A stretch of DNA of 64,000 bases from Rhodothermales bacterium (GTDB taxonomy: Bacteria > Bacteroidota > Rhodothermia > Rhodothermales > UBA10348), in the NCBI GenBank assembly GCA_017643395.1, contig JAEPNP010000001.1, positions 1,673,001-1,737,000 on the forward strand, in the 5' to 3' direction. Both the position numbers and the translations under genes were made by a program. The notes below the pieces were generated by a model that was not told the origin of the DNA, did no database searches, and was given only the letters and a program-made list of their open reading frames with translations. Shown in pieces: positions 1 through 64,000 of this stretch. Numbering within the stretch: the first letter of the stretch is position 1; each line of letters starts with the position of its first letter.

Positions 1-2
1 GC

Positions 3-69
3 TTCCGCCGGGGCTCTTCTGACATCTACCGCGTCCCGCTGTCGGACATTCCGGAACTCGCTGCCCGGA

Positions 70-80
<11 letters not shown>
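3..80 (+). CDS. C-terminal end of an unknown protein (5' end outside window)
   Basis: One plus-strand frame is open from the window edge and stops at 78-80 after 25 codons. The tail contains SSDIYRVPL, which resembles the end of WD40-like/PD40 beta-propeller repeats of periplasmic proteins, but this is too short to name a family. Its stop overlaps the stop of the convergent DUF885 gene by 11 bases. Convergent genes ending this tightly are common here, which is the main reason to believe it. Confidence 0.4.
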
Positions 81-1806
<1,726 letters not shown>

Positions 1807-1820
1807 GGCAGCAGGGTGCA

Positions 1821-1860
1821 AAAACAAAAAGCGCCCCGGACCTGGCCAGGTCCGGGGCGC
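1821..1860 (-). terminator. Intrinsic terminator of the DUF305-LVIVD transcript
   Basis: A perfect 30-bp palindrome at 1831-1860 (two 15-nt arms) is followed on the minus strand by a T-rich tract (complement of 1821-1830). It lies 51 bases past the stop of the LVIVD gene and 14 bases before the DUF885 ATG. The two features together are textbook for a rho-independent terminator on the minus strand. Confidence 0.85.
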
Positions 1861-1911
1861 CAAAGTAGCGACTCCGCCGTGCAGGGTGTTACGCCCCGCG
1901 GAGTCAGAACA

Positions 1912-3876
1912 TCAGCCGACCAGTCCGTCTATGGCGGAGGCCAGCATGTGCACCTTGCGGGAGTCCGCTGCGCCATCGGCTTCCTGGTGCAGTTCGGCAC
2001 CAAGTGCGGACAGGGCGCTGGAGCGGGCCGAGCCCGAGGCACTTTCGGCAGCGCCAAGGGCCTGACGCACTGCTGCGATACGCGCGCGGGAGAGACCGCC
2101 GGAGCGCTCCAGCTGGTCCAGGTAGGCCCGGGCCAACGAGAAGCTGGGCGGGAATGTGTAGCTGGGCTGGCCCTGCGCATTCAGATAGTCCCACTGCACG
2201 GTGTTCGCCGCATCGATTTCGTTCTGGGACATGGCCGGGCTCGGCGTCAGCGCAAAGATGTCCAGTCCGCGGCTGATCTCGGATGACACGATGGCACCGT
2301 TATACCAGTAGACGGACCACGAGCCGCCGTTGCCCATTGACTCGGCGTTCACAGGGCCGCGGTCATGGAAGGCGATTTCAAACGGGTTCTTGGGGTCCGT
2401 CCAATCGAAGATCGAGATGCCGCCCTGATACCAGGCCTGCACCATGATGTCGCGGTCAGGTACCGGAATCAGCGATCCGTTGTGCGCAACACAGTTTTCC
2501 AGGCTCGTCTGGGGAGCAGGGAGCTTGTAGTAGCTCTGGAAGACCATGCCCTCTTCCTCGATGGTGAAGATGGCGTTGGCGCCCCATTCGTACGGGTCGC
2601 TCTCGCGGCACTTGGGCTGGCCGCCGCCGCCCCACTCATCGGTAAAGAGCACCTTGCTGCCGACGTTGTCGAACGTGGCGGAGTGCCAGTAGGAGAAGTT
2701 CGAGTCGGCCACGGCGTCCATGCGCTTGGGATTGACCGGGTCCTCGATGTCCAGCAGCAGGCCGTAACCTTCACAAGCTCCGCCGGCCAGGCCGATTTCG
2801 GGGTAGAGCGTAATGTCGTGGCACTGGGTCGGGCCAGCTCCCGCGCCGTCGGACTCCGGAGCCTCGGCGCTGATGCCGAAGGCTGCCTCGGCCACCTGCT
2901 GGATATTGGCGCGGAAGTCGCTTGAGTCGGCGGCGGTCATGTCACCTTCAATGCCGGCCTGCGCCTTGTAGGCCTGCATGAGCGGGCCGAGGAACTGGCC
3001 GGGCACTACCACCTCGTTCCCGTTGAACTTGATGATGTAGGCGCCGGATGCGCGAGCGGCTTCCAGTTCTTCGATGTCGGCAGGCGACTGGCCGTGCTGC
3101 GGCGGGGCAACCAGGCCGTCGAAGATGCGCGGACTGCTGACGATCGCCGCGTCCTCGGGGCTGTCCAGCGGGACCTTGATTACTTCGATGCGGAAGAGCG
3201 CCGAGTTGGGATCTTCATCCGGGGAGGCACCGGAGCATCCCGGAAGCTCTTCCTCGGGGCGCACCGGCGCCGAGCCGGAAACATACACGTACACGTTCTC
3301 GGCATCGTCCGGGTCGACGAGCACCGAGTGCGTGTGGGAGCCGCGACAGGTCTGCACATTGGAGACGTACTCCGGATTGCGCACGTCGGCGATGTTGAAG
3401 ATGCGGATGCCGCGCAGACGGTCCTCGCTGACGCGCTCCTGTACTCCGTCCGTACCGCAGTCCAGACGTCCGCCGAGCCCCTCGCCCGAAACGAACATCA
3501 GGTCGCCGTAGACCGAGACGTCGCTCTGCGATGCGGGGCAGACGTACTCGGTGACAAGCTCAGGGGCTCGTGGATTGGAGATGTCCCAAACCATCACGCC
3601 ATTGTAGTTGCCCTGAAAAGCGTAGTTGCCCTGGAAGGCGAGGTCGGAGTTCGTGACGCCGATGAACGCCTCGGGCGGCCGGGTGGAGGAGAGCAGCTCC
3701 ATATTCCAGATGGCTTCTTCGGCGTCAAAGAGGCCGGCGCCGAGGCCGACGCGCGGATCGGGCGACGGCGGGGTGAGCACGGCCATTTCGGCGCTGTCGA
3801 CCATCGCTTTGGGCGCGCAGGCCGCGAGGGCCAGGGACGTCACCACAAAGAGTGACAGGATCAGGCGGGAGTTCAT
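1912..3876 (-). CDS. LVIVD-repeat beta-propeller lipoprotein
   Basis: A 654-residue protein with a lipoprotein signal peptide: hydrophobic stretch, then LALAAC with the modified Cys near residue 20. The body carries repeats of the LVIVD type, for example GVMVWDISNPRAPELV, RIFNIADVRNPEYV and SIFDWTDPKNPFEI, expected to build a beta-propeller on the cell surface or in the periplasm. Conserved His residues (RGSHTHSVLVD, YWHSATF) recall metal or ligand sites but I cannot assign one. It follows the DUF305 lipoprotein gene by 31 bases and is probably cotranscribed with it; a strong terminator follows. Function is unknown; roles in signalling or envelope processes are only guesses. Confidence 0.8.
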   Translation of the reverse strand: MNSRLILSLFVVTSLALAACAPKAMVDSAEMAVLTPPSPDPRVGLGAGLFDAEEAIWNMELLSSTRPPEAFIGVTNSDLAFQGNYAFQGNYNGVMVWDISNPRAPELVTEYVCPASQSDVSVYGDLMFVSGEGLGGRLDCGTDGVQERVSEDRLRGIRIFNIADVRNPEYVSNVQTCRGSHTHSVLVDPDDAENVYVYVSGSAPVRPEEELPGCSGASPDEDPNSALFRIEVIKVPLDSPEDAAIVSSPRIFDGLVAPPQHGQSPADIEELEAARASGAYIIKFNGNEVVVPGQFLGPLMQAYKAQAGIEGDMTAADSSDFRANIQQVAEAAFGISAEAPESDGAGAGPTQCHDITLYPEIGLAGGACEGYGLLLDIEDPVNPKRMDAVADSNFSYWHSATFDNVGSKVLFTDEWGGGGQPKCRESDPYEWGANAIFTIEEEGMVFQSYYKLPAPQTSLENCVAHNGSLIPVPDRDIMVQAWYQGGISIFDWTDPKNPFEIAFHDRGPVNAESMGNGGSWSVYWYNGAIVSSEISRGLDIFALTPSPAMSQNEIDAANTVQWDYLNAQGQPSYTFPPSFSLARAYLDQLERSGGLSRARIAAVRQALGAAESASGSARSSALSALGAELHQEADGAADSRKVHMLASAIDGLVG

Positions 3877-3907
3877 GATGAAATGGATGAGTTGAAGGGG
3901 GAAGCAA

Positions 3908-4558
3908 TCACGGACCGTCTTCCGTCATGGCCGCGAGCATGCGTTCCATGCGCGCGATTTCCGTGATCTGATCTACGTTGATGTCGGAGGCCACCTTGAA
4001 GGCGGCCTCATCCTGTCCCGCACCATCGGTGCCGAACAGGTCCTCCACCATGGTGATGGCACCCTGGTGGTGCTGGATCATGTACGTCAGGAATAGTCGG
4101 TCGAACTCCGGCCCGTTGGCCTCTGCGAGCTCGTTCAACTGCCCCTGTGTGAGCATGCCAGGCATGTCGGTGTGGCTGTGATGGTCTCCTGCGCCGTGAA
4201 TCATGAGATTCAGGCCGTCAATGTGGACCTCCGGAACCGGCTGTCCTCTATCCCGGAGCCACGTCTGCATGGTCGCGATCTCGTCATTCTGGGCGTTAAT
4301 GATGCGCGCCGCAAGGGTGCGGATAGGCGGTGCTGCGCCGTTGGGTTCGGCCAGCCGGGACATGATCAGTGCCTGGGCATGATGCCCGATCATTCCCGAC
4401 ATGAAGGCGACCTCCGCCTCGGAGAAGTTCATCCGGGCGCTGTCCTGGCGCGCCCAGAATAGCTCCTCCAGCTCGGAGTCTGAATCTGTGACCGCAGGCC
4501 TGGAGGAGGAGCACCCGGCCAGAATCAGGCCAGCGAGAAGGAGGGGAAAGAGTCGCAT
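3908..4558 (-). CDS. DUF305 family lipoprotein
   Basis: A 216-residue protein with signal peptide and lipobox (LILAGC, Cys near 16). Two His-rich helical halves typical of DUF305 are visible: MIGHHAQALIMS near residue 55 and MIQHHQGAITMVEDL near 160, each preceded by an acidic FM/LTY segment. DUF305 proteins are ferritin-like helical proteins found with copper or other metal-handling genes; metal binding through these His residues is likely but not shown here. An extra His cluster (GAGDHHSHTD) lies between the halves. It is the gene before the LVIVD lipoprotein and 51 bases after ybjQ-like, all on the minus strand. Confidence 0.85.
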   Translation of the reverse strand: MRLFPLLLAGLILAGCSSSRPAVTDSDSELEELFWARQDSARMNFSEAEVAFMSGMIGHHAQALIMSRLAEPNGAAPPIRTLAARIINAQNDEIATMQTWLRDRGQPVPEVHIDGLNLMIHGAGDHHSHTDMPGMLTQGQLNELAEANGPEFDRLFLTYMIQHHQGAITMVEDLFGTDGAGQDEAAFKVASDINVDQITEIARMERMLAAMTEDGP

Positions 4559-4609
4559 GGAATTCAGGGTTGCGGCCCGCCAACGGGCTGCGCGGTCGTT
4601 CGGTTGCAG

Positions 4610-4930
4610 CTACTCATCGACCAGGGTTACGGCGGTACCGTAGGCCAGCATCTCCGCCGCGCCCGCCATCACGACGGAGGTCGCAATTCGCACGGACACG
4701 ACCGCATTCGCGCCAAGCCTGGAGGCGTCCTCCATCATGCGCTCAAGGGCCTCCTCGCGGGCATCTTCCAGGAGCTTGGCGTACGTCTTGATCTCACCGC
4801 CAACCATATTCTTGAATACGGCGCCGATGTCGCGGCCCAGGTTGCGAGCCCGGATGGTATTGCCCCGCACGAGTCCGTGCGTGAGGGTGATGCGCTTGCC
4901 GGAAATGGTGGGAGTAGTGGCAATGATCAT
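4610..4930 (-). CDS. YbjQ/UPF0145 family protein
   Basis: A 106-residue protein covering the whole YbjQ family: an N-terminal strand ending in GLVRGNTIRARN, then a central KTYAKLLEDAREEALERM helix, and the conserved RLGANAVVSVRIATS segment before AAEMLAYGTAV. The family forms pentameric barrels of unknown function, sometimes called heavy-metal-binding from structural resemblance. It is divergent from nth, about 100 bases away, and upstream of the DUF305 gene on the same strand. Confidence 0.9.
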   Translation of the reverse strand: MIIATTPTISGKRITLTHGLVRGNTIRARNLGRDIGAVFKNMVGGEIKTYAKLLEDAREEALERMMEDASRLGANAVVSVRIATSVVMAGAAEMLAYGTAVTLVDE

Positions 4931-5031
4931 CCTTTCCTGAACGGGCGAAGCCGACGGTGGGTTACATCCAGCCGCTCAATGTAGGGGTTCTCAAACGTTG
5001 TTAGCTTGACGTTCACCCAGTTCTCACTGCT

Positions 5032-5655
5032 TTGGAAAGACACGAAGCCGTAGCAGCCTCCCTTCATGAACTGTATCCCGATGCGGACTGTGCGCTGAAC
5101 CACACCAACGCGCACGAACTCCTGTTTGCGACGATCATGTCCGCGCAGACGACCGACGTGAACGTAAACCGCGTGACGGCTGATCTATTCCGGAAGTACC
5201 GCACGGTATCGGACTTTGCCGATGCGGATCAGGAGACTTTCCAGGACGAAATCCGCAGCACGGGCTTCTATCGCAACAAAGCGAAGAATGTCATCGGGGC
5301 CGCCCGCATGATCATGCACGAGTTCGATGGCAGGGTGCCCGACTCCATGGATTCGCTGCTCAGGCTGCCGGGCGTGGCCCGCAAGACGGCCAATGTGGTG
5401 CTGGGCACCTGGTTCGGTACGCCGGAAGGCTTTGTGGTCGACACACACGTCAAACGATTGGCCTTCCGGCTCGGCTTCACCGAACACACCGATCCAGTGA
5501 AAGTCGAGCGAGACCTGATCGCCACGTTTCCAAAGGAAGAGTGGAATTTCCTGGGCCACGCCGTCATTCTGCACGGTCGGCAGGTGTGTCACGCCCGCAA
5601 GCCGCAGTGCGAGACGTGCGTGCTCAGGCCGATGTGCCCCCAGGAAGGGGTGTAG
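5032..5655 (+). CDS. nth: Endonuclease III (DNA glycosylase/AP lyase)
   Basis: A 207-residue protein of normal length for Nth. The helix-hairpin-helix reads LPGVARKTANVV with the catalytic Lys near residue 118, and the catalytic Asp lies in VVDTHVKRL near 137. The C-terminus holds the four Cys of the iron-sulfur cluster in the spacing C-x6-C-x2-C-x5-C (residues about 186-202). The enzyme removes oxidised pyrimidines and cuts the resulting abasic site. It is a single gene, convergent with the methionine operon. Confidence 0.95.
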   Translation: MERHEAVAASLHELYPDADCALNHTNAHELLFATIMSAQTTDVNVNRVTADLFRKYRTVSDFADADQETFQDEIRSTGFYRNKAKNVIGAARMIMHEFDGRVPDSMDSLLRLPGVARKTANVVLGTWFGTPEGFVVDTHVKRLAFRLGFTEHTDPVKVERDLIATFPKEEWNFLGHAVILHGRQVCHARKPQCETCVLRPMCPQEGV

Positions 5656-5688
5656 GCGCGCGCCGGGGGCTCAGGCCGGCGCCGCGCC
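5655..5688. terminator. Hairpin between convergent nth and metB
   Basis: GGCGCG (5655-5660) pairs with CGCGCC (5683-5688) and GCCGG (5662-5666) pairs with CCGGC (5676-5680), with a small bulge. It sits between two converging genes, where a shared terminator is expected, but no T-tract follows on either strand. Confidence 0.4.
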
Positions 5689-5715
5689 TCGCTGTCGCTG
5701 TGCATCGCAGTCGCC

Positions 5716-6884
<1,169 letters not shown>

Positions 6885-6888
<4 letters not shown>

Positions 6889-7955
6889 GGGAGTTGGTAG
6901 GGGTAGACGTGTCGGGAGAGAAAGGGAGCGATGGCTCCGGTCAGGGCCTCGTGGTCGACGAGGAAGCTGTCGTGGCCGTAGGGGCTGGACAGCACCTCCA
7001 GGTGGCCGGCAGGAAGCAGCGAGGCGAGTTCCACTTGCTCATGAAGCGGATACAGCACATCCGAGCGGATGCCGACTACCAGGGCGGGCTGGGGAAGCGA
7101 ATCCAGGGCGGCCTCGTAGCCGCCGCGACCGAAGCCGATGTCATGGCTGTCCATCTGCCGTGTGAGTGCCACGTAGCAGTTCGCGTCGAATCGACCGTTG
7201 AGTTTGCGGCCATGGTGGTGCAGATAGGATTCGACTTCGAACCCTTCGGAGCGGCGTGAGCGGCCGAATCGCTGCTCGAATTCGCCGGAGGACCGGTATG
7301 ACACCATGGCCATCATGCGGGCCACGGCCAGGCCGCGCTCGGGCGGGCGCTCCGGCGCGTAGTGGCCTTCGCGCCAGTCCGGGTCGTTGAAGATGGCCTG
7401 TCGCTGAGCCTCCCCCCAGGCGATGCTCCAGGGAGAGTGCCGACCGCCCGCGGCGACGACGGCGACGGACCGCACCAGATGGCGGTGGAAGGCCCACTCA
7501 AGGGCGAGCATGCCGCCCATCGAACCCCCGATGACGAACGCCACCTCACGCACGCCCAGTCCTGCCAGCACGAGCCGGTGCGCCCGAACGGTGTCGCGGA
7601 TGGTCACATCCGGGAATTCCGGTCCGTAGGCCTGCCCGGTGTGCGGGTTGACGGTGAGCGGAGATGCACTGCCGTACGGAGAGCCAAGGGTGTTTAGGCA
7701 GACCACGAACAGCCGGTCGGTGTCAAGCAGTCTGCCCGGTCCGACCAGGGTGCTCCACCAGCCGGCTGCGTCCGTGTCGCCGGTGAGGGCGTGGCAAACG
7801 ACCACGGCGTTGTCGCCGCGGTCGTTCAGCCTCCCCCACGTGCGAAACGCCACCGGAGCCTGCCGGAGGCTTCCGCCCGAATCGAGCGGAAGCTCCGGCA
7901 GGGTCACCACCGTCGGAGCGGGGGTGCGCACGGTTGTTGTACAGGCCTGGCCCAT
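6885..7955 (-). CDS. metX: Homoserine O-acetyltransferase
   Basis: A 356-residue alpha/beta-hydrolase-fold acyltransferase. The nucleophile Ser lies in VIGGSMGGMLALEWA (about Ser145), the acid Asp in GIRSDVLYPLHEQ, and the His in YGHDSFLVDHE near the C-terminus, matching the MetX triad. It transfers an acetyl group from acetyl-CoA to homoserine. Some MetX enzymes use succinyl-CoA instead, which I cannot decide by eye. It starts one base after metY and overlaps metB by 4, so the three are clearly one operon. Confidence 0.92.
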
Positions 7956-7956
7956 G

Positions 7957-9297
<1,341 letters not shown>

Positions 9298-9374
9298 TCA
9301 GGGACTCATCAACAAGGGCCAACCTCTCCGGGGGTCGATCCGGCCGGTTGCCGGCACTCCACGGGACGGGGCAT

Positions 9375-9409
9375 AAAAAAACCCCTCCCGCGGGGTGAAG
9401 CGGAAGAGG
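9375..9409 (-). terminator. Riboswitch-controlled intrinsic terminator before metY
   Basis: On the minus strand a 10-bp stem (complement of 9400-9409 with that of 9382-9391, including G-U pairs, 8-nt loop) is followed by seven Ts (complement of 9375-9381). It lies between the SAM aptamer and the metY start. Its 5' strand can instead pair with the segment just after aptamer helix P1 (9430-9437), giving an antiterminator. Confidence 0.9.
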
Positions 9410-9435
9410 TGCAACAACGGTGTGCTGTGTCTCCC

Positions 9436-9564
9436 GCTCATCTCCCCCCGGCACCTTTCGGTATCGAGGCAGGAATTGGCACCTTCCGAAATCGCGTCAG
9501 GGAGACTGAATTCGGGGTTGCCAGGGCTTCGTCGGGCCTGCACCCTCCGCCCTTCTTGATGAGC
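9436..9564 (-). promoter_or_regulatory. SAM-I (S-box) riboswitch aptamer
   Basis: Read on the minus strand, the element opens with GCTCATC and closes with GATGAGC, forming helix P1. Inside are the S-box signature segments in the right order: AAGAAGGGCGGAGGG, then GGCCC-GAC-GAAGCC, CTGGCAACC, and later GGTGCCAATTCCTGCC. These correspond to the conserved P2/P3/P4 core that binds S-adenosylmethionine. The element lies upstream of metY-metX-metB with a terminator in between, the expected layout for SAM-induced premature termination. Confidence 0.93.
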
Positions 9565-9573
9565 TATGCGATG

Positions 9574-9603
9574 ATGATACGCTCGCAGCGAAAACTGTTG
9601 CAA
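9574..9603 (-). promoter_or_regulatory. Candidate promoter of the met operon
   Basis: On the minus strand a TTGCAA box (9598-9603) and a TATCAT box (9574-9579) are separated by 18 bases. The expected start would fall just before the first base of the riboswitch P1 helix at 9564. The match to the general -35/-10 pattern is fair; the position is what makes it credible. Confidence 0.5.
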
Positions 9604-9625
9604 GCCTTCCGGAGAAAATGACTCG

Positions 9626-9657
9626 GTCCGGATCGGCGTCCCACGGCCGATCCGGAC
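9626..9657. terminator. 12-bp perfect hairpin downstream of the barrel-protein gene
   Basis: Arms 9626-9637 and 9646-9657 are perfectly complementary with an 8-nt loop. On the minus strand it is followed after a few bases by ATTTT only, so termination is plausible but not certain. A second perfect hairpin (9712-9737) lies between it and the gene. Confidence 0.45.
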
Positions 9658-9711
9658 ACGAGTCGAGGCGCGGGCGACAGCTCCCTCCCCCGCCGGCGCC
9701 ATGTTGGCCAC

Positions 9712-9737
9712 GCCGGCACGCGATTCCGCGTGCCGGC
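9712..9737. repeat. 11-bp perfect inverted repeat with ATTC loop
   Basis: Arms 9712-9722 and 9727-9737 pair perfectly with a 4-nt loop, 17 bases past the stop of the barrel-protein gene on the minus strand. No T-tract follows. It may help end or stabilise that transcript. Confidence 0.45.
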
Positions 9738-9754
9738 CTGGCCGAACGTCAGGT

Positions 9755-10447
9755 CTACAGGCTGATGCCGAAGACCAGGAAGGTGCGTTCCGTCTCCGGG
9801 TTCAGGATGTAGCTGACCGACACCGGGATCGAGAACCGGTCGGTCAGGGAGACATCCTTGGACGCGGTCAGACCCACATTCACAAGGGCGAAACCGTCCG
9901 TGCCGTAGAAGCCGCTTTCTCCGGTAACCGCTCCGACGGCGAGGCCCAGGTCTACGCCCTCCGTTTCAAAGGGGTAGGACACCTGCACGTAGACGGAGTT
10001 GTCCGGGTCGTTGTGGGCGAACATGGCACCATAGAGCTCGACAGGGAAGGAAGAAGGCCCGGAATAGGACACAAAAGGCTCGATCCAGTGGGCGCCCTGG
10101 CCATCGCCCGCGAAATCGAAGAATCCCACTCCTCCGGGAGCTGGGAAGTAATAGTCGGTCACGCCAATCGAGAACGACCCGGAGTTCTCGGAAGACAGCG
10201 TGTACGAGATCCACAGGTCGTGTTCGTTGGCGGCGGCGCCCTCAGGCGCGACCGAATAAGAGGCCCATGAGCCAACCTCCAGCCCCTTGTAGGTAAAGGA
10301 GAGTCCCGGCTGCATACTGAGTGATTCGCCGAAGTCGGCTCCTCTCCACACGTACCGGCTCACAAAGTCCGATCCGAGGGAAAACTCCTGGGCGTTAACG
10401 GGGAAGGCGACTGCTGCGAGCAGCAGGGCGATGGCTATCTTGCGCAT
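9755..10447 (-). CDS. Outer-membrane beta-barrel protein, TorF-like
   Basis: A 230-residue protein with a Sec signal peptide ending near AFPVNAQ. The mature start reads FVSRYVWRGADFGES, very like the SRYV(F/W)RG opening of TorF-type putative porins, and the rest alternates hydrophobic and polar residues in short strands. The last strand ends in FLVFGISL with a terminal hydrophobic residue, as outer-membrane barrels do. Substrate unknown. It stands alone between two regulated amino acid operons. Confidence 0.75.
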   Translation of the reverse strand: MRKIAIALLLAAVAFPVNAQEFSLGSDFVSRYVWRGADFGESLSMQPGLSFTYKGLEVGSWASYSVAPEGAAANEHDLWISYTLSSENSGSFSIGVTDYYFPAPGGVGFFDFAGDGQGAHWIEPFVSYSGPSSFPVELYGAMFAHNDPDNSVYVQVSYPFETEGVDLGLAVGAVTGESGFYGTDGFALVNVGLTASKDVSLTDRFSIPVSVSYILNPETERTFLVFGISL

Positions 10448-10812
10448 GATCGTTCGGTTCGAGGTGACTGGCTGCCTTTCGGCATCCTGTTCATTCGGAC
10501 GGTCAGGCCCGCGGGGACGCGGTGGTGCGCGTTCCCGGCGGGCGTTTCGTCTGTCGTCCGCTCCGTTTGGGGAAATTATTTAGGTGACGAGGAGTATCGG
10601 ATTGCAACAAATTAGGCAATCCGCCCAATCAGGCGAAATGTTAGTCGTGCATGAAAGCGTTTCCGCTTATTTGCTCACCTGAATCAGGCCCCATGCGCGA
10701 AACTTCGCTGCACGACAGGAAGCGCTTTCTTGCATTTCGCTGGTAGCGAACTATTGTTCAGGTGGCCCAGAACCGCGTTCTTTGCACCTCCCGCAAAGAA
10801 TTGACGCGAATC
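10448..10812. promoter_or_regulatory. Upstream region of the ilv operon with paired inverted motifs
   Basis: This 365-base stretch between divergent genes holds no convincing long ORF. It contains a 17-nt inverted repeat, 10648-10664 against 10718-10734, with two mismatches. Each arm includes one copy of a motif close to GAAAGCGCTTCC (10653-10664 forward, 10718-10729 reverse). The same paired motif recurs before gltB. A hairpin-forming TCGTGCA/TGCACGA pair (10645-10651 and 10709-10715) overlaps these arms. Promoters for the barrel gene and the ilv operon must lie here, but I cannot place their boxes. Confidence 0.5.
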
Positions 10813-10962
10813 ATGCCCCGAACATCCCTGACGCCGCGCGCCGATCTGGCTGCTGCCCCGGGCATGCTTTCCGTCAACGGATCGTCGATTAGCGACAACC
10901 TGATTCTGGTGACAGGACTTCTTCTGTCCCTAATTGGAGTAGTCGTACTCATCCTCACCTGA
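10813..10962 (+). CDS. Short ORF rich in Leu/Ile/Val, candidate ilv leader peptide
   Basis: A 49-residue ORF (ATG at 10813; an ATG at 10864 would give 32 residues) ends 72 bases before ilvD. Fifteen of its last 21 residues (NLILVTGLLLSLIGVVVLILT, read in two parts) are Leu, Ile or Val, the three products of the operon that follows. Several of these codons are ones a GC-rich genome tends to avoid (ATT, GTA, CTA, CTT). CGGATCG (10878-10884), before the run, is complementary to CGATCCG (10972-10978), just past the stop. This suggests a translation-sensing leader peptide; a single-pass small membrane protein is the main alternative. No T-tract terminator is visible, so a classical attenuator is not proven. 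Confidence 0.5.
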   Translation: MPRTSLTPRADLAAAPGMLSVNGSSISDNLILVTGLLLSLIGVVVLILT

Positions 10963-11004
10963 CGCCCCAGTCGATCCGCAACAGTCCAAGGCAACGAGAC
11001 GGTT

Positions 11005-11023
11005 TTCGGGTCGAACCCCCGAA
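11005..11023 (+). promoter_or_regulatory. Hairpin just upstream of ilvD
   Basis: TTCGGG (11005-11010) and CCCGAA (11018-11023) form a 6-bp stem with a 7-nt loop, 11 bases before the ilvD ATG. There is no following T-run. It could affect ilvD translation or be the second element of a leader-peptide switch. Confidence 0.35.
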
Positions 11024-11034
11024 CGCCGCATCTC

Positions 11035-12768
11035 ATGCAAAAGCCACGACGAAGCGATACCGTCAAGCGAGGATTTGAGCGCGCCCCCCATCGGTCGCTG
11101 CTCAGGGCCACAGGCGCCATAACCTCGGACGAGGACTTTGAGAAGCCGTTTATCGGCGTCTGCAATTCCTACATCGACCTCATCCCCGGGCACGTGCATC
11201 TGCAGGAATTCGGAAAGGTGGTCAAGCAGGCCGTGCGCGAGTCCGGAGGCATACCGTTCGAGTTCAATACCATCGGCGTGGATGACGGCATCGCCATGGG
11301 ACATCTCGGGATGCGGTACTCGCTGCCGTCCCGGGAACTGATCGCCGACGCCGTGGAGACGGTTGCCGCCGCGCATTGGCTCGACGGATTGGTGTGCATC
11401 CCGAACTGCGACAAGATCGTGCCGGGCATGCTCATGGGAGCCTTGCGCCTGGACATCCCGGTGATCTTCGTTTCAGGTGGACCCATGAAAGCGGGCGTGA
11501 CGCCGTCCGGTCAGAAGATCGACCTGATCTCGGTGTTCGAGGGCGTGGGCAAGTTCAAGTCCGGCCAGATCGGCGAGCAGGAGCTGCACGAGCTGGAGAG
11601 CTTCGGGTGTCCGACCTGCGGGTCGTGCGCCGGCATGTTTACGGCCAACTCCATGAACTGCATCATGGAGGCGCTGGGGCTGGCCCTGCCGGGCAACGGG
11701 AGCATTCTGGCTGTGGACCCGAAACGGCACGAGCTGGCGCGTGCGGCAGCCGGCCGCATCGTGGATCTGGTCGATGAGGGTCTGACTTCCCGGAAGGTGG
11801 TCACCAGGGATGCATTCGACGATGCGTTTGCCCTCGACATGGCCATGGGCGGCTCCACCAACACCATTCTGCACCTGCTTGCTGCCGCTGAGGAGGCCGA
11901 CATCCCGTACGACCTTGAGCGCATCAACGAGATCTCGGCCCGCGTGCCCTACCTGTGCAAAGTGGCTCCGGCTACCCCGAATGTGCACATGGAGGACGTG
12001 GACAACGCGGGCGGAGTGCCGGCCATCCTGCGCGAACTGCACAGGCTGGGCCACCTGAACACGGACCGGCCCATGGTCAGCGGCAAGACCCTCGGCGAGC
12101 AGCTTGAGGAAGCCGAAAACCGCAACCCCATCGTGATCCGGACGGGCAAGGCGCCGTTCCGGCAGACGGGTGGACTGTCGGTGCTTTTCGGCAATCTGGC
12201 GCCACGTGGTGCGGTCGTGAAGACTGGGGCCGTCGCCGAGCATATGCTCGATTTTGAAGGGCCTGCCCGCATCTATGAGTCCCAGGACGCGGCCGTCGAA
12301 GGCATTCTGGGAGGTGAGGTGCAGGAGGGCGATGTGGTGGTCATTCGCTACGAAGGTCCACGCGGTGGACCCGGTATGCCGGAAATGTTGCAGCCTACCT
12401 CGGCGCTGGCCGGAATGGGCCTGGATCGTTCGGTGGCCATGATCACCGACGGCAGGTTCTCCGGCGGGACGCGCGGACTGAGCATCGGCCACTGCTCCCC
12501 CGAGGCCGCCTCCGGAGGGCCGATTGCCGCCGTGAATGAGGGCGACCGCATTCGCATCCGCATCGAGTCCAACGAAATCGAGCTGCTGGTCGACGAGGAG
12601 GAGATTTCCCGTCGATTGGCCGCTCTGCCACCCTTCGAGTCGCGCATTCGAGGCGGCTACCTGGAGCGCTACACCTGGTTCGTGACGAGCGCCGACCAGG
12701 GTGCCGTGCTGCGCATTCCCCGTCCGCCCATCGGGGCCGAACACCAAACGCCGGTCCTGGCCGGATGA
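11035..12768 (+). CDS. ilvD: Dihydroxy-acid dehydratase
   Basis: A 577-residue protein, the usual IlvD length. Conserved Cys for the iron-sulfur cluster sit in [13 protein letters not shown] (near 43), [10 protein letters not shown] (about 125) and [12 protein letters not shown] (about 198); the [13 protein letters not shown] segment and the C-terminal [13 protein letters not shown] and [10 protein letters not shown] motifs are intact. It dehydrates dihydroxy acids to the 2-keto acids of valine and isoleucine. It is the first enzyme gene of the ilv-leu-cim operon, 4 bases before ilvB. Confidence 0.96.
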
Positions 12769-12772
12769 CCTT

Positions 12773-14536
12773 ATGACGACTGCTACGCACTTCCCGCTGC
12801 AGACCGACTCCGAGCCGGCCCACGAGAGCCAGCTCATGTCCGGTGCGGAAATCCTGATCAAGAGCCTGGAGGCCGAGGGCGTCGAGTACGTATTCGGTCA
12901 CCCCGGCGGTGCAGTGATCAAGATCTACGACGAAATGCACCGGCTGCAGCCGAGCTTCAAGCATGTACTGGTGCGCCACGAGCAGGGCGGTACGCATGCG
13001 GCAGAGGGCTACGCCAAGGCTACCGGCAAGGTTGGCACGGTGCTGGTCACCAGCGGCCCCGGCGCGACCAACTGCGTCACCGGCATCGCCGATGCGTTCA
13101 TGGACTCAGTGCCGATTGTCGTGTTCACAGGGCAGGTGCCGACCCACCTGATCGGCAACGATGCCTTCCAGGAGTGCGATACCATCGGCGTCACCCGGTC
13201 GATCACCAAGCACAGCTTCCTGGTGCGAGACGTCGCGAATCTCGCGGCGACGGTACGGGCCGCGTACCACATCGCAAGAACTGGACGCCCTGGTCCCGTG
13301 GTAGTCGATCTGCCCAAGGACGTGCTTTTGGCGGAGGCACCCTTTCACTATCCGGATGAAGTGACGCTGCCCGGATACTCCTATGTGACCCGGGGCAACG
13401 CGGATCAGATCCGCAAGGCCGCCGGCATGATCATGACGGCACAGAAGCCGCTGTTCTATGTCGGTGGTGGCACCATCAGTTCGGGCGCCACGGAACTCCT
13501 GACGCGCATCGCCCGGAAGACCCGTATTCCGGTTACGACGACGCTGCACGGACTCGGCGCGTTTCCGGAAAACGACCCGTTGTCGGTGGGCATGCTGGGC
13601 ATGCACGGCACGTGGTACGCCAACCAGGCGGTGCAGAATTCGGATCTCCTCATCGCCGTCGGCGCCCGGTTTGACGACCGCGTGACCGGCAAGCTGGAAG
13701 CCTGGGCGCCGCATGCCCGCATCATCCACATTGACATCGATCCGGCCTGTATCTCGAAGAACGTGCCGGTCGATTGCCCCATTCTCGGGGACGTCAAGGC
13801 GGTGCTGGAGGAGATGGAGCCGCAGCTGGTGGAGAAGGACACCGAAGACTGGCTGGCCCGCATCGACGGCTGGCGCAAGGAATGTCCGATGGACTTCGTG
13901 CCCGATGGCAAACTGCGCCCGCAGCAGATCATTCAGGCCCTGCGTGAGAAGACCGGCGGCGATGCCGTGGTCGTGACCGACGTGGGTCAGAATCAGATGT
14001 GGGCCGCGCAGTTCTTCACGTACGCCCGCACGCGCAGCCACATCACCTCGGGTGGGCTGGGCACGATGGGCTTTTCGCTGCCGGCCGCGATGGGAGCGGC
14101 ATTCGGCCTGAAGGACACCGGCGTTCCGGTCATCTCGATCAACGGAGACGGTGGCTTCCTGATGAACAGCCAGGAGCTGGGTGTCTGCGCCGCACACGGC
14201 CTGCCGGTAAAAATCGTGGTGCTCAACAACAGCTTCCTTGGGATGGTGCGGCAGTGGCAGGAGCTCTTCCATGACGAGCGCTACAGCCATACGGACCTGA
14301 CACCGACGAATCCCGATTTCGTGGCCCTGGCCAAGGCCTATGGCTGTGAGGGCCTGCGCTGCGAGAGCCCGGATGACGTGCAGGCTACCATCGACGCCGC
14401 GTGGGAGATCACGGATCGCCCGGTGCTCATGGAGTTCGCCGTTGTGACCGAAGAAATGGTCTTTCCCATGGTGCCGGCCGGCGCTGCAACGGACGACATG
14501 ATCACGCAGCGCTTCAACCCCGAACTGTCCGCCTGA
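12773..14536 (+). CDS. ilvB: Acetolactate synthase large subunit
   Basis: A 587-residue ThDP enzyme. I start at the ATG at 12773, 4 bases after ilvD; the longer open frame overlaps ilvD and adds non-family sequence. The N-terminal GHPGGAVIKIYDE and RHEQGGTHAAEGYA segments hold the ThDP-activating Glu, and the C-terminal GDGGFLMNSQEL ... LNNSFLGMVRQWQ is the ThDP/metal-binding motif. It condenses pyruvate with pyruvate or 2-oxobutyrate. It works with the ilvN product encoded next. Confidence 0.95.
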   Translation: MTTATHFPLQTDSEPAHESQLMSGAEILIKSLEAEGVEYVFGHPGGAVIKIYDEMHRLQPSFKHVLVRHEQGGTHAAEGYAKATGKVGTVLVTSGPGATNCVTGIADAFMDSVPIVVFTGQVPTHLIGNDAFQECDTIGVTRSITKHSFLVRDVANLAATVRAAYHIARTGRPGPVVVDLPKDVLLAEAPFHYPDEVTLPGYSYVTRGNADQIRKAAGMIMTAQKPLFYVGGGTISSGATELLTRIARKTRIPVTTTLHGLGAFPENDPLSVGMLGMHGTWYANQAVQNSDLLIAVGARFDDRVTGKLEAWAPHARIIHIDIDPACISKNVPVDCPILGDVKAVLEEMEPQLVEKDTEDWLARIDGWRKECPMDFVPDGKLRPQQIIQALREKTGGDAVVVTDVGQNQMWAAQFFTYARTRSHITSGGLGTMGFSLPAAMGAAFGLKDTGVPVISINGDGGFLMNSQELGVCAAHGLPVKIVVLNNSFLGMVRQWQELFHDERYSHTDLTPTNPDFVALAKAYGCEGLRCESPDDVQATIDAAWEITDRPVLMEFAVVTEEMVFPMVPAGAATDDMITQRFNPELSA

Positions 14537-14537
14537 T

Positions 14538-15116
14538 ATGCCTGAAGCCTCCACGCTAACGCCCCAGCAGATCATCCGTCGCAAGGCGGCCGGTGAGCCG
14601 GTTCGCCCCGATGATGAGCCGACGGTTCACCGTCATGTCATCACCGTGCTGCTCGAGAACTCGATCGGCGCGCTGAACCGCGTGACCAACATGTTCTCGG
14701 CGCGCGGATTCAATCTGGAGAGCGTCTCGGTCGGCGAAACCGACCGGCCCAATATCTCTCGTCTGACACTTGTCACTACAGGTAATGACCGGATCATCGG
14801 TCAGGTGCTTCAGCAGCTAAACAATCTGGTCGACACCCTGCGCGTGGACGACGTGACCGGTCAGGACTACGTGGAGCGTGAACTGTGTCTGATCAAGGTG
14901 GCCTATACGGTGGACTCCCGTCCGGCGCTCATGGACATCGTCGGCATCTTTCGCGGCAACGTGATCAACATCACCCCGGACACGATGACGTTTGAGGTCA
15001 CGGGCCCGACCTCGAAGGTCAATGCCTTCATCGGCATGATGAAGCCGCACGGCATCAGCGAGATCGCCCGATCCGGACGGGTTGCCATGCGTCGCCAACT
15101 AGCATTTGAAGACTGA
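14538..15116 (+). CDS. ilvN: Acetolactate synthase small (regulatory) subunit
   Basis: A 192-residue protein with an N-terminal ACT domain beginning HVITVLLENSIGALNRV (about residue 33), including the NxxGxLxR valine-binding pattern, and the second conserved domain from ELCLIKVAY onward. It activates the catalytic subunit and gives feedback inhibition by valine. It begins one base after ilvB stops. The first 30 residues are a variable extension. Confidence 0.93.
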   Translation: MPEASTLTPQQIIRRKAAGEPVRPDDEPTVHRHVITVLLENSIGALNRVTNMFSARGFNLESVSVGETDRPNISRLTLVTTGNDRIIGQVLQQLNNLVDTLRVDDVTGQDYVERELCLIKVAYTVDSRPALMDIVGIFRGNVINITPDTMTFEVTGPTSKVNAFIGMMKPHGISEIARSGRVAMRRQLAFED

Positions 15117-15131
15117 TACCCCCAGAGAACG

Positions 15132-16172
15132 ATGAATGTGCACTATGAGGCCGACAAGGCCCTGATCAGAAACCGTCGCGTTGCCGTAATCGGCTACGGC
15201 AGCCAGGGACACGCCCATGCGCTCAACCTTCATGAGAGCGGCATCAATGTGTGTGTGGGGCTCCGGCCGGGATCGGCGTCTGCCGAAGCCGCCGGCGCCA
15301 AAGGTCTGCCCGTGCTGGCCGTGGAGGACGCCGCCCGATGGGCCGACGTGGTGATGATCCTGATCCCGGACCAGCACCAGAAGGCCGTCTATGAGGCGGA
15401 CATCCAGGAGCATATTGCCCCCGGCAAGGCGCTGGCTTTCGGACACGGTTTCAATGTGCACTACGGGCAGATCACGCCGCCCGAAGGCGTGGATGTGTTC
15501 ATGGTCGCTCCCAAGTCTCCCGGGCACCTGGTACGCCGGACCTACACCGAAGGAAACGGTGTGCCGTGCCTGGTGGCCGTGGCCCAGGACGCTTCCGGCC
15601 AGGCGCTCGATCTGGCGCTCTCCTATGCGGACGCCATCGGCGGGACGCGGGCCGGTGTCATCGAGACCAATTTCAAGGACGAGACCGAAACTGACCTGTT
15701 CGGTGAGCAGGCCGTGCTCTGCGGCGGAGCCGCCGAATTGATCAAGGCCGGCTTCGAAACGCTCACCGAGGCAGGATATCCGGCGGAACTCGCCTACTTC
15801 GAGTGCCTTCATGAGCTGAAACTCATTGTCGACCTCTTCTACGAGGGCGGCCTGGAGTACATGAACTACTCCGTTTCCGACACCGCCGAGTACGGCGGCT
15901 ACTCCCGTGGGCCTCGCGTGGTCACTCCCGAGGTCAAGGAGGAGATGAAGCGCATCCTCGGTGAGGTGCAGTCGGGCGCTTTTGCGCGCGAGTGGATTCA
16001 GGAATGCGAAACCGGGGGCGAGCAGCTCGCGGCCTATCGCGCGCAGACGGACCAGCACTCGCTGGAAGTCATCGGCCGCAGGCTGCGTGGCATGATGAGC
16101 TGGCTCCGCCCGAACGCCGCATCCGACACGGTCGATTCGCCGGTAGACCGTCAACCTGCAGAAGTGGCCTGA
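15132..16172 (+). CDS. ilvC: Ketol-acid reductoisomerase (class I)
   Basis: A 346-residue protein, class I length. The Rossmann nucleotide site is [15 protein letters not shown] (about residue 19), and the cofactor loop [11 protein letters not shown] has Ser residues that usually point to NADPH. The catalytic region shows [31 protein letters not shown] and the C-terminal [12 protein letters not shown]. It isomerises and reduces acetolactate and acetohydroxybutyrate. It sits between ilvN and leuB with no spare room. Confidence 0.95.
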
Positions 16173-17261
16173 GTGGGCGATGCCTACCGCATAGCGCTCC
16201 TTCCCGGAGACGGCATCGGCCCGGAGGTCGCAGGCGCGGCCGTTCGGGTGCTTGATGCCGTGTCGCGGAGGCGCGGCTTTCGGCTGCTGTTTGAGGAATA
16301 CCTGATCGGCGGGGCCGCGATCGATGCGGCGGGCGCTCCGCTGCCGGCGGATACGCGTTCCGGTTGTGCAGGGGCCGATGCCGTGCTGCTTGGGGCCGTA
16401 GGTGGACCTCGCTGGGACCGGGGGACCGGAGATCAGCGGCCCGAAGCAGGTTTGCTCGCGCTGCGCAAGTTGCTGGGCACATACGCCAATCTGCGCCCGG
16501 TTTCTGTGCCCGCGGCGCTGGCCAGTCGATCGCCACTCCGGGCCGACCGGGTCTCGGGTGCCGACCTGCTGATCGTGCGCGAACTCACCGGCGGGATCTA
16601 TTTCGGCCAGCCGCGTCGAGAAGGGACCGAAGAGGCGCTCGATACCATGCGATACTCCGCGCCCGAGGTGCAGCGCATCGCGCGTGTCGCGGGTGAATGG
16701 GCCAGGAGGCGTCGCGGTCGCGTGACGTCGGTGGACAAGGCCAATGTGCTCGCATCCTCCCGCCTCTGGCGCTCCGTGGTCATGGAGTTGTTCGAAACGG
16801 AATTCCCTGATGTGCAGCTGGCCCACCTCTACGTGGACAACGCTGCCATGCAGCTGGTTCGCCGCCCGACAGATTTCGACGTCATCGTTACCGGCAACCT
16901 CTTCGGAGACATTCTCTCCGACCTTGCGGCAACGCTGCCCGGCTCGTTGGGTCTGCTGCCCTCCGCCTCCCTGGGAGATGGTCCTGGCGTATTTGAGCCG
17001 GTGCACGGCAGTGCGCCCGACATCGCCGGAAACGACATCGCCAATCCCATAGGCATGATCCTGAGCGCCGCTATGATGCTCGAGCATCTCGGGCAGGCGG
17101 ATGCCGCGGCAGACATTCGGTTTGGCGTGCACGCCGCGCTGAAGACCGGCCGCATGACCGCAGACCTGGCCGCGGACGACATGGCCATCGGCACCGGGCA
17201 ATTCACCGATGCCGTCATTGAACACGCCACCCAGGTGGCAGGAACACCCGACCCCGCATGA
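16173..17261 (+). CDS. leuB: 3-isopropylmalate dehydrogenase
   Basis: A 362-residue beta-decarboxylating dehydrogenase. GTG start directly after the ilvC stop. Signature segments: LLPGDGIGPEV at the start, GAVGGPRWD, RELTGGIYFG, TSVDKANVL and the DIVTGNLFGDILSDL-type motif (here DVIVTGNLFGDILSDLA), then EPVHGSAPDIAGNDIANP. It oxidises 3-isopropylmalate with NAD in leucine synthesis. It overlaps leuA by 4 bases. Confidence 0.95.
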   Translation: MGDAYRIALLPGDGIGPEVAGAAVRVLDAVSRRRGFRLLFEEYLIGGAAIDAAGAPLPADTRSGCAGADAVLLGAVGGPRWDRGTGDQRPEAGLLALRKLLGTYANLRPVSVPAALASRSPLRADRVSGADLLIVRELTGGIYFGQPRREGTEEALDTMRYSAPEVQRIARVAGEWARRRRGRVTSVDKANVLASSRLWRSVVMELFETEFPDVQLAHLYVDNAAMQLVRRPTDFDVIVTGNLFGDILSDLAATLPGSLGLLPSASLGDGPGVFEPVHGSAPDIAGNDIANPIGMILSAAMMLEHLGQADAAADIRFGVHAALKTGRMTADLAADDMAIGTGQFTDAVIEHATQVAGTPDPA

Positions 17262-18868
17262 GCGACCGCGTCATCATTTTCGACACCACCTTGCGTGATG
17301 GGGAGCAGGCGCCCGGAGCCTCGATGACCATCCCGGAAAAGATCCAGATCGCCCATCAACTGGCGCGGCTTGGTGTGGATGTCATAGAAGCCGGGTTTCC
17401 CATCTCGTCACCCGGCCAATTCGAGGCCGTGCGTCGCGTCGCCTCCGAGGTCGAGGGCCCTGTCATTTGTGGCCTTGCACGCGCGAAGGAGGCAGACATC
17501 GAAGCGGCCGGCAAGGCGCTTGAGTCGGGCACAAGGACTCGCATCCACACCTTTATCGCAACGAGCGACATTCACCTCAAGAGCAAGTTTGCCGATCCGC
17601 GATACGGCACGACGCTCGACCAGAAGCGGGCGACCATTCTGAAGATGGCGGCCGAGGCCGTGTCCCACGCCCGCAGCTTCACGGACAATGTCGAGTTCAG
17701 TGCCGAGGACGCAGGGCGCACCGAGCGGGCCTACCTCTACGAGGTGATTCAGGCCGCCATAGAGGCCGGAGCTACCACGATCAATATTCCGGACACCACC
17801 GGCTTCTGCACGCCTGCCGAATACGCCAGTCTCTTCCGTGAGGTCAAGGAGCATTGCTCGCTGGGCGACGACGTGATTCTGTCCGCCCATTGCCACGATG
17901 ATCTGGGTCTGGCCGTGGCCAACTCGCTCTCCGCGGTACTTGCCGGGGCCCGCCAGATTGAATGCACCATCAACGGAATCGGAGAGCGGGCTGGTAACGC
18001 AGCGCTGGAGGAAGTCGTGATGGCCCTTCAGGTGCGAAAGGATCGCTTCGGCATCGAAACCGGGCTGAATCCTCGTCTGCTCTTCGAAACCAGCAGGCTG
18101 GTTTCCACTTTCTCGGGTTTCCCCGTGCAGCCGAACAAGGCCATTGTCGGCAAGAACGCGTTCAGTCATGAAGCCGGCATTCACCAGGACGGCGTGCTGA
18201 AGGCCCGGGAGACCTATGAGATCATGCGTGCGGAAGATGTGGGACAGGCCGTCGAGGCCATCCGGCTCGGCCGACACTCGGGTCGCCACGGCCTCTTTTC
18301 ACGCCTTTCCAAGCTGGGCATCCAGGTCGCGGACAAGGATCGGGATGCCATCTACGAACAGTTTCTGAAGCTCGCCGACGCCAAGAAGGAGATCGGCGAA
18401 AACGACCTCTACCACCTCGTGCACAAAGACAAACCCAACGCCAACGCCCCGCACTACGAACTGGAATACGCCGCCGCCTCGGTGGCCACCAATGCGGCCC
18501 CGGAGGCTGTGGTGCGCATCCGTCACGTCCGCACCGGTCGCGTGGTAGAGCGCGGGGCCACGGGCGATGGGCCCATCGATGCCCTCTACCGCGCGATCGA
18601 CCACGCCGTGGACGAGAGCCACGACCTCGTCAACTACTCCATCCGCTCCATCACCGAAGGTGCCGACGCGCTGGGTGAAGTCTCGGTGCTCATCGGCATC
18701 GGCGGCCCCTGCTTCAACGGTCGGGCCAGTGGCACCGACGTCGTGCTGGCGTCGGCTCAGGCGTACATCAATGCCCTGAACAGTCTTGCCTCGTTCCGGT
18801 CTGAAGAGGAGGCGGTGCGCTTTGTGGGCGATGGCATCATGCGTGCGTTTGAAGGGGGCGTGGCCTGA
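17258..18868 (+). CDS. leuA: 2-isopropylmalate synthase
   Basis: A 536-residue protein of full length. The catalytic TIM barrel starts FDTTLRDGEQAPGASM and contains the metal-binding SAHCHDDLGLA motif (about residue 208) and GIGERAGNAALEE. A flexible linker leads to the C-terminal LeuA dimer/regulatory domain ending IGIGGPCFNGRASGTD, where leucine normally binds to inhibit. It condenses 2-ketoisovalerate with acetyl-CoA. The barrel differs clearly from the related cimA at 20791. Confidence 0.94.
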   Translation: MSDRVIIFDTTLRDGEQAPGASMTIPEKIQIAHQLARLGVDVIEAGFPISSPGQFEAVRRVASEVEGPVICGLARAKEADIEAAGKALESGTRTRIHTFIATSDIHLKSKFADPRYGTTLDQKRATILKMAAEAVSHARSFTDNVEFSAEDAGRTERAYLYEVIQAAIEAGATTINIPDTTGFCTPAEYASLFREVKEHCSLGDDVILSAHCHDDLGLAVANSLSAVLAGARQIECTINGIGERAGNAALEEVVMALQVRKDRFGIETGLNPRLLFETSRLVSTFSGFPVQPNKAIVGKNAFSHEAGIHQDGVLKARETYEIMRAEDVGQAVEAIRLGRHSGRHGLFSRLSKLGIQVADKDRDAIYEQFLKLADAKKEIGENDLYHLVHKDKPNANAPHYELEYAAASVATNAAPEAVVRIRHVRTGRVVERGATGDGPIDALYRAIDHAVDESHDLVNYSIRSITEGADALGEVSVLIGIGGPCFNGRASGTDVVLASAQAYINALNSLASFRSEEEAVRFVGDGIMRAFEGGVA

Positions 18869-20169
18869 TGGCCGGTCAAACCCTGACCCAGAAGATTCTG
18901 GCCGCGCACGCGGGCAGAGAGCGCGTCTCCCCAGGTGACAACGTCTGGGTGGACGTGGACATTCTGATGACGCATGATGTCTGTGGTCCGCCGACCATCG
19001 ACATTTTCAAGCGTGAGTTTGGCGAGCACGCCAGGGTCTGGGACAAGGACAAATTGGTGATCCTGCCGGACCACTACATCTTTACCGAGGACCCGCACGC
19101 ACGGCGCAACATCGAACTTCTGCGGGCCTTTGCGGCCGAACACGACCTGCCGCACTACTACGATGTGGGCACCGCCCGGTACAAGGGTGTATGCCACGTG
19201 GCGCTCGCAGAGGAAGGGTTCAACCGTCCGGGCAATGTGCTCTTCGGCACCGACTCGCACACCTGCACAAGCGGGGCCTTCGGGCTCTTCTCGACCGGGG
19301 TCGGCAATACCGACGCCGCCCTCATCATGGGCACCGGCAAGATCTGGGTCAAGGTGCCGGAAACGATGCGCTTCGTCTTTCATGGCGAGCTGCCGCCCTA
19401 CCTGATGGCCAAGGACCTGATCCTGGCCGTGATCGGGGAGATCGGCACCGACGGCGGCACCTATCGCACGCTGGAGTTCGACGGCGAAGCCGTGTACGAC
19501 CTGTCCATGCAGGAGCGCATGACGCTCACCAACATGGCCATCGAGGCCGGCGGCAAGAACGGCATCATTGCACCGGACCAGGTCACCTTCGATTTCGTGC
19601 GTGCCCGCACGGACGCCGCCTTTGAGGCGGTCTACGGAGATGCCGATGCGCGATTCCACTCCGAGTACGTGTTCGACGTCTCGGAAATGGTGCCGGTCGT
19701 GGCAAAGCCGCACAGTCCCGACAACAAGGCCCCCGTGACGGAAGTCACCGGTACTGTGCTGAACAAATGCTACATCGGCTCCTGCACCGGCGGCAAACTG
19801 GAAGACTTTGAGGCCGCCGCACGCATCCTGAAAGGACACGAGGTGAAGGTGGCCACGTACGTGGTGCCCGCATCGACCGAGGTCGAGCGCCGCATGAAGG
19901 AAGTGACGTTTGAGGGGGAGACTCTCTGGGACATCTTTGTCGCGTCCGGGTGCCTCATGGGGCACGCAAGCTGCGGCGCCTGCCTGGGCGGTCCCATCGA
20001 CACGTTTGGGCGCGCCACCGGCACTGAAGTCGTCATCTCGACGACAAACCGCAATTTCCCCGGCCGCATGGGCTCCAAGCAGTCCGCCGTGTACCTGGCA
20101 TCACCCCTGACGGTGGCCGCATCGGCGCTGAATGGCGTCATCACGGATCCCCGCGAGGTGCTTGTATGA
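18868..20169 (+). CDS. leuC: 3-isopropylmalate dehydratase large subunit
   Basis: A 433-residue aconitase-family subunit. Cluster Cys appear in FGTDSHTCTSGAFG (about residue 133), YIGSCTGGKLEDF (about 306) and ASCGACLGGP (about 370). The shorter length and sequence style resemble the archaeal/homoaconitase-like LeuC branch rather than the 466-residue E. coli type. It isomerises 2- to 3-isopropylmalate with LeuD and may also serve the citramalate branch. One-base overlap with leuA, 4-base overlap with leuD. Confidence 0.93.
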   Translation: MAGQTLTQKILAAHAGRERVSPGDNVWVDVDILMTHDVCGPPTIDIFKREFGEHARVWDKDKLVILPDHYIFTEDPHARRNIELLRAFAAEHDLPHYYDVGTARYKGVCHVALAEEGFNRPGNVLFGTDSHTCTSGAFGLFSTGVGNTDAALIMGTGKIWVKVPETMRFVFHGELPPYLMAKDLILAVIGEIGTDGGTYRTLEFDGEAVYDLSMQERMTLTNMAIEAGGKNGIIAPDQVTFDFVRARTDAAFEAVYGDADARFHSEYVFDVSEMVPVVAKPHSPDNKAPVTEVTGTVLNKCYIGSCTGGKLEDFEAAARILKGHEVKVATYVVPASTEVERRMKEVTFEGETLWDIFVASGCLMGHASCGACLGGPIDTFGRATGTEVVISTTNRNFPGRMGSKQSAVYLASPLTVAASALNGVITDPREVLV

Positions 20170-20729
20170 AAGACGTCATTCGCGGGAAGGCCTGGGTAGT
20201 CGGCGACGCCATCGACACGGACCAGATCATCCCGGCTGCCCATCTGGTCTATTCCATGACGGTGCCGGAAGAGCGAAGGTTGTATGGCCGGTTCGCGCTC
20301 AGCGGTGTACCGGCCGAGAAACAGGGCCTGCCCTTCGGCAAACGGCCGTTCACCGAGCCGGAGAGGTTCGAGAGCGACTACAAAGTCATCATTGCCGGAA
20401 GCAATTTTGGATGCGGGTCCAGCCGCGAACACGCGCCGTTTGCCATCGCCGAGGCCGGCTGTGAGGCGGTCGTCGCCGAGAGTTACGCGCGCATTTTCTA
20501 CCGCAATTCCGTGGACGGCGGATTCCTGGTGCCATTCGATACCCGCGAGCGCCTGATTGAGCGCATCCGTACGGGCGATGAGGTCGAGATCGACACGACC
20601 GGCGGCACGCTGCACAACCACACCACCGGCGAGGACTTTCTGCTCAATCCCCTCGGGGACGTCGCAGACATCCTGCGCGCCGGCAACGTGTTCGAATACG
20701 CCCGTCAGCAGGGCCTGATTACCACCTGA
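20166..20729 (+). CDS. leuD: 3-isopropylmalate dehydratase small subunit
   Basis: A 187-residue aconitase swivel-domain subunit. It shows GKAWVVGDAIDTDQIIPA at the start, AGSNFGCGSSREHAPFA (about residue 78) and ARIFYRNSVDGGFL, all typical of LeuD. It completes the isomerase with LeuC. It is followed by 61 bases before cimA. Confidence 0.94.
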   Translation: MKDVIRGKAWVVGDAIDTDQIIPAAHLVYSMTVPEERRLYGRFALSGVPAEKQGLPFGKRPFTEPERFESDYKVIIAGSNFGCGSSREHAPFAIAEAGCEAVVAESYARIFYRNSVDGGFLVPFDTRERLIERIRTGDEVEIDTTGGTLHNHTTGEDFLLNPLGDVADILRAGNVFEYARQQGLITT

Positions 20730-20790
20730 TTCCGGAGGCGGGCGCGCGTGAGGTGCATCCCGCCGGAGGGATCGCCTGACCCCCGATACC

Positions 20791-22383
20791 ATGACCTCCG
20801 TAGAAATCTTCGACACCACCCTGCGTGATGGCACGCAGGGCGAGCACGTTTCCCTGTCGGCCGCGGACAAGATCCGCATCGCACGCCGCCTGGATGCCGC
20901 TGGTATCGACATTATCGAGGGAGGGTGGCCCGGCTCGAATCCCAAGGACATGGAGTTCTTTCGCCGCGCCCGAGACGAGGCATGGTCCCACGCGCGCATC
21001 TGCGCGTTCGGCTCCACGCGGCGGGCGCAGTTCGCGCCGGAGGATGATCCCAACCTGCAGGCAATGCTGGCCGCGGACACGAGCGTCGTCTCGTTGTTCG
21101 GCAAGAGTTGGAGGCTGCATGCGACGGTGGCGCTCGGTGTCTCCCTCGAGGAGAACCTGGAACTGATTCGTTCATCGGTCGCCTACCTGAAGGCCTGTGG
21201 CCGTCATGTGATTTACGATGCCGAGCACTTCTTCGATGGCCACGCCGACGACCCGGCCTACGCGCTGGAGACCCTGGCGGCGGCCGCGGAAGCCGGTGCC
21301 GACGTCCTGGTGCTGTGCGACACCAATGGCGGCACGCTGCCGACAACCGTGCAGCAGGTGGTGACGACGGTGGCGGGGCAGTTCAGTCAGCCCATCGGAA
21401 TACACTCCCACAATGACGGTGCCTGCGCCGCGGCGAACGCCATTGTCGCCGTGCAGGCCGGGGCGCGCCACGTGCAGGGCACGATCAACGGCATCGGCGA
21501 ACGCTGCGGCAATGCCGACCTGTGTTCGGTCATACCGGGTCTGCAGCTCAAGCTGGGATACGACTGTCTTCCGGGCGATGCGCTGGGTGCCCTCACGGAG
21601 CTCTCCCATTTCGTGGACGACGTGGCGAACCTCGATCCAGTCGACCGCTCTCCCTATGTGGGTCGGAGTGCGTTCGCGCACAAGGGTGGCATCCATGTGT
21701 CCGCTGTGATGAAGGACCCCCGGGCCTACGAGCACATCGAACCCGAGCACGTAGGCAACCGACGCCGCGTGCTGGTCTCGGACCTCTCGGGCCAGAGTAA
21801 TGTGCGGTACAAGGCCGCCGAGTTCGGCATCGAACTGGATGACTCCACGACGGCCAGGAAGGCGGTTGCGCGCATCAAGGATCTCGAGAACCTCGGTTAT
21901 GCCTTTGAGGGCGCCGAGGCGTCGTTCGAGCTCCTGCTTCGTGCGGCGCGCGGGGAGACCACGGACTTCTTCCGTCTTGAGAGGGTGCGTGTCCGAACGG
22001 AGATGGGGGGTGGTCCGGAGCATTCCGAAGCCTCCGCGGTCGTGGCCGTGGGCAATCAGCGCGAACACGTTGTGGCAGAGGGTCACGGACCTGTAGACGC
22101 CATGTCCAGAGCACTGCGCAAGGCACTCATGGGCCTCTATCCGGGCCTGGCCACGGTGCGGCTGTCGGACTACAAGGTTCGGGTGCTTACGCCGGAGGAC
22201 GGCACGGCGGCCTCGGTTCGGGTGCTGGTCGAACACTCCGACGGGACCTCGTCCTGGAATACCGTCGGCGTGTCGGAGAACATCATCGAAGCCAGTTGGC
22301 AGGCGCTCGCGGACGGCATGACGTATTCGCTGCTGCGCAGCGGGGTGGCGGTGCCGATCGGCGCGACTGGGGCGACAGCCTGA
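20791..22383 (+). CDS. cimA: (R)-citramalate synthase
   Basis: A 530-residue homolog of LeuA with the CimA-type start IFDTTLRDGTQGEHVSLS, GGWPGSNPKD, SFGKSW-like SLFGKSWRLH, and the metal site GIHSHNDGACAAAN. A C-terminal LeuA-dimer domain is present (VRLSDYKVRVL). It condenses pyruvate and acetyl-CoA to citramalate, which LeuC, LeuD and LeuB convert to 2-oxobutyrate, so isoleucine can be made without threonine deaminase. No ilvA is in the window. It closes the operon. Confidence 0.92.
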   Translation: MTSVEIFDTTLRDGTQGEHVSLSAADKIRIARRLDAAGIDIIEGGWPGSNPKDMEFFRRARDEAWSHARICAFGSTRRAQFAPEDDPNLQAMLAADTSVVSLFGKSWRLHATVALGVSLEENLELIRSSVAYLKACGRHVIYDAEHFFDGHADDPAYALETLAAAAEAGADVLVLCDTNGGTLPTTVQQVVTTVAGQFSQPIGIHSHNDGACAAANAIVAVQAGARHVQGTINGIGERCGNADLCSVIPGLQLKLGYDCLPGDALGALTELSHFVDDVANLDPVDRSPYVGRSAFAHKGGIHVSAVMKDPRAYEHIEPEHVGNRRRVLVSDLSGQSNVRYKAAEFGIELDDSTTARKAVARIKDLENLGYAFEGAEASFELLLRAARGETTDFFRLERVRVRTEMGGGPEHSEASAVVAVGNQREHVVAEGHGPVDAMSRALRKALMGLYPGLATVRLSDYKVRVLTPEDGTAASVRVLVEHSDGTSSWNTVGVSENIIEASWQALADGMTYSLLRSGVAVPIGATGATA

Positions 22384-22558
22384 GTCAGGCTAAAGCGCCT
22401 AACTAAGTGTGGTACTTCGCAAGCGGCGATGCTTGAAACCGCTTCCAGAAACGAACCCCATCCTTCGTTATTGAATAAAAGCGCTTTCAAGGCCTAAATA
22501 GTTGCGAAAGCAACAGGGCGAGGGTATTGATGCAGGCTCCCAAGCTCCCCGTTCTCCC
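22384..22558 (+). promoter_or_regulatory. gltB upstream region with paired GAAAGCGCTTCC-like motifs
   Basis: Two motif copies face each other: GAAACCGCTTCC at 22435-22446 forward and the reverse of AAAAGCGCTTTC at 22477-22488. Their centres are 42 bases apart. The same arrangement occurs before the ilv operon. A small GNRA-type hairpin, GTTGC-GAAA-GCAAC, lies at 22501-22514, which argues against a TTG start at 22502. No long T-tract terminator for the ilv operon is seen. Confidence 0.45.
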
Positions 22559-27012
<4,454 letters not shown>

Positions 27013-27013
<1 letters not shown>

Positions 27014-28443
27014 TGGGAAAACCGACCGGCTTCATCGAGTACGACCGCGTGGATGTGCTGTACAGGCCTGTGGAGGAACGCGTCGGCGATTTCCGCCACG
27101 TTGCCATGCTCCCGCCCTGGGATTCCGCGCGCACGCAGGCCAGCCGCTGCATGGATTGTGGAATCCCTTTTTGCCACTCGGGCTGCCCGCTGGGCAACCA
27201 GATCCCGGACTGGAATGATCTGGTGCACAGGGGTGACTGGGCGCGCGCCTACCAGGCGCTAAGGGAAACCAACAACTTTCCGGAATTCACCGGGCAGGTG
27301 TGCCCGGCGCCGTGTGAGGCTGCCTGTGTGGCAGGCATTGGCGGTGAGCCCGTCGCCATCGAACAGATTGAGTGGGCCATTGCCGAGCGGGCGTTTGAAG
27401 ACGGAATCGCCAAGGCGCATCCCCCGGCGCAACGCACCGGAAGACGGGTGGCCGTCGTGGGCTCCGGTCCAGCGGGCCTGGCCTGTGCCGACCAGCTGAA
27501 CCAGGCCGGCCACGAGGTCGTCGTCTTCGAGCGCGACGCCAAACCCGGCGGACTACTGCGCTACGGCATCCCGGACTTCAAGCTCGAGAAATGGGTGGTT
27601 GAACGTCGGATTCAGCTGTTGACGGCCGAGGGCGTGCGCTTTGTCACCGGCGTTGAGGTCGGCACGGAAGTGACCGCAGAAGACCTGGAAGCCTTCGATG
27701 CGGTGGTGCTCTGCACCGGGTCTACCGTGCCGCGGGACCTTCCCGTGCCAGGCCGGGATCTGAACGGGATTCATCCGGCGATGGACTTTCTGGCGGCCCA
27801 GAACCGTGTCGTCGGCGGGGAAGCCGAGGAGGTCCCGCCCGGCCTCTCCGCAGCGGGCCGACACGTCATCGTCATCGGCGGTGGGGACACGGGGAGCGAC
27901 TGTGTCGGCACAGCCAACAGGCAGGGCGCGGCATCGGTCACACAGTTCGAATTGCTGCCAATGCTGCCTTCGGGTCGGCCGGCGCATCAGCCCTGGCCGT
28001 ACTTCCCCATGAAGCTGAAGACCACGACCTCCCATGAGGAGGGCGCGGACCGCCACTGGTCTCTCATGACCACTGCCTTCACCGGAGATGATGACGTCCG
28101 AGGCCTGCGAACGGTGATCGTGAACGATCAGCTTCAGTCCGCGCCAGGCTCGGAACGTGAGTGGAAGGCCGATCTGGTGCTGCTGGCGGTGGGCTACGTC
28201 GGCACCGAGAATCCACTGCTGGAGGCCCTCGGGTTGGTGGCGACCCCTCGCGGTACCGTGGGGAGTGGTGACTTCACGACGTCACGCGAAGGCTACTTCG
28301 CGGCCGGTGACGCGCGTCGAGGGCAAAGCCTGGTGGTCTGGGCCATCTCCGAGGGTCGCGAAGCTGCCGCGGCGGTGGATGAATACCTCATGGGTTCGAC
28401 CAGGCTGGCCCGCAAGGGCGACGGTGACCTACCCAGAAAGTAG
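27013..28443 (+). CDS. gltD: Glutamate synthase small subunit
   Basis: A 476-residue protein; ATG at 27013 overlaps the gltB stop (TAATG). The N-terminus carries two Cys groups for 4Fe-4S clusters, CMDCGIPFCHSGCP (about 46-59) and CPAPCEAAC (about 98-106). Two dinucleotide folds follow: FAD at VVGSGPAGLACAD and NADPH at VIGGGDTGSDC. It passes electrons from NADPH to GltB. A longer open frame upstream lies inside gltB and is not used. Confidence 0.95.
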
Positions 28444-28459
28444 CAGCACGTCAACGGGC

Positions 28460-28474
28460 TTCGGATATTCCGAA
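28460..28474. promoter_or_regulatory. Palindrome before the PadR-like gene, candidate operator
   Basis: TTCGG-ATATT-CCGAA forms a perfect 5+5 palindrome between gltD and the PadR-like gene, 31 bases before its ATG. It could be the binding site of that regulator; no T-run follows, so a terminator is less likely. Confidence 0.4.
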
Positions 28475-28505
28475 AAGTTAGTAGCACCGATTGCCCCCCA
28501 CTGCG

Positions 28506-28814
28506 ATGAAGCAGTTGACCCGATCGGACGAGACGTTTCTGGTAGCCATCCACTGCCTGGGAGACGACGCGTTCAGTACCTCCATTCTCGATGAACTCAA
28601 GCGCCGTGTCGGCAAAAAGGTGACCGTCGGCAGCCTGTGGGTGTCCCTGGACTCGCTTGCGGACCGGGGCTACCTGAGAAAGAATCCCCGGCCGGGTGCA
28701 TCGGTCGGTCGGCCGCGCGTCTACTATGCGCTCACCCCGAAAGGACGCAGGGCGCTGATTCGTGCGCGCGAGAACCACGAGCAGCTGTGGGCGGACGTGC
28801 CCGCGCTTCGCTAG
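28506..28814 (+). CDS. Small PadR-family-like winged-helix regulator
   Basis: A 102-residue protein from the ATG at 28506 (a TTG five codons upstream is possible). The winged helix reads VTVGSLWVSLDSLADRGYLRK, followed by the wing GRPRVYYALTPKGRRAL, as in PadR proteins, and the usual C-terminal dimer helix is very short. It lies between gltD and argG, 36 bases before argG on the same strand, so it may control the arginine genes or itself. The effector is unknown. Confidence 0.75.
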   Translation: MKQLTRSDETFLVAIHCLGDDAFSTSILDELKRRVGKKVTVGSLWVSLDSLADRGYLRKNPRPGASVGRPRVYYALTPKGRRALIRARENHEQLWADVPALR

Positions 28815-28850
28815 CGGCGAACCCCCTCATTGTCTACTTGTTGAACACTC

Positions 28851-30047
28851 ATGGCCATTCTTCTGGCATACAGTGGCGGTCTCGACACCTCCTTTTGCGT
28901 TCCGTTCCTGAAGGAGGAGTACGGGGAGCCCGTCATCACCATCACGGTCAATACCGGCGGAGTAGATCCGGCCGAAGCAGAGGCGATTGAGGCGCGATCC
29001 CTGGAACTGGGCGCAGAGCGTCACATCCTCCTGGATGGACGCAGCCGCCTCTTTGAGGACCACCTGAAATACCTCGTGATGGGCAACGTGCTTCGCGGCA
29101 ACGTCTACCCGCTGTGTGTGGGGCCGGAGCGCGTGGTGCAGGCACGTTTGATCGTCGAGGAAGCGGACAAACTGGGTGCGCGAGCCGTGGCGCATGGCTC
29201 GACCGGCGCCGGCAACGATCAGGTGCGATTTGATGTGGCGTTGCGCATTCTGGCGGGAGACCTGGAGGTGATCACACCCATTCGGGAGCGCGGACTCTCG
29301 CGCGCCGACACGACGGCGTACCTCAAGGAGCGAGGCTTCGACGTGCCCGCCTCCATCACCACCTACAGCATCAATGCCGGACTCTGGGGCACCACCATCG
29401 GAGGCCGGGAGACCCTGGACAGCCGCGAGCCCGTTCCGGATGAGGCGTACCCGGCTACGGTTTCGCCCGCCGAAGCCCCGGATCAAGCGAGGGCGATGGC
29501 GTTGACATTTGAGGCCGGCGTCCCCGTTGCCGTGGACGGCGAGTCCATGGATCCGGTGACGCTTATCGAATGGCTCAACCGCGAGGCCGGCGCGCACGGC
29601 ATCGGCCGGGCCATTCACGTGGGCGATACGATCCTCGGCATCAAGGGCCGCGTCGCGTTTGAAGCGCCCGCCCCTGCCGTGCTCATCACGGCCCATCGCG
29701 AACTGGAGAAGGTTGTTCTATCCAAGTGGCAGCAGTTCCAGAAGTCACAGTTGGCGGACTTCTACGGCATGCTGCTGCATGAAGGGCAATACTTCGATCC
29801 GGTCATGCGTGACATTGAGGCCTTCCTGGAGTCATCGCAGGTCCCCGTAAGCGGCACTGTACAGGTCCGTCTGCACAAAGGTCGCATTGACGTGCTGGGC
29901 TGCGAGAGTCCGCACTCGATGTTCGACGCCAACGTGGCCACCTACGGCGAAACCAACGAGCTCTGGGATGGCAGGGATGCGCGCGGCTTCGCCCGCATCG
30001 CCGCCGTGCACGCGTTGCTGGCCCGCACAGCCAGGGAGGACGCGTGA
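28851..30047 (+). CDS. argG: Argininosuccinate synthase
   Basis: A 398-residue protein of normal length. The ATP-pyrophosphatase loop is LLAYSGGLDTS (residues 4-14). Further marks are GSTGAGNDQVRFD (about 119), SINAGLWGTTIGG and the C-terminal KGRIDVLGCESPHSM. It joins citrulline and aspartate using ATP. It opens a run of seven arg genes that touch or overlap one another. Confidence 0.95.
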   Translation: MAILLAYSGGLDTSFCVPFLKEEYGEPVITITVNTGGVDPAEAEAIEARSLELGAERHILLDGRSRLFEDHLKYLVMGNVLRGNVYPLCVGPERVVQARLIVEEADKLGARAVAHGSTGAGNDQVRFDVALRILAGDLEVITPIRERGLSRADTTAYLKERGFDVPASITTYSINAGLWGTTIGGRETLDSREPVPDEAYPATVSPAEAPDQARAMALTFEAGVPVAVDGESMDPVTLIEWLNREAGAHGIGRAIHVGDTILGIKGRVAFEAPAPAVLITAHRELEKVVLSKWQQFQKSQLADFYGMLLHEGQYFDPVMRDIEAFLESSQVPVSGTVQVRLHKGRIDVLGCESPHSMFDANVATYGETNELWDGRDARGFARIAAVHALLARTAREDA

Positions 30048-31048
30048 TGCGCGCCGGCGTGCTTCACGGAGCAGGGTACACGGGACGGGAGCTCATCCGC
30101 CTGATCCGTCGCCACCCACGCCTGGAACTGGCCCTGGTGACCAGCCGCACGTTTGCCGGTCAGCCCGTGTGGAACGTGCATCCCGATCTGAGAGAGGGAG
30201 CATTTTCGGTGCTGCGCGGAGTCGACCCGGCCGCGAGGCTGACGTTCACATCGCCCGACCCGACCGCAGCCGCACAGATGGACGTGCTGTTCGTCGCCGC
30301 CGAGCACGGGCAGGGCGCCGTCACGTGCAAGGCTGTGCTGGATGCCGGCTTTGAAGGCTACATCATCGATTTGAGTGCGGATTTCCGGCTTCCGGAAGCA
30401 GCTGATTACAAGGCGCGCTACGAGCGCGAGCACCCGGCCCCGGAACTGGCGGGCTCATTTGTGTACGGCATGGCGGATCTCGCCGCGCCGTACGCCGAGG
30501 GAACGCGCCGCGTAGCCAATCCGGGCTGTTTTGCCACCGGCCTCACGCTGGCGCTTGCTCCGCTGGCACCGCTGAAGGCGCACGTCACGGCACTCACGGG
30601 CGCGTCCGGATCCGGAGCACGCCCCAAGCCGACGACCCATTTTCCCGATCGCGAGGGCAACGTGCGCGCCTACAAGGTGTTGTGCCACCAGCATATGGCC
30701 GAGGTCATGGAAGTGGTTGGCGCCTCATCCGAGGTGGATTTCATTCCTGTATCCGGACCATGGACTCGTGGCATCTGGGGCACTGCGCATGTTGAGACCT
30801 CAGCCGACGTAGACGCCGCGTTCCGCAAAGCCTTTGAAGGTAGACCGCTCGTCAGACTGTGGCCCGATCAACTACCCGAGCTGCGCTGGTCGGTCGGCAC
30901 GCCCTATTGTGACATAGGGTGGGTGCGCAAGGACGATGCGCTGGTCGTTGGATTTGCGCTCGACAACCTGCTGAAGGGCGCCGCCTCCCAAGCGGTGCAC
31001 AACTTCAATCTCATTTCCGGCCTGGACGAGACGGAGGGACTGGTGTGA
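30047..31048 (+). CDS. argC: N-acetyl-gamma-glutamyl-phosphate reductase
   Basis: A 333-residue protein; ATG at 30047 overlaps the argG stop by one base (a GTG one codon earlier is possible). The N-terminal LHGAGYTGRELIRL is the NADP site and the catalytic Cys is in ANPGCFATG (about Cys161); HHFPD-like HFPDREGN and HQHMAEV segments follow. It reduces the acyl-glutamyl phosphate made by ArgB. The next gene, argD, overlaps its stop by 4 bases. Confidence 0.93.
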   Translation: MRAGVLHGAGYTGRELIRLIRRHPRLELALVTSRTFAGQPVWNVHPDLREGAFSVLRGVDPAARLTFTSPDPTAAAQMDVLFVAAEHGQGAVTCKAVLDAGFEGYIIDLSADFRLPEAADYKARYEREHPAPELAGSFVYGMADLAAPYAEGTRRVANPGCFATGLTLALAPLAPLKAHVTALTGASGSGARPKPTTHFPDREGNVRAYKVLCHQHMAEVMEVVGASSEVDFIPVSGPWTRGIWGTAHVETSADVDAAFRKAFEGRPLVRLWPDQLPELRWSVGTPYCDIGWVRKDDALVVGFALDNLLKGAASQAVHNFNLISGLDETEGLV

Positions 31049-32223
31049 AGAGGCAGGAGGTCATCGCCCAGGAAGAGCAGTATCAGCTGCGCACGTACCG
31101 GAAAAAGGCGGTGGCCCCGGTGCGAGGCGAGGGCTGTTACCTGTGGGAGGAGGACGGAACGCGGTACATCGACCTGTACGGGGGCCACTGCGTGGTGCTT
31201 CTGGGGCACAGTCACGCCGGCGTGCGCGAAGCCCTGCACCGCCAACTCGACCACATCACCTTCTACTCCAACGCGGTCTACAGCGAGACGCGTGCCCGCG
31301 CCGCAAAGGCGCTGGCCGATTTCGCTCCCGGAGGCCTGGGCAACGTGTTCTTCTGCAGCACCGGCACCGAAGCCAACGAAACGGCCCTCAAGATTGCCCG
31401 GAAGGCTACCGGCAAACCCGTCGTTGTTGCCATGGAGGGCGGATTCCACGGGCGCACGCTCGGCAGCCTGTCGGTCACCCACGGCAAGTACCGCCAACCG
31501 TACGCGGACATAGCGGCGCCGACCGAGTTCGTGCCCTTTGCCAACGCCGGGGCGGTGCGGGACCTCCTGAGGACACGCGATGACGTTGCCGCCGTCATTC
31601 TGGAGCCGATACAATCCATGGCCGGCGTTGCCACGGCACCACCCGCTTACTTCCGGTCCCTGCGCGACACCTGTTCGGAGTTCGGCGTTCAGCTGATCTT
31701 CGACGAGATCCAGACCGGCGTCGGGCGAACCGGCACGTTTTCGATTTCGGAGCGCTACGGGATCACACCGGATCTGATCACGCTGGCCAAGAGTCTCGGC
31801 AACGGCGTGCCCGTCGGTGCGGTCCTTGTGAACGATGCGCTTGCAGCCACTGTGCAGTATGGCGATCAGGGCACGACCTTTGGCGGCGGCATGCTGGCGA
31901 TGGCTGCGGTCGAAGCGACACTGACCGCCCTGCGCAAAGAGAATGTCATGGCCAAGGCCACCGCCTTCGAGTCCGCCGTACGTCACCGGATCGGTCCCAT
32001 CGTGCGTCAGATCCGGGGTGCGGGCTGTCTTCTTGGTCTGGACCTCGGCATGCCGGCCGCGGGCGTGATCGCCCACCTGCACGAGCAGAAGATCATTGTC
32101 GGAGGGTCAAACCATGCGAATGTGATGCGCCTGATGCCTCCGGCACTCACACCGCTATCCGTCGTGGAGATCTTCGCAGTGGCGCTGGAGAAAGCACTGG
32201 CGGAGGCCCCGAATCCGGCATGA
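31045..32223 (+). CDS. argD: Acetylornithine (or succinylornithine) aminotransferase
   Basis: A 392-residue class III PLP aminotransferase. I start at the GTG at 31045, which overlaps the argC stop (GTGA); the longer frame lies inside argC. Seen are FCSTGTEANETALKIARK, GGFHGRTLGSLS, the FDEIQTGVGRTG cofactor motif, and the PLP Lys in ITLAKSLGNGVPVGA. It moves an amino group from glutamate to the acyl-glutamate semialdehyde. It overlaps the carbamoyltransferase by 4 bases. Confidence 0.92.
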   Translation: MKRQEVIAQEEQYQLRTYRKKAVAPVRGEGCYLWEEDGTRYIDLYGGHCVVLLGHSHAGVREALHRQLDHITFYSNAVYSETRARAAKALADFAPGGLGNVFFCSTGTEANETALKIARKATGKPVVVAMEGGFHGRTLGSLSVTHGKYRQPYADIAAPTEFVPFANAGAVRDLLRTRDDVAAVILEPIQSMAGVATAPPAYFRSLRDTCSEFGVQLIFDEIQTGVGRTGTFSISERYGITPDLITLAKSLGNGVPVGAVLVNDALAATVQYGDQGTTFGGGMLAMAAVEATLTALRKENVMAKATAFESAVRHRIGPIVRQIRGAGCLLGLDLGMPAAGVIAHLHEQKIIVGGSNHANVMRLMPPALTPLSVVEIFAVALEKALAEAPNPA

Positions 32224-33212
32224 CCCACCTGTTGGATTGGCATCTCGAGTCCGGGTCCGCGTGGCAGACCTGCATCGAAGAAGCGCGCCGATTTGCGGAA
32301 GACCGGACCTACAAGGCCGGAGTGGCCGCAGGGCGTTCGCTGGGTCTGCTCTTTTTCAACCCCTCGCTGCGCACCCGAACCTCGATGGAGGTAGCCGCCG
32401 CGAGACTCGGTGCGCACAGCAGCATAATCGTGCCGGGCCAGGGCACCTGGGGCTTTGCATGGCAGGATGGCACCCGGATGGACGGAAGCGAAGCCGAGCA
32501 CATCCGGGAGGCTGCGGGCGTGCTGTCGCAGTATTTCGATGCGATCGGCGTGCGGCTATTTGCCGGGATGACCGACCGGGCGGCCGACCGCGAAGAACAC
32601 CATCTGAGACGATTCCTGGACGCGGCGCAGGTGCCGGTGGTGAACCTGGAGTCTGCGTACTGGCATCCCTGCCAGGCGCTGGCCGACGCAGCTTGCATGC
32701 ACGAACGGTTTGGCGGCGATCCCGCCGGGAAACGATTTCTGCTGACCTGGGCCTACCACCCCAAGGCACTGCCTACCGCGGTGCCCAACTCGGCCTTGCT
32801 GAATGCTGCCCGGCTGGGCATGCGCGTCACCGTGGCCAGGCCGCCGGGATTCGAACTGGACCCGGAGGTCATGGCGCTCGCGCGGCGGCACGCCACGGTC
32901 GAAGAAACGGACGACCTCTCTGCCGCAATGGACGGCGCGCATGTCGTCTACGCGAAGGCCTGGTCCGGAACCGCGATCTACACCGACCCGGAGCGTGAAG
33001 CCGCGCAGCGGGGCGCACTCCAGGATTGGCGGATTTCTGCCGCGCACATGGCCGCCACGGAGAACGGTGCATTCATGCACTGCCTGCCGGTGCGACGCAA
33101 TGTGGTCGTGGACGATGCGGTGCTCGACGGCCCGCAGGCGCTTCACCTCCGACAGGCCGCATACCGGCTGTTCGCACAACAGGCCATTCTGTGCCGGGCC
33201 TGGGACCTGTGA
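32220..33212 (+). CDS. argF': N-acyl-ornithine carbamoyltransferase
   Basis: A 330-residue member of the acetyl/succinyl-ornithine carbamoyltransferase group. Instead of the STRTR loop of ordinary ArgF it has FFNPSLRTRTSME (about 45-57); HPCQALAD (about 149) and HCLPVRRNVVVDD (about 287) are the carbamoyl phosphate and ornithine-side motifs. AWAYHPK-type loop LLTWAYHPKALPTAVPNSA is also diagnostic. Position 92, which separates acetyl- (Glu) from succinyl-ornithine (Pro) enzymes, is Ala here, closer to the succinyl type. It carbamoylates an N-acyl-ornithine, so the pathway deacylates citrulline afterwards. Confidence 0.9.
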   Translation: MTHLLDWHLESGSAWQTCIEEARRFAEDRTYKAGVAAGRSLGLLFFNPSLRTRTSMEVAAARLGAHSSIIVPGQGTWGFAWQDGTRMDGSEAEHIREAAGVLSQYFDAIGVRLFAGMTDRAADREEHHLRRFLDAAQVPVVNLESAYWHPCQALADAACMHERFGGDPAGKRFLLTWAYHPKALPTAVPNSALLNAARLGMRVTVARPPGFELDPEVMALARRHATVEETDDLSAAMDGAHVVYAKAWSGTAIYTDPEREAAQRGALQDWRISAAHMAATENGAFMHCLPVRRNVVVDDAVLDGPQALHLRQAAYRLFAQQAILCRAWDL

Positions 33213-33958
33213 GTGCGCTGACGGTCATCAAGATCGGCGGCGGTGTGGTCGTCGCCCAGGACGCGCTCTGGCAGGTGGTCAGGGCCCGGGCGGGCGGCAC
33301 AGTGCTGGTGCACGGCGGCGGACCGCAGGCCACTGCCATGGCGCGCCGACTTGGTCATGATCCCGTCATTGTGCAGGGTCGTCGCGTCACCTCGGATCTG
33401 GACCTGGACATCGTGCGATGGACCATGCGGGGTGAGATCAACCTGTCGCTTGTCGCGGGTGCCCGCCGACACGGCCTGCCTGCCGTGGGCATTTCCGGCG
33501 CCGACGGCGCCACGCTGCAGGTCACGCGCCGGCCGCCCTGGGAAATCGACGGCCAGACGGTGGATTTCGGATGGGTGGGCGATGTGCAGGGGGTTGACCC
33601 GTCCTTGCTGCAGACCCTGATCTCCTCGGGCTATCTGCCCGTTGTAGCTCCCATCGGAATAGACGCCGAGGGGCAGGTCTACAATGTCAATGCGGACACC
33701 GTCTCCGTGGCGATCGCGGGCGCGCTGGCAGCCACGGAGTTGCTGCTGGTCACCGAGACCGGCGGACTGCTGGATGATGCCGGAAAGCCGGTAGAACGAT
33801 GCGACCGCACGCTCTTTCAGGCGGGCCTGGACCAGGGCTGGATTCAGGGCGGCATGCGGGTCAAGGTGCAACTGGCTCTCGAAGCGCTGGAGGCAGGCGT
33901 ATCCCGGGTGCGCATTGTGGGCCCGGGCCTGACCGGCGGAACAGTGGTGCAGACATGA
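33209..33958 (+). CDS. argB: Acetylglutamate (acylglutamate) kinase
   Basis: A 249-residue amino acid kinase. GTG start at 33209 overlaps the carbamoyltransferase stop by 4 bases. Motifs: VIKIGGGVV at the start, LVHGGGPQATAMA, GISGADGATL, PLxxx-type VVAPIGIDAEGQVYNVNADTV and the C-terminal QGGMRVKVQLALEA. It phosphorylates N-acyl-glutamate. No arginine-sensing N-terminal helix is present, which fits enzymes that are not feedback-inhibited, but this is inference. Confidence 0.92.
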   Translation: MSALTVIKIGGGVVVAQDALWQVVRARAGGTVLVHGGGPQATAMARRLGHDPVIVQGRRVTSDLDLDIVRWTMRGEINLSLVAGARRHGLPAVGISGADGATLQVTRRPPWEIDGQTVDFGWVGDVQGVDPSLLQTLISSGYLPVVAPIGIDAEGQVYNVNADTVSVAIAGALAATELLLVTETGGLLDDAGKPVERCDRTLFQAGLDQGWIQGGMRVKVQLALEALEAGVSRVRIVGPGLTGGTVVQT

Positions 33959-35001
33959 CGGCCACCGAGATTCTGCGCACGCTCGCGAGCATCAGGAGTC
34001 TGTCGGGCGATGAGGCCGCGGCTGCCGATGCGCTGCAGGCCATCCTGGCGGGCGGCGGCGTCGAAGTGCACCGCTTTGAAAACAATGTCTGGTGCAGTGT
34101 AGGCCGAGGCGAGGACGTGCTGCTGCTGAACAGCCACCTGGACGTGGTACCCCCATCCGACAACCACCCGTTTCCACCCTTTCAGCCCACTGAGAAGGAC
34201 GGATGGCTGTATGGCCGGGGCACGGTGGACGCCAAGGGGTCGGTCTCGGCCATGGCGGCGACCCTGCTGGCGCTTCAGCGTGACGGGTATGACCGGGGCC
34301 GCGTGGTCGGTGCGTTCACCGCCTGCGAAGAGACCGGCTGGCCATACAACGGACTTCAGCAGACCAGGCCACACCTGCCTCCGCTGAGCGCCGCGATCGT
34401 CGGTGAGCCTACCGATCTGCAGCCGTGCATCGCCCAGAAAGGACTGCTGATTCTGCGCCTCGACGCGCGAGGTCGCAGTGCGCACGCCGCCAGACCGCAC
34501 CTGGGGGACAACGCCGTGCTGCGTGCGGCACGGGACCTCCTCAAAATCGAAGCCCTCAAGCCCGAGCGTGTGCATCCGCTGCTCGGTCCCGTGACCATCA
34601 CGCCGACAGTGATCGAAGGCGGAACCGTGCGCAATCTGATCCCGGAGCTGTGCTCCTTCTATCTGGACGTGCGCTCCACGCCCTCCTATACGCACGATGA
34701 GTTGGCGCAGCTGGTCCGTGACGCGGTCGATAGCGACGTCGTCGTGCATTCCGAGCGCATGATTGCCGTCGGCACCCCCGAGAACGCGCGTGTTACCAAA
34801 GCAGCCGTTGCCGGGAGCGGCGGAACCCCATTTGGATCGCCCACAGCAAGCGACTGGATCTTCCTTTCCGATATTCCCGTGGTGAAGATGGGTCCGGGCT
34901 CCAGCAACCTCAGTCACACCGCGGACGAGCGCATCCGCATCGACGAGCTGGAGCGGGCCGTGACCGTGTATCGCGAGACGATCGAACATTACTTCGCATG
35001 A
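33955..35001 (+). CDS. argE: M20 deacylase (acetylornithine/acetylcitrulline deacetylase type)
   Basis: A 348-residue M20 metallopeptidase-family enzyme; ATG at 33955 overlaps argB by 4 bases. Metal ligands are visible in LLNSHLDVVPPSD (about 60), YGRGTVDAKGS, TACEETGWPYN (the catalytic Glu pair) and VGEPT; the final His lies in LSHTADERI. In this pathway type it would remove the acyl group from N-acyl-citrulline rather than from ornithine. Substrate is inferred from the neighbouring carbamoyltransferase. Confidence 0.85.
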   Translation: MTATEILRTLASIRSLSGDEAAAADALQAILAGGGVEVHRFENNVWCSVGRGEDVLLLNSHLDVVPPSDNHPFPPFQPTEKDGWLYGRGTVDAKGSVSAMAATLLALQRDGYDRGRVVGAFTACEETGWPYNGLQQTRPHLPPLSAAIVGEPTDLQPCIAQKGLLILRLDARGRSAHAARPHLGDNAVLRAARDLLKIEALKPERVHPLLGPVTITPTVIEGGTVRNLIPELCSFYLDVRSTPSYTHDELAQLVRDAVDSDVVVHSERMIAVGTPENARVTKAAVAGSGGTPFGSPTASDWIFLSDIPVVKMGPGSSNLSHTADERIRIDELERAVTVYRETIEHYFA

Positions 35002-36296
35002 AGCCGATCTGGAACAAGGACGGGACGGGCGCGGAGGACTGGGTTACCCGGTTCACGGTGGGGGAGGACCACCTCTGGGATACCGTGCTGTTGCCGTACG
35101 ATCTCACTGCATCAGAGGCCCACGCGTGGGGCCTGGCGCAGATCGGCGTGCTTGGTCTGGAGGAGCTTGTGTCGATCCAGCAGGCCTTCCAGACGCTTCG
35201 GGAAGAGCACGCCGCCGGAACGCTGCAGGTCACCCGGGAGGACGAGGACTGTCACACGGTAATCGAGCGCCGTCTGACGGAGATGGTGGGCGATCCCGGC
35301 CGCAAAATCCACACAGGCCGCTCCCGCAATGACCAGGTGCTGGCAGCCCTGCGGTTGTACCTGCGGGACCAGGCCGAAGCGGCAGGACACGGTGTGCGTG
35401 CGATGGCTCTGGCGCTCTGCGACCTGGCTGACCGCCATCCCGACACGTTCCTGCCGGGCTACACCCATCTTCAGCGGGCCATGCCGTCCACAGTCGCGCT
35501 CTGGGCGCTCGGCTTCGCCGAGCTCGCAGCCGGGGACCTGGAACTGCTGGGGCAGTCCCGCGCGCAGATCAATTCCTCCCCGCTGGGCAGCGCGGCCGGC
35601 TATGGTGTGCCCGCACTGGACCTGCCGCGAGAGGCAGTGGCCGCGCGGCTGGGCTTCGAGCGCGTGCAGACGCACGTCACGTCCGTGCAACTGTCGCGCG
35701 GAAAGGCCGAGGCGGCGCTGGTGCATGCCCTGCTGCAGACCACATCGACCATCAACCGCCTGGCCTCGGATCTGGTGCTCTACAACACCAGCGAATTCGG
35801 CTTCGTGACGCTTCCCCGGGAGTACACAACGGGGAGTTCGATCATGCCACAGAAGCGCAATCCGGACGTGCTGGAGCTGGCGCGGGCCAGCTACCACCGG
35901 GTTGCTGCCGAATTCAGCCTTCTGACCACGCTGCCGGCAAATCTTTCGTCCGGCTACCATCGCGATCTGCAACTGACCAAGGAAGCCGTGATGCGCGCCG
36001 TTCGGGTCACGGGCGATGTGCTCATCGCCATGAACGCCGTCCTGCCTGGTGTGCGGTTCAATCCGGAGGCGACCCGCGCGGCGGACGATCCGGCCCTGCA
36101 CGCCACCACCGCCGCGCTGAATCGTGTCCGGGACGGTCAGGCTTTTCGAGACGCGTACCGCGACGTGGCCGGTGACCGGGAGGCGTGGACGCAAGCGATG
36201 CATGCTTCGACCGGGTATGTAACGCCGGGCACGCCCGGGCAGGAGGATGCCGACGCGGTCCGCCGTCTCATAGGTGAACGGGGAAGCTGGTTGTGA
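34998..36296 (+). CDS. argH: Argininosuccinate lyase
   Basis: A 432-residue fumarase-superfamily enzyme. It shows EDCHTVIERRLTE, HTGRSRNDQVLAALRLYLRD, GYTHLQRAMPSTV, and the signature loop GSSIMPQKRNPDVLEL (about residue 280). It splits argininosuccinate to arginine and fumarate, the last step. It overlaps argE by 4 bases and the amidohydrolase gene by 4. Confidence 0.95.
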   Translation: MKPIWNKDGTGAEDWVTRFTVGEDHLWDTVLLPYDLTASEAHAWGLAQIGVLGLEELVSIQQAFQTLREEHAAGTLQVTREDEDCHTVIERRLTEMVGDPGRKIHTGRSRNDQVLAALRLYLRDQAEAAGHGVRAMALALCDLADRHPDTFLPGYTHLQRAMPSTVALWALGFAELAAGDLELLGQSRAQINSSPLGSAAGYGVPALDLPREAVAARLGFERVQTHVTSVQLSRGKAEAALVHALLQTTSTINRLASDLVLYNTSEFGFVTLPREYTTGSSIMPQKRNPDVLELARASYHRVAAEFSLLTTLPANLSSGYHRDLQLTKEAVMRAVRVTGDVLIAMNAVLPGVRFNPEATRAADDPALHATTAALNRVRDGQAFRDAYRDVAGDREAWTQAMHASTGYVTPGTPGQEDADAVRRLIGERGSWL

Positions 36297-37831
36297 GGAT
36301 CGTCTGGTTGCTCGCTGCCGTGGGTCTGCTTGGATGCCGGCCCGACTTCGATGTCGTCATCGAGGGCGGCCAGGTCGTAGACGGCACCGGAGCGCCCGCG
36401 TTCGAGGGAGATGTCGGAGTGCGGGACGGTCGCATCGCTCAGATCGGCGACCTCTCGACGTTCGAGGCCGCACACCGTATCGACGCCTTCGGGCTGGTCG
36501 TGAGCCCCGGTTTTGTCGATGTGCATTCACACGCGGCGCCGGGTCTCGAAACGTCGGAACTGGCGGCGGCAGTGCCGCTGTTGGCCCAGGGCATCACCAC
36601 GATCATGGCGAACCCGGACGGCGGTGGCGCGGTCGATCTGGAGGCCCAACGGGCGCGACTGGAAGCGGTGACTCCGGGGGTGCACGTGGGATTGCTCGTG
36701 CCTCACGGCTCGGTACGCCGGGAAGTAATGGGCATGGAGGACCGGCATGCCACGCCGGAGGAACTGATCGCGATGCGTGCCCTGGTGCAGGCCGGCAAGG
36801 AAGCTGGCGCGTTCGGCCTGTCCAGCGGACTCTTCTACACCCCGGGCAGCTTTGCCGCTCTCTCCGAGGTCATCGAACTGGCGACGGTGTTCGGGGCGGA
36901 CGGCGTGTACGCGAGCCACATACGGGACGAATCCAACTATTCGATTGGCCTCGAGGCGGCCGTGGACGAGGTCATTCAGGTGGCGAGGGGCGCAGGGACC
37001 ACCGGCATTGTCACGCACCTGAAGGCCCTCGGCCCGCCGGTCTGGGGCTACTCGGAGCGGGTGATCGACCGGATCGAAGCGGCCCGGGCGGATGGCGTCG
37101 ACATCTGGGCGGATCAGTACCCCTACGAGGCATCGGCGACCGGATTGACTGCGCTCGTGTCGAGACCCCTGCTGGCGGGCGGTCGCGACTCGCTGCTGTC
37201 GAGACTGGACTGGATGAGCCTGCTCATGCGATACGACATCGAAGGCAACCTGGCCCGCCGCGGTGGGGCCGAGCGCATCCAGTTTCGGCGGTTCGTGCCG
37301 GACCCTTCCATCGAAGGGCGTACGCTCGCTGACGTGGCGCGTGAACGCGGCGTGGATGCCATCGAAGCGACGATGCAGCTGCTGCGCCAAGGCAACGCCG
37401 GCATCGTGTCATTCAACATGACCGACGCCGACGTCGAGCGCTTCATGAAACGCCCGTGGGTAATGACCAGCTCAGACGGCGGCCTGGTGGCGATGGGAGA
37501 GGGAGTGCCCCACCCGCGCAACTACGGCAGTTTCCCGCGAAAGCTGTCGTTGTACGTGCGCGAGCGCGGGGTGCTGACCCTGGAACAGGCCGTGCGATCG
37601 ATGAGCGGCCTGCCGGCGGAAGTGATGAAGTTGCGTGGGCGTGGCACGATCGCGCAGGGCAACTGGGCGGATATCGTGGTGTTCGACGCGGCCACCATCA
37701 CCGACAAGGCCACCTTCACCGACCCCCACCAGTTGTCGGTAGGCGTGCAGTACGTGCTGCTGGAAGGCCGACTGGCCCTGGCAGATGGGGAAGTGACTGC
37801 GGATCGGCTCGGCCGGGTGCTTCGGCGCTAG
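36293..37831 (+). CDS. Lipoprotein D-aminoacylase-like amidohydrolase
   Basis: A 512-residue amidohydrolase of the N-acyl-D-amino acid deacylase family. GTG start at 36293 sits in the argH stop (GTGA). The N-terminus is a lipoprotein signal (VWLLAAVGLLGC), so it should be anchored outside the inner membrane. Metal-site segments are present: FVDVHSHAAPG (about 75-82), YASHIRDES, IVTHLKAL and MTSSDGGLV. Family members cleave N-acyl or N-terminal D-amino acids; the true substrate here is unknown. Its location outside the cytoplasm means it cannot be a simple extra step of arginine synthesis, despite translational coupling to argH. Confidence 0.85.
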   Translation: MRIVWLLAAVGLLGCRPDFDVVIEGGQVVDGTGAPAFEGDVGVRDGRIAQIGDLSTFEAAHRIDAFGLVVSPGFVDVHSHAAPGLETSELAAAVPLLAQGITTIMANPDGGGAVDLEAQRARLEAVTPGVHVGLLVPHGSVRREVMGMEDRHATPEELIAMRALVQAGKEAGAFGLSSGLFYTPGSFAALSEVIELATVFGADGVYASHIRDESNYSIGLEAAVDEVIQVARGAGTTGIVTHLKALGPPVWGYSERVIDRIEAARADGVDIWADQYPYEASATGLTALVSRPLLAGGRDSLLSRLDWMSLLMRYDIEGNLARRGGAERIQFRRFVPDPSIEGRTLADVARERGVDAIEATMQLLRQGNAGIVSFNMTDADVERFMKRPWVMTSSDGGLVAMGEGVPHPRNYGSFPRKLSLYVRERGVLTLEQAVRSMSGLPAEVMKLRGRGTIAQGNWADIVVFDAATITDKATFTDPHQLSVGVQYVLLEGRLALADGEVTADRLGRVLRR

Positions 37832-38010
37832 GCGCCTGGGTTCTGCCGCGGCAGGGCGTTGCGGCGCCGGCGCCGGCGCGTCCTTGTGGGCGCGGCGTAG
37901 CGGGCACCGCGGCGCCCGTGCCGCCAGCGCGCCCGGCCGGTGCCGGCGCGTCCCTGTGAGCACCGCCGCGCCCGCACCGCCAGCGCGACGATCTGCCGGT
38001 GCAGCGGCGC

Positions 38011-38438
38011 CCGGCAAATGGGGCGGGTCCATTCGGCTCGGGGCAGCCGCCGCGCGGGCCCGGATATGGAATCGCGCGTGTCTTTTCCACTCGGCGCCAG
38101 CGCTGGGCCGACCGGATATGGAATTGGGCGGCACTTTTACACTCGGCACCGGCGCTGGGCGGGACGCATATGGAATCGGGCGGGTGTTTTACACTCAAGT
38201 CCGCTGCCGCGGCTGCCGGTGCCGGGCCCATCGCCGGCGGTGAATCGGGCCGGTCCATCGCGTCTAGGGCACAGCCGCGCGCGAGATATGGAATCGGCGA
38301 GGTCCTTTACACTCGCCGCCGCTGCCACGCGTGCCGGAAACGGAATCGAGCGCACCTTTTGCACCCAGAGCCGCCGCCGCGCCGGCCACATGTGGAATCG
38401 GCCGAGACAATTCCACTCTGCTTCGCCGCGACCACGCC
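38011..38438. repeat. Degenerate tandem repeat, 52-bp unit, about 8 copies
   Basis: The word TATGGAATC or a close variant recurs at 38065, 38117, 38169, 38287, 38339 and 38391, at exact 52-base steps within each run; weaker copies begin near 38011 and 38234. A second block, TTTTACACTC or variant, follows each about 11 bases later, then a GC-rich 20-base stretch. The AT-containing blocks are conserved while the GC-rich parts drift. A period of 52 is five DNA turns and is not divisible by three, so this is not coding. Confidence 0.85.
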
Positions 38439-38540
38439 CCGTGCCGGCCCCCGCGTCCGTGCCGCCGCCCGCTCCGGCCCTCCCGCGTCCGCGCCCCCGC
38501 CGCGCCCCGCGCCGGACCGCGCCCCGTGCCGGCCCTCGCG

Positions 38541-38561
38541 CCCGCCGCCCGCCCCGCCCCC
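38541..38561 (-). other. G-quadruplex motif
   Basis: The minus strand here has four runs of 3-5 G separated by loops of 1, 1 and 4 bases, which fits the G3+N1-7 pattern. It lies about 70 bases upstream of a short ORF and 270 bases upstream of the transaldolase-like gene. It may simply reflect base composition. Confidence 0.5.
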
Positions 38562-38630
38562 GCGCCGCGATGCCCTTGCGGCCGGCCCGCAATGTTGGTT
38601 TATTGTGAAGCATCCCACCATGTCTCTGCG

Positions 38631-38723
38631 ATGAACAGGAAAATGAAGCGGCAGCTGCTTATTGCTGCCGGCATTCTGATAGGATTTGTGGCCGTGATGA
38701 GCCTCATCAGCCAGCTCGGCTGA
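38631..38723 (+). CDS. 30-residue hydrophobic peptide
   Basis: A short ORF: basic start (MNRKMKRQ) then a single hydrophobic helix (LLIAAGILIGFVAVMSLIS) and a short end. This positive-inside, one-helix layout is typical of small membrane proteins. Base composition drops sharply from the GC-rich stretch just before it, which supports a real gene. No family is recognised. It is 111 bases before the transaldolase-like gene. Confidence 0.45.
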   Translation: MNRKMKRQLLIAAGILIGFVAVMSLISQLG

Positions 38724-38834
38724 CTCCGTTCTCCTTACGGATTTCGGACGGCGCCTCCCGAACCGGGCGGCCGCCGGCACGTTGGATTTGGCGCGTCGGG
38801 AAGGACCGGCGCAGCCCAACTGCCAGCCGCTCCG

Positions 38835-39512
38835 ATGAAGTTCTTTATTGATACCGCCGACCTCGACGAAATCCGGGAGGCCCAGCAGATGGGCGTGCTC
38901 GACGGTGTGACCACCAATCCTTCCCTGATGAAGAAGGTGGGTGGCGTCGACTTCCACCAGCACATCGTCAAGATCTGTGACATCGTGGATGGGGACGTTT
39001 CCGCCGAGGTCACGGCGGTCGACTACGACGGCATCATGCGTGAGGGCCGTGAACTGGCTGCGCTCCACCCGCAGGTGGTCGTCAAGGTGCCGCTGATCGC
39101 GGAGGGCATCAAGGCCATCAAGTCGTTCACCGAGGAGGGCATCAAGACCAATTGCACACTCTGCTTCAGTCCCACGCAGGCGCTGATTGCGGCAAAGGCG
39201 GGCGCCACCTACATCAGCCCCTTCATCGGCCGGCTCGACGACATCTCCACCAACGGGATGGAGTTGATCGAGCAGATCGTACACATCTACGCAAACTACG
39301 GGTACGAGACGGAGGTGCTTGCGGCATCCATCCGCCACCCCATGCACGTCGTGGACGCAGCGCTCGCCGGCGCCGATGTCGCCACCATTCCGTTCGGAGT
39401 GATCGGCAAACTGCTCAAGCATCCGCTCACGGACATCGGACTGGAACGCTTCCTGGCAGACTGGAAGCAGTTTGAGGCTTCGGCTGCCGTTGGTTCGAAC
39501 GGCGCCGGCTGA
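38835..39512 (+). CDS. fsa: Fructose-6-phosphate aldolase / transaldolase-like protein
   Basis: A 225-residue small transaldolase. The start [25 protein letters not shown], the Schiff-base Lys in VVVKVPLI (about 85), [25 protein letters not shown] and GADVATIPF are all family marks. Members act as transaldolase or as fructose-6-phosphate aldolase; sequence by eye does not separate them. Two bases before the beta-CASP gene, so likely cotranscribed. Confidence 0.9.
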
Positions 39513-39514
39513 GC

Positions 39515-40921
39515 ATGCCGGAACCCTACCTGGTTTGCCTTGGAAAAACCGACGAGATAGGCGCCAGCTGTCACTATCTCCACATCGAGGGCACAGGCAT
39601 CCTACTGGACGCCGGCGCAGACCCTGAGCAGGAGGGTGAAGACAGCATACCGGAACTGGCTCTGGTGAGGGACCGGCCGGACGCGTGGGTGGACCATGTG
39701 ATGATTTCCCACGCTCACCACGACCACCTCGGATCCTTGCCGGTGGTGATTCGCACGTTCCCGCATGTGCTGGTTCACATGACCCGGGCCACCCGCGATC
39801 TGGCCAACGTCTTGCTGCCGTCTTCTGCCCGGCTCCAGGTGAAGCGGTTGAGAGAAGGGTCGTCCTCTGCGGCGCCTCTCTTCGATGTCGATGAACTGGA
39901 GGCGTTCGAATACCTCTATCTCACTCATCACCTCGAGATCCCGTTTGACCTCACCGGCATCCGCGGCGCCCGTCGGGTGACGGGAAGATTGTGGGACGCC
40001 GGGCATGTGCTCGGCGCAGCCGGTCTGGAGCTGGAGATCCAGGGAGAACCCACCCGCCGCATCTTCTACACCAGCGACACATCGCTCCGGCCCCAGGCCA
40101 TTCTGCCCGGTGGCAGTTATCCCGAAGGTCCCATCGACACCCTGATCCTGGAGTCCACCCTGGGCGCCGATCCGGACGCGGAGACGACCACCCGCAAGAC
40201 CGAAGAGCGTCGCTTTGGCGAGGCGGTCAAGGAAACACTCGATCGAGGGGGCACGGTGCTGGTGCCAGTCTTTGCGCTGGGTCGCGGGCAGGAGGTCCTG
40301 GCAATGATCGACCGGTTCAAGCGGCGCGGTCTCATCGATGAGGATACTCCGGTCTATTCGGCAGGCCTCATGCGAGCGATTTCCGATGTGTATGACAAGA
40401 CGCGGTTCAGTACCCCACGTCTGAACAACGATTTCGAGGTCTACGGTGTCGAACAGAAGCGCCTTCCGCGCAGCCAGGCCGGCCTGACTCGGGCCATCCA
40501 GGAGCCCGGCATTCTCGTCGTGGGCAGCGGCATGATGTTCGAGCGAACCATCTCCAACAAGATTGCACAGGAGATGGTGGAGAACGAAAAGAACGCCATC
40601 CTGCTGGTAGGCTACGCTAGGGAGGACTCGCCGGCCCACCGCCTCATGGAGGCCGAGGGGCACGAGCCCGAGGTGATTCTGGACGAGCATCGCGGCCCCC
40701 AGACGTTGCGCTGTAGCGTCGGTCGCTTCCGATTCAGCGGTCACAGCCACCGACGCGATCTGTTGGACCTCGTCGAGCGCCTCGACCCGAAGCGGGTCAT
40801 CCTGGTGCACGGTGACGAGCAGGCCCGCGAGTGGATGGCGGATAACATTCGCTACTTCAATCCGGCCATCGACGTGGTCACCCCCGCGCACGGTGAAGAG
40901 GTGGCGCTGCTGCCCGAGTAG
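39515..40921 (+). CDS. Beta-CASP metallo-beta-lactamase ribonuclease-like protein
   Basis: A 468-residue protein. The metal site is SHAHHDHLG (about 65-73), with DAGHVLGAAGLEL and YTSDTSLR as later metallo-beta-lactamase motifs; the beta-CASP insert includes PVFALGRGQEVL and GSGMMFERTISNKIA, and the C-terminal His motif is FSGHSHRRDL. Such proteins resemble CPSF-type or RNase J-type RNA-processing nucleases. Target unknown. Confidence 0.85.
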   Translation: MPEPYLVCLGKTDEIGASCHYLHIEGTGILLDAGADPEQEGEDSIPELALVRDRPDAWVDHVMISHAHHDHLGSLPVVIRTFPHVLVHMTRATRDLANVLLPSSARLQVKRLREGSSSAAPLFDVDELEAFEYLYLTHHLEIPFDLTGIRGARRVTGRLWDAGHVLGAAGLELEIQGEPTRRIFYTSDTSLRPQAILPGGSYPEGPIDTLILESTLGADPDAETTTRKTEERRFGEAVKETLDRGGTVLVPVFALGRGQEVLAMIDRFKRRGLIDEDTPVYSAGLMRAISDVYDKTRFSTPRLNNDFEVYGVEQKRLPRSQAGLTRAIQEPGILVVGSGMMFERTISNKIAQEMVENEKNAILLVGYAREDSPAHRLMEAEGHEPEVILDEHRGPQTLRCSVGRFRFSGHSHRRDLLDLVERLDPKRVILVHGDEQAREWMADNIRYFNPAIDVVTPAHGEEVALLPE

Positions 40922-40995
40922 GCGACCCGCGGGGCAACTTTCGCCAGACTTCTGCACGGGCTTGCCCCCCGAAGTCGGGCGCACCATTTTCCGTC

Positions 40996-43836
40996 ATGGG
41001 CCTGTCGCGCGAACGGATTCTTGAACTCGGCAACCTGCTGCGCGGCCGGTTGGAGGGTGAACTCAGGCTGGACGCCTTGACGCGGGCCCTCTATGCCACG
41101 GATGCTTCCATGTATGAGGTCGTGCCCGTCGGTGCGCTCATCCCCAGGTCTATTGACGATGTGGAAGCGGCCGTCAAAACGGCCAGTGATCTGGGCATCC
41201 CGATCCTGCCCCGCGGGGGTGGTTCATCACTCGCGGGTCAGACGGTGAACGATGCGCTGGTCATCGATTTCTCGCCCTACCTGCATCGCCTGGTCGAGTT
41301 CGACGAGGAAGCGGGCCGGGTCACTGTTGAGCCGGGTGTTACACTCGCGGTGCTCAATCTCTTCCTGGCAGGGCAAGGCTGGATGGTAGGTCCGGATCCG
41401 GCCTCTGCATCGCGCGCCACCATCGGCGGGATGGTCGGCAACAACTCCACCGGCACGCACTCCATTCTGTACGGCAATATGATCCGCCACGTGCACGGGG
41501 CGCGGGTCGTGTTGGCAGATGGATCCGTCACGCAATTGGATCCAGACTGGTGGTCCAGCTCGACGAGTGCCGGCCTGGAGGGCGAAATCCGCAGCCGGCT
41601 CGCCGAGATGGCCGGAACCCACGAAAAGGCCATCCGCGCCGATCTGCCGCCGCACTGGCGCCGGTGCAACGGGTATCGGCTGGAAGAGCTGCTGGAGTCG
41701 CGACCCAACCCGGCGCGACTCCTGTGCGGATCCGAGGGCACCTTGGCCACCCTGACCGAGGTGACGATCGATCTCGTGCGCAAACCGGCGCAAACCGCCG
41801 TCGGCGCAGTGCATTTCGACACCCGGCGCGAGGCGCTTCAGGCTACAACGGCGATCCTCGAGACCCGCCCATCGGCCGTGGAGCTGCTTGATGGGGCAGC
41901 GATTCGTCGTTGCCAGTCGCTGCCTGAATTTGCGCAGCGCATGACGTTTGTGGAGGGCACGCCCGGCGCTGTGCTGATGACGGAGTACTTCGGTGACTCC
42001 GGGGCGGAAGTGGCCGATGGGCTGGATCGCCTCGAGAAGCGGCTGCCCGGTATTCGCGTGGTCCGCCTGGAGGACCCCCGGCGCATTGCCGCCGCCTGGT
42101 CGGTGCGCAAGGAAGCACTCGGCCTGATCATGGGGGTCAAGGGGGATCACAAACCCGTCGCTTTCATCGAGGACGCGGCGGTGCCGGTCGAGCACCTGGC
42201 CGATTACATCGAAGAATTGGAGGGCTTGCTGAAGGCATCAGACACGCCTGCCGTGATGTACGCGCACGCGTCTGGCGGCTGCCTCCACGTTCGGCCCTTC
42301 ATCAACACAAAGGATGCGGCCGAAGTCCAAAAGATGCGTGACCTGGCCGCGGGTTCAGCGGAGCTCGTGACCAACTACGGCGGTTGGGTGTCTTCCGAGC
42401 ATGGGGACGGCCTGGCCCGGAGTTGGCTCAACCCCGGGGTCCTGGGTCCTGAGCTCTATGACGTGTGTCGTGAGGTAAAGCGAGCATTCGACCCGGAAGG
42501 CATCATGAACCCCCGGCGGGTGGTGGATGCGCCCGCCATGACGGAAAACCTGCGCCTCGGTCCCGACTACGACCCACTACCGGTCGTATCCATCATGCCG
42601 TTTGCGGAAGACGGCGGATTTGTCTCCGCTGTCGAGCAGTGCAACGGAAACGGTGCCTGCCGCAAGCTGGGCGAGGGCACGATGTGTCCCAGCTTCATGG
42701 CCACCCGCCAGGAAATCGACTCCACGCGCGGGCGAGCGAATGTGCTGCGGATGGCGCTGAACGGCCGGGTCGAGGGGCTGGGAGATGCGCACATCTACGA
42801 TGCGCTGGAGCTGTGTCTGCAGTGCAAGGCCTGCAAGCGGGAGTGCCCATCGGCCGTGGACATGGCCCGCATGAAAACCGAATGGCTGGAAGGGTACTGG
42901 CGCCGCAACGGCACCCCGCTCAAGGCGCGGGCCTTCGCGGAGCTACCGACGTTGGCGCGCATGGCGTCCGGTCCCATGTCGGGCGTGGTGAACCGGCTGG
43001 CGCGGGCGCCCATCGGCGAACTGGCGCAGAAAGCGCTGAATATCGACCAGGATCGCCCGCTGCCGACGTTCGCACGCCACCCGTTCGCCCGGCGAGGGGG
43101 ATCCGTGGGCGAAATCAGCGATCCTGCCGAAACCGTCGCATTGTTCGTAGACACGTTCAGCAATTTCCAGCACCCCGAGGTCCCGCAGGCGGCTACCCAG
43201 GTGCTCGAGGCTGCCGGATTCACGGTCATCCCGGTGGGAGATGTGTGCTGCGGCCGTACGCTCCTGTCGAAAGGGTTCGTGACCAAGGCCCAGCGTCGGG
43301 CGCTGCGGGTGGTGGAGCGTCTCTTCCCGTTTGTGCAGCGGGGCGTGCCGGTGGTGGGTCTGGAGCCTTCCTGCATTCTGACACTCAACGACGAGTATCG
43401 GGAGCTCCTCGCCGGCGACCCGCGCACCGACGCGGTCGGCAAGGCCGCGCTCGAGTTCGAACAGTTCCTGCTAGTGCACCAGGAGCGCTTCCGGAAGCTC
43501 TCCTGGAAGTCAGCGCCGGACGTGCTGGTCCACGGGCACTGTCATCAGAAGGCACTCGGCACGTTTCCGGACGCGGCCTCATGCTACAACGTCTGTGGAA
43601 CGGAGGCCCGGGTGATCGATGCCGGCTGCTGCGGGATGGCCGGCTCTTTCGGCTATGAGTTTGGCGAGGTGTCGCGGGCGATTGCCGAGGACAGGCTCAT
43701 GCCTGCGGTGCGGGCCGCGCCAGAGGAGACGGTGGTCGCCGCGGCAGGCACGAGCTGTAGGGCGCAGATCGCGGACCTCACCGGACGCCGGGCCCTGCAT
43801 CCGGCCCAGGTCTTGGCCCAGCAACTATCACGCTGA
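40996..43836 (+). CDS. FAD-linked oxidase fused to Fe-S (CCG-domain) oxidoreductase
   Basis: A 946-residue fusion. N-terminal FAD-binding domain: PRGGGSSLAGQTVND (about 74) and MVGNNSTGTHSILYG. Then the FAD-oxidase C-terminal domain with HASGGCLHVRPFIN and SSEHGDGLARSW. Next a two-cluster ferredoxin region, CNGNGACRK (about 549) and CLQCKACKRECP (about 607), and two CCG domains (VCCGRTLL near 751, GCCGMAGSFG near 878). It resembles YdiJ/GlcD-GlpC-type 2-hydroxyacid dehydrogenases that oxidise D-lactate, D-2-hydroxyglutarate or similar acids at the membrane. The substrate is not determined. Confidence 0.88.
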   Translation: MGLSRERILELGNLLRGRLEGELRLDALTRALYATDASMYEVVPVGALIPRSIDDVEAAVKTASDLGIPILPRGGGSSLAGQTVNDALVIDFSPYLHRLVEFDEEAGRVTVEPGVTLAVLNLFLAGQGWMVGPDPASASRATIGGMVGNNSTGTHSILYGNMIRHVHGARVVLADGSVTQLDPDWWSSSTSAGLEGEIRSRLAEMAGTHEKAIRADLPPHWRRCNGYRLEELLESRPNPARLLCGSEGTLATLTEVTIDLVRKPAQTAVGAVHFDTRREALQATTAILETRPSAVELLDGAAIRRCQSLPEFAQRMTFVEGTPGAVLMTEYFGDSGAEVADGLDRLEKRLPGIRVVRLEDPRRIAAAWSVRKEALGLIMGVKGDHKPVAFIEDAAVPVEHLADYIEELEGLLKASDTPAVMYAHASGGCLHVRPFINTKDAAEVQKMRDLAAGSAELVTNYGGWVSSEHGDGLARSWLNPGVLGPELYDVCREVKRAFDPEGIMNPRRVVDAPAMTENLRLGPDYDPLPVVSIMPFAEDGGFVSAVEQCNGNGACRKLGEGTMCPSFMATRQEIDSTRGRANVLRMALNGRVEGLGDAHIYDALELCLQCKACKRECPSAVDMARMKTEWLEGYWRRNGTPLKARAFAELPTLARMASGPMSGVVNRLARAPIGELAQKALNIDQDRPLPTFARHPFARRGGSVGEISDPAETVALFVDTFSNFQHPEVPQAATQVLEAAGFTVIPVGDVCCGRTLLSKGFVTKAQRRALRVVERLFPFVQRGVPVVGLEPSCILTLNDEYRELLAGDPRTDAVGKAALEFEQFLLVHQERFRKLSWKSAPDVLVHGHCHQKALGTFPDAASCYNVCGTEARVIDAGCCGMAGSFGYEFGEVSRAIAEDRLMPAVRAAPEETVVAAAGTSCRAQIADLTGRRALHPAQVLAQQLSR

Positions 43837-43886
43837 CCCCGGCTGGCTCCGCGGATCCGGCGGACGAGGCCGATCCAGTTGATTCG

Positions 43887-43946
43887 CCAAGCCGCCAAGC
43901 CGCCAAGCCGCCAAGCCGCCAAGCCGCCAAGCCGCCAAGCCGCCAA
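43887..43946. repeat. Octanucleotide microsatellite, 7.5 copies
   Basis: CCAAGCCG is repeated seven times without error from 43887 to 43942, with a half copy after. It lies between the stops of two converging genes (43836 and 43958). Repeats this perfect usually change length by slippage. Confidence 0.97.
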
Positions 43947-43957
43947 CCTCGCCGGGC

Positions 43958-44959
43958 CTAGCGCCAGTCCATGTTGAAGAACGGCAGCCATCGCAGGCCC
44001 GGCTTGTTGGAGCCCGCGTAGTTGATGAGGCCCAACTGCACCCCACGCAAGTCGCGCGCTACGTTGAGTATGCCGATGGTCACTCCATGCTGGCTGCCCT
44101 GAACGCGGTTGAATGCGCTCACGGAGAGTCCCTGCATGTAACCGCCCGGCGAAACGTTGAAGTAGCCAGGGGCGATAAAAAGCCCGCGGACGTCTCCGCC
44201 ACCGGCCGCGAACCCTGAAACCAGGATCCCCTGCACCTCGGAGGCACCCACGCCGATGCCACCCACGCCGAGGCCCTTGAGCAGCCCCCCTGCTCCGGCA
44301 CCCAGGCCGCCAATCACGATGCCGGTCATGTCTCCGCCCGAGCCGACGCCGAGTCCGGCCACGTGGAGACCCTGCAGGTCGCCTCCTGCTCCGCCTCCAA
44401 GCCCGGACACGCTGATTCCTCGAAAGTCACCGCCGGCACCGGCGCCCAACCCGGCGACCACAATGCCGACCATGTCGCCACCCGCGCCGGCACCCAGGCC
44501 GCCCACCAGCACGCCTTTAACGTTCCTTCCGGCGCCGGCTCCAAGCCCGGCCACCATGATGCCGCTGAGGTCCTCGCCCGAGCCCATGCCGAGACCGGCG
44601 ATTCCGATTCCGCGCACGGACTTGCCTGCGCCGGCCCCCAGACCACCAAGAAAAATGCCGTCGATGGATTCATCGGCACTCACGCCGAAGAGGCCAACGC
44701 CGATGCCTTCGATGCTTCGTCCGCCGGTCAGTGGAAGTCCGACGGCGATACCCTTCACACGCCCCTCAGCCGGACTGTACGGCTGCCATATGGTGACGTT
44801 GATGCCCTGCACACTGCGCAGGTTGCGGTCCCGGTAATTCAACCGAAGGCCGGTGTGCACCTCGGAGTCGCCGATGGACAGGCCGGGAAGATCGAGGGAT
44901 TGGGCCCGGGGCGTCTCAGCGACCAGGGCCAAGGCAGCGAGGACAAGAATCGTGCGCAT
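43958..44959 (-). CDS. Glycine-rich repeat exported protein (LA_2272-type)
   Basis: A 333-residue protein with a signal peptide (to about residue 19). From about residue 65 the sequence is a series of near-24-residue repeats such as IMVAGLGAGAGRNVKGVLVGGLGAGAG (quoted in part), each with an I/V-x-V-x-GLGxGAGxxxxG pattern. This looks like a surface beta-solenoid of the LA_2272 repeat family. The C-terminal part (QHGVTIGILNVARDLRGVQLGLINY) has the related GxxxGLxN pattern. Function unknown. It is 11 bases after the flippase gene. Confidence 0.8.
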   Translation of the reverse strand: MRTILVLAALALVAETPRAQSLDLPGLSIGDSEVHTGLRLNYRDRNLRSVQGINVTIWQPYSPAEGRVKGIAVGLPLTGGRSIEGIGVGLFGVSADESIDGIFLGGLGAGAGKSVRGIGIAGLGMGSGEDLSGIMVAGLGAGAGRNVKGVLVGGLGAGAGGDMVGIVVAGLGAGAGGDFRGISVSGLGGGAGGDLQGLHVAGLGVGSGGDMTGIVIGGLGAGAGGLLKGLGVGGIGVGASEVQGILVSGFAAGGGDVRGLFIAPGYFNVSPGGYMQGLSVSAFNRVQGSQHGVTIGILNVARDLRGVQLGLINYAGSNKPGLRWLPFFNMDWR

Positions 44960-44970
44960 GGCGGGAGGAG

Positions 44971-46479
44971 TCAGGAAGTCTCAGTCACACGACGAGTGAG
45001 CGGGCGCAATGTTACGAGGGCGAGCAGGCCGTAGGCCCCCAGCAGCCCGAGCTCGGCCCACCAGACCTGGAGCCCGGGATTCCGATTCCAGATGACGAGC
45101 GCGGCGAGGCATCCGGCCACAAGGGTAAGAGCACGGGCCCACGGATAGGGCACCGGGTAGTGAGGACGCAGATACAGCCACAAGGCCATCGCCATGGTCG
45201 CATACGCGGATGTGGTGGCCCAAACCGCGCCCAGCATTCCGAATTGTGGCACAGCCCAGGTATTGACGGCCAGTGCAACGACACTGCCGATAAGCGTGCA
45301 TCGCACGAAGAGTCCCGTGCGTTTCTCGATGTACGCGCCCGCGGCGAAGTGGTAGTACCACCCCTGGAATGCATATCCGATGAGCGCCGGTGGCACAATG
45401 ATGAGCCCCAGCCAAAACGCAGAATCAATGAGTGTGCCGCCGCCTGGGATCGGAATTGCAACCAGCTCCTGAGCGAACAAGGAGACCCCCAGAACGACGG
45501 CAAATAGGCCGGCGGTCAGCAGCAGGAATACGCGGGCGAACAGATCCGGCGCGTCCTCATCCCGAGCGTGGTTCAGGAAAAAGGGCTGCCACGCGTAGCG
45601 AAACATCTGCACGCCCAGTGCGGCCAGCACACCGAGCTTGATCATGCCCGTGTACACGCCGACGACGAAGCTTGCTGCCTCGGCCTGTCCCGCCTGCACC
45701 GCGGCGAGGGTTTCGGCAGGCATGTCCGAGGCATACAGATCCAGTACCCGCTCGGCCGGCATGTTCTCCAGAAAGAAGATGTTGACCCGCTCGCTCACGG
45801 CATAGCCTAGTCCGCCCGGGAGAAACGGCAGGCCGAAACGCAACAACTTCCGCCACAGCGAGCGGTCAAAGGCCAACTGGAGGTTTCGTCGAACGACTCC
45901 CGTCAGCAGGAGCAGGCCCGTGGCGGAGGATGCCACATTGGCGATCAGCACCGCCTCGATGCCAAGTCCGGCGCCAAGGATCAGGATTACGTTGCCCGCG
46001 ACGTTTACCAGCGCGGATGTCACGCGCACAAACGCAAAGTAGCCGGCCCGATTGGAGAGGCGAAGCTCGGCGTACGGAACCACGGCGGCTGTGTCCAGCA
46101 CAAGAATGGCCGCCGCAAAGCCCAGGAGATGGGTCATATCCGGGCCCAGCCCAATCACCGGCCCGGCCGCATCCTGGAAGAACCAAAGCGCGGTGGAAAA
46201 GAGAGTGGCCGAGATCAGCAGCGACCACATCGACGAACTGAAGACAGGCCTGCGGTCTTCAGCCACCGAAGCGAACTTCAGGTAGGCCGACTCCATCCCG
46301 TACTGGTACAGGATGTTCAGAAACACGAAAGCCGTGTAAACCAGCCCGATGGGGGCCAAGATCTCGGGAGCGAAGACCTGGGTGTGGAACGGGAAGAGCA
46401 GGAAGTTGACTGCGCGCCCGAGTACGGAAGAGATGCCGTAGACGGCCGTCTCGGACGCCAGTTTGCGTATGCGACTCAC
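44971..46479 (-). CDS. Polysaccharide/oligosaccharide flippase (Wzx-like)
   Basis: A 502-residue membrane protein with about 12-14 hydrophobic segments spread along its length. The start ASETAVYGISSVLGRAVNFLLFPFHTQVF is the typical opening of the polysaccharide-biosynthesis/MOP flippase family. It would flip lipid-linked sugars across the inner membrane. It overlaps aroQ by 4 bases and precedes the glycine-rich repeat protein; no glycosyltransferases are nearby. Confidence 0.85.
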   Translation of the reverse strand: MSRIRKLASETAVYGISSVLGRAVNFLLFPFHTQVFAPEILAPIGLVYTAFVFLNILYQYGMESAYLKFASVAEDRRPVFSSSMWSLLISATLFSTALWFFQDAAGPVIGLGPDMTHLLGFAAAILVLDTAAVVPYAELRLSNRAGYFAFVRVTSALVNVAGNVILILGAGLGIEAVLIANVASSATGLLLLTGVVRRNLQLAFDRSLWRKLLRFGLPFLPGGLGYAVSERVNIFFLENMPAERVLDLYASDMPAETLAAVQAGQAEAASFVVGVYTGMIKLGVLAALGVQMFRYAWQPFFLNHARDEDAPDLFARVFLLLTAGLFAVVLGVSLFAQELVAIPIPGGGTLIDSAFWLGLIIVPPALIGYAFQGWYYHFAAGAYIEKRTGLFVRCTLIGSVVALAVNTWAVPQFGMLGAVWATTSAYATMAMALWLYLRPHYPVPYPWARALTLVAGCLAALVIWNRNPGLQVWWAELGLLGAYGLLALVTLRPLTRRVTETS

Positions 46480-46898
46480 CTGCTGCGGTCCAACAGGTGT
46501 TGCACGGCCAATGCGTAGCCGTCGAATCCCAGCCCCGAAATCACCCCGGCCGCCGCCGCTCCGGTCAGCGATGTGTGTCGAAAGTCCTCACGGGCGTAGA
46601 TGTTGGAGATGTGCACTTCCACCACAGGGACCGGGATGGCGGCCATGCAATCCCGCAAGGCAACCGAGGTGTGCGAGTACCCGGCCGGGTTGAACACGAC
46701 TCCATCGCACTCCGCCGTGTCATGCAGTCTGTTCACCAGTTCGCCCTCCACGTTGCTCTGAAAGAACTCGAACACCACCCCCGGGAATCGGGACAGCAGG
46801 CTCTGCTCGAGGTCCTCCAGAGTGCCCGCGCCGTAGATGTCGGTCTCGCGCGTGCCGAGCAGGTTGAGGTTCGGGCCGTTGACAATCAGAATGTGCAT
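46476..46898 (-). CDS. aroQ: 3-dehydroquinate dehydratase, type II
   Basis: A 140-residue protein, full length. It begins ILIVNGPNLNLLGTRE, has FFQSNVEGELVNRLH, and the catalytic segments FNPAGYSHTSVALRD and VEVHISNIYAREDFRH. It dehydrates 3-dehydroquinate in the shikimate pathway. First gene of a minus-strand group with the flippase; divergent from mnmA. Confidence 0.96.
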   Translation of the reverse strand: MHILIVNGPNLNLLGTRETDIYGAGTLEDLEQSLLSRFPGVVFEFFQSNVEGELVNRLHDTAECDGVVFNPAGYSHTSVALRDCMAAIPVPVVEVHISNIYAREDFRHTSLTGAAAAGVISGLGFDGYALAVQHLLDRSR

Positions 46899-46937
46899 GA
46901 GCGACAGCGGTTACGCCGAAAACATACGGAACGCAGC

Positions 46938-46953
46938 AACCGGACAGCCGGTT
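46938..46953. promoter_or_regulatory. Palindrome between aroQ and mnmA
   Basis: AACCGG-ACAG-CCGGTT is a perfect 6+6 inverted repeat in the 78-base gap between two divergent genes. It may be an operator; nothing else supports a role. Confidence 0.3.
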
Positions 46954-46976
46954 TGACGCACCTGCCTCGAAATCTC

Positions 46977-48104
46977 ATGAGCAAGCACGGACGCGTACTG
47001 GTAGCCATGTCCGGGGGAGTCGACTCCTCCGTGGCCGCCGTCCTCCTGAAGGAGGAGGGCTATGAGGTGGTGGGCATCACCATGAAGACCTGGGACTACG
47101 CCCAGAGCGCGCCGTCCAGCACCGGAAAGCAGATCGGCTGCTGCACGCTCGAGTCCATGAATGATGCGCGAGCGGTCGGCATCAAGCACGACTTCACGCA
47201 CTTCATCATCGATATCCGGGAGGAGTTCGGTGACTGGGTCATCGACACCTTTACGGAGGAGTACCTGTCCGGCCGCACGCCCAATCCTTGCGTGCTGTGC
47301 AACACGTACATCAAGTGGGCGGCGTTGATGCGCCGAGCGGACGCGCTGGACTGTGAGTTCATTGCGACGGGGCACTACGCGCGGCTGCGCCACGACCGCA
47401 GCCTCAAGCGTCACGTACTGATGCGCGGCCTGGACACCAACAAGGATCAGAGCTACGCCTTATGGGGCGTCAAGCAGGAGCATTTTGCCCGCACCTTGCT
47501 GCCGCTCGGTATTCATCGTAAGCCGCACATCCGGAAGCTCGCGGCCGATTTCGGACTACTGCAGGTGGCAGACAAGCCGGACTCATACGAGATCTGTTTT
47601 GTGCCCGACAACGACTACCGCCGGTTTCTGCGCGATCGGGTGCCCGATCTGGACCAGCGCGTCGGTCCCGGACCGATGGTACACGAGGACGGCACGGCCC
47701 TGGGCGAGCATCAGGGTTACCCCTTCTACACGATCGGTCAGCGGCATGGATTGGGACTTGCGCTCGGCTACCCGGCGTACGTCACCCGCATCGACGCGGA
47801 AACAAATACAGTGACGGTGGGGCCGGTGGAGGCGCTGGATCGGCAGAAGCTGCGGGCCGACGGCCTGAATCTCATCAAGTACGATGAGCTCATCGACACC
47901 CACCACGCATCCGCCAAAGTGCGCTACAAGGACCCCGGATCGGCGTGTCTGGTCCGGCAAGATGGTGCGGACGCGGTCGAGGTGGAATTCCTGAGCCCGC
48001 GTAAGGCCATCACTCCAGGCCAGGCCGTGGTGATGTATGAGGAGGACGATGTGCTGGGCGGTGCCTGGATACGGGAAGTCGAGGAACCGGTGATGGCGGG
48101 CTGA
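46977..48104 (+). CDS. mnmA: tRNA-specific 2-thiouridylase
   Basis: A 375-residue protein from the ATG at 46977; the longer open frame lies antisense to aroQ and is rejected. The PP-loop is AMSGGVDSSVAAVLLK (residues about 10-25). The two catalytic Cys are in NPCVLCN (Cys105) and YEICFVPDND (about Cys207), and GLDTNKDQSYALW is present. It adds sulfur to U34 of Lys, Glu and Gln tRNAs. Confidence 0.95.
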   Translation: MSKHGRVLVAMSGGVDSSVAAVLLKEEGYEVVGITMKTWDYAQSAPSSTGKQIGCCTLESMNDARAVGIKHDFTHFIIDIREEFGDWVIDTFTEEYLSGRTPNPCVLCNTYIKWAALMRRADALDCEFIATGHYARLRHDRSLKRHVLMRGLDTNKDQSYALWGVKQEHFARTLLPLGIHRKPHIRKLAADFGLLQVADKPDSYEICFVPDNDYRRFLRDRVPDLDQRVGPGPMVHEDGTALGEHQGYPFYTIGQRHGLGLALGYPAYVTRIDAETNTVTVGPVEALDRQKLRADGLNLIKYDELIDTHHASAKVRYKDPGSACLVRQDGADAVEVEFLSPRKAITPGQAVVMYEEDDVLGGAWIREVEEPVMAG

Positions 48105-48200
48105 TTCCCCGCGACGGGGGTCTCAATCCTGCTGCTGGAGGCCGGCCGGAGTTAATTCCGGGAGCGCACGGTCGATACCTGACCGGTATTCCTGCGCCTT

Positions 48201-49682
48201 ATGACGATTCCTTTTCCGCCTGTAGTTGTGCTGATGGTGATTGCCACCATCGCTACTGCCTGGATGCTGGGTGCGTCCATAGTGCACAGGGACAGGCCGC
48301 GGATCGTCTATTTTCAGGCACTGTCTTGCATGGGCTTCCTGTGGTGCTTTCTGGCGCTGCTCTACAACCTGCTCGAGCCGGGCGTGCTTCAGCACGTGGT
48401 TTTGGACCTGCGCTACATCCCGATCGCGCTCATCCCTGTGACGTGGTTGATGTTCAGCGCCGTGGCGGCGGGCTTCAATCCCATCGGGATCCGTCGAACG
48501 ACACTGTTGGCGTGCGTGCCGGTGATGAGTCTGTTCCTTCTGGCCACGAACGACTTTCACCACCTCGTTTTTGAGGGACTACGCACCTACGAGGAGCACC
48601 CGGGAATTGGACACTACCGCGGGTCGTGGTTCTGGGTGCACACCGCCTACTCTTACACCTTGATGGTGGCCGGGCTGGTCCTGATATGGGCGCGATTGGT
48701 GCGAAGCACACACAGAAAAGCGACGGTGCTTATGATCGGAGGGGCCGTTACGCCGTTTCTCCTCAACGCGGCATATGTGTTCAACGAGCAGGCCTTCGCC
48801 TACATCGATCCGTCCCCAATCGGGCTCGGTGCAGCGGTGGCGGTGTATGGCGTGGCCATCCTTCGGTACGATGCGCTAGACCTGATTCCTGTCGGACATT
48901 CCCGCATTGTCGATGCGATGACAGAGGCCCGGATCGTGTTCACGGACCGCGGCCGCATCCTGGATGCCAACAACGCTGCCGTGGGTCTCTTCGGGGACCG
49001 CATCGAACTCGGCCGGCCGGCTGTCGGCGTGATTCGGGAGCTCTGGGAAAGACGCTGTCTCGCAGGCATTTGCGAGGAAGTGGAACTGGGCGGGCGTCAG
49101 GCGGAGTGGCCGGGGTGGTTCGAGATCGATCTTCAGCCGGTGTTGCGGGACCCCCACCAACCCATCGAAGAACCCACGCATTGGGTGCTTCGCGTGTGGG
49201 ACGTACGTCGTCGAAAAGCCACCGAAACGGCGCTCGAACACCGCGTGCAAATCGCCGAGGCCCAGACGAGGGCTGCGCTGGCGGCCATCGTGCGGGTTCG
49301 TGACCTGTTTGGCCCCAAACTGCGCGGCATCGAGGGCCTGAACAGGGCGATGATTGAGGATCTGGATGGTGAGCCCGCAGTGTGGTCCGAACTAACGGCG
49401 GAAGCGGCCGAAAACATGCGGGGGACGCTGGCAACGATCCTGAAGCGGGCCGGTCTTGAGCCTGGACCCACTTTGGATCCGCTGGAGTCCAGTCTCGTGC
49501 CGGACCCCCGAAAGGGCTCTAACCGCGATTCCAACGCCAGTGGCGAACAATCGAAAATGCCATCTCCAGCGCCTGAGTCCCATTCAGGCGCGGATCGACG
49601 TGCGAATGATAGGCCCGCGACAGATCGTTCTCCGTCAGCCCCGTCGAGCCTCCCACACACTCCGTCACGTCCTCGCCCGTGA
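48201..49682 (+). CDS. 7TM-PAS sensor-like protein without a kinase domain
   Basis: A 493-residue protein. Residues 1-225 have seven hydrophobic segments resembling the histidine-kinase N-terminal 7TM sensor domain. A PAS-like domain follows (ARIVFTDRGRILDANNAAVGLFG, about 240-262). Residues 340-420 are helical (ALEHRVQIAEAQTRAALAAI), but no H-box or ATPase N/G boxes are seen. The last 60 residues are Pro/Ser/Arg-rich and read through the end of the opposite-strand DAHP synthase gene. It may be a kinase remnant or an input-only sensor. Confidence 0.65.
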   Translation: MTIPFPPVVVLMVIATIATAWMLGASIVHRDRPRIVYFQALSCMGFLWCFLALLYNLLEPGVLQHVVLDLRYIPIALIPVTWLMFSAVAAGFNPIGIRRTTLLACVPVMSLFLLATNDFHHLVFEGLRTYEEHPGIGHYRGSWFWVHTAYSYTLMVAGLVLIWARLVRSTHRKATVLMIGGAVTPFLLNAAYVFNEQAFAYIDPSPIGLGAAVAVYGVAILRYDALDLIPVGHSRIVDAMTEARIVFTDRGRILDANNAAVGLFGDRIELGRPAVGVIRELWERRCLAGICEEVELGGRQAEWPGWFEIDLQPVLRDPHQPIEEPTHWVLRVWDVRRRKATETALEHRVQIAEAQTRAALAAIVRVRDLFGPKLRGIEGLNRAMIEDLDGEPAVWSELTAEAAENMRGTLATILKRAGLEPGPTLDPLESSLVPDPRKGSNRDSNASGEQSKMPSPAPESHSGADRRANDRPATDRSPSAPSSLPHTPSRPRP

Positions 49683-50838
49683 GCTCGAAGTGAACGCCTC
49701 CGAGCACGGAGTCGTACCGGTCGTGGATTTCGGCCACCTGCTCCAACTCCTGCAGGATGCTCTCGAAACGACGGGTTTTCATGCCGTCCTGGGTAAGCTC
49801 GGTATTGCCGTGCATCGGGTCGCAGCTCCACAGCACGTTGCGCCCGGCTGACTGGACGGCCGCCAACAGTCGGGGCAGCGCAGATTCCACCTTGTCGGCA
49901 CCGAACCGGGTAATCAGCGTCAGCCGGCCGGGCTCATGGTCCGGATCGAGTGCATTCATGAGCCGCTTCAGCTCGGAGGGCTCGGTGTCGGGACCCACCT
50001 TCACTCCGATGGGGTTGCGAATGCGGGCGGCGTAGGCCACGTGGGCGCCACTCGGGTCCGAGGTGCGCAGGCCGATCCAGGGAAAGTGAGTCGACAGATT
50101 GTACGTGCCCCCCTTGGGCACGTCCCGGGTCAGTGCTTCCTCATACGGGAGCAGCAGCGCCTCGTGACTGGTATAGAAGTCCACGCGTTCGACATCACCG
50201 AGCGTGGTATTGGAGACCGTCTCCATGAACTTGAGCGCGCCGGTGATGGCATCAACGATACGCTGATACTCCTGCCGAAGGCCGTCGTGCTGCACGAATC
50301 CCAGATCCCAGTTCTCCGGGTGGTGCAGGTCGGCAAAGCCCCCGTCCACCAGTGCCCGCACAAAGTTCAGCGTCAGCGCTGAGTTGCCGTAGGCCGTCAG
50401 CATGCGCTCCGGATCCGGATTGCGAGCAGCGGGCAGCGGCGCAGGATCGTTGATGATGTCGCCGCGGTAGCTGCGCATCTCGACCCCATCGACCGTTTCG
50501 GTGTCCGAGGACCGCGGCTTCGCGTACTGACCCGCAAAACGGCCTACACGAATCACCGGCAGGCGCAGACCGTGAATCAGGACCAGGCTCATCTGCAGCA
50601 GGATCTTCAGCCGGTTCGTGATGATGTCGGCCCGGCACTCGTCAAAGCGCTCGGCACAGTCCCCACCCTGCAGCAGGAACCGTTTGCCCGTCGAGGCCTC
50701 CGCAATCAGTTTGCGTAGCCGGTCCACCTCCCAGGAGGTCACGAGCGGCGGGCGGCCCCGAAGGTCGGAGACAACCCGCTGAAACGCTGCGGGGTCTGGG
50801 TAGTCGGGCTGCTGGAGCGCCTGGAGGTGCTGTTCCAT
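49519..50838 (-). CDS. 3-deoxy-7-phosphoheptulonate synthase, class II
   Basis: A 439-residue class II (plant-like) DAHP synthase. Start at the ATG at 50838, just before the conserved ALQQPDYPD; the longer frame covers the divergent lipoprotein gene's start. Motifs include LLQGGDCAERFDE (about 75), RVGRFAGQYAKPRS, SYRGDIIND, WIGLRTSDPSGAHV, VLWSCDPMHGNT and GVHFELTGEDVTEC. It performs the first step of aromatic amino acid synthesis. Its end overlaps the 7TM-PAS gene by 164 bases in opposite orientation. Confidence 0.93.
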   Translation of the reverse strand: MEQHLQALQQPDYPDPAAFQRVVSDLRGRPPLVTSWEVDRLRKLIAEASTGKRFLLQGGDCAERFDECRADIITNRLKILLQMSLVLIHGLRLPVIRVGRFAGQYAKPRSSDTETVDGVEMRSYRGDIINDPAPLPAARNPDPERMLTAYGNSALTLNFVRALVDGGFADLHHPENWDLGFVQHDGLRQEYQRIVDAITGALKFMETVSNTTLGDVERVDFYTSHEALLLPYEEALTRDVPKGGTYNLSTHFPWIGLRTSDPSGAHVAYAARIRNPIGVKVGPDTEPSELKRLMNALDPDHEPGRLTLITRFGADKVESALPRLLAAVQSAGRNVLWSCDPMHGNTELTQDGMKTRRFESILQELEQVAEIHDRYDSVLGGVHFELTGEDVTECVGGSTGLTENDLSRAYHSHVDPRLNGTQALEMAFSIVRHWRWNRG

Positions 50839-50933
50839 GAGGGCTGGATTGTCCTCGCCCGCCAACGCGGGGGAGCAGGTGTCGTTTCCTGAGGGCGCGC
50901 GCGGCGGGGCAGCCCGCGATGCCCCCGAGAACT

Positions 50934-50974
50934 GGTGGTTGCATGCGGCGTAGGGGTGCCCCCTGCCAACCACC
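50934..50974. promoter_or_regulatory. Nested inverted repeat between DAHP synthase and lipoprotein genes
   Basis: Outer arms GGTGGTTG (50934-50941) and CAACCACC (50967-50974) are perfect complements; inside them GGGG-TG-CCCC (50953-50962) forms a second stem. It lies in the 145-base divergent region, ending 9 bases before the lipoprotein ATG and about 95 bases upstream of the DAHP synthase start, so it could be an operator or a leader hairpin. Confidence 0.4.
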
Positions 50975-50983
50975 GCATCGCCC

Positions 50984-51868
50984 ATGCGCCGCATCCTGCC
51001 TCTGGTTTTTGTCCTGATCCTGTCCGCCTGTGATTCGGGATCGGGCGATGAAGAGCCCGCGTCCTTCTTTTCGGCGCAGCTGATCATGGACGGACTTATC
51101 GCACTCGATGGCGGCGCCTCCTATGAGGCCTGGGGCCGGGTGGACGGCGAATGGCTTTCGATCACCCGGTTCAACTACGATGCGGAAGGCCGACTGGTCG
51201 ATGCGGGTGGGCGCCTGGTAGCGAACACGTTCGTGACCGATTTCGACCTGGCCGGCGCGACCGAAATCCTCGTTTCGATTGAGGGCCGGAGAGATAGCGA
51301 TGCCAACCCCAGCGATACGCAGGTATTGCGTGGGCCGGTGGTCGGTACGGCGGCTGCGCTGACCTTTGGCAATGCCGTGGCGGACATGTCCTCCATCGCG
51401 GCCAGCTATACCATCGGCACTCCGACCGATGCCGATGCCGGCAACGAGCAGTTCGGAGTCTGGCTGGGCACGCCGGGCACCTATCAGCCCGCGATGACCG
51501 CGCCCGACCTTGGAGCGGGGTGGCAGTATGAGCTGTGGATCGATTTCGATTCTGGACCAACCTCGCTCGGCAAGTTTTCCGATCCGGCCGACCGCGACCT
51601 GGCCAACCCGTTCAGCTCTCAGCCGGAGGTATTCGGCGTTCCTGGCGAGGACCTGCTCCGCAACGCGCCGGTCGGCGAGACATTTCCGCTGGCCGTTGCC
51701 GGGCGTACGATCTACGTGACGGTGGAGCCCAATCCGGACGACTTCGAAGACACGGCGTACGGGATTCGCGTGCTCCAGGCGGAAATCCCCGCCGGGGCCA
51801 CGCCGGGCGGCTCGGCGCAGATGACGGCTGTGGCGCAGTTGCCGATTGGTAACGTGACGTTCCGCTAG
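50984..51868 (+). CDS. Lipoprotein with two similar domains
   Basis: A 294-residue lipoprotein (FVLILSAC, Cys near 16). Two halves look alike: YEAWGRVDGEWLSITRFN ... ILVSIEGRRDSDANPSDTQVLRG in the first, and YELWIDFDSGPTSLGKFS ... IYVTVEPNPDDFEDTAYGIRVL in the second (quoted in short pieces). The pattern recalls the C-terminal domain of anti-sigma-K factors, a resemblance only. Function unknown. Divergent from DAHP synthase. Confidence 0.65.
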   Translation: MRRILPLVFVLILSACDSGSGDEEPASFFSAQLIMDGLIALDGGASYEAWGRVDGEWLSITRFNYDAEGRLVDAGGRLVANTFVTDFDLAGATEILVSIEGRRDSDANPSDTQVLRGPVVGTAAALTFGNAVADMSSIAASYTIGTPTDADAGNEQFGVWLGTPGTYQPAMTAPDLGAGWQYELWIDFDSGPTSLGKFSDPADRDLANPFSSQPEVFGVPGEDLLRNAPVGETFPLAVAGRTIYVTVEPNPDDFEDTAYGIRVLQAEIPAGATPGGSAQMTAVAQLPIGNVTFR

Positions 51869-51931
51869 GCGCTCTCTGCTGTGGTGGCCGGGCCCGCCTC
51901 CCGGGGGCGAGGGTCCGACGCGCCCCGACTA

Positions 51932-53404
51932 CTAGAGCTCGTACAGCGCCCCGAACTTCGCCTTCGCGTAGGCCATCCACGGCCCCGCATCCAGGTCAGA
52001 CCCGGTAGCGTCCAGCAGAATCTCGCTGGCGGTTTTCCTACGGCCGTGCCGATGCACGTTTTCCCGTAGCCAGTCGAGCAGCACTGAGAATCTGCCCGCC
52101 CGAATGTGCTCGTCAAGGTCTCCGCAGTCGCGTCCCATGGCCTCCCAGAGCTGGGCGGACATCAGATTGCCCAGCGAATAGGTCGGAAAGTAGCCGATCG
52201 CGCCCAGCGACCAGTGGATGTCCTGCAGGCAGCCGGCTGCATCCGAAGGTGGCACGATACCCAGGTACTCCTGCATACGCGCGTTCCACGCTTCCGGTAA
52301 ATCGGCCGCGGGCACATCGCCCGAAAGCATGGCTCGCTCCAGCTCAAACCGCAGCATGATGTGCAGATTGTAGGTCACCTCGTCCGATTCGATGCGGATG
52401 AGGCTGGGGCGCACGGTGTTGATGGCGCGGTAGAAGCCGTCCGGATCGGCCTGCGCCAGCGCGCCGGGGAAATAGGCCTGCACCACCGGGAAATACCGGT
52501 CCCAAAAGGCGCGTGATCGGCCCACCAGGTTCTCCCACAGCCGGGACTGCGACTCGTGCATGCCCAGCGAGGTGCCGGAGGCCAGCGGCGTGCCGTCCAG
52601 GGCCTCGTCCACTCCCTGCTCATACATGGCGTGTCCGGCCTCGTGCAGACTGCCGAAGAAAGCGGGGTTGAAGTGGTGAGGATGCACATGGGTCGTTACC
52701 CGCGAGTCCGTGACCGAAAACGTGGTTGAGAAGGGATGCGCCGACTTGTCCTGCCTGCCCCGGCTGAAGTCGTAGCCGATCTCGGCCATCACCTGCTCGC
52801 CCAGATCCCACTGCCGATCCGGCGGGAAATAGCGCCCCAGCAGCGCGTCGTCGTGGGCTGGTTTTTCGGCGATGGCCGCCACGAGTTCTACCAGCTCGGT
52901 ACGCAGATCTGCGAAGACCTGAGACACGCGGGCCGTTTTCATGCCCGGCTCGAATTCGTCCAGCAGCGCGTCGTAGGGGTCATCGTCGTATCCGAGCGCT
53001 TCTGCCTTTCGCCGGTTGCAGTCGATCACGGCCTCCAGGTGGGGGGCGAACGCCGGGAAGTCGTCTCGCTCCCGCGCGGTTTTCCACGCATCGCGGGCGA
53101 GGCTCGTGACGCGAGCCATCTCGCCGACCAGTTCGGCAGGCATGCGCATCGCCAGTTCGAAGTCCCGTTTGGCGACCCGTAGCAGGTCCTGGTCCACGGC
53201 ACTCGACGGCACGGCGGCCGCGAGAAAGGCACCGGTCTCGTCCGACGCGTGCAACTCGTGCGCAAACTCCCGCAACGTGCCGATCTGGCGGGCACGGGCC
53301 GCCACCCCGGCATCCGGCATGTGTGTCTCCATGTCCCACTCGAGCACGGCGGCGGCCGCGTTCAGGTCAGCGATGCGGCCCAGATGGCGGCGAAGGTCTT
53401 CCAT
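51932..53404 (-). CDS. M32 family carboxypeptidase
   Basis: A 490-residue zinc carboxypeptidase. The zinc site is HEAGHAMYEQG (about residue 253) with the downstream Glu in GMHESQSRLWEN; HPFSTTFSVTDSRVTTH and IRIESDEVTYNLHI are also family marks. It removes C-terminal residues from peptides, in the cytoplasm (no signal peptide). It follows the ABC permease gene by 7 bases and is the last gene of a six-gene minus-strand group. Confidence 0.94.
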   Translation of the reverse strand: MEDLRRHLGRIADLNAAAAVLEWDMETHMPDAGVAARARQIGTLREFAHELHASDETGAFLAAAVPSSAVDQDLLRVAKRDFELAMRMPAELVGEMARVTSLARDAWKTARERDDFPAFAPHLEAVIDCNRRKAEALGYDDDPYDALLDEFEPGMKTARVSQVFADLRTELVELVAAIAEKPAHDDALLGRYFPPDRQWDLGEQVMAEIGYDFSRGRQDKSAHPFSTTFSVTDSRVTTHVHPHHFNPAFFGSLHEAGHAMYEQGVDEALDGTPLASGTSLGMHESQSRLWENLVGRSRAFWDRYFPVVQAYFPGALAQADPDGFYRAINTVRPSLIRIESDEVTYNLHIMLRFELERAMLSGDVPAADLPEAWNARMQEYLGIVPPSDAAGCLQDIHWSLGAIGYFPTYSLGNLMSAQLWEAMGRDCGDLDEHIRAGRFSVLLDWLRENVHRHGRRKTASEILLDATGSDLDAGPWMAYAKAKFGALYEL

Positions 53405-53411
53405 GACGGAC

Positions 53412-54848
53412 TCAGGCTGGCTTCAGCCGAAGACCCCGCGGGACAAGAAAACGTTCCAACAGATCGAAGAGACCCTGGGCAGCGAGCGCCAGCACCGCGG
53501 CGGGCACGGCCCCCTCCAGAATCAGCGCCGTGTCGTCGAGCCGGATGCCCGTCAGGATAGGCTGTCCATAGCCGCCGGCACCGATTATTGCCCCGAGCGT
53601 GGCGGTACCGACGTTGATGACCGCGGCCGTTTTGATTCCCGCCAGTATCGACGGCATCGCCAGCGGCAGCTCAATCTTGCGAAGCGTTCGCCAGGTCCCA
53701 AGTCCAAGTGCCGCTGCCGATTCCCGGAGCGGAGCCGGAATCCCCGTTAGCCCCGCATGGGTGTTGCGTACGATGGGCAGCAGGCTGTAGAGAAAGAGCG
53801 CGACGATGGCCGGCGTTCCTCCGATCCCAAGCAGCGGAATCATGAACACCAGCAGGGCCAGGCTCGGGATGGTATAGATCACACCGACCGTGCCCAGAAT
53901 CACGGCGCCCGCAACCCGGCCACGCGCCGCCCAGATGCCGAGCGGTATTGCCAGCAGAATCGCGGCTGCCAGCGAGATTCCGACCAGGATCAGGTGTTCG
54001 ACCGTCGTACGGGCGATGCGCTGCTGCCGGGATTCGGCCTGGAAGTCGGCTTCGATGCCCATCGCCCGTAGGAAGTCTGCGGCGACCTGGCCCTCGGATT
54101 CTCCCTCAAGGCGCACGGCTGCGTTCATCGCAACCATGGTCGCTTCCGAGATGGCCCCGGCCAGGCGTTCCAGTGCCTCTTGCAGGGCCGCCGGGGCGTC
54201 GAGGCGATAGAGCACCATGGCCTGATACTCGGGGAAGACGCCAAGATCGTCCTCCAGGGTCACCAGGTCGTAGGCCGCGATCTCGGCATCGGTGGAGTAG
54301 AGGTCGATGACCTGGATGTCGCCCGCCGCGACGCCTTGATACGCGAGGTCGTGGTCCAGACCGCGCACGTTTGTCTGGGGGAGGCGATACCTGGTGCGGA
54401 GCAACGGCCAGCCGTCGGCCCGGTCCATAAACTCGTTGGTGAACCCCAGAATCAGGTCGGGATGCGCGCGGAGGTCTGACGTGGTGGTGATCCCGCGCTC
54501 CTCGGCTAGGGCTCGAGGCAGGCCAATCACATACGTGTTGTTGAACCCGAGTCGCGGCGACATGCCGATGCCCAACCTGCGCAGTGTGTCCGGGATCGAT
54601 CCGTCGTACCCGCTCAGGATTTCCGCCATCAGTGTGCCGGTATACTCGGGGTAGGCATCGATTTCGCCCGCCAGGAGGGCACTCCAAAGCACGCGGGTAC
54701 CGCCGATTTCACGCCGATGTTCGGCTGGCAGGCCCTCCGCCTGTGCGACCAGCGTGACGACATCGCCCAGGATGACACCTTCGGTGAACTTCTTTGAGCC
54801 CACAGTCACGTCCTGAAAAAGGAGCGCTATGACCAGCGTCAGGATCAT
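53412..54848 (-). CDS. Fused binding protein-permease of a betaine/choline-type ABC importer
   Basis: A 478-residue fusion. Residues about 14-270 are an OpuAC-type binding domain: VGSKKFTEGVILGD, IGGTRVLWSALLAGEIDAYPEYTGT, LGFNNTYVIGL. Residues about 285-470 are the permease with five to six helices and the EAA-like loop GLGTWRTLRKIELPLAMPSI. Having the binding domain at the N-terminus of the permease is a known but less common layout. Likely ligands are glycine betaine, choline or a related quaternary amine; not shown. It overlaps the ATPase gene by 4 bases. Confidence 0.88.
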   Translation of the reverse strand: MILTLVIALLFQDVTVGSKKFTEGVILGDVVTLVAQAEGLPAEHRREIGGTRVLWSALLAGEIDAYPEYTGTLMAEILSGYDGSIPDTLRRLGIGMSPRLGFNNTYVIGLPRALAEERGITTTSDLRAHPDLILGFTNEFMDRADGWPLLRTRYRLPQTNVRGLDHDLAYQGVAAGDIQVIDLYSTDAEIAAYDLVTLEDDLGVFPEYQAMVLYRLDAPAALQEALERLAGAISEATMVAMNAAVRLEGESEGQVAADFLRAMGIEADFQAESRQQRIARTTVEHLILVGISLAAAILLAIPLGIWAARGRVAGAVILGTVGVIYTIPSLALLVFMIPLLGIGGTPAIVALFLYSLLPIVRNTHAGLTGIPAPLRESAAALGLGTWRTLRKIELPLAMPSILAGIKTAAVINVGTATLGAIIGAGGYGQPILTGIRLDDTALILEGAVPAAVLALAAQGLFDLLERFLVPRGLRLKPA

Positions 54849-55585
54849 CGAATGGACTCCAGCGGGCTACGCTGTGCATTGACGAAGTCCCGCACGAAGT
54901 CCGATGATGGCGTGCGCACAAGATCCTTGAGCGTGCCCTGTTGCTCGATGCCGCCGGATTTCATGAGCAGGATCTCGTGGCCGAACAGGCCGGCTTCGCC
55001 GACATCATGCGTCACCAGGATCACGGTCTTTTCCATCTGCCGGAAGAGGCCCACCAGGTGCCCCTGCAGTTCGGCGCGAATTATTGGATCGAGCGCCCCA
55101 AGGGGCTCATCCATGAGCAGTACCTCCGGGTCGGTCATCAGCGCACGCAGCAGGCCGATGCGCTGGCGCTGACCGCCGGAGAGCTCAAGGGGAAAGCGGT
55201 CCAGGTGGTAGGTTTTCAGGCCGAGCGTTCGCGTGAGGATTTCGGCCCGTGCGCGGGCGCGGTCCTTTTCCCAACCGAGTCGGCGCGGGAGGAGCGCGGC
55301 GTTTTCGAACGCCGTCAGGTGCGGGAACAGTCCGCCGTCCTGAATCACGTAGCCGGTCCGGTGCCGGATATCGGTGATCGTGTCCGGGCCGAGGGGAGTC
55401 GAGCCGAACAGAACGCGCCCGGTGTCCGTCTGGATCAGACCGAGGCACAGGCGTAGCAGGGTGGACTTGCCGCAGCCGCTGTGGCCGATGATGGCCGTCG
55501 TCCGGTTAGGCTGGAATGCGTGCGAAAAGCGGTTCAGGGCCGTGGTGGGGCCGTAGCGCTTTGAGACGTGTTCCAGCGTGAACAT
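54845..55585 (-). CDS. ABC transporter ATPase, OpuA/ProV-like
   Basis: A 246-residue ATPase. Walker A GHSGCGKST (about 34-42), Q-loop YVIQDGGLFPH, signature LSGGQRQRIGLLRALM, Walker B VLLMDEPLGALDP and switch His in LVTHD. It lacks the C-terminal CBS domains of some osmotically gated homologs. It powers the importer encoded by the next gene. Confidence 0.92.
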   Translation of the reverse strand: MFTLEHVSKRYGPTTALNRFSHAFQPNRTTAIIGHSGCGKSTLLRLCLGLIQTDTGRVLFGSTPLGPDTITDIRHRTGYVIQDGGLFPHLTAFENAALLPRRLGWEKDRARARAEILTRTLGLKTYHLDRFPLELSGGQRQRIGLLRALMTDPEVLLMDEPLGALDPIIRAELQGHLVGLFRQMEKTVILVTHDVGEAGLFGHEILLMKSGGIEQQGTLKDLVRTPSSDFVRDFVNAQRSPLESIR

Positions 55586-55603
55586 GCCGGAAGGTACGGG
55601 TTG

Positions 55604-56071
55604 TCAGAGGCCGTGCGTGGACTCCGGGAGGTGCTCCAGATCGTTCAAGTCTTTGGAGCGCCCCGTAGCGACCTTGTTGGCCCGCAGGCATGCCAGCCCG
55701 ATCAGACTTGTCTCGACCCCGTTGAAGTCAGCAACTACCCGCCGGCCGAAGCAGTCAGCAAACATGACACCCGGAATGCGAGTCATGAACTCGATTCTCA
55801 TCGGTGGATAGCCGAGCCTCACAACCCGGTCCGGGTTTGAGAAATCGGAGACCCGAAGGCTGGGAAGATCGAATCCAAGTTCCACTACCGAGGCATGGAC
55901 GCGCGCTGCGTTGCCTTGCTCGGGATCGATCCAGATGTCTATGTCGCCTGTTGCGCGCGGATATCCGTGATACGCGACAGCAAAACCGCCGATCACCAGA
56001 TAGCGCACCTCATGGGCGTTCAACAACCTCAATATGTCGCTGAATGCGCTCGGTAGCTGGATCGTGTCCAT
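55604..56071 (-). CDS. Nucleotidyltransferase-fold protein (DUF6036-like)
   Basis: A 155-residue protein with the nucleotidyltransferase core VIGGFAVAYHGYPRATGDIDIW (quoted in part): GG followed by D-x-D metal ligands, then RIEFMTRIPGV with a possible third acidic residue. This small family is often found with a short partner gene, as here. Some relatives are toxin-antitoxin members. Its first 62 bases overlap the partner gene in another frame. Confidence 0.78.
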   Translation of the reverse strand: MDTIQLPSAFSDILRLLNAHEVRYLVIGGFAVAYHGYPRATGDIDIWIDPEQGNAARVHASVVELGFDLPSLRVSDFSNPDRVVRLGYPPMRIEFMTRIPGVMFADCFGRRVVADFNGVETSLIGLACLRANKVATGRSKDLNDLEHLPESTHGL

Positions 56072-56234
56072 AGTTCAGATGCCGCAGGTACTCGAGGGCC
56101 TGCAGTCGTTCCTCCGGGGATTTCGCATGCCAGAAGCGGCGATCTTCTTCTTCCGCTTCCTCGAACGTCGATATGGAGACTGCGCGCTTGTCGATCCTCC
56201 AAGAACGTGATAAAGGCCGAATCGGTGCCCGCAT
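56010..56234 (-). CDS. Small acidic partner protein of the nucleotidyltransferase
   Basis: A 74-residue protein. After a basic start, FEEAEEEDRRFWHAKSPEERL QALEYLRHLNYG (two pieces) forms charged helices; I have seen this pattern in short genes placed just before nucleotidyltransferases. It begins 4 bases after the metallo-hydrolase gene and overlaps the nucleotidyltransferase by 62 bases. Possibly the other half of a two-gene module. No defined function. Confidence 0.65.
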   Translation of the reverse strand: MRAPIRPLSRSWRIDKRAVSISTFEEAEEEDRRFWHAKSPEERLQALEYLRHLNYGHDPATERIQRHIEVVERP

Positions 56235-56238
56235 GTTG

Positions 56239-57423
56239 TCAGAGGCCGCGCGTTGTCGTCAGTTCCGAGACACCCGTCGAGACGTTGGGAGCCTCCTCCG
56301 CGTTCTGCCAGGGGAGTTCCGGCCACCAGACCTCGCTGGAATAGTCATCCAGCGTCACGCTTTCTCCCGGACGGGGGAAGGCGACGGAGATACCGGCTGC
56401 GCCAGCGGCGGCACGCACACGCTCCGCCGGCTCCGTCCATCCGTGCAGGGCCAGGTCAAAGAGACCCCAGTGGACCGGCAGCATCAGGCCGCCGCGCACC
56501 ATCTGATGGGCCTGGACTGCCTGTTCGGGGCCCAGGTGCACGTCTGCCCACGCCTTGTTGTAGGCGCCGACCTCCACCATGGTGAGGTCGAACGGTCCCA
56601 GGCGGTCTCCAATCTCGAGGAACTCGGGCGTCAGGGACGTGTCGCCGCTGTACCAGATCCGGTGTCGAGCGCCGATGAATGCCCAGCCGGTCCAGAGCGT
56701 GGCGTTCCGATCCGTGACACTGCGTCCGGAGAAGTGTCGCGCGGGCGTGCTGACGAGTCGGATGTCGCCCACCGGCAACTCGTCCCACCAGTCCAGCTCT
56801 TCGATGGCGTCGGGCGCGATGCCCCAACTCTCGAGGTGTGAGCCGATTCCCAGCGGTACGATCCATCGTTCGATGCGGCCGGCGAGCTCGCGAACGGTCG
56901 GCAGGTCCAGATGGTCGTAGTGGTCGTGGGAAATGACCACCGCATCGATCGGAGGCAGGTCCTCGAGAGGTAGCGGAGAGTCGTAGAATCGCTTGGACCC
57001 TACGTATCGGCTTGGGGAGGCGCGTGGACCCCAGACCGGGTCAACAAGGATGCGGGTGCCCTCCAGCTCGACGATCAGGGTCGAATGGCCAAGCCAGGTC
57101 ACCCTCAAACTGTCGTCGGCAGCCTCGGCGACCGGCTGCACAGGAATGGGCTGGTCAGGCTGACGATGCTCGCTGCCGCCGAAGAAGAATTCCTTCATCG
57201 TGTTGAAAGAGACACCGTCCGCGAGAAGGGGAAGCAGGTTCTGGAACTGTCCGTCCCGGAATTGCGGGGATTGCGAAATGCGCTCCAGACGTTCGCCTTC
57301 AGGAGGAGAACCGAGCGCGGACCATGCGTCGACCATGAGAATCAGGATGGGTGCAGCCAGAATGGCGAGGCCGATGAGCAGGCGGCGCGGCCAGCGTCGG
57401 CGCTTTTTTTGGGTGACGCTCAT
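56239..57423 (-). CDS. Membrane-anchored metallo-beta-lactamase-fold hydrolase (NAPE-PLD-like)
   Basis: A 394-residue protein with an N-terminal membrane helix (LLIGLAILAAPILILMV, about 16-32) after a basic patch. The zinc site is ISHDHYDHLDL (about 160-168); WLGHSTLIVELEG, IWYSGDTSLTPEF and LPVHWGLFDLALH match the NAPE-phospholipase D/RomA branch. Substrate could be a phospholipid or other ester; unknown. First gene of the six-gene group and divergent from a TetR regulator with two operators between. Confidence 0.85.
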   Translation of the reverse strand: MSVTQKKRRRWPRRLLIGLAILAAPILILMVDAWSALGSPPEGERLERISQSPQFRDGQFQNLLPLLADGVSFNTMKEFFFGGSEHRQPDQPIPVQPVAEAADDSLRVTWLGHSTLIVELEGTRILVDPVWGPRASPSRYVGSKRFYDSPLPLEDLPPIDAVVISHDHYDHLDLPTVRELAGRIERWIVPLGIGSHLESWGIAPDAIEELDWWDELPVGDIRLVSTPARHFSGRSVTDRNATLWTGWAFIGARHRIWYSGDTSLTPEFLEIGDRLGPFDLTMVEVGAYNKAWADVHLGPEQAVQAHQMVRGGLMLPVHWGLFDLALHGWTEPAERVRAAAGAAGISVAFPRPGESVTLDDYSSEVWWPELPWQNAEEAPNVSTGVSELTTTRGL

Positions 57424-57451
57424 TTCTGGCAGTTAGTGTGGGTTTGGAGAG

Positions 57452-57474
57452 GTACACTACACAGTGTAGTTTAC
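57452..57474. promoter_or_regulatory. TetR operator candidate 1
   Basis: ACTACAC-A-GTGTAGT (57456-57470) is a perfect 7+1+7 palindrome, extended imperfectly to 23 bases. It lies 33 bases before the metallo-hydrolase start, where a repressor would block the minus-strand promoter. Confidence 0.75.
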
Positions 57475-57499
57475 TCTCCGACGCAGGGTGTGAACATAA

Positions 57500-57523
57500 G
57501 TTACACTACACCGTGCAGTTTAC
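57500..57523. promoter_or_regulatory. TetR operator candidate 2
   Basis: ACTACAC-C-GTGCAGT (57505-57519) is a near copy of site 1, with centres 49 bases apart. It ends 18 bases before the tetR ATG, so it could also give autoregulation. Confidence 0.72.
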
Positions 57524-57537
57524 CTGACATTTTCTGC

Positions 57538-58140
57538 ATGGCAGCCCGAGACACAAGTCGCAAGCGCGAATCCATCCTCGACGCAGCCCTCGAAGTCTTC
57601 CAGGCGGAGGGGTACGCGAATGCGAGCATGGACCGCATCGCCGAGGTTGCAGGTGCCTCCAAACGCACCGTGTACAACCACTTTGAGAGCAAGGAGGCAC
57701 TCTTTGAGGCTGTCACGGAGCGATTCATGGGCGAAATGGCCGCCGTGCGAGCTATTCCCTATGACGGCTCACGGGATCTCGCCGAGCAGTTGACTGCCTT
57801 TGCTGCCATCAAGGAGCGGGTTGTTCTGGATCCGGCCTGGCTCGGCATGATGAAGGTGGGGCTCAGCGTGGCGGTTTCCGACCCGGAGCTGCTGCGGCAG
57901 AGTCTGGAGCGGGCGGGCGGGGGTGAGGATCACCTGCAACGCTGGTTGCTCGCGGCTTCTGACGATGGGCGGCTGGACGTGCCGGACGCCGCGCTGGCGT
58001 CGGAATTGTTCTGGTCGATGATCTCCGGAGCGATTGTCTGGCCGCAACTGGTCTACGGGCCCATGGAGCCGGCCCTTGTTGCCGTGCTGCGGGACGAGGT
58101 GATCCGCATGTTTCTCGCTGGCCACCGGGCCGGCGAGTAG
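57538..58140 (+). CDS. TetR/AcrR family regulator
   Basis: A 200-residue protein; start at the ATG at 57538, right after the operators, because upstream codons of the open frame are antisense to the metallo-hydrolase. The N-terminal helix-turn-helix reads ILDAALEVFQAEGYANASMDRIAEVAGASKRTVYNHF (residues about 12-50). The C-terminal half is a variable effector domain (AcrR/YcdC-like). It likely represses the divergent six-gene operon and itself. Confidence 0.9.
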   Translation: MAARDTSRKRESILDAALEVFQAEGYANASMDRIAEVAGASKRTVYNHFESKEALFEAVTERFMGEMAAVRAIPYDGSRDLAEQLTAFAAIKERVVLDPAWLGMMKVGLSVAVSDPELLRQSLERAGGGEDHLQRWLLAASDDGRLDVPDAALASELFWSMISGAIVWPQLVYGPMEPALVAVLRDEVIRMFLAGHRAGE

Positions 58141-58185
58141 GCACTCGTGTTTTGGTCTGGGCTCCATCACCCGCCTTGGTAGAGT

Positions 58186-59826
58186 CTAGCGGGCTACCAC
58201 CAGGGATCTGGCAAACAGGCGAGACCCGATGCGGATTCGCACCAGGTAGAGTCCGGGGCGGAGACCTGTGGTGTCGATTTCGATTTCGTGGAAGCCTGCG
58301 GTCGAGTTGGCCGGAACGGTCGAGATTGGTCGCCCCAGCGCATCGAACACCGAGATTTCCACGGGCTCGTCCAGAGGCAGATGGTACTCGAGCCGTGCGA
58401 AGTCTGCCGCCGGGACGGGATAGAGGGACGCTGCCAATACGCCAGGAATCGGGGTCGGGAGCACCTCCGGGATGAAGGCGATGTCCAGGATTCCGTCGTC
58501 GGCAAGGCGCTGCAGGAATCGATCATCTGCCTTCAGTTGTCTGACCGAGTCCACGTGATCCTCGCCTATTGAAGTGATCACGGCGATGAGGACATCCTGC
58601 GGGTGCTCCGGGCCGAGAGGTACGGGACCCGCTCCTGATACAATGCGGCGGTCACTTTGCGCCGTCGCGGTTCCGGAGCCATCCGAATCCAGCTCGGACC
58701 AGAAGGTCCCGGGTTCTCCCCAGAAGTGCCAACGGGTGGTAGGGTCGGTTCTTCCGGGCTCAGGGTGACCCCGACCGTAGGAGACCAGCTGTGAGCCAAG
58801 CCGATTCTTACCCAGAAAATAGTTTCGAACAACCTCGGGCTGGGTGCGGGTATTGGATGGCAGTATGGCGGAGGTCATGGGGGTCCTTTCGTCCATGGGC
58901 CCCCTTGGTCCCCGAAGGATGTCCATGCCGACCGCGGGTGGGCGCTCGCCCCATTGCGCGTCGGTCGGGACCGCGTTGTACGTGTAGACCATTCCCAAAA
59001 CGGAGTCCGACCCCATGTAGTCGTCGTCGAAATCCCCGAGGTCCATGTCGGTGTAGAAGCCGACAAACGCGTCCTCAATGGTCGCTCCTGCGGGCTTTCG
59101 CACATCGAACTCGTAGAACAGCGTGCGCCCCAGCACGCCGTCGACGTCGAATGCAAACGCCGTGACACCCACTTCCACAAACAGGGGCGGCGTCCGCCCC
59201 GATTCCAGGTATTCTGCCACATCGTTTACCACCCACCAGTGGGTTACGTCCCCTCGAAGAAGGGGCCACTCGCCGGCATCCAGGTCTATGGTGCGTGCGG
59301 CCCGGGCCTGGATGGAGCCTGTCGTGATGGGCACGCGGTTGCCTGATGCGTCCAGCGTCGGGGCGCCCAGACCCGTCGGCCAGGACACCAGGTCATCGGT
59401 GGCAACGCCTGTTTCGGCGAACGTAGTCAGATCGGCTTTGGAAACGGACCAGATCCGGTCAAAAGGAGTGCAATCCTCGGCAGGCTGGCCGTCTGGTCCG
59501 AGCGGGCCAGGCCAGAAATCCTGTCGACCGTAGAAGGCGACGGAGGCGCGCAGTTCGCCATCGAGGGATCCGGACAGCCAGATGCCTGCGCCAAAGACCA
59601 GGCTCGCATCGAAGCCCTTCAGGCGGTGGCGCCACTGAACGATCTCCCGCGGCTCCGCTGTGGCGAAGTAGAGAAAGCCGGAGCTGAAGGCCCCGCCCTG
59701 TACCTCGCGCCCTTCGACGACGGCGACGGCCGTGCCCCGTCCGCATGGTGGAGCATCCTGGGCCGCAGCGCAGATCGGCGCGGCCGCAAGGAGGACTAGG
59801 GGTAGGGCGATTCGGACTGAAGTCAT
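58186..59826 (-). CDS. Secreted protein with T9SS-like C-terminal sorting domain
   Basis: A 546-residue protein with a signal peptide (to about AAAQ, residue 23). The last ~80 residues have the Por-type sorting layout: LYPVPAADFARLEY, VEISVFDALGRPI, GFHEIEIDTTGLRPGLYLVRI, and end in a basic tail. The body is Trp- and Asp-rich with no domain I can name; DMDLGDFDDDYMGSDS looks calcium-binding-like. Probably carried to the surface by the type IX system. Confidence 0.8.
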   Translation of the reverse strand: MTSVRIALPLVLLAAAPICAAAQDAPPCGRGTAVAVVEGREVQGGAFSSGFLYFATAEPREIVQWRHRLKGFDASLVFGAGIWLSGSLDGELRASVAFYGRQDFWPGPLGPDGQPAEDCTPFDRIWSVSKADLTTFAETGVATDDLVSWPTGLGAPTLDASGNRVPITTGSIQARAARTIDLDAGEWPLLRGDVTHWWVVNDVAEYLESGRTPPLFVEVGVTAFAFDVDGVLGRTLFYEFDVRKPAGATIEDAFVGFYTDMDLGDFDDDYMGSDSVLGMVYTYNAVPTDAQWGERPPAVGMDILRGPRGPMDERTPMTSAILPSNTRTQPEVVRNYFLGKNRLGSQLVSYGRGHPEPGRTDPTTRWHFWGEPGTFWSELDSDGSGTATAQSDRRIVSGAGPVPLGPEHPQDVLIAVITSIGEDHVDSVRQLKADDRFLQRLADDGILDIAFIPEVLPTPIPGVLAASLYPVPAADFARLEYHLPLDEPVEISVFDALGRPISTVPANSTAGFHEIEIDTTGLRPGLYLVRIRIGSRLFARSLVVAR

Positions 59827-59972
59827 GGACGCCGGCGACGATACTATGCTCGCGCATCATCGTGGGCCGCAGGCAGGCTGAACTCCTCCGAGTCGCCCCC
59901 GAACGGTGCTGACTTTGAAATAACCGTGCACCGGCACCCGAAGCCGAATGCCCGCGTTATTTTGCGCGACTT

Positions 59973-60048
59973 GCCAATGTAGCTCAGTTGGTAGAGCAGC
60001 TCACTCGTAATGAGCAGGTCAGCGGTTCGAGTCCGCTCATTGGCTCCA
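59973..60048 (+). tRNA. tRNA-Thr (CGT anticodon)
   Basis: A 76-nt cloverleaf. Acceptor GCCAATG pairs with CATTGGC, followed by T and an encoded CCA. The D-arm reads GCTCAGTTGGTAGAGC, the anticodon stem GCTCA/TGAGC encloses CTCGTAA (anticodon CGT, codon ACG), and the T-loop is TTCGAGT. A terminator-like hairpin follows. Confidence 0.96.
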
Positions 60049-60053
60049 GGAAA

Positions 60054-60084
60054 AACGCCGCTTCCCTGATGGGGGAGCGGCGTT
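60054..60084 (+). terminator. Terminator hairpin after tRNA-Thr
   Basis: AACGCCGCT and AGCGGCGTT pair perfectly, extended by TCCC with GGGG, around a short loop; CTTGTGTGTT follows. The T content is modest but the stem is strong and its place right after the tRNA fits. Confidence 0.75.
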
Positions 60085-60248
60085 CTTGTGTGTTGGCTGC
60101 TCGGTGTTTTGGAGGTTCAGGCGGGGCTATCGAAGCCCCTTGGCCGGCCGGGCGCTACCTGCTCAGTGCCCGGCCACCTCGGCCAGTCATGAGTCGGGTC
60201 TCTCGGCGGGCGGGAGGCCAATACTGACCTCTGAGGCATTGTCTGCGA

Positions 60249-60677
60249 TCAAGCGAATTCAATCTGATAGTCCTGAAGGCCAAGACTCGGATCAATGGTC
60301 GCTTTGCCCTTGGCGCCGACGTATTGCCCTGTCCCACCGGTGATCGCAAATAGCTGGAGAAAGGGAGCCCCTTGTGCCTGGTCGGCCCCATCCGCCGGGT
60401 CGCCCTGGATCATGATGCCCGTCATTGTGAGCATGGTGTCAGAGTCGGTCAGGTTCTGATCGGGGCCGTGCCAACAAAACGTGATGTCGCAATGGAAGAA
60501 CGAGGGGAATTCCGTGGATGGAATCGAAATGCCGTACAGCGTCAACGTCCCAATGTGGTCAGTCATTTCCGGGTCGGAGTAGAAAGGCATGGCTGCAGCC
60601 AAGGGGACCGGAGGCCCGCCGGAAAGTCCCTCAAAAGGTGCATACAAGTGCAGGTCTACACGTCCGATGTTATCCAT
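60249..60677 (-). CDS. Allene-oxide-cyclase/dirigent-like barrel protein
   Basis: A 142-residue protein from the ATG at 60677 (a longer start at 60719 is possible). Near the end it has LFAITGGTGQYVGAKGKAT, matching the A-x-T-GGTG-x-Y-x-GA-x-G segment common to dirigent and bacterial allene-oxide-cyclase-like barrels; SDTMLTMTGIM before it fits the barrel. No signal peptide is seen. Function in bacteria is mostly unknown. Divergent from a TetR gene. Confidence 0.65.
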   Translation of the reverse strand: MDNIGRVDLHLYAPFEGLSGGPPVPLAAAMPFYSDPEMTDHIGTLTLYGISIPSTEFPSFFHCDITFCWHGPDQNLTDSDTMLTMTGIMIQGDPADGADQAQGAPFLQLFAITGGTGQYVGAKGKATIDPSLGLQDYQIEFA

Positions 60678-60772
60678 GTTCGTTCTGTTCCTCCCTGTTC
60701 TCGGCGGTTTCGACGCCACGTGCTGCCGGAAGCCCGGCCCAGCTGCGACGGGTCTCGTCGAGCCAGATGTTT

Positions 60773-60786
60773 AGTTAAACCTAACT
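60773..60786. promoter_or_regulatory. Candidate operator for the second TetR
   Basis: AGTTA-AACC-TAACT is a perfect 5+4+5 inverted repeat in the 257-base divergent gap, an AT-rich spot in GC-rich surroundings. It lies 96 bases upstream of the barrel-protein start. Confidence 0.5.
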
Positions 60787-60934
60787 GTTCGTTCCAATAT
60801 AAATGCTGTCGGTTACCGCGCCAATCCAGCTAGGGAATTGTCGCCGGTTCGGCCGTCGGTCTCCCTGCCGCCCAGACCCGGTGGATTGAGCTCCTGTCGT
60901 ACATTCGGGGTCCACGGAGAAAAGCCGAAGTTCG

Positions 60935-61537
60935 ATGCCTCGATCCAAGTCCTTCGACGTCGACGACGCGCTAGATGCAGCCGTCGACCTGTTCTGGGGC
61001 AAGGGCTATGCTGCCACCTCGATGGAGGACCTCGTCAACCATCTTGGCATCAATCGGGGATCGCTCTACGCCACCTTTGGTTCGAAACAGGCCCTCTACG
61101 AGAGGGCGGTCGAGCGCTATGCGGCAGGGGGCAGGGACTGGTTTTCCGGGACGATCAATGACCGGGAAGTGCCGCTACGGGAAGCCATCAAGACAGCACT
61201 GGTCTCATCGGCCGAGACCTGCAACCATCGTGGATGTCTGCTGGTGAGCACCATCATGGAGCGAAACGCAGACGACGAGCGAAGCCGCGAGCTTTCATCG
61301 AAGGCACTCGATGAGCTTAGAGCTATAGCAACGGCGGCGTTCGAGTCGCGGCGAGGCGAGTTGGCCTTCGGGGTCACTGCCGACCGCGCCGCCGACCTGA
61401 TGTTGGTGACCATGCAAGGGTTGCGAGTCGTGGCCACGACCGACTCACAGATCGGCGCTGATTCCACCATCCAGACTGTGCTCGATACCCTGGCTCCGGA
61501 ACCTCCGGCAGACGGTAACCGAAGCCGCGAGCCTTGA
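60935..61537 (+). CDS. TetR/AcrR family regulator
   Basis: A 200-residue protein. The helix-turn-helix is ALDAAVDLFWGKGYAATSMEDLVNHLGINRGSLYATF (about 12-48), with the recognition helix typical of the AcrR/NemR-like branch that has RGSLYATFGSKQAL. The C-terminal half contains CNHRGCLLVSTIMER, with Cys residues that could sense reactive compounds in NemR-like regulators. It probably controls the divergent barrel-protein gene. Confidence 0.9.
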   Translation: MPRSKSFDVDDALDAAVDLFWGKGYAATSMEDLVNHLGINRGSLYATFGSKQALYERAVERYAAGGRDWFSGTINDREVPLREAIKTALVSSAETCNHRGCLLVSTIMERNADDERSRELSSKALDELRAIATAAFESRRGELAFGVTADRAADLMLVTMQGLRVVATTDSQIGADSTIQTVLDTLAPEPPADGNRSREP

Positions 61538-61667
61538 GGGCGAATGGAGTCCCCATGTTTATGGCCGCGGTCGCTTCGCCAGCCATGACACGACCATGCA
61601 TAGCGAGGCAGCGCCATACCTCACGGTGTTCGCGATGGCCTGGGTCACCAAAGGGGCGCTGTTCGTG

Positions 61668-62858
61668 TCAGCGGCTCCCGATCCCGGTCCCCGCGACCAG
61701 GCTGGCAAGTTGCTCCACAGGGATGCACTCTACGTCGTCCGAAATCGGGTACCTCTCCGAACCTGGGTAGACGACAAACGACTGGTCCGGCTTCACGTCC
61801 TCACGCGCGTGGTGGAATCCGCGCCTCGGTTTTGGCGATAGGCTTCGTTTGATCTCGACCGCCCAGGTGCGCCCGCCCGGTCTTCCGATGATCAGGTCAA
61901 TCTCTGCGCCACCGGCTGAGCGATAGAAGTAGAGTTCGTTTCCCTCCGGCAAAGAGGAGGCGAGGTTTTCGATGACGTAACCCTCCCAACTGGCGCCGGC
62001 GACAGGGTGTCCCAGGAGTTCTTCTCTCGACCCAATGCCAAGCAGGGTGTGCAGGAGGCCGCTGTCCCGGACATACGTCTTCGGTGACTTGATGAGGCGC
62101 TTCCCGGTGTTACCGTGCCAGGGCTGAAGTCGCCGCACCAGCAGCAGGTCAACCATGAGGTCCAGGTACCGGCTGATCGTCGTCCAATCTGATCCAAGAC
62201 TGCGGGCAAGTTGGGCGGCGTTCAGGAGGCTCCCCTGCAGATGCGCCAGCATGGTCCAAAACCGCCGAAGCGATTCGGCCGGAATGCGAGGGCCGAGTTG
62301 CGGAATATCCCTTTCCAGATACGTCCTGATGAAGCTGTGCCTCCATCGCATGCTGGCCTCATCGCTCGACGCCAAAAGGCTGTCCGGAAACCCACCTCGG
62401 ATCCACAGGTCGCCATTAACCCCATCCGGAGTTTCCAGCAGGTTGAGCGGGTGCAGTTCTACGTAAGCAATTCTTCCCGCGAGTGATTCTAAGGATTGCT
62501 TCAGTAGATCGATCGACGCGGATCCGAGAAGCAGGTACCTCCCGGTCTTCCTTCCGCTTCTTCGGCCTTCATCGATCAACCCGCGCAAGGTGCGAAACAA
62601 CCCAGGCAGTCGCTGAACCTCGTCAATGATGACCAGACGATCCTTGTACTGATCGAGGTACAACTCCGGGTCCGACAGCTTGGCCAGATCGGCCGGCCGC
62701 TCCAGGTCCAGATACACAGCGTCGCGTTCGTCAGCGATCAGCGTCGCAAGCGTGGTCTTACCAACCTGACGCGGCCCGAGAATCGCGACGGCCGGGAACT
62801 CGCTGAGGAGTAGTTCGACCTGCGGTCTGAGGCGACGTTCTAGCGGAATCCGGATCAT
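61668..62858 (-). CDS. AAA ATPase with DUF4143 domain
   Basis: A 396-residue protein. Walker A is LGPRQVGKTTLA (about 27-38) and Walker B is LVIIDEVQRLP. The C-terminal DUF4143 part has RDIPQLGPRIP, the winged-helix region LGSDWTTISRYLDLM, and the nuclease-like segment GGAEIDLIIGRPGG ... WAVEIKRS, a PD-(D/E)xK-like arrangement. These single-gene ATPases are common and their role is unclear. Divergent from padR. Confidence 0.9.
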   Translation of the reverse strand: MIRIPLERRLRPQVELLLSEFPAVAILGPRQVGKTTLATLIADERDAVYLDLERPADLAKLSDPELYLDQYKDRLVIIDEVQRLPGLFRTLRGLIDEGRRSGRKTGRYLLLGSASIDLLKQSLESLAGRIAYVELHPLNLLETPDGVNGDLWIRGGFPDSLLASSDEASMRWRHSFIRTYLERDIPQLGPRIPAESLRRFWTMLAHLQGSLLNAAQLARSLGSDWTTISRYLDLMVDLLLVRRLQPWHGNTGKRLIKSPKTYVRDSGLLHTLLGIGSREELLGHPVAGASWEGYVIENLASSLPEGNELYFYRSAGGAEIDLIIGRPGGRTWAVEIKRSLSPKPRRGFHHAREDVKPDQSFVVYPGSERYPISDDVECIPVEQLASLVAGTGIGSR

Positions 62859-62864
62859 TAATTA

Positions 62865-62895
62865 TGCAATATCAGGATCGCATCCTGGAATTGCA
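62865..62895. repeat. Two-part hairpin before the DUF4143 gene
   Basis: TGCAAT ... ATTGCA form the outer arms and CAGGAT-CGC-ATCCTG the inner arms, with a 2-base mismatch between. The element starts 6 bases upstream of the ATPase ATG, so it would fold in its mRNA leader or act as an operator. Confidence 0.6.
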
Positions 62896-62953
62896 AGCTT
62901 ACACCGGTTCCCTACCCAAACGCCTTTTGCCTGTGCAAGGTCAGAACACTTGA

Positions 62954-62996
62954 CTATGTAGAATGTCAACACATACTATGACGGCATTCTACATAG
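62954..62996. promoter_or_regulatory. 12-bp inverted repeat before padR, candidate PadR operator
   Basis: CTATGTAGAATG (62954-62965) and CATTCTACATAG (62985-62996) are perfect complements 19 bases apart, that is three turns centre to centre. The ATGTA/TACAT core resembles PadR boxes. It ends 15 bases before the padR ATG. Confidence 0.75.
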
Positions 62997-63011
62997 CTGT
63001 CCAGAAGTCCC

Positions 63012-63371
63012 ATGTCAATCAGCCGTCCGCTCGCCCAAGCCACGCTTCGCCCGATGGTTCTTGCCATCCTCAGGAATGGTCCCGGATACGGATACCGCAT
63101 CATCAAACGCATCCACGATCTGACCGATGGCGAGATCGAGTGGACCACCGGTACGCTCTATCCATTCCTGCACGGTCTGGAAAATGAGGGCGTGCTGCGA
63201 AGCTACTGGGAGAAGGCGGACGAAGGGCCGCGCCGCAAGTACTACAGTCTGACGCCCGCGGGAGAGCGGGCGCTTGAAAGCGAGAGCGCCCAGTGGGAAC
63301 GGGTATATGGGCTGCTTTCGAAGCTATTTGCTCCGCCGGCACACGGCTCCGAAGCACTGATCCCGGGGTAG
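63012..63371 (+). CDS. PadR family transcriptional regulator
   Basis: A 119-residue PadR protein. It contains MVLAILRNGPGYGYRIIKRI, the helix EWTTGTLYPFLHGLENEGVLRSYW and the wing RRKYYSLTPAGERAL. PadR proteins of this kind usually sit before FtsX-type permease genes, as here (2 bases before the next gene), and repress their own operon. Confidence 0.94.
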   Translation: MSISRPLAQATLRPMVLAILRNGPGYGYRIIKRIHDLTDGEIEWTTGTLYPFLHGLENEGVLRSYWEKADEGPRRKYYSLTPAGERALESESAQWERVYGLLSKLFAPPAHGSEALIPG

Positions 63372-63373
63372 CC

Positions 63374-64000
63374 ATGTTTGATCTTGAAGCAGCCCTTCGG
63401 GCCTGGAGAAAAGCCCTGGCCACCGGCAGATCGATGCTGCCAGAAGATCTGGACGAACTGGAGCGCCACGTCCGTGACCACATCCATGAACTGCGGACGG
63501 AGGGCTACTCGCCGCAGGACGCATTCGAAAAGGCGCGGGATGAAGTCGTTTCGGATCAGCGAACCCGGGAGGCCTATCAGCAGGTCTACTGGGGAAAGCT
63601 CCGCCGCAAGGGGCTCCTGCGCACCTCCCTTCTGGCTGAATGGGCCATCGTTCGTAGCCAGGCCGTAATTGCCATCCGCGGTCTCATGCGCAACCCTGGC
63701 TACACCGTCCTGAACGTGACGGGACTGGCCGTCGGCATAGCCTGCAGCCTCTTGATCATCCTGTTTGTCAGGAGTGAGCGCTCATTTGACCGGTTCAATG
63801 AGCACGCCGATCGCATTGTGCGAGTGGTCATGCAGGTCCCGGACGGTCGCCAGATTGAAGTGACGCCGACCGTTGTAGCGCCGCTGTTGGCGCGGGAGTT
63901 TGCGCAGGTGGAGCGAGCCACACGCCTCTACGACATCGGTCAATTCCGCGCGGTTACCATCCAGACCGGCCAGGAAAGCTGGCAGGAGCATGGCTTCATG
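63374..64000 (+). CDS. ABC transporter permease with N-terminal prefix domain (cut by window end)
   Basis: The first 209 codons of a longer gene. Residues 1-95 are the soluble prefix that goes with PadR-linked permeases (EDLDELERHVRDHIHEL, DAFEKARDEV). A membrane segment follows (GYTVLNVTGLAVGIACSLLIILFV, about 114-137) and then the start of a MacB-like periplasmic domain (ERSFDRFNEHADRIVRVVM). It likely belongs to the MacB/FtsX group of antimicrobial or lipoprotein exporters. The rest is outside the window. Confidence 0.88.
   Translation, partial: MFDLEAALRAWRKALATGRSMLPEDLDELERHVRDHIHELRTEGYSPQDAFEKARDEVVSDQRTREAYQQVYWGKLRRKGLLRTSLLAEWAIVRSQAVIAIRGLMRNPGYTVLNVTGLAVGIACSLLIILFVRSERSFDRFNEHADRIVRVVMQVPDGRQIEVTPTVVAPLLAREFAQVERATRLYDIGQFRAVTIQTGQESWQEHGFM

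Follow-up and report, generated by a model that had tools for sequence, protein, structure and literature searches.

The locus lies in a 64,000-nucleotide stretch of DNA from a Rhodothermales bacterium (hereafter the window) and consists of a short open reading frame followed by an operon for branched-chain amino acid (BCAA) biosynthesis (Table 1). The ORF, from its ATG to a TGA at 10960-10962, encodes MPRTSLTPRADLAAAPGMLSVNGSSISDNLILVTGLLLSLIGVVVLILT, for which neither Pfam nor NCBIfam returned a match. The original prediction had placed this ORF 72 nt before ilvD with Leu, Ile or Val at 15 of its final 21 residues, and both the coordinates and the counts proved exact; the uncommon codons to which it had drawn attention are also there, in the form of CTA, CTT, ATT and GTA. 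Among the 1384 stop-ended segments of at least 21 aa on both strands of the window, the leader ranks first by this count with 15 such residues, the runner-up having 10. The genes of the operon were assigned by profile matches, leuC and leuD by subfamily-level models together with their position.

Table 1. Features of the leader region and of the operon behind it (positions within the window).
Feature	Position	Strand	Remarks
Leader peptide ORF, 49 aa	10813..10962	+	putative sensing part; TGA stop included
Element 1, CGGATCG	10878..10884	+	in the ORF just before the codon run; pairs with element 2; swap tests
Leu/Ile/Val codon run, putative regulatory codons	10900..10959	+	last 22 codons; composition over 26 relatives
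Element 2, TCGATCCG	10971..10978	+	starts 9 nt past the stop codon; pairs with element 1 or 3
Outer-stem arm X, GAGACGGT	10996..11003	+	pairs with GCCG 11025-11028 and TCTC 11031-11034; predicted fold
Element 3, CGGGTCGA	11007..11014	+	pairs with element 2, or via TTCGGG 11005-11010 with element 4
Element 4, CCCGAA	11018..11023	+	pairs with TTCGGG 11005-11010
Outer-stem arm X'	11025..11034	+	directly adjoins the ilvD start codon; predicted fold
ilvD (dihydroxy-acid dehydratase), first gene of the putatively controlled operon	11035..12768	+	TIGR00110
Rest of operon: ilvB, ilvN, ilvC, leuB, leuA, leuC, leuD, cimA	12773..22383	+	profile matches

Relatives of the locus were gathered by a whole-genome search for ilvD and a scan of genome contigs, and a leader was scored where an ORF ended with at least 10 Leu, Ile or Val in 18 residues and had its stop 40-160 nt before the gene start. 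A leader ORF of this kind was found in 25 of the 26 regions upstream of Rhodothermia ilvD whose length allowed the test, against control rates of 0.06% (1620 positions at trp and his loci) and 0.17% (602 positions in the window), the ORF control set being the window and 60 other loci. Leaders were also present in 20 Ignavibacteria-type loci and were seen in Anaerolineae, Calditrichia and Marinimicrobia, and in weaker form in Chlorobi. Counted from an upstream in-frame ATG the leaders are often about 47-62 aa long with variable N-termini, and the most constant feature among relatives is the Leu/Ile/Val codon run. Over the final 22 positions of 26 Rhodothermia leaders there are 366 Leu, Ile or Val against three Phe, Met, Trp, Tyr or Cys (two Phe and one Trp; Met, Tyr and Cys are absent); the residues of the run vary between species, and their order is not conserved, yet they remain Leu, Ile or Val. 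The codon CTA makes up 10.7% of the Leu/Ile/Val codons in these 26 leaders versus 1.7% in the ilvD genes, a six-fold enrichment, and one Leu tRNA may be a preferred sensor. The leader tracks the operon, not ilvD: three genomes in which another gene precedes ilvD carry it and its RNA elements further upstream, before leuB, and Rhodothermia families whose ilvD is a different one carry them before ilvB. The ORF, its Leu/Ile/Val run and the complementary arms are thus kept in relatives, nearly all of which have the ORF, and what is conserved is Leu, Ile and Val beside BCAA operons rather than a generic hydrophobicity away from ilv genes. When the 20 Ignavibacteria leaders are taken together with the 26 of Rhodothermia, the rare Leu codon CTA is six- to ten-fold enriched in the runs. 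A conserved peptide (like SLFSLSLIVVVLAVLIIKDQFSVRMATVRVK) was seen in the ilvD leaders of 11 Anaerolineae loci.

The complementarity originally noted between 10878-10884 and 10972-10978 is perfect, CGGATCG being the reverse complement of CGATCCG, and its two arms belong, as elements 1 and 2, to a larger switch, of which element 3, element 4 and the outer stem had been missed. The pairings in the window are CGGATCG with CGATCCG (1:2), TCGATCCG with CGGGTCGA (2:3) and TTCGGG with CCCGAA (3:4). In relatives element 2 mostly lies 7-11 nt past the stop, and element 3, with element 4 behind it, nearly repeats element 1. The sequences change while the pairing is kept: past the stop, ahead of the run and ahead of ilvD, respectively, locus L024 reads GATCAACCC, GGTTGATC and GGGTTGATC and L026 reads GGTCAACCC, GGTTGACC and GGGTTGACC, and L018 combines GATTGACGTT ahead of the run with AACGTCAATC past the stop. 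The RNA folds that surround the leader are kept throughout an entire bacterial order. The three pairings are mutually exclusive and supported by covariation, as in the anatomy of a ribosome-mediated attenuator.

Complementarity over 7 nt could by itself be due to chance, and helix scores of partners from the same genome were compared with those of partners exchanged between genomes; own-genome pairs beat swapped pairs. With fixed windows, which make for the unbiased test of 2:3, the score of this helix was 24.0 for own partners versus 20.5 for swapped ones and that of 1:2 was 18.1 versus 15.6, in each case with none of 5000 permutations as high, although the sequences are related and hence not independent in any of the permutation tests. 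For 3:4 the scores were 15.1 and 13.5 (p<1e-4), and with 16 family or genus representatives p was 1e-4 for 1:2 and 0.0014 for 3:4; in the representative tests and those of 3:4 and the outer stem, elements 2 and 3 were placed by their own-genome pairing, which favours 2:3 there. In a whole-leader MAFFT alignment of 24 sequences 95.3% of the 2:3 cells were paired, against 25-57% when the partner was slid; this alignment is adequate for 2:3 and is spoiled by indels for 3:4 and the outer stem, for which the permutation of partners between genomes was therefore used. The hydrophobic run in relatives has a recurrent Asp (IDLLV, VDLLV), which is encoded by element 1 (TTGACC), so that it probably reflects a constraint on the RNA and not on the peptide. 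The minimum-energy fold of the free RNA favours 3:4 over 2:3 in many species, and 2:3 would therefore have to win during transcription. In Ignavibacteria (L115-L128, L034-L039) element 1 lies within the run, where it reads CTAGGGATT and encodes an LGI that recurs among these leaders; many of them also have, ahead of ilvD, another hairpin built around a CTGAAGG-T-run that likewise recurs.

No U-run intrinsic terminator follows the ilv leader in any of the 26 Rhodothermia, nor is there one on the plus strand between the ORF and ilvD in the window, where the original prediction had likewise seen none. The same clade has leaders with Trp codon runs before trpE and with His codons before hisG, and the same scan found a strong hairpin followed by a T-run at 15 of 16 trp leaders and 10 of 14 his leaders; the missing terminator at ilvD is therefore a real difference and not a gap in the method. 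The trp leader of the source genome, for example, reads MIRSATHMTSWWWTDPAGRPDA and is followed by GGTCCGCGCCTTCGGGTTCGGACC-TTTTTT. Leader-peptide attenuation anatomy thus recurs within this clade. Outside it, BCAA leaders of Anaerolineae often have terminators, with GC-rich ones at the ilvD of six loci. Trp leaders (WWW) with classical intrinsic terminators before trpE were seen at L178 (G000:C1, about 2076969, minus strand) and also among L168-L192, in the source genome and 14 other relatives. His-rich leaders before hisG (e.g., MTFHHHHMFSRRRDD), mostly with a terminator, occur at L138-L157 in the same family as the window, and no His leader was found before hisG at the three loci from the window's own genus.

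At ilvD the 3:4 hairpin lengthens into a predicted stem, which abuts the start codon or includes it. The predicted pairing runs across the ATG in L003 and L007 (CGCATG with CATGCG) and joins GCATCG to CGATGT in several loci; before ilvB it joins GCATAG to CTATGC or CTATGT (L206, L211), and in several of the loci headed by leuB or ilvB it again extends to the start region. In predicted folds the mean openness of the start was 0.30 in the no-stall fold, in which element 2 is covered to mimic a ribosome at the leader stop, versus 0.49 with 2:3 forced and 0.44 in shuffled leaders, and in about a quarter to a third of the 26 relatives the start was predicted to be no less open than in the shuffles. 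Covariation of the outer stem gave p=0.006 and p=0.02 in two tests with all sequences and p=0.10 with the 16 representatives, which is moderate to weak; since the sequences are also related, the start-codon step is the weakest link of the model. It should be noted that the 32 long ORFs of the window lack a Shine-Dalgarno signal (4/32 versus 9/32 in a background stretch), which makes occlusion of the AUG itself a plausible way of blocking initiation.

We consider it probable that the leader is a ribosome-mediated attenuator of the BCAA operon with its output at translation. The sensing half of this model is well supported, and the leader-peptide control of the ilv-leu-cimA operon originally proposed finds its support in the conserved ORF, the Leu/Ile/Val codons and the covarying pairings. 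From these features we infer that the ORF is translated and that ribosomes stall in it, and likewise how ilvD is affected and in which direction control runs. When charged Leu-, Ile- or Val-tRNA is scarce, a ribosome would stall in the codon run and cover element 1, leaving element 2 free to form 2:3, which would block both 3:4 and the outer stem and keep the ilvD start codon open. With charged tRNA in good supply, the ribosome would reach the leader stop with its footprint over element 2, so that 3:4 could form and the outer stem close against the ilvD AUG, and initiation at ilvD would fall; the genes downstream of ilvD would follow by coupling or polarity. An untranslated leader would form 1:2 and 3:4 and be off.

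As to the output, the original prediction had allowed for Rho or translation; the evidence favours translation, and Rho is the main rival. The same leader sensor could act on Rho-dependent termination if a finished leader left the C-rich RNA between its stop and ilvD free for Rho and a stalled ribosome or the 2:3 helix blocked it. This would agree with the lack of an intrinsic terminator at the ilv leaders and with the moderate covariation of the start-codon stem, and Rho has been proposed for mycobacterial Cys leaders that have no terminator (PMC1262725). We nevertheless regard it as unlikely, since it leaves unexplained the conserved and covarying 3:4 hairpin and the pairing up to the start codon before three different genes, and since the clade uses attenuators with intrinsic terminators for trp and his.

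That the amino-acid sequence acts and not the codons, as it would in a sequence-specific arrest peptide or in a small membrane protein of hydrophobic character, is very improbable. A run of about 20 residues is enough to span a membrane, but the near-exclusive use of Leu, Ile and Val argues against an ordinary transmembrane helix, and on composition the transmembrane reading was rejected and the wider alternative is largely refuted. The unconserved residue order, the absence of matches in the protein family databases, the location before BCAA genes together with RNA elements, and a recurrent Asp that element 1 accounts for all speak against it as well. Slightly less credible still is a metabolite- or tRNA-binding RNA (a riboswitch, T-box or ppGpp-type element) in which the ORF would be incidental: it would fit the conserved helices before ilvD, but a conserved unpaired core was not seen, the most constant feature is the codon run, and Rfam gave no match to this region of the window, even with E values up to 10 allowed, nor to six relatives at the gathering threshold. 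Chance or an annotation artefact, which might be invoked as short ORFs are common, is refuted by conservation in Rhodothermia and Ignavibacteria, and the swap tests, the 2:3 alignment, the Leu/Ile/Val composition and the leader frequency against controls all oppose it.

The control of amino-acid operons by leader-peptide attenuation is textbook knowledge, and Proteobacteria and Actinobacteria are the groups in which it is best known. According to a survey of 2010, no leader-peptide system had been demonstrated beyond these two groups, cases of the ermC type excepted (PMC2965389). Lopatovskaya, Seliverstov and Lyubetsky (2010; Mol Biol 44:128) made a large-scale prediction of attenuators that, as described in PMC4833913, includes RBS-overlapping variants; our search for literature on leader peptides in Rhodothermus or Bacteroidota found none, and that prediction may contain cases from this lineage. 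Possible leader sORFs in Bacteroides are mentioned in PMC7366714. In Rhodothermia, leader-peptide control appears to be an established system that comprises leaders for Trp, for His and for Leu/Ile/Val, and the BCAA leaders seem to use start-codon occlusion where the Trp and His leaders use a terminator. We give somewhat better than an even chance to the view that the BCAA leaders form a family, not described so far, of translational attenuators that sense amino acids, in an order poor in Shine-Dalgarno signals, and in which a stalled ribosome uncovers the AUG directly while trp and his keep their terminators. If true, a single sensing logic would have two outputs within one cell, and this would offer a direct test of attenuator evolution between transcriptional and translational output, and of the gating of initiation in bacteria poor in Shine-Dalgarno signals.

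The closest classical counterparts are ilvL and ivbL of enterobacteria, the leader-peptide attenuators of ilvGMEDA and ilvBN. The leader described here shares with them a Leu/Ile/Val-rich ORF before a BCAA operon and the mutually exclusive pairings 1:2, 2:3 and 3:4, and differs in the lack of a U-run terminator at 3:4 (0/26), in its phylum, in a leader that is often about 47-62 aa long with a run ending at the stop codon, and in a hairpin that extends to the start of the first structural gene. Attenuators of the ermC type are translational, with a leader peptide, drug-induced stalling and a covered Shine-Dalgarno box. As in these, the proposal is that stalling on the leader exposes the initiation site of the following gene, whereas here the stalling would arise from lack of an amino acid at ordinary codons, with no drug, and it is the AUG and not the Shine-Dalgarno box that would be covered; ermC itself has been called atypical (PMC2965389). 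The ilvB-OMG, ilvB and ilvB-II motifs of the Breaker laboratory are uORFs rich in BCAA codons before ilv genes and proposed attenuators (PMC10272879), but they belong to other lineages, have other RNA models without an Rfam match here, and are read as transcription attenuation. The actinobacterial ilvB leaders also contain BCAA leader ORFs, Cys leaders lack an obvious terminator, and the LEU element has a base stem with a Shine-Dalgarno box and a pseudoknot and was judged not to be classical attenuation (PMC1262725). The present leader resembles the first in its BCAA leader ORF, the second in having no terminator and LEU in its base stem, and is set apart from the Cys leaders, which are without conserved hairpins.
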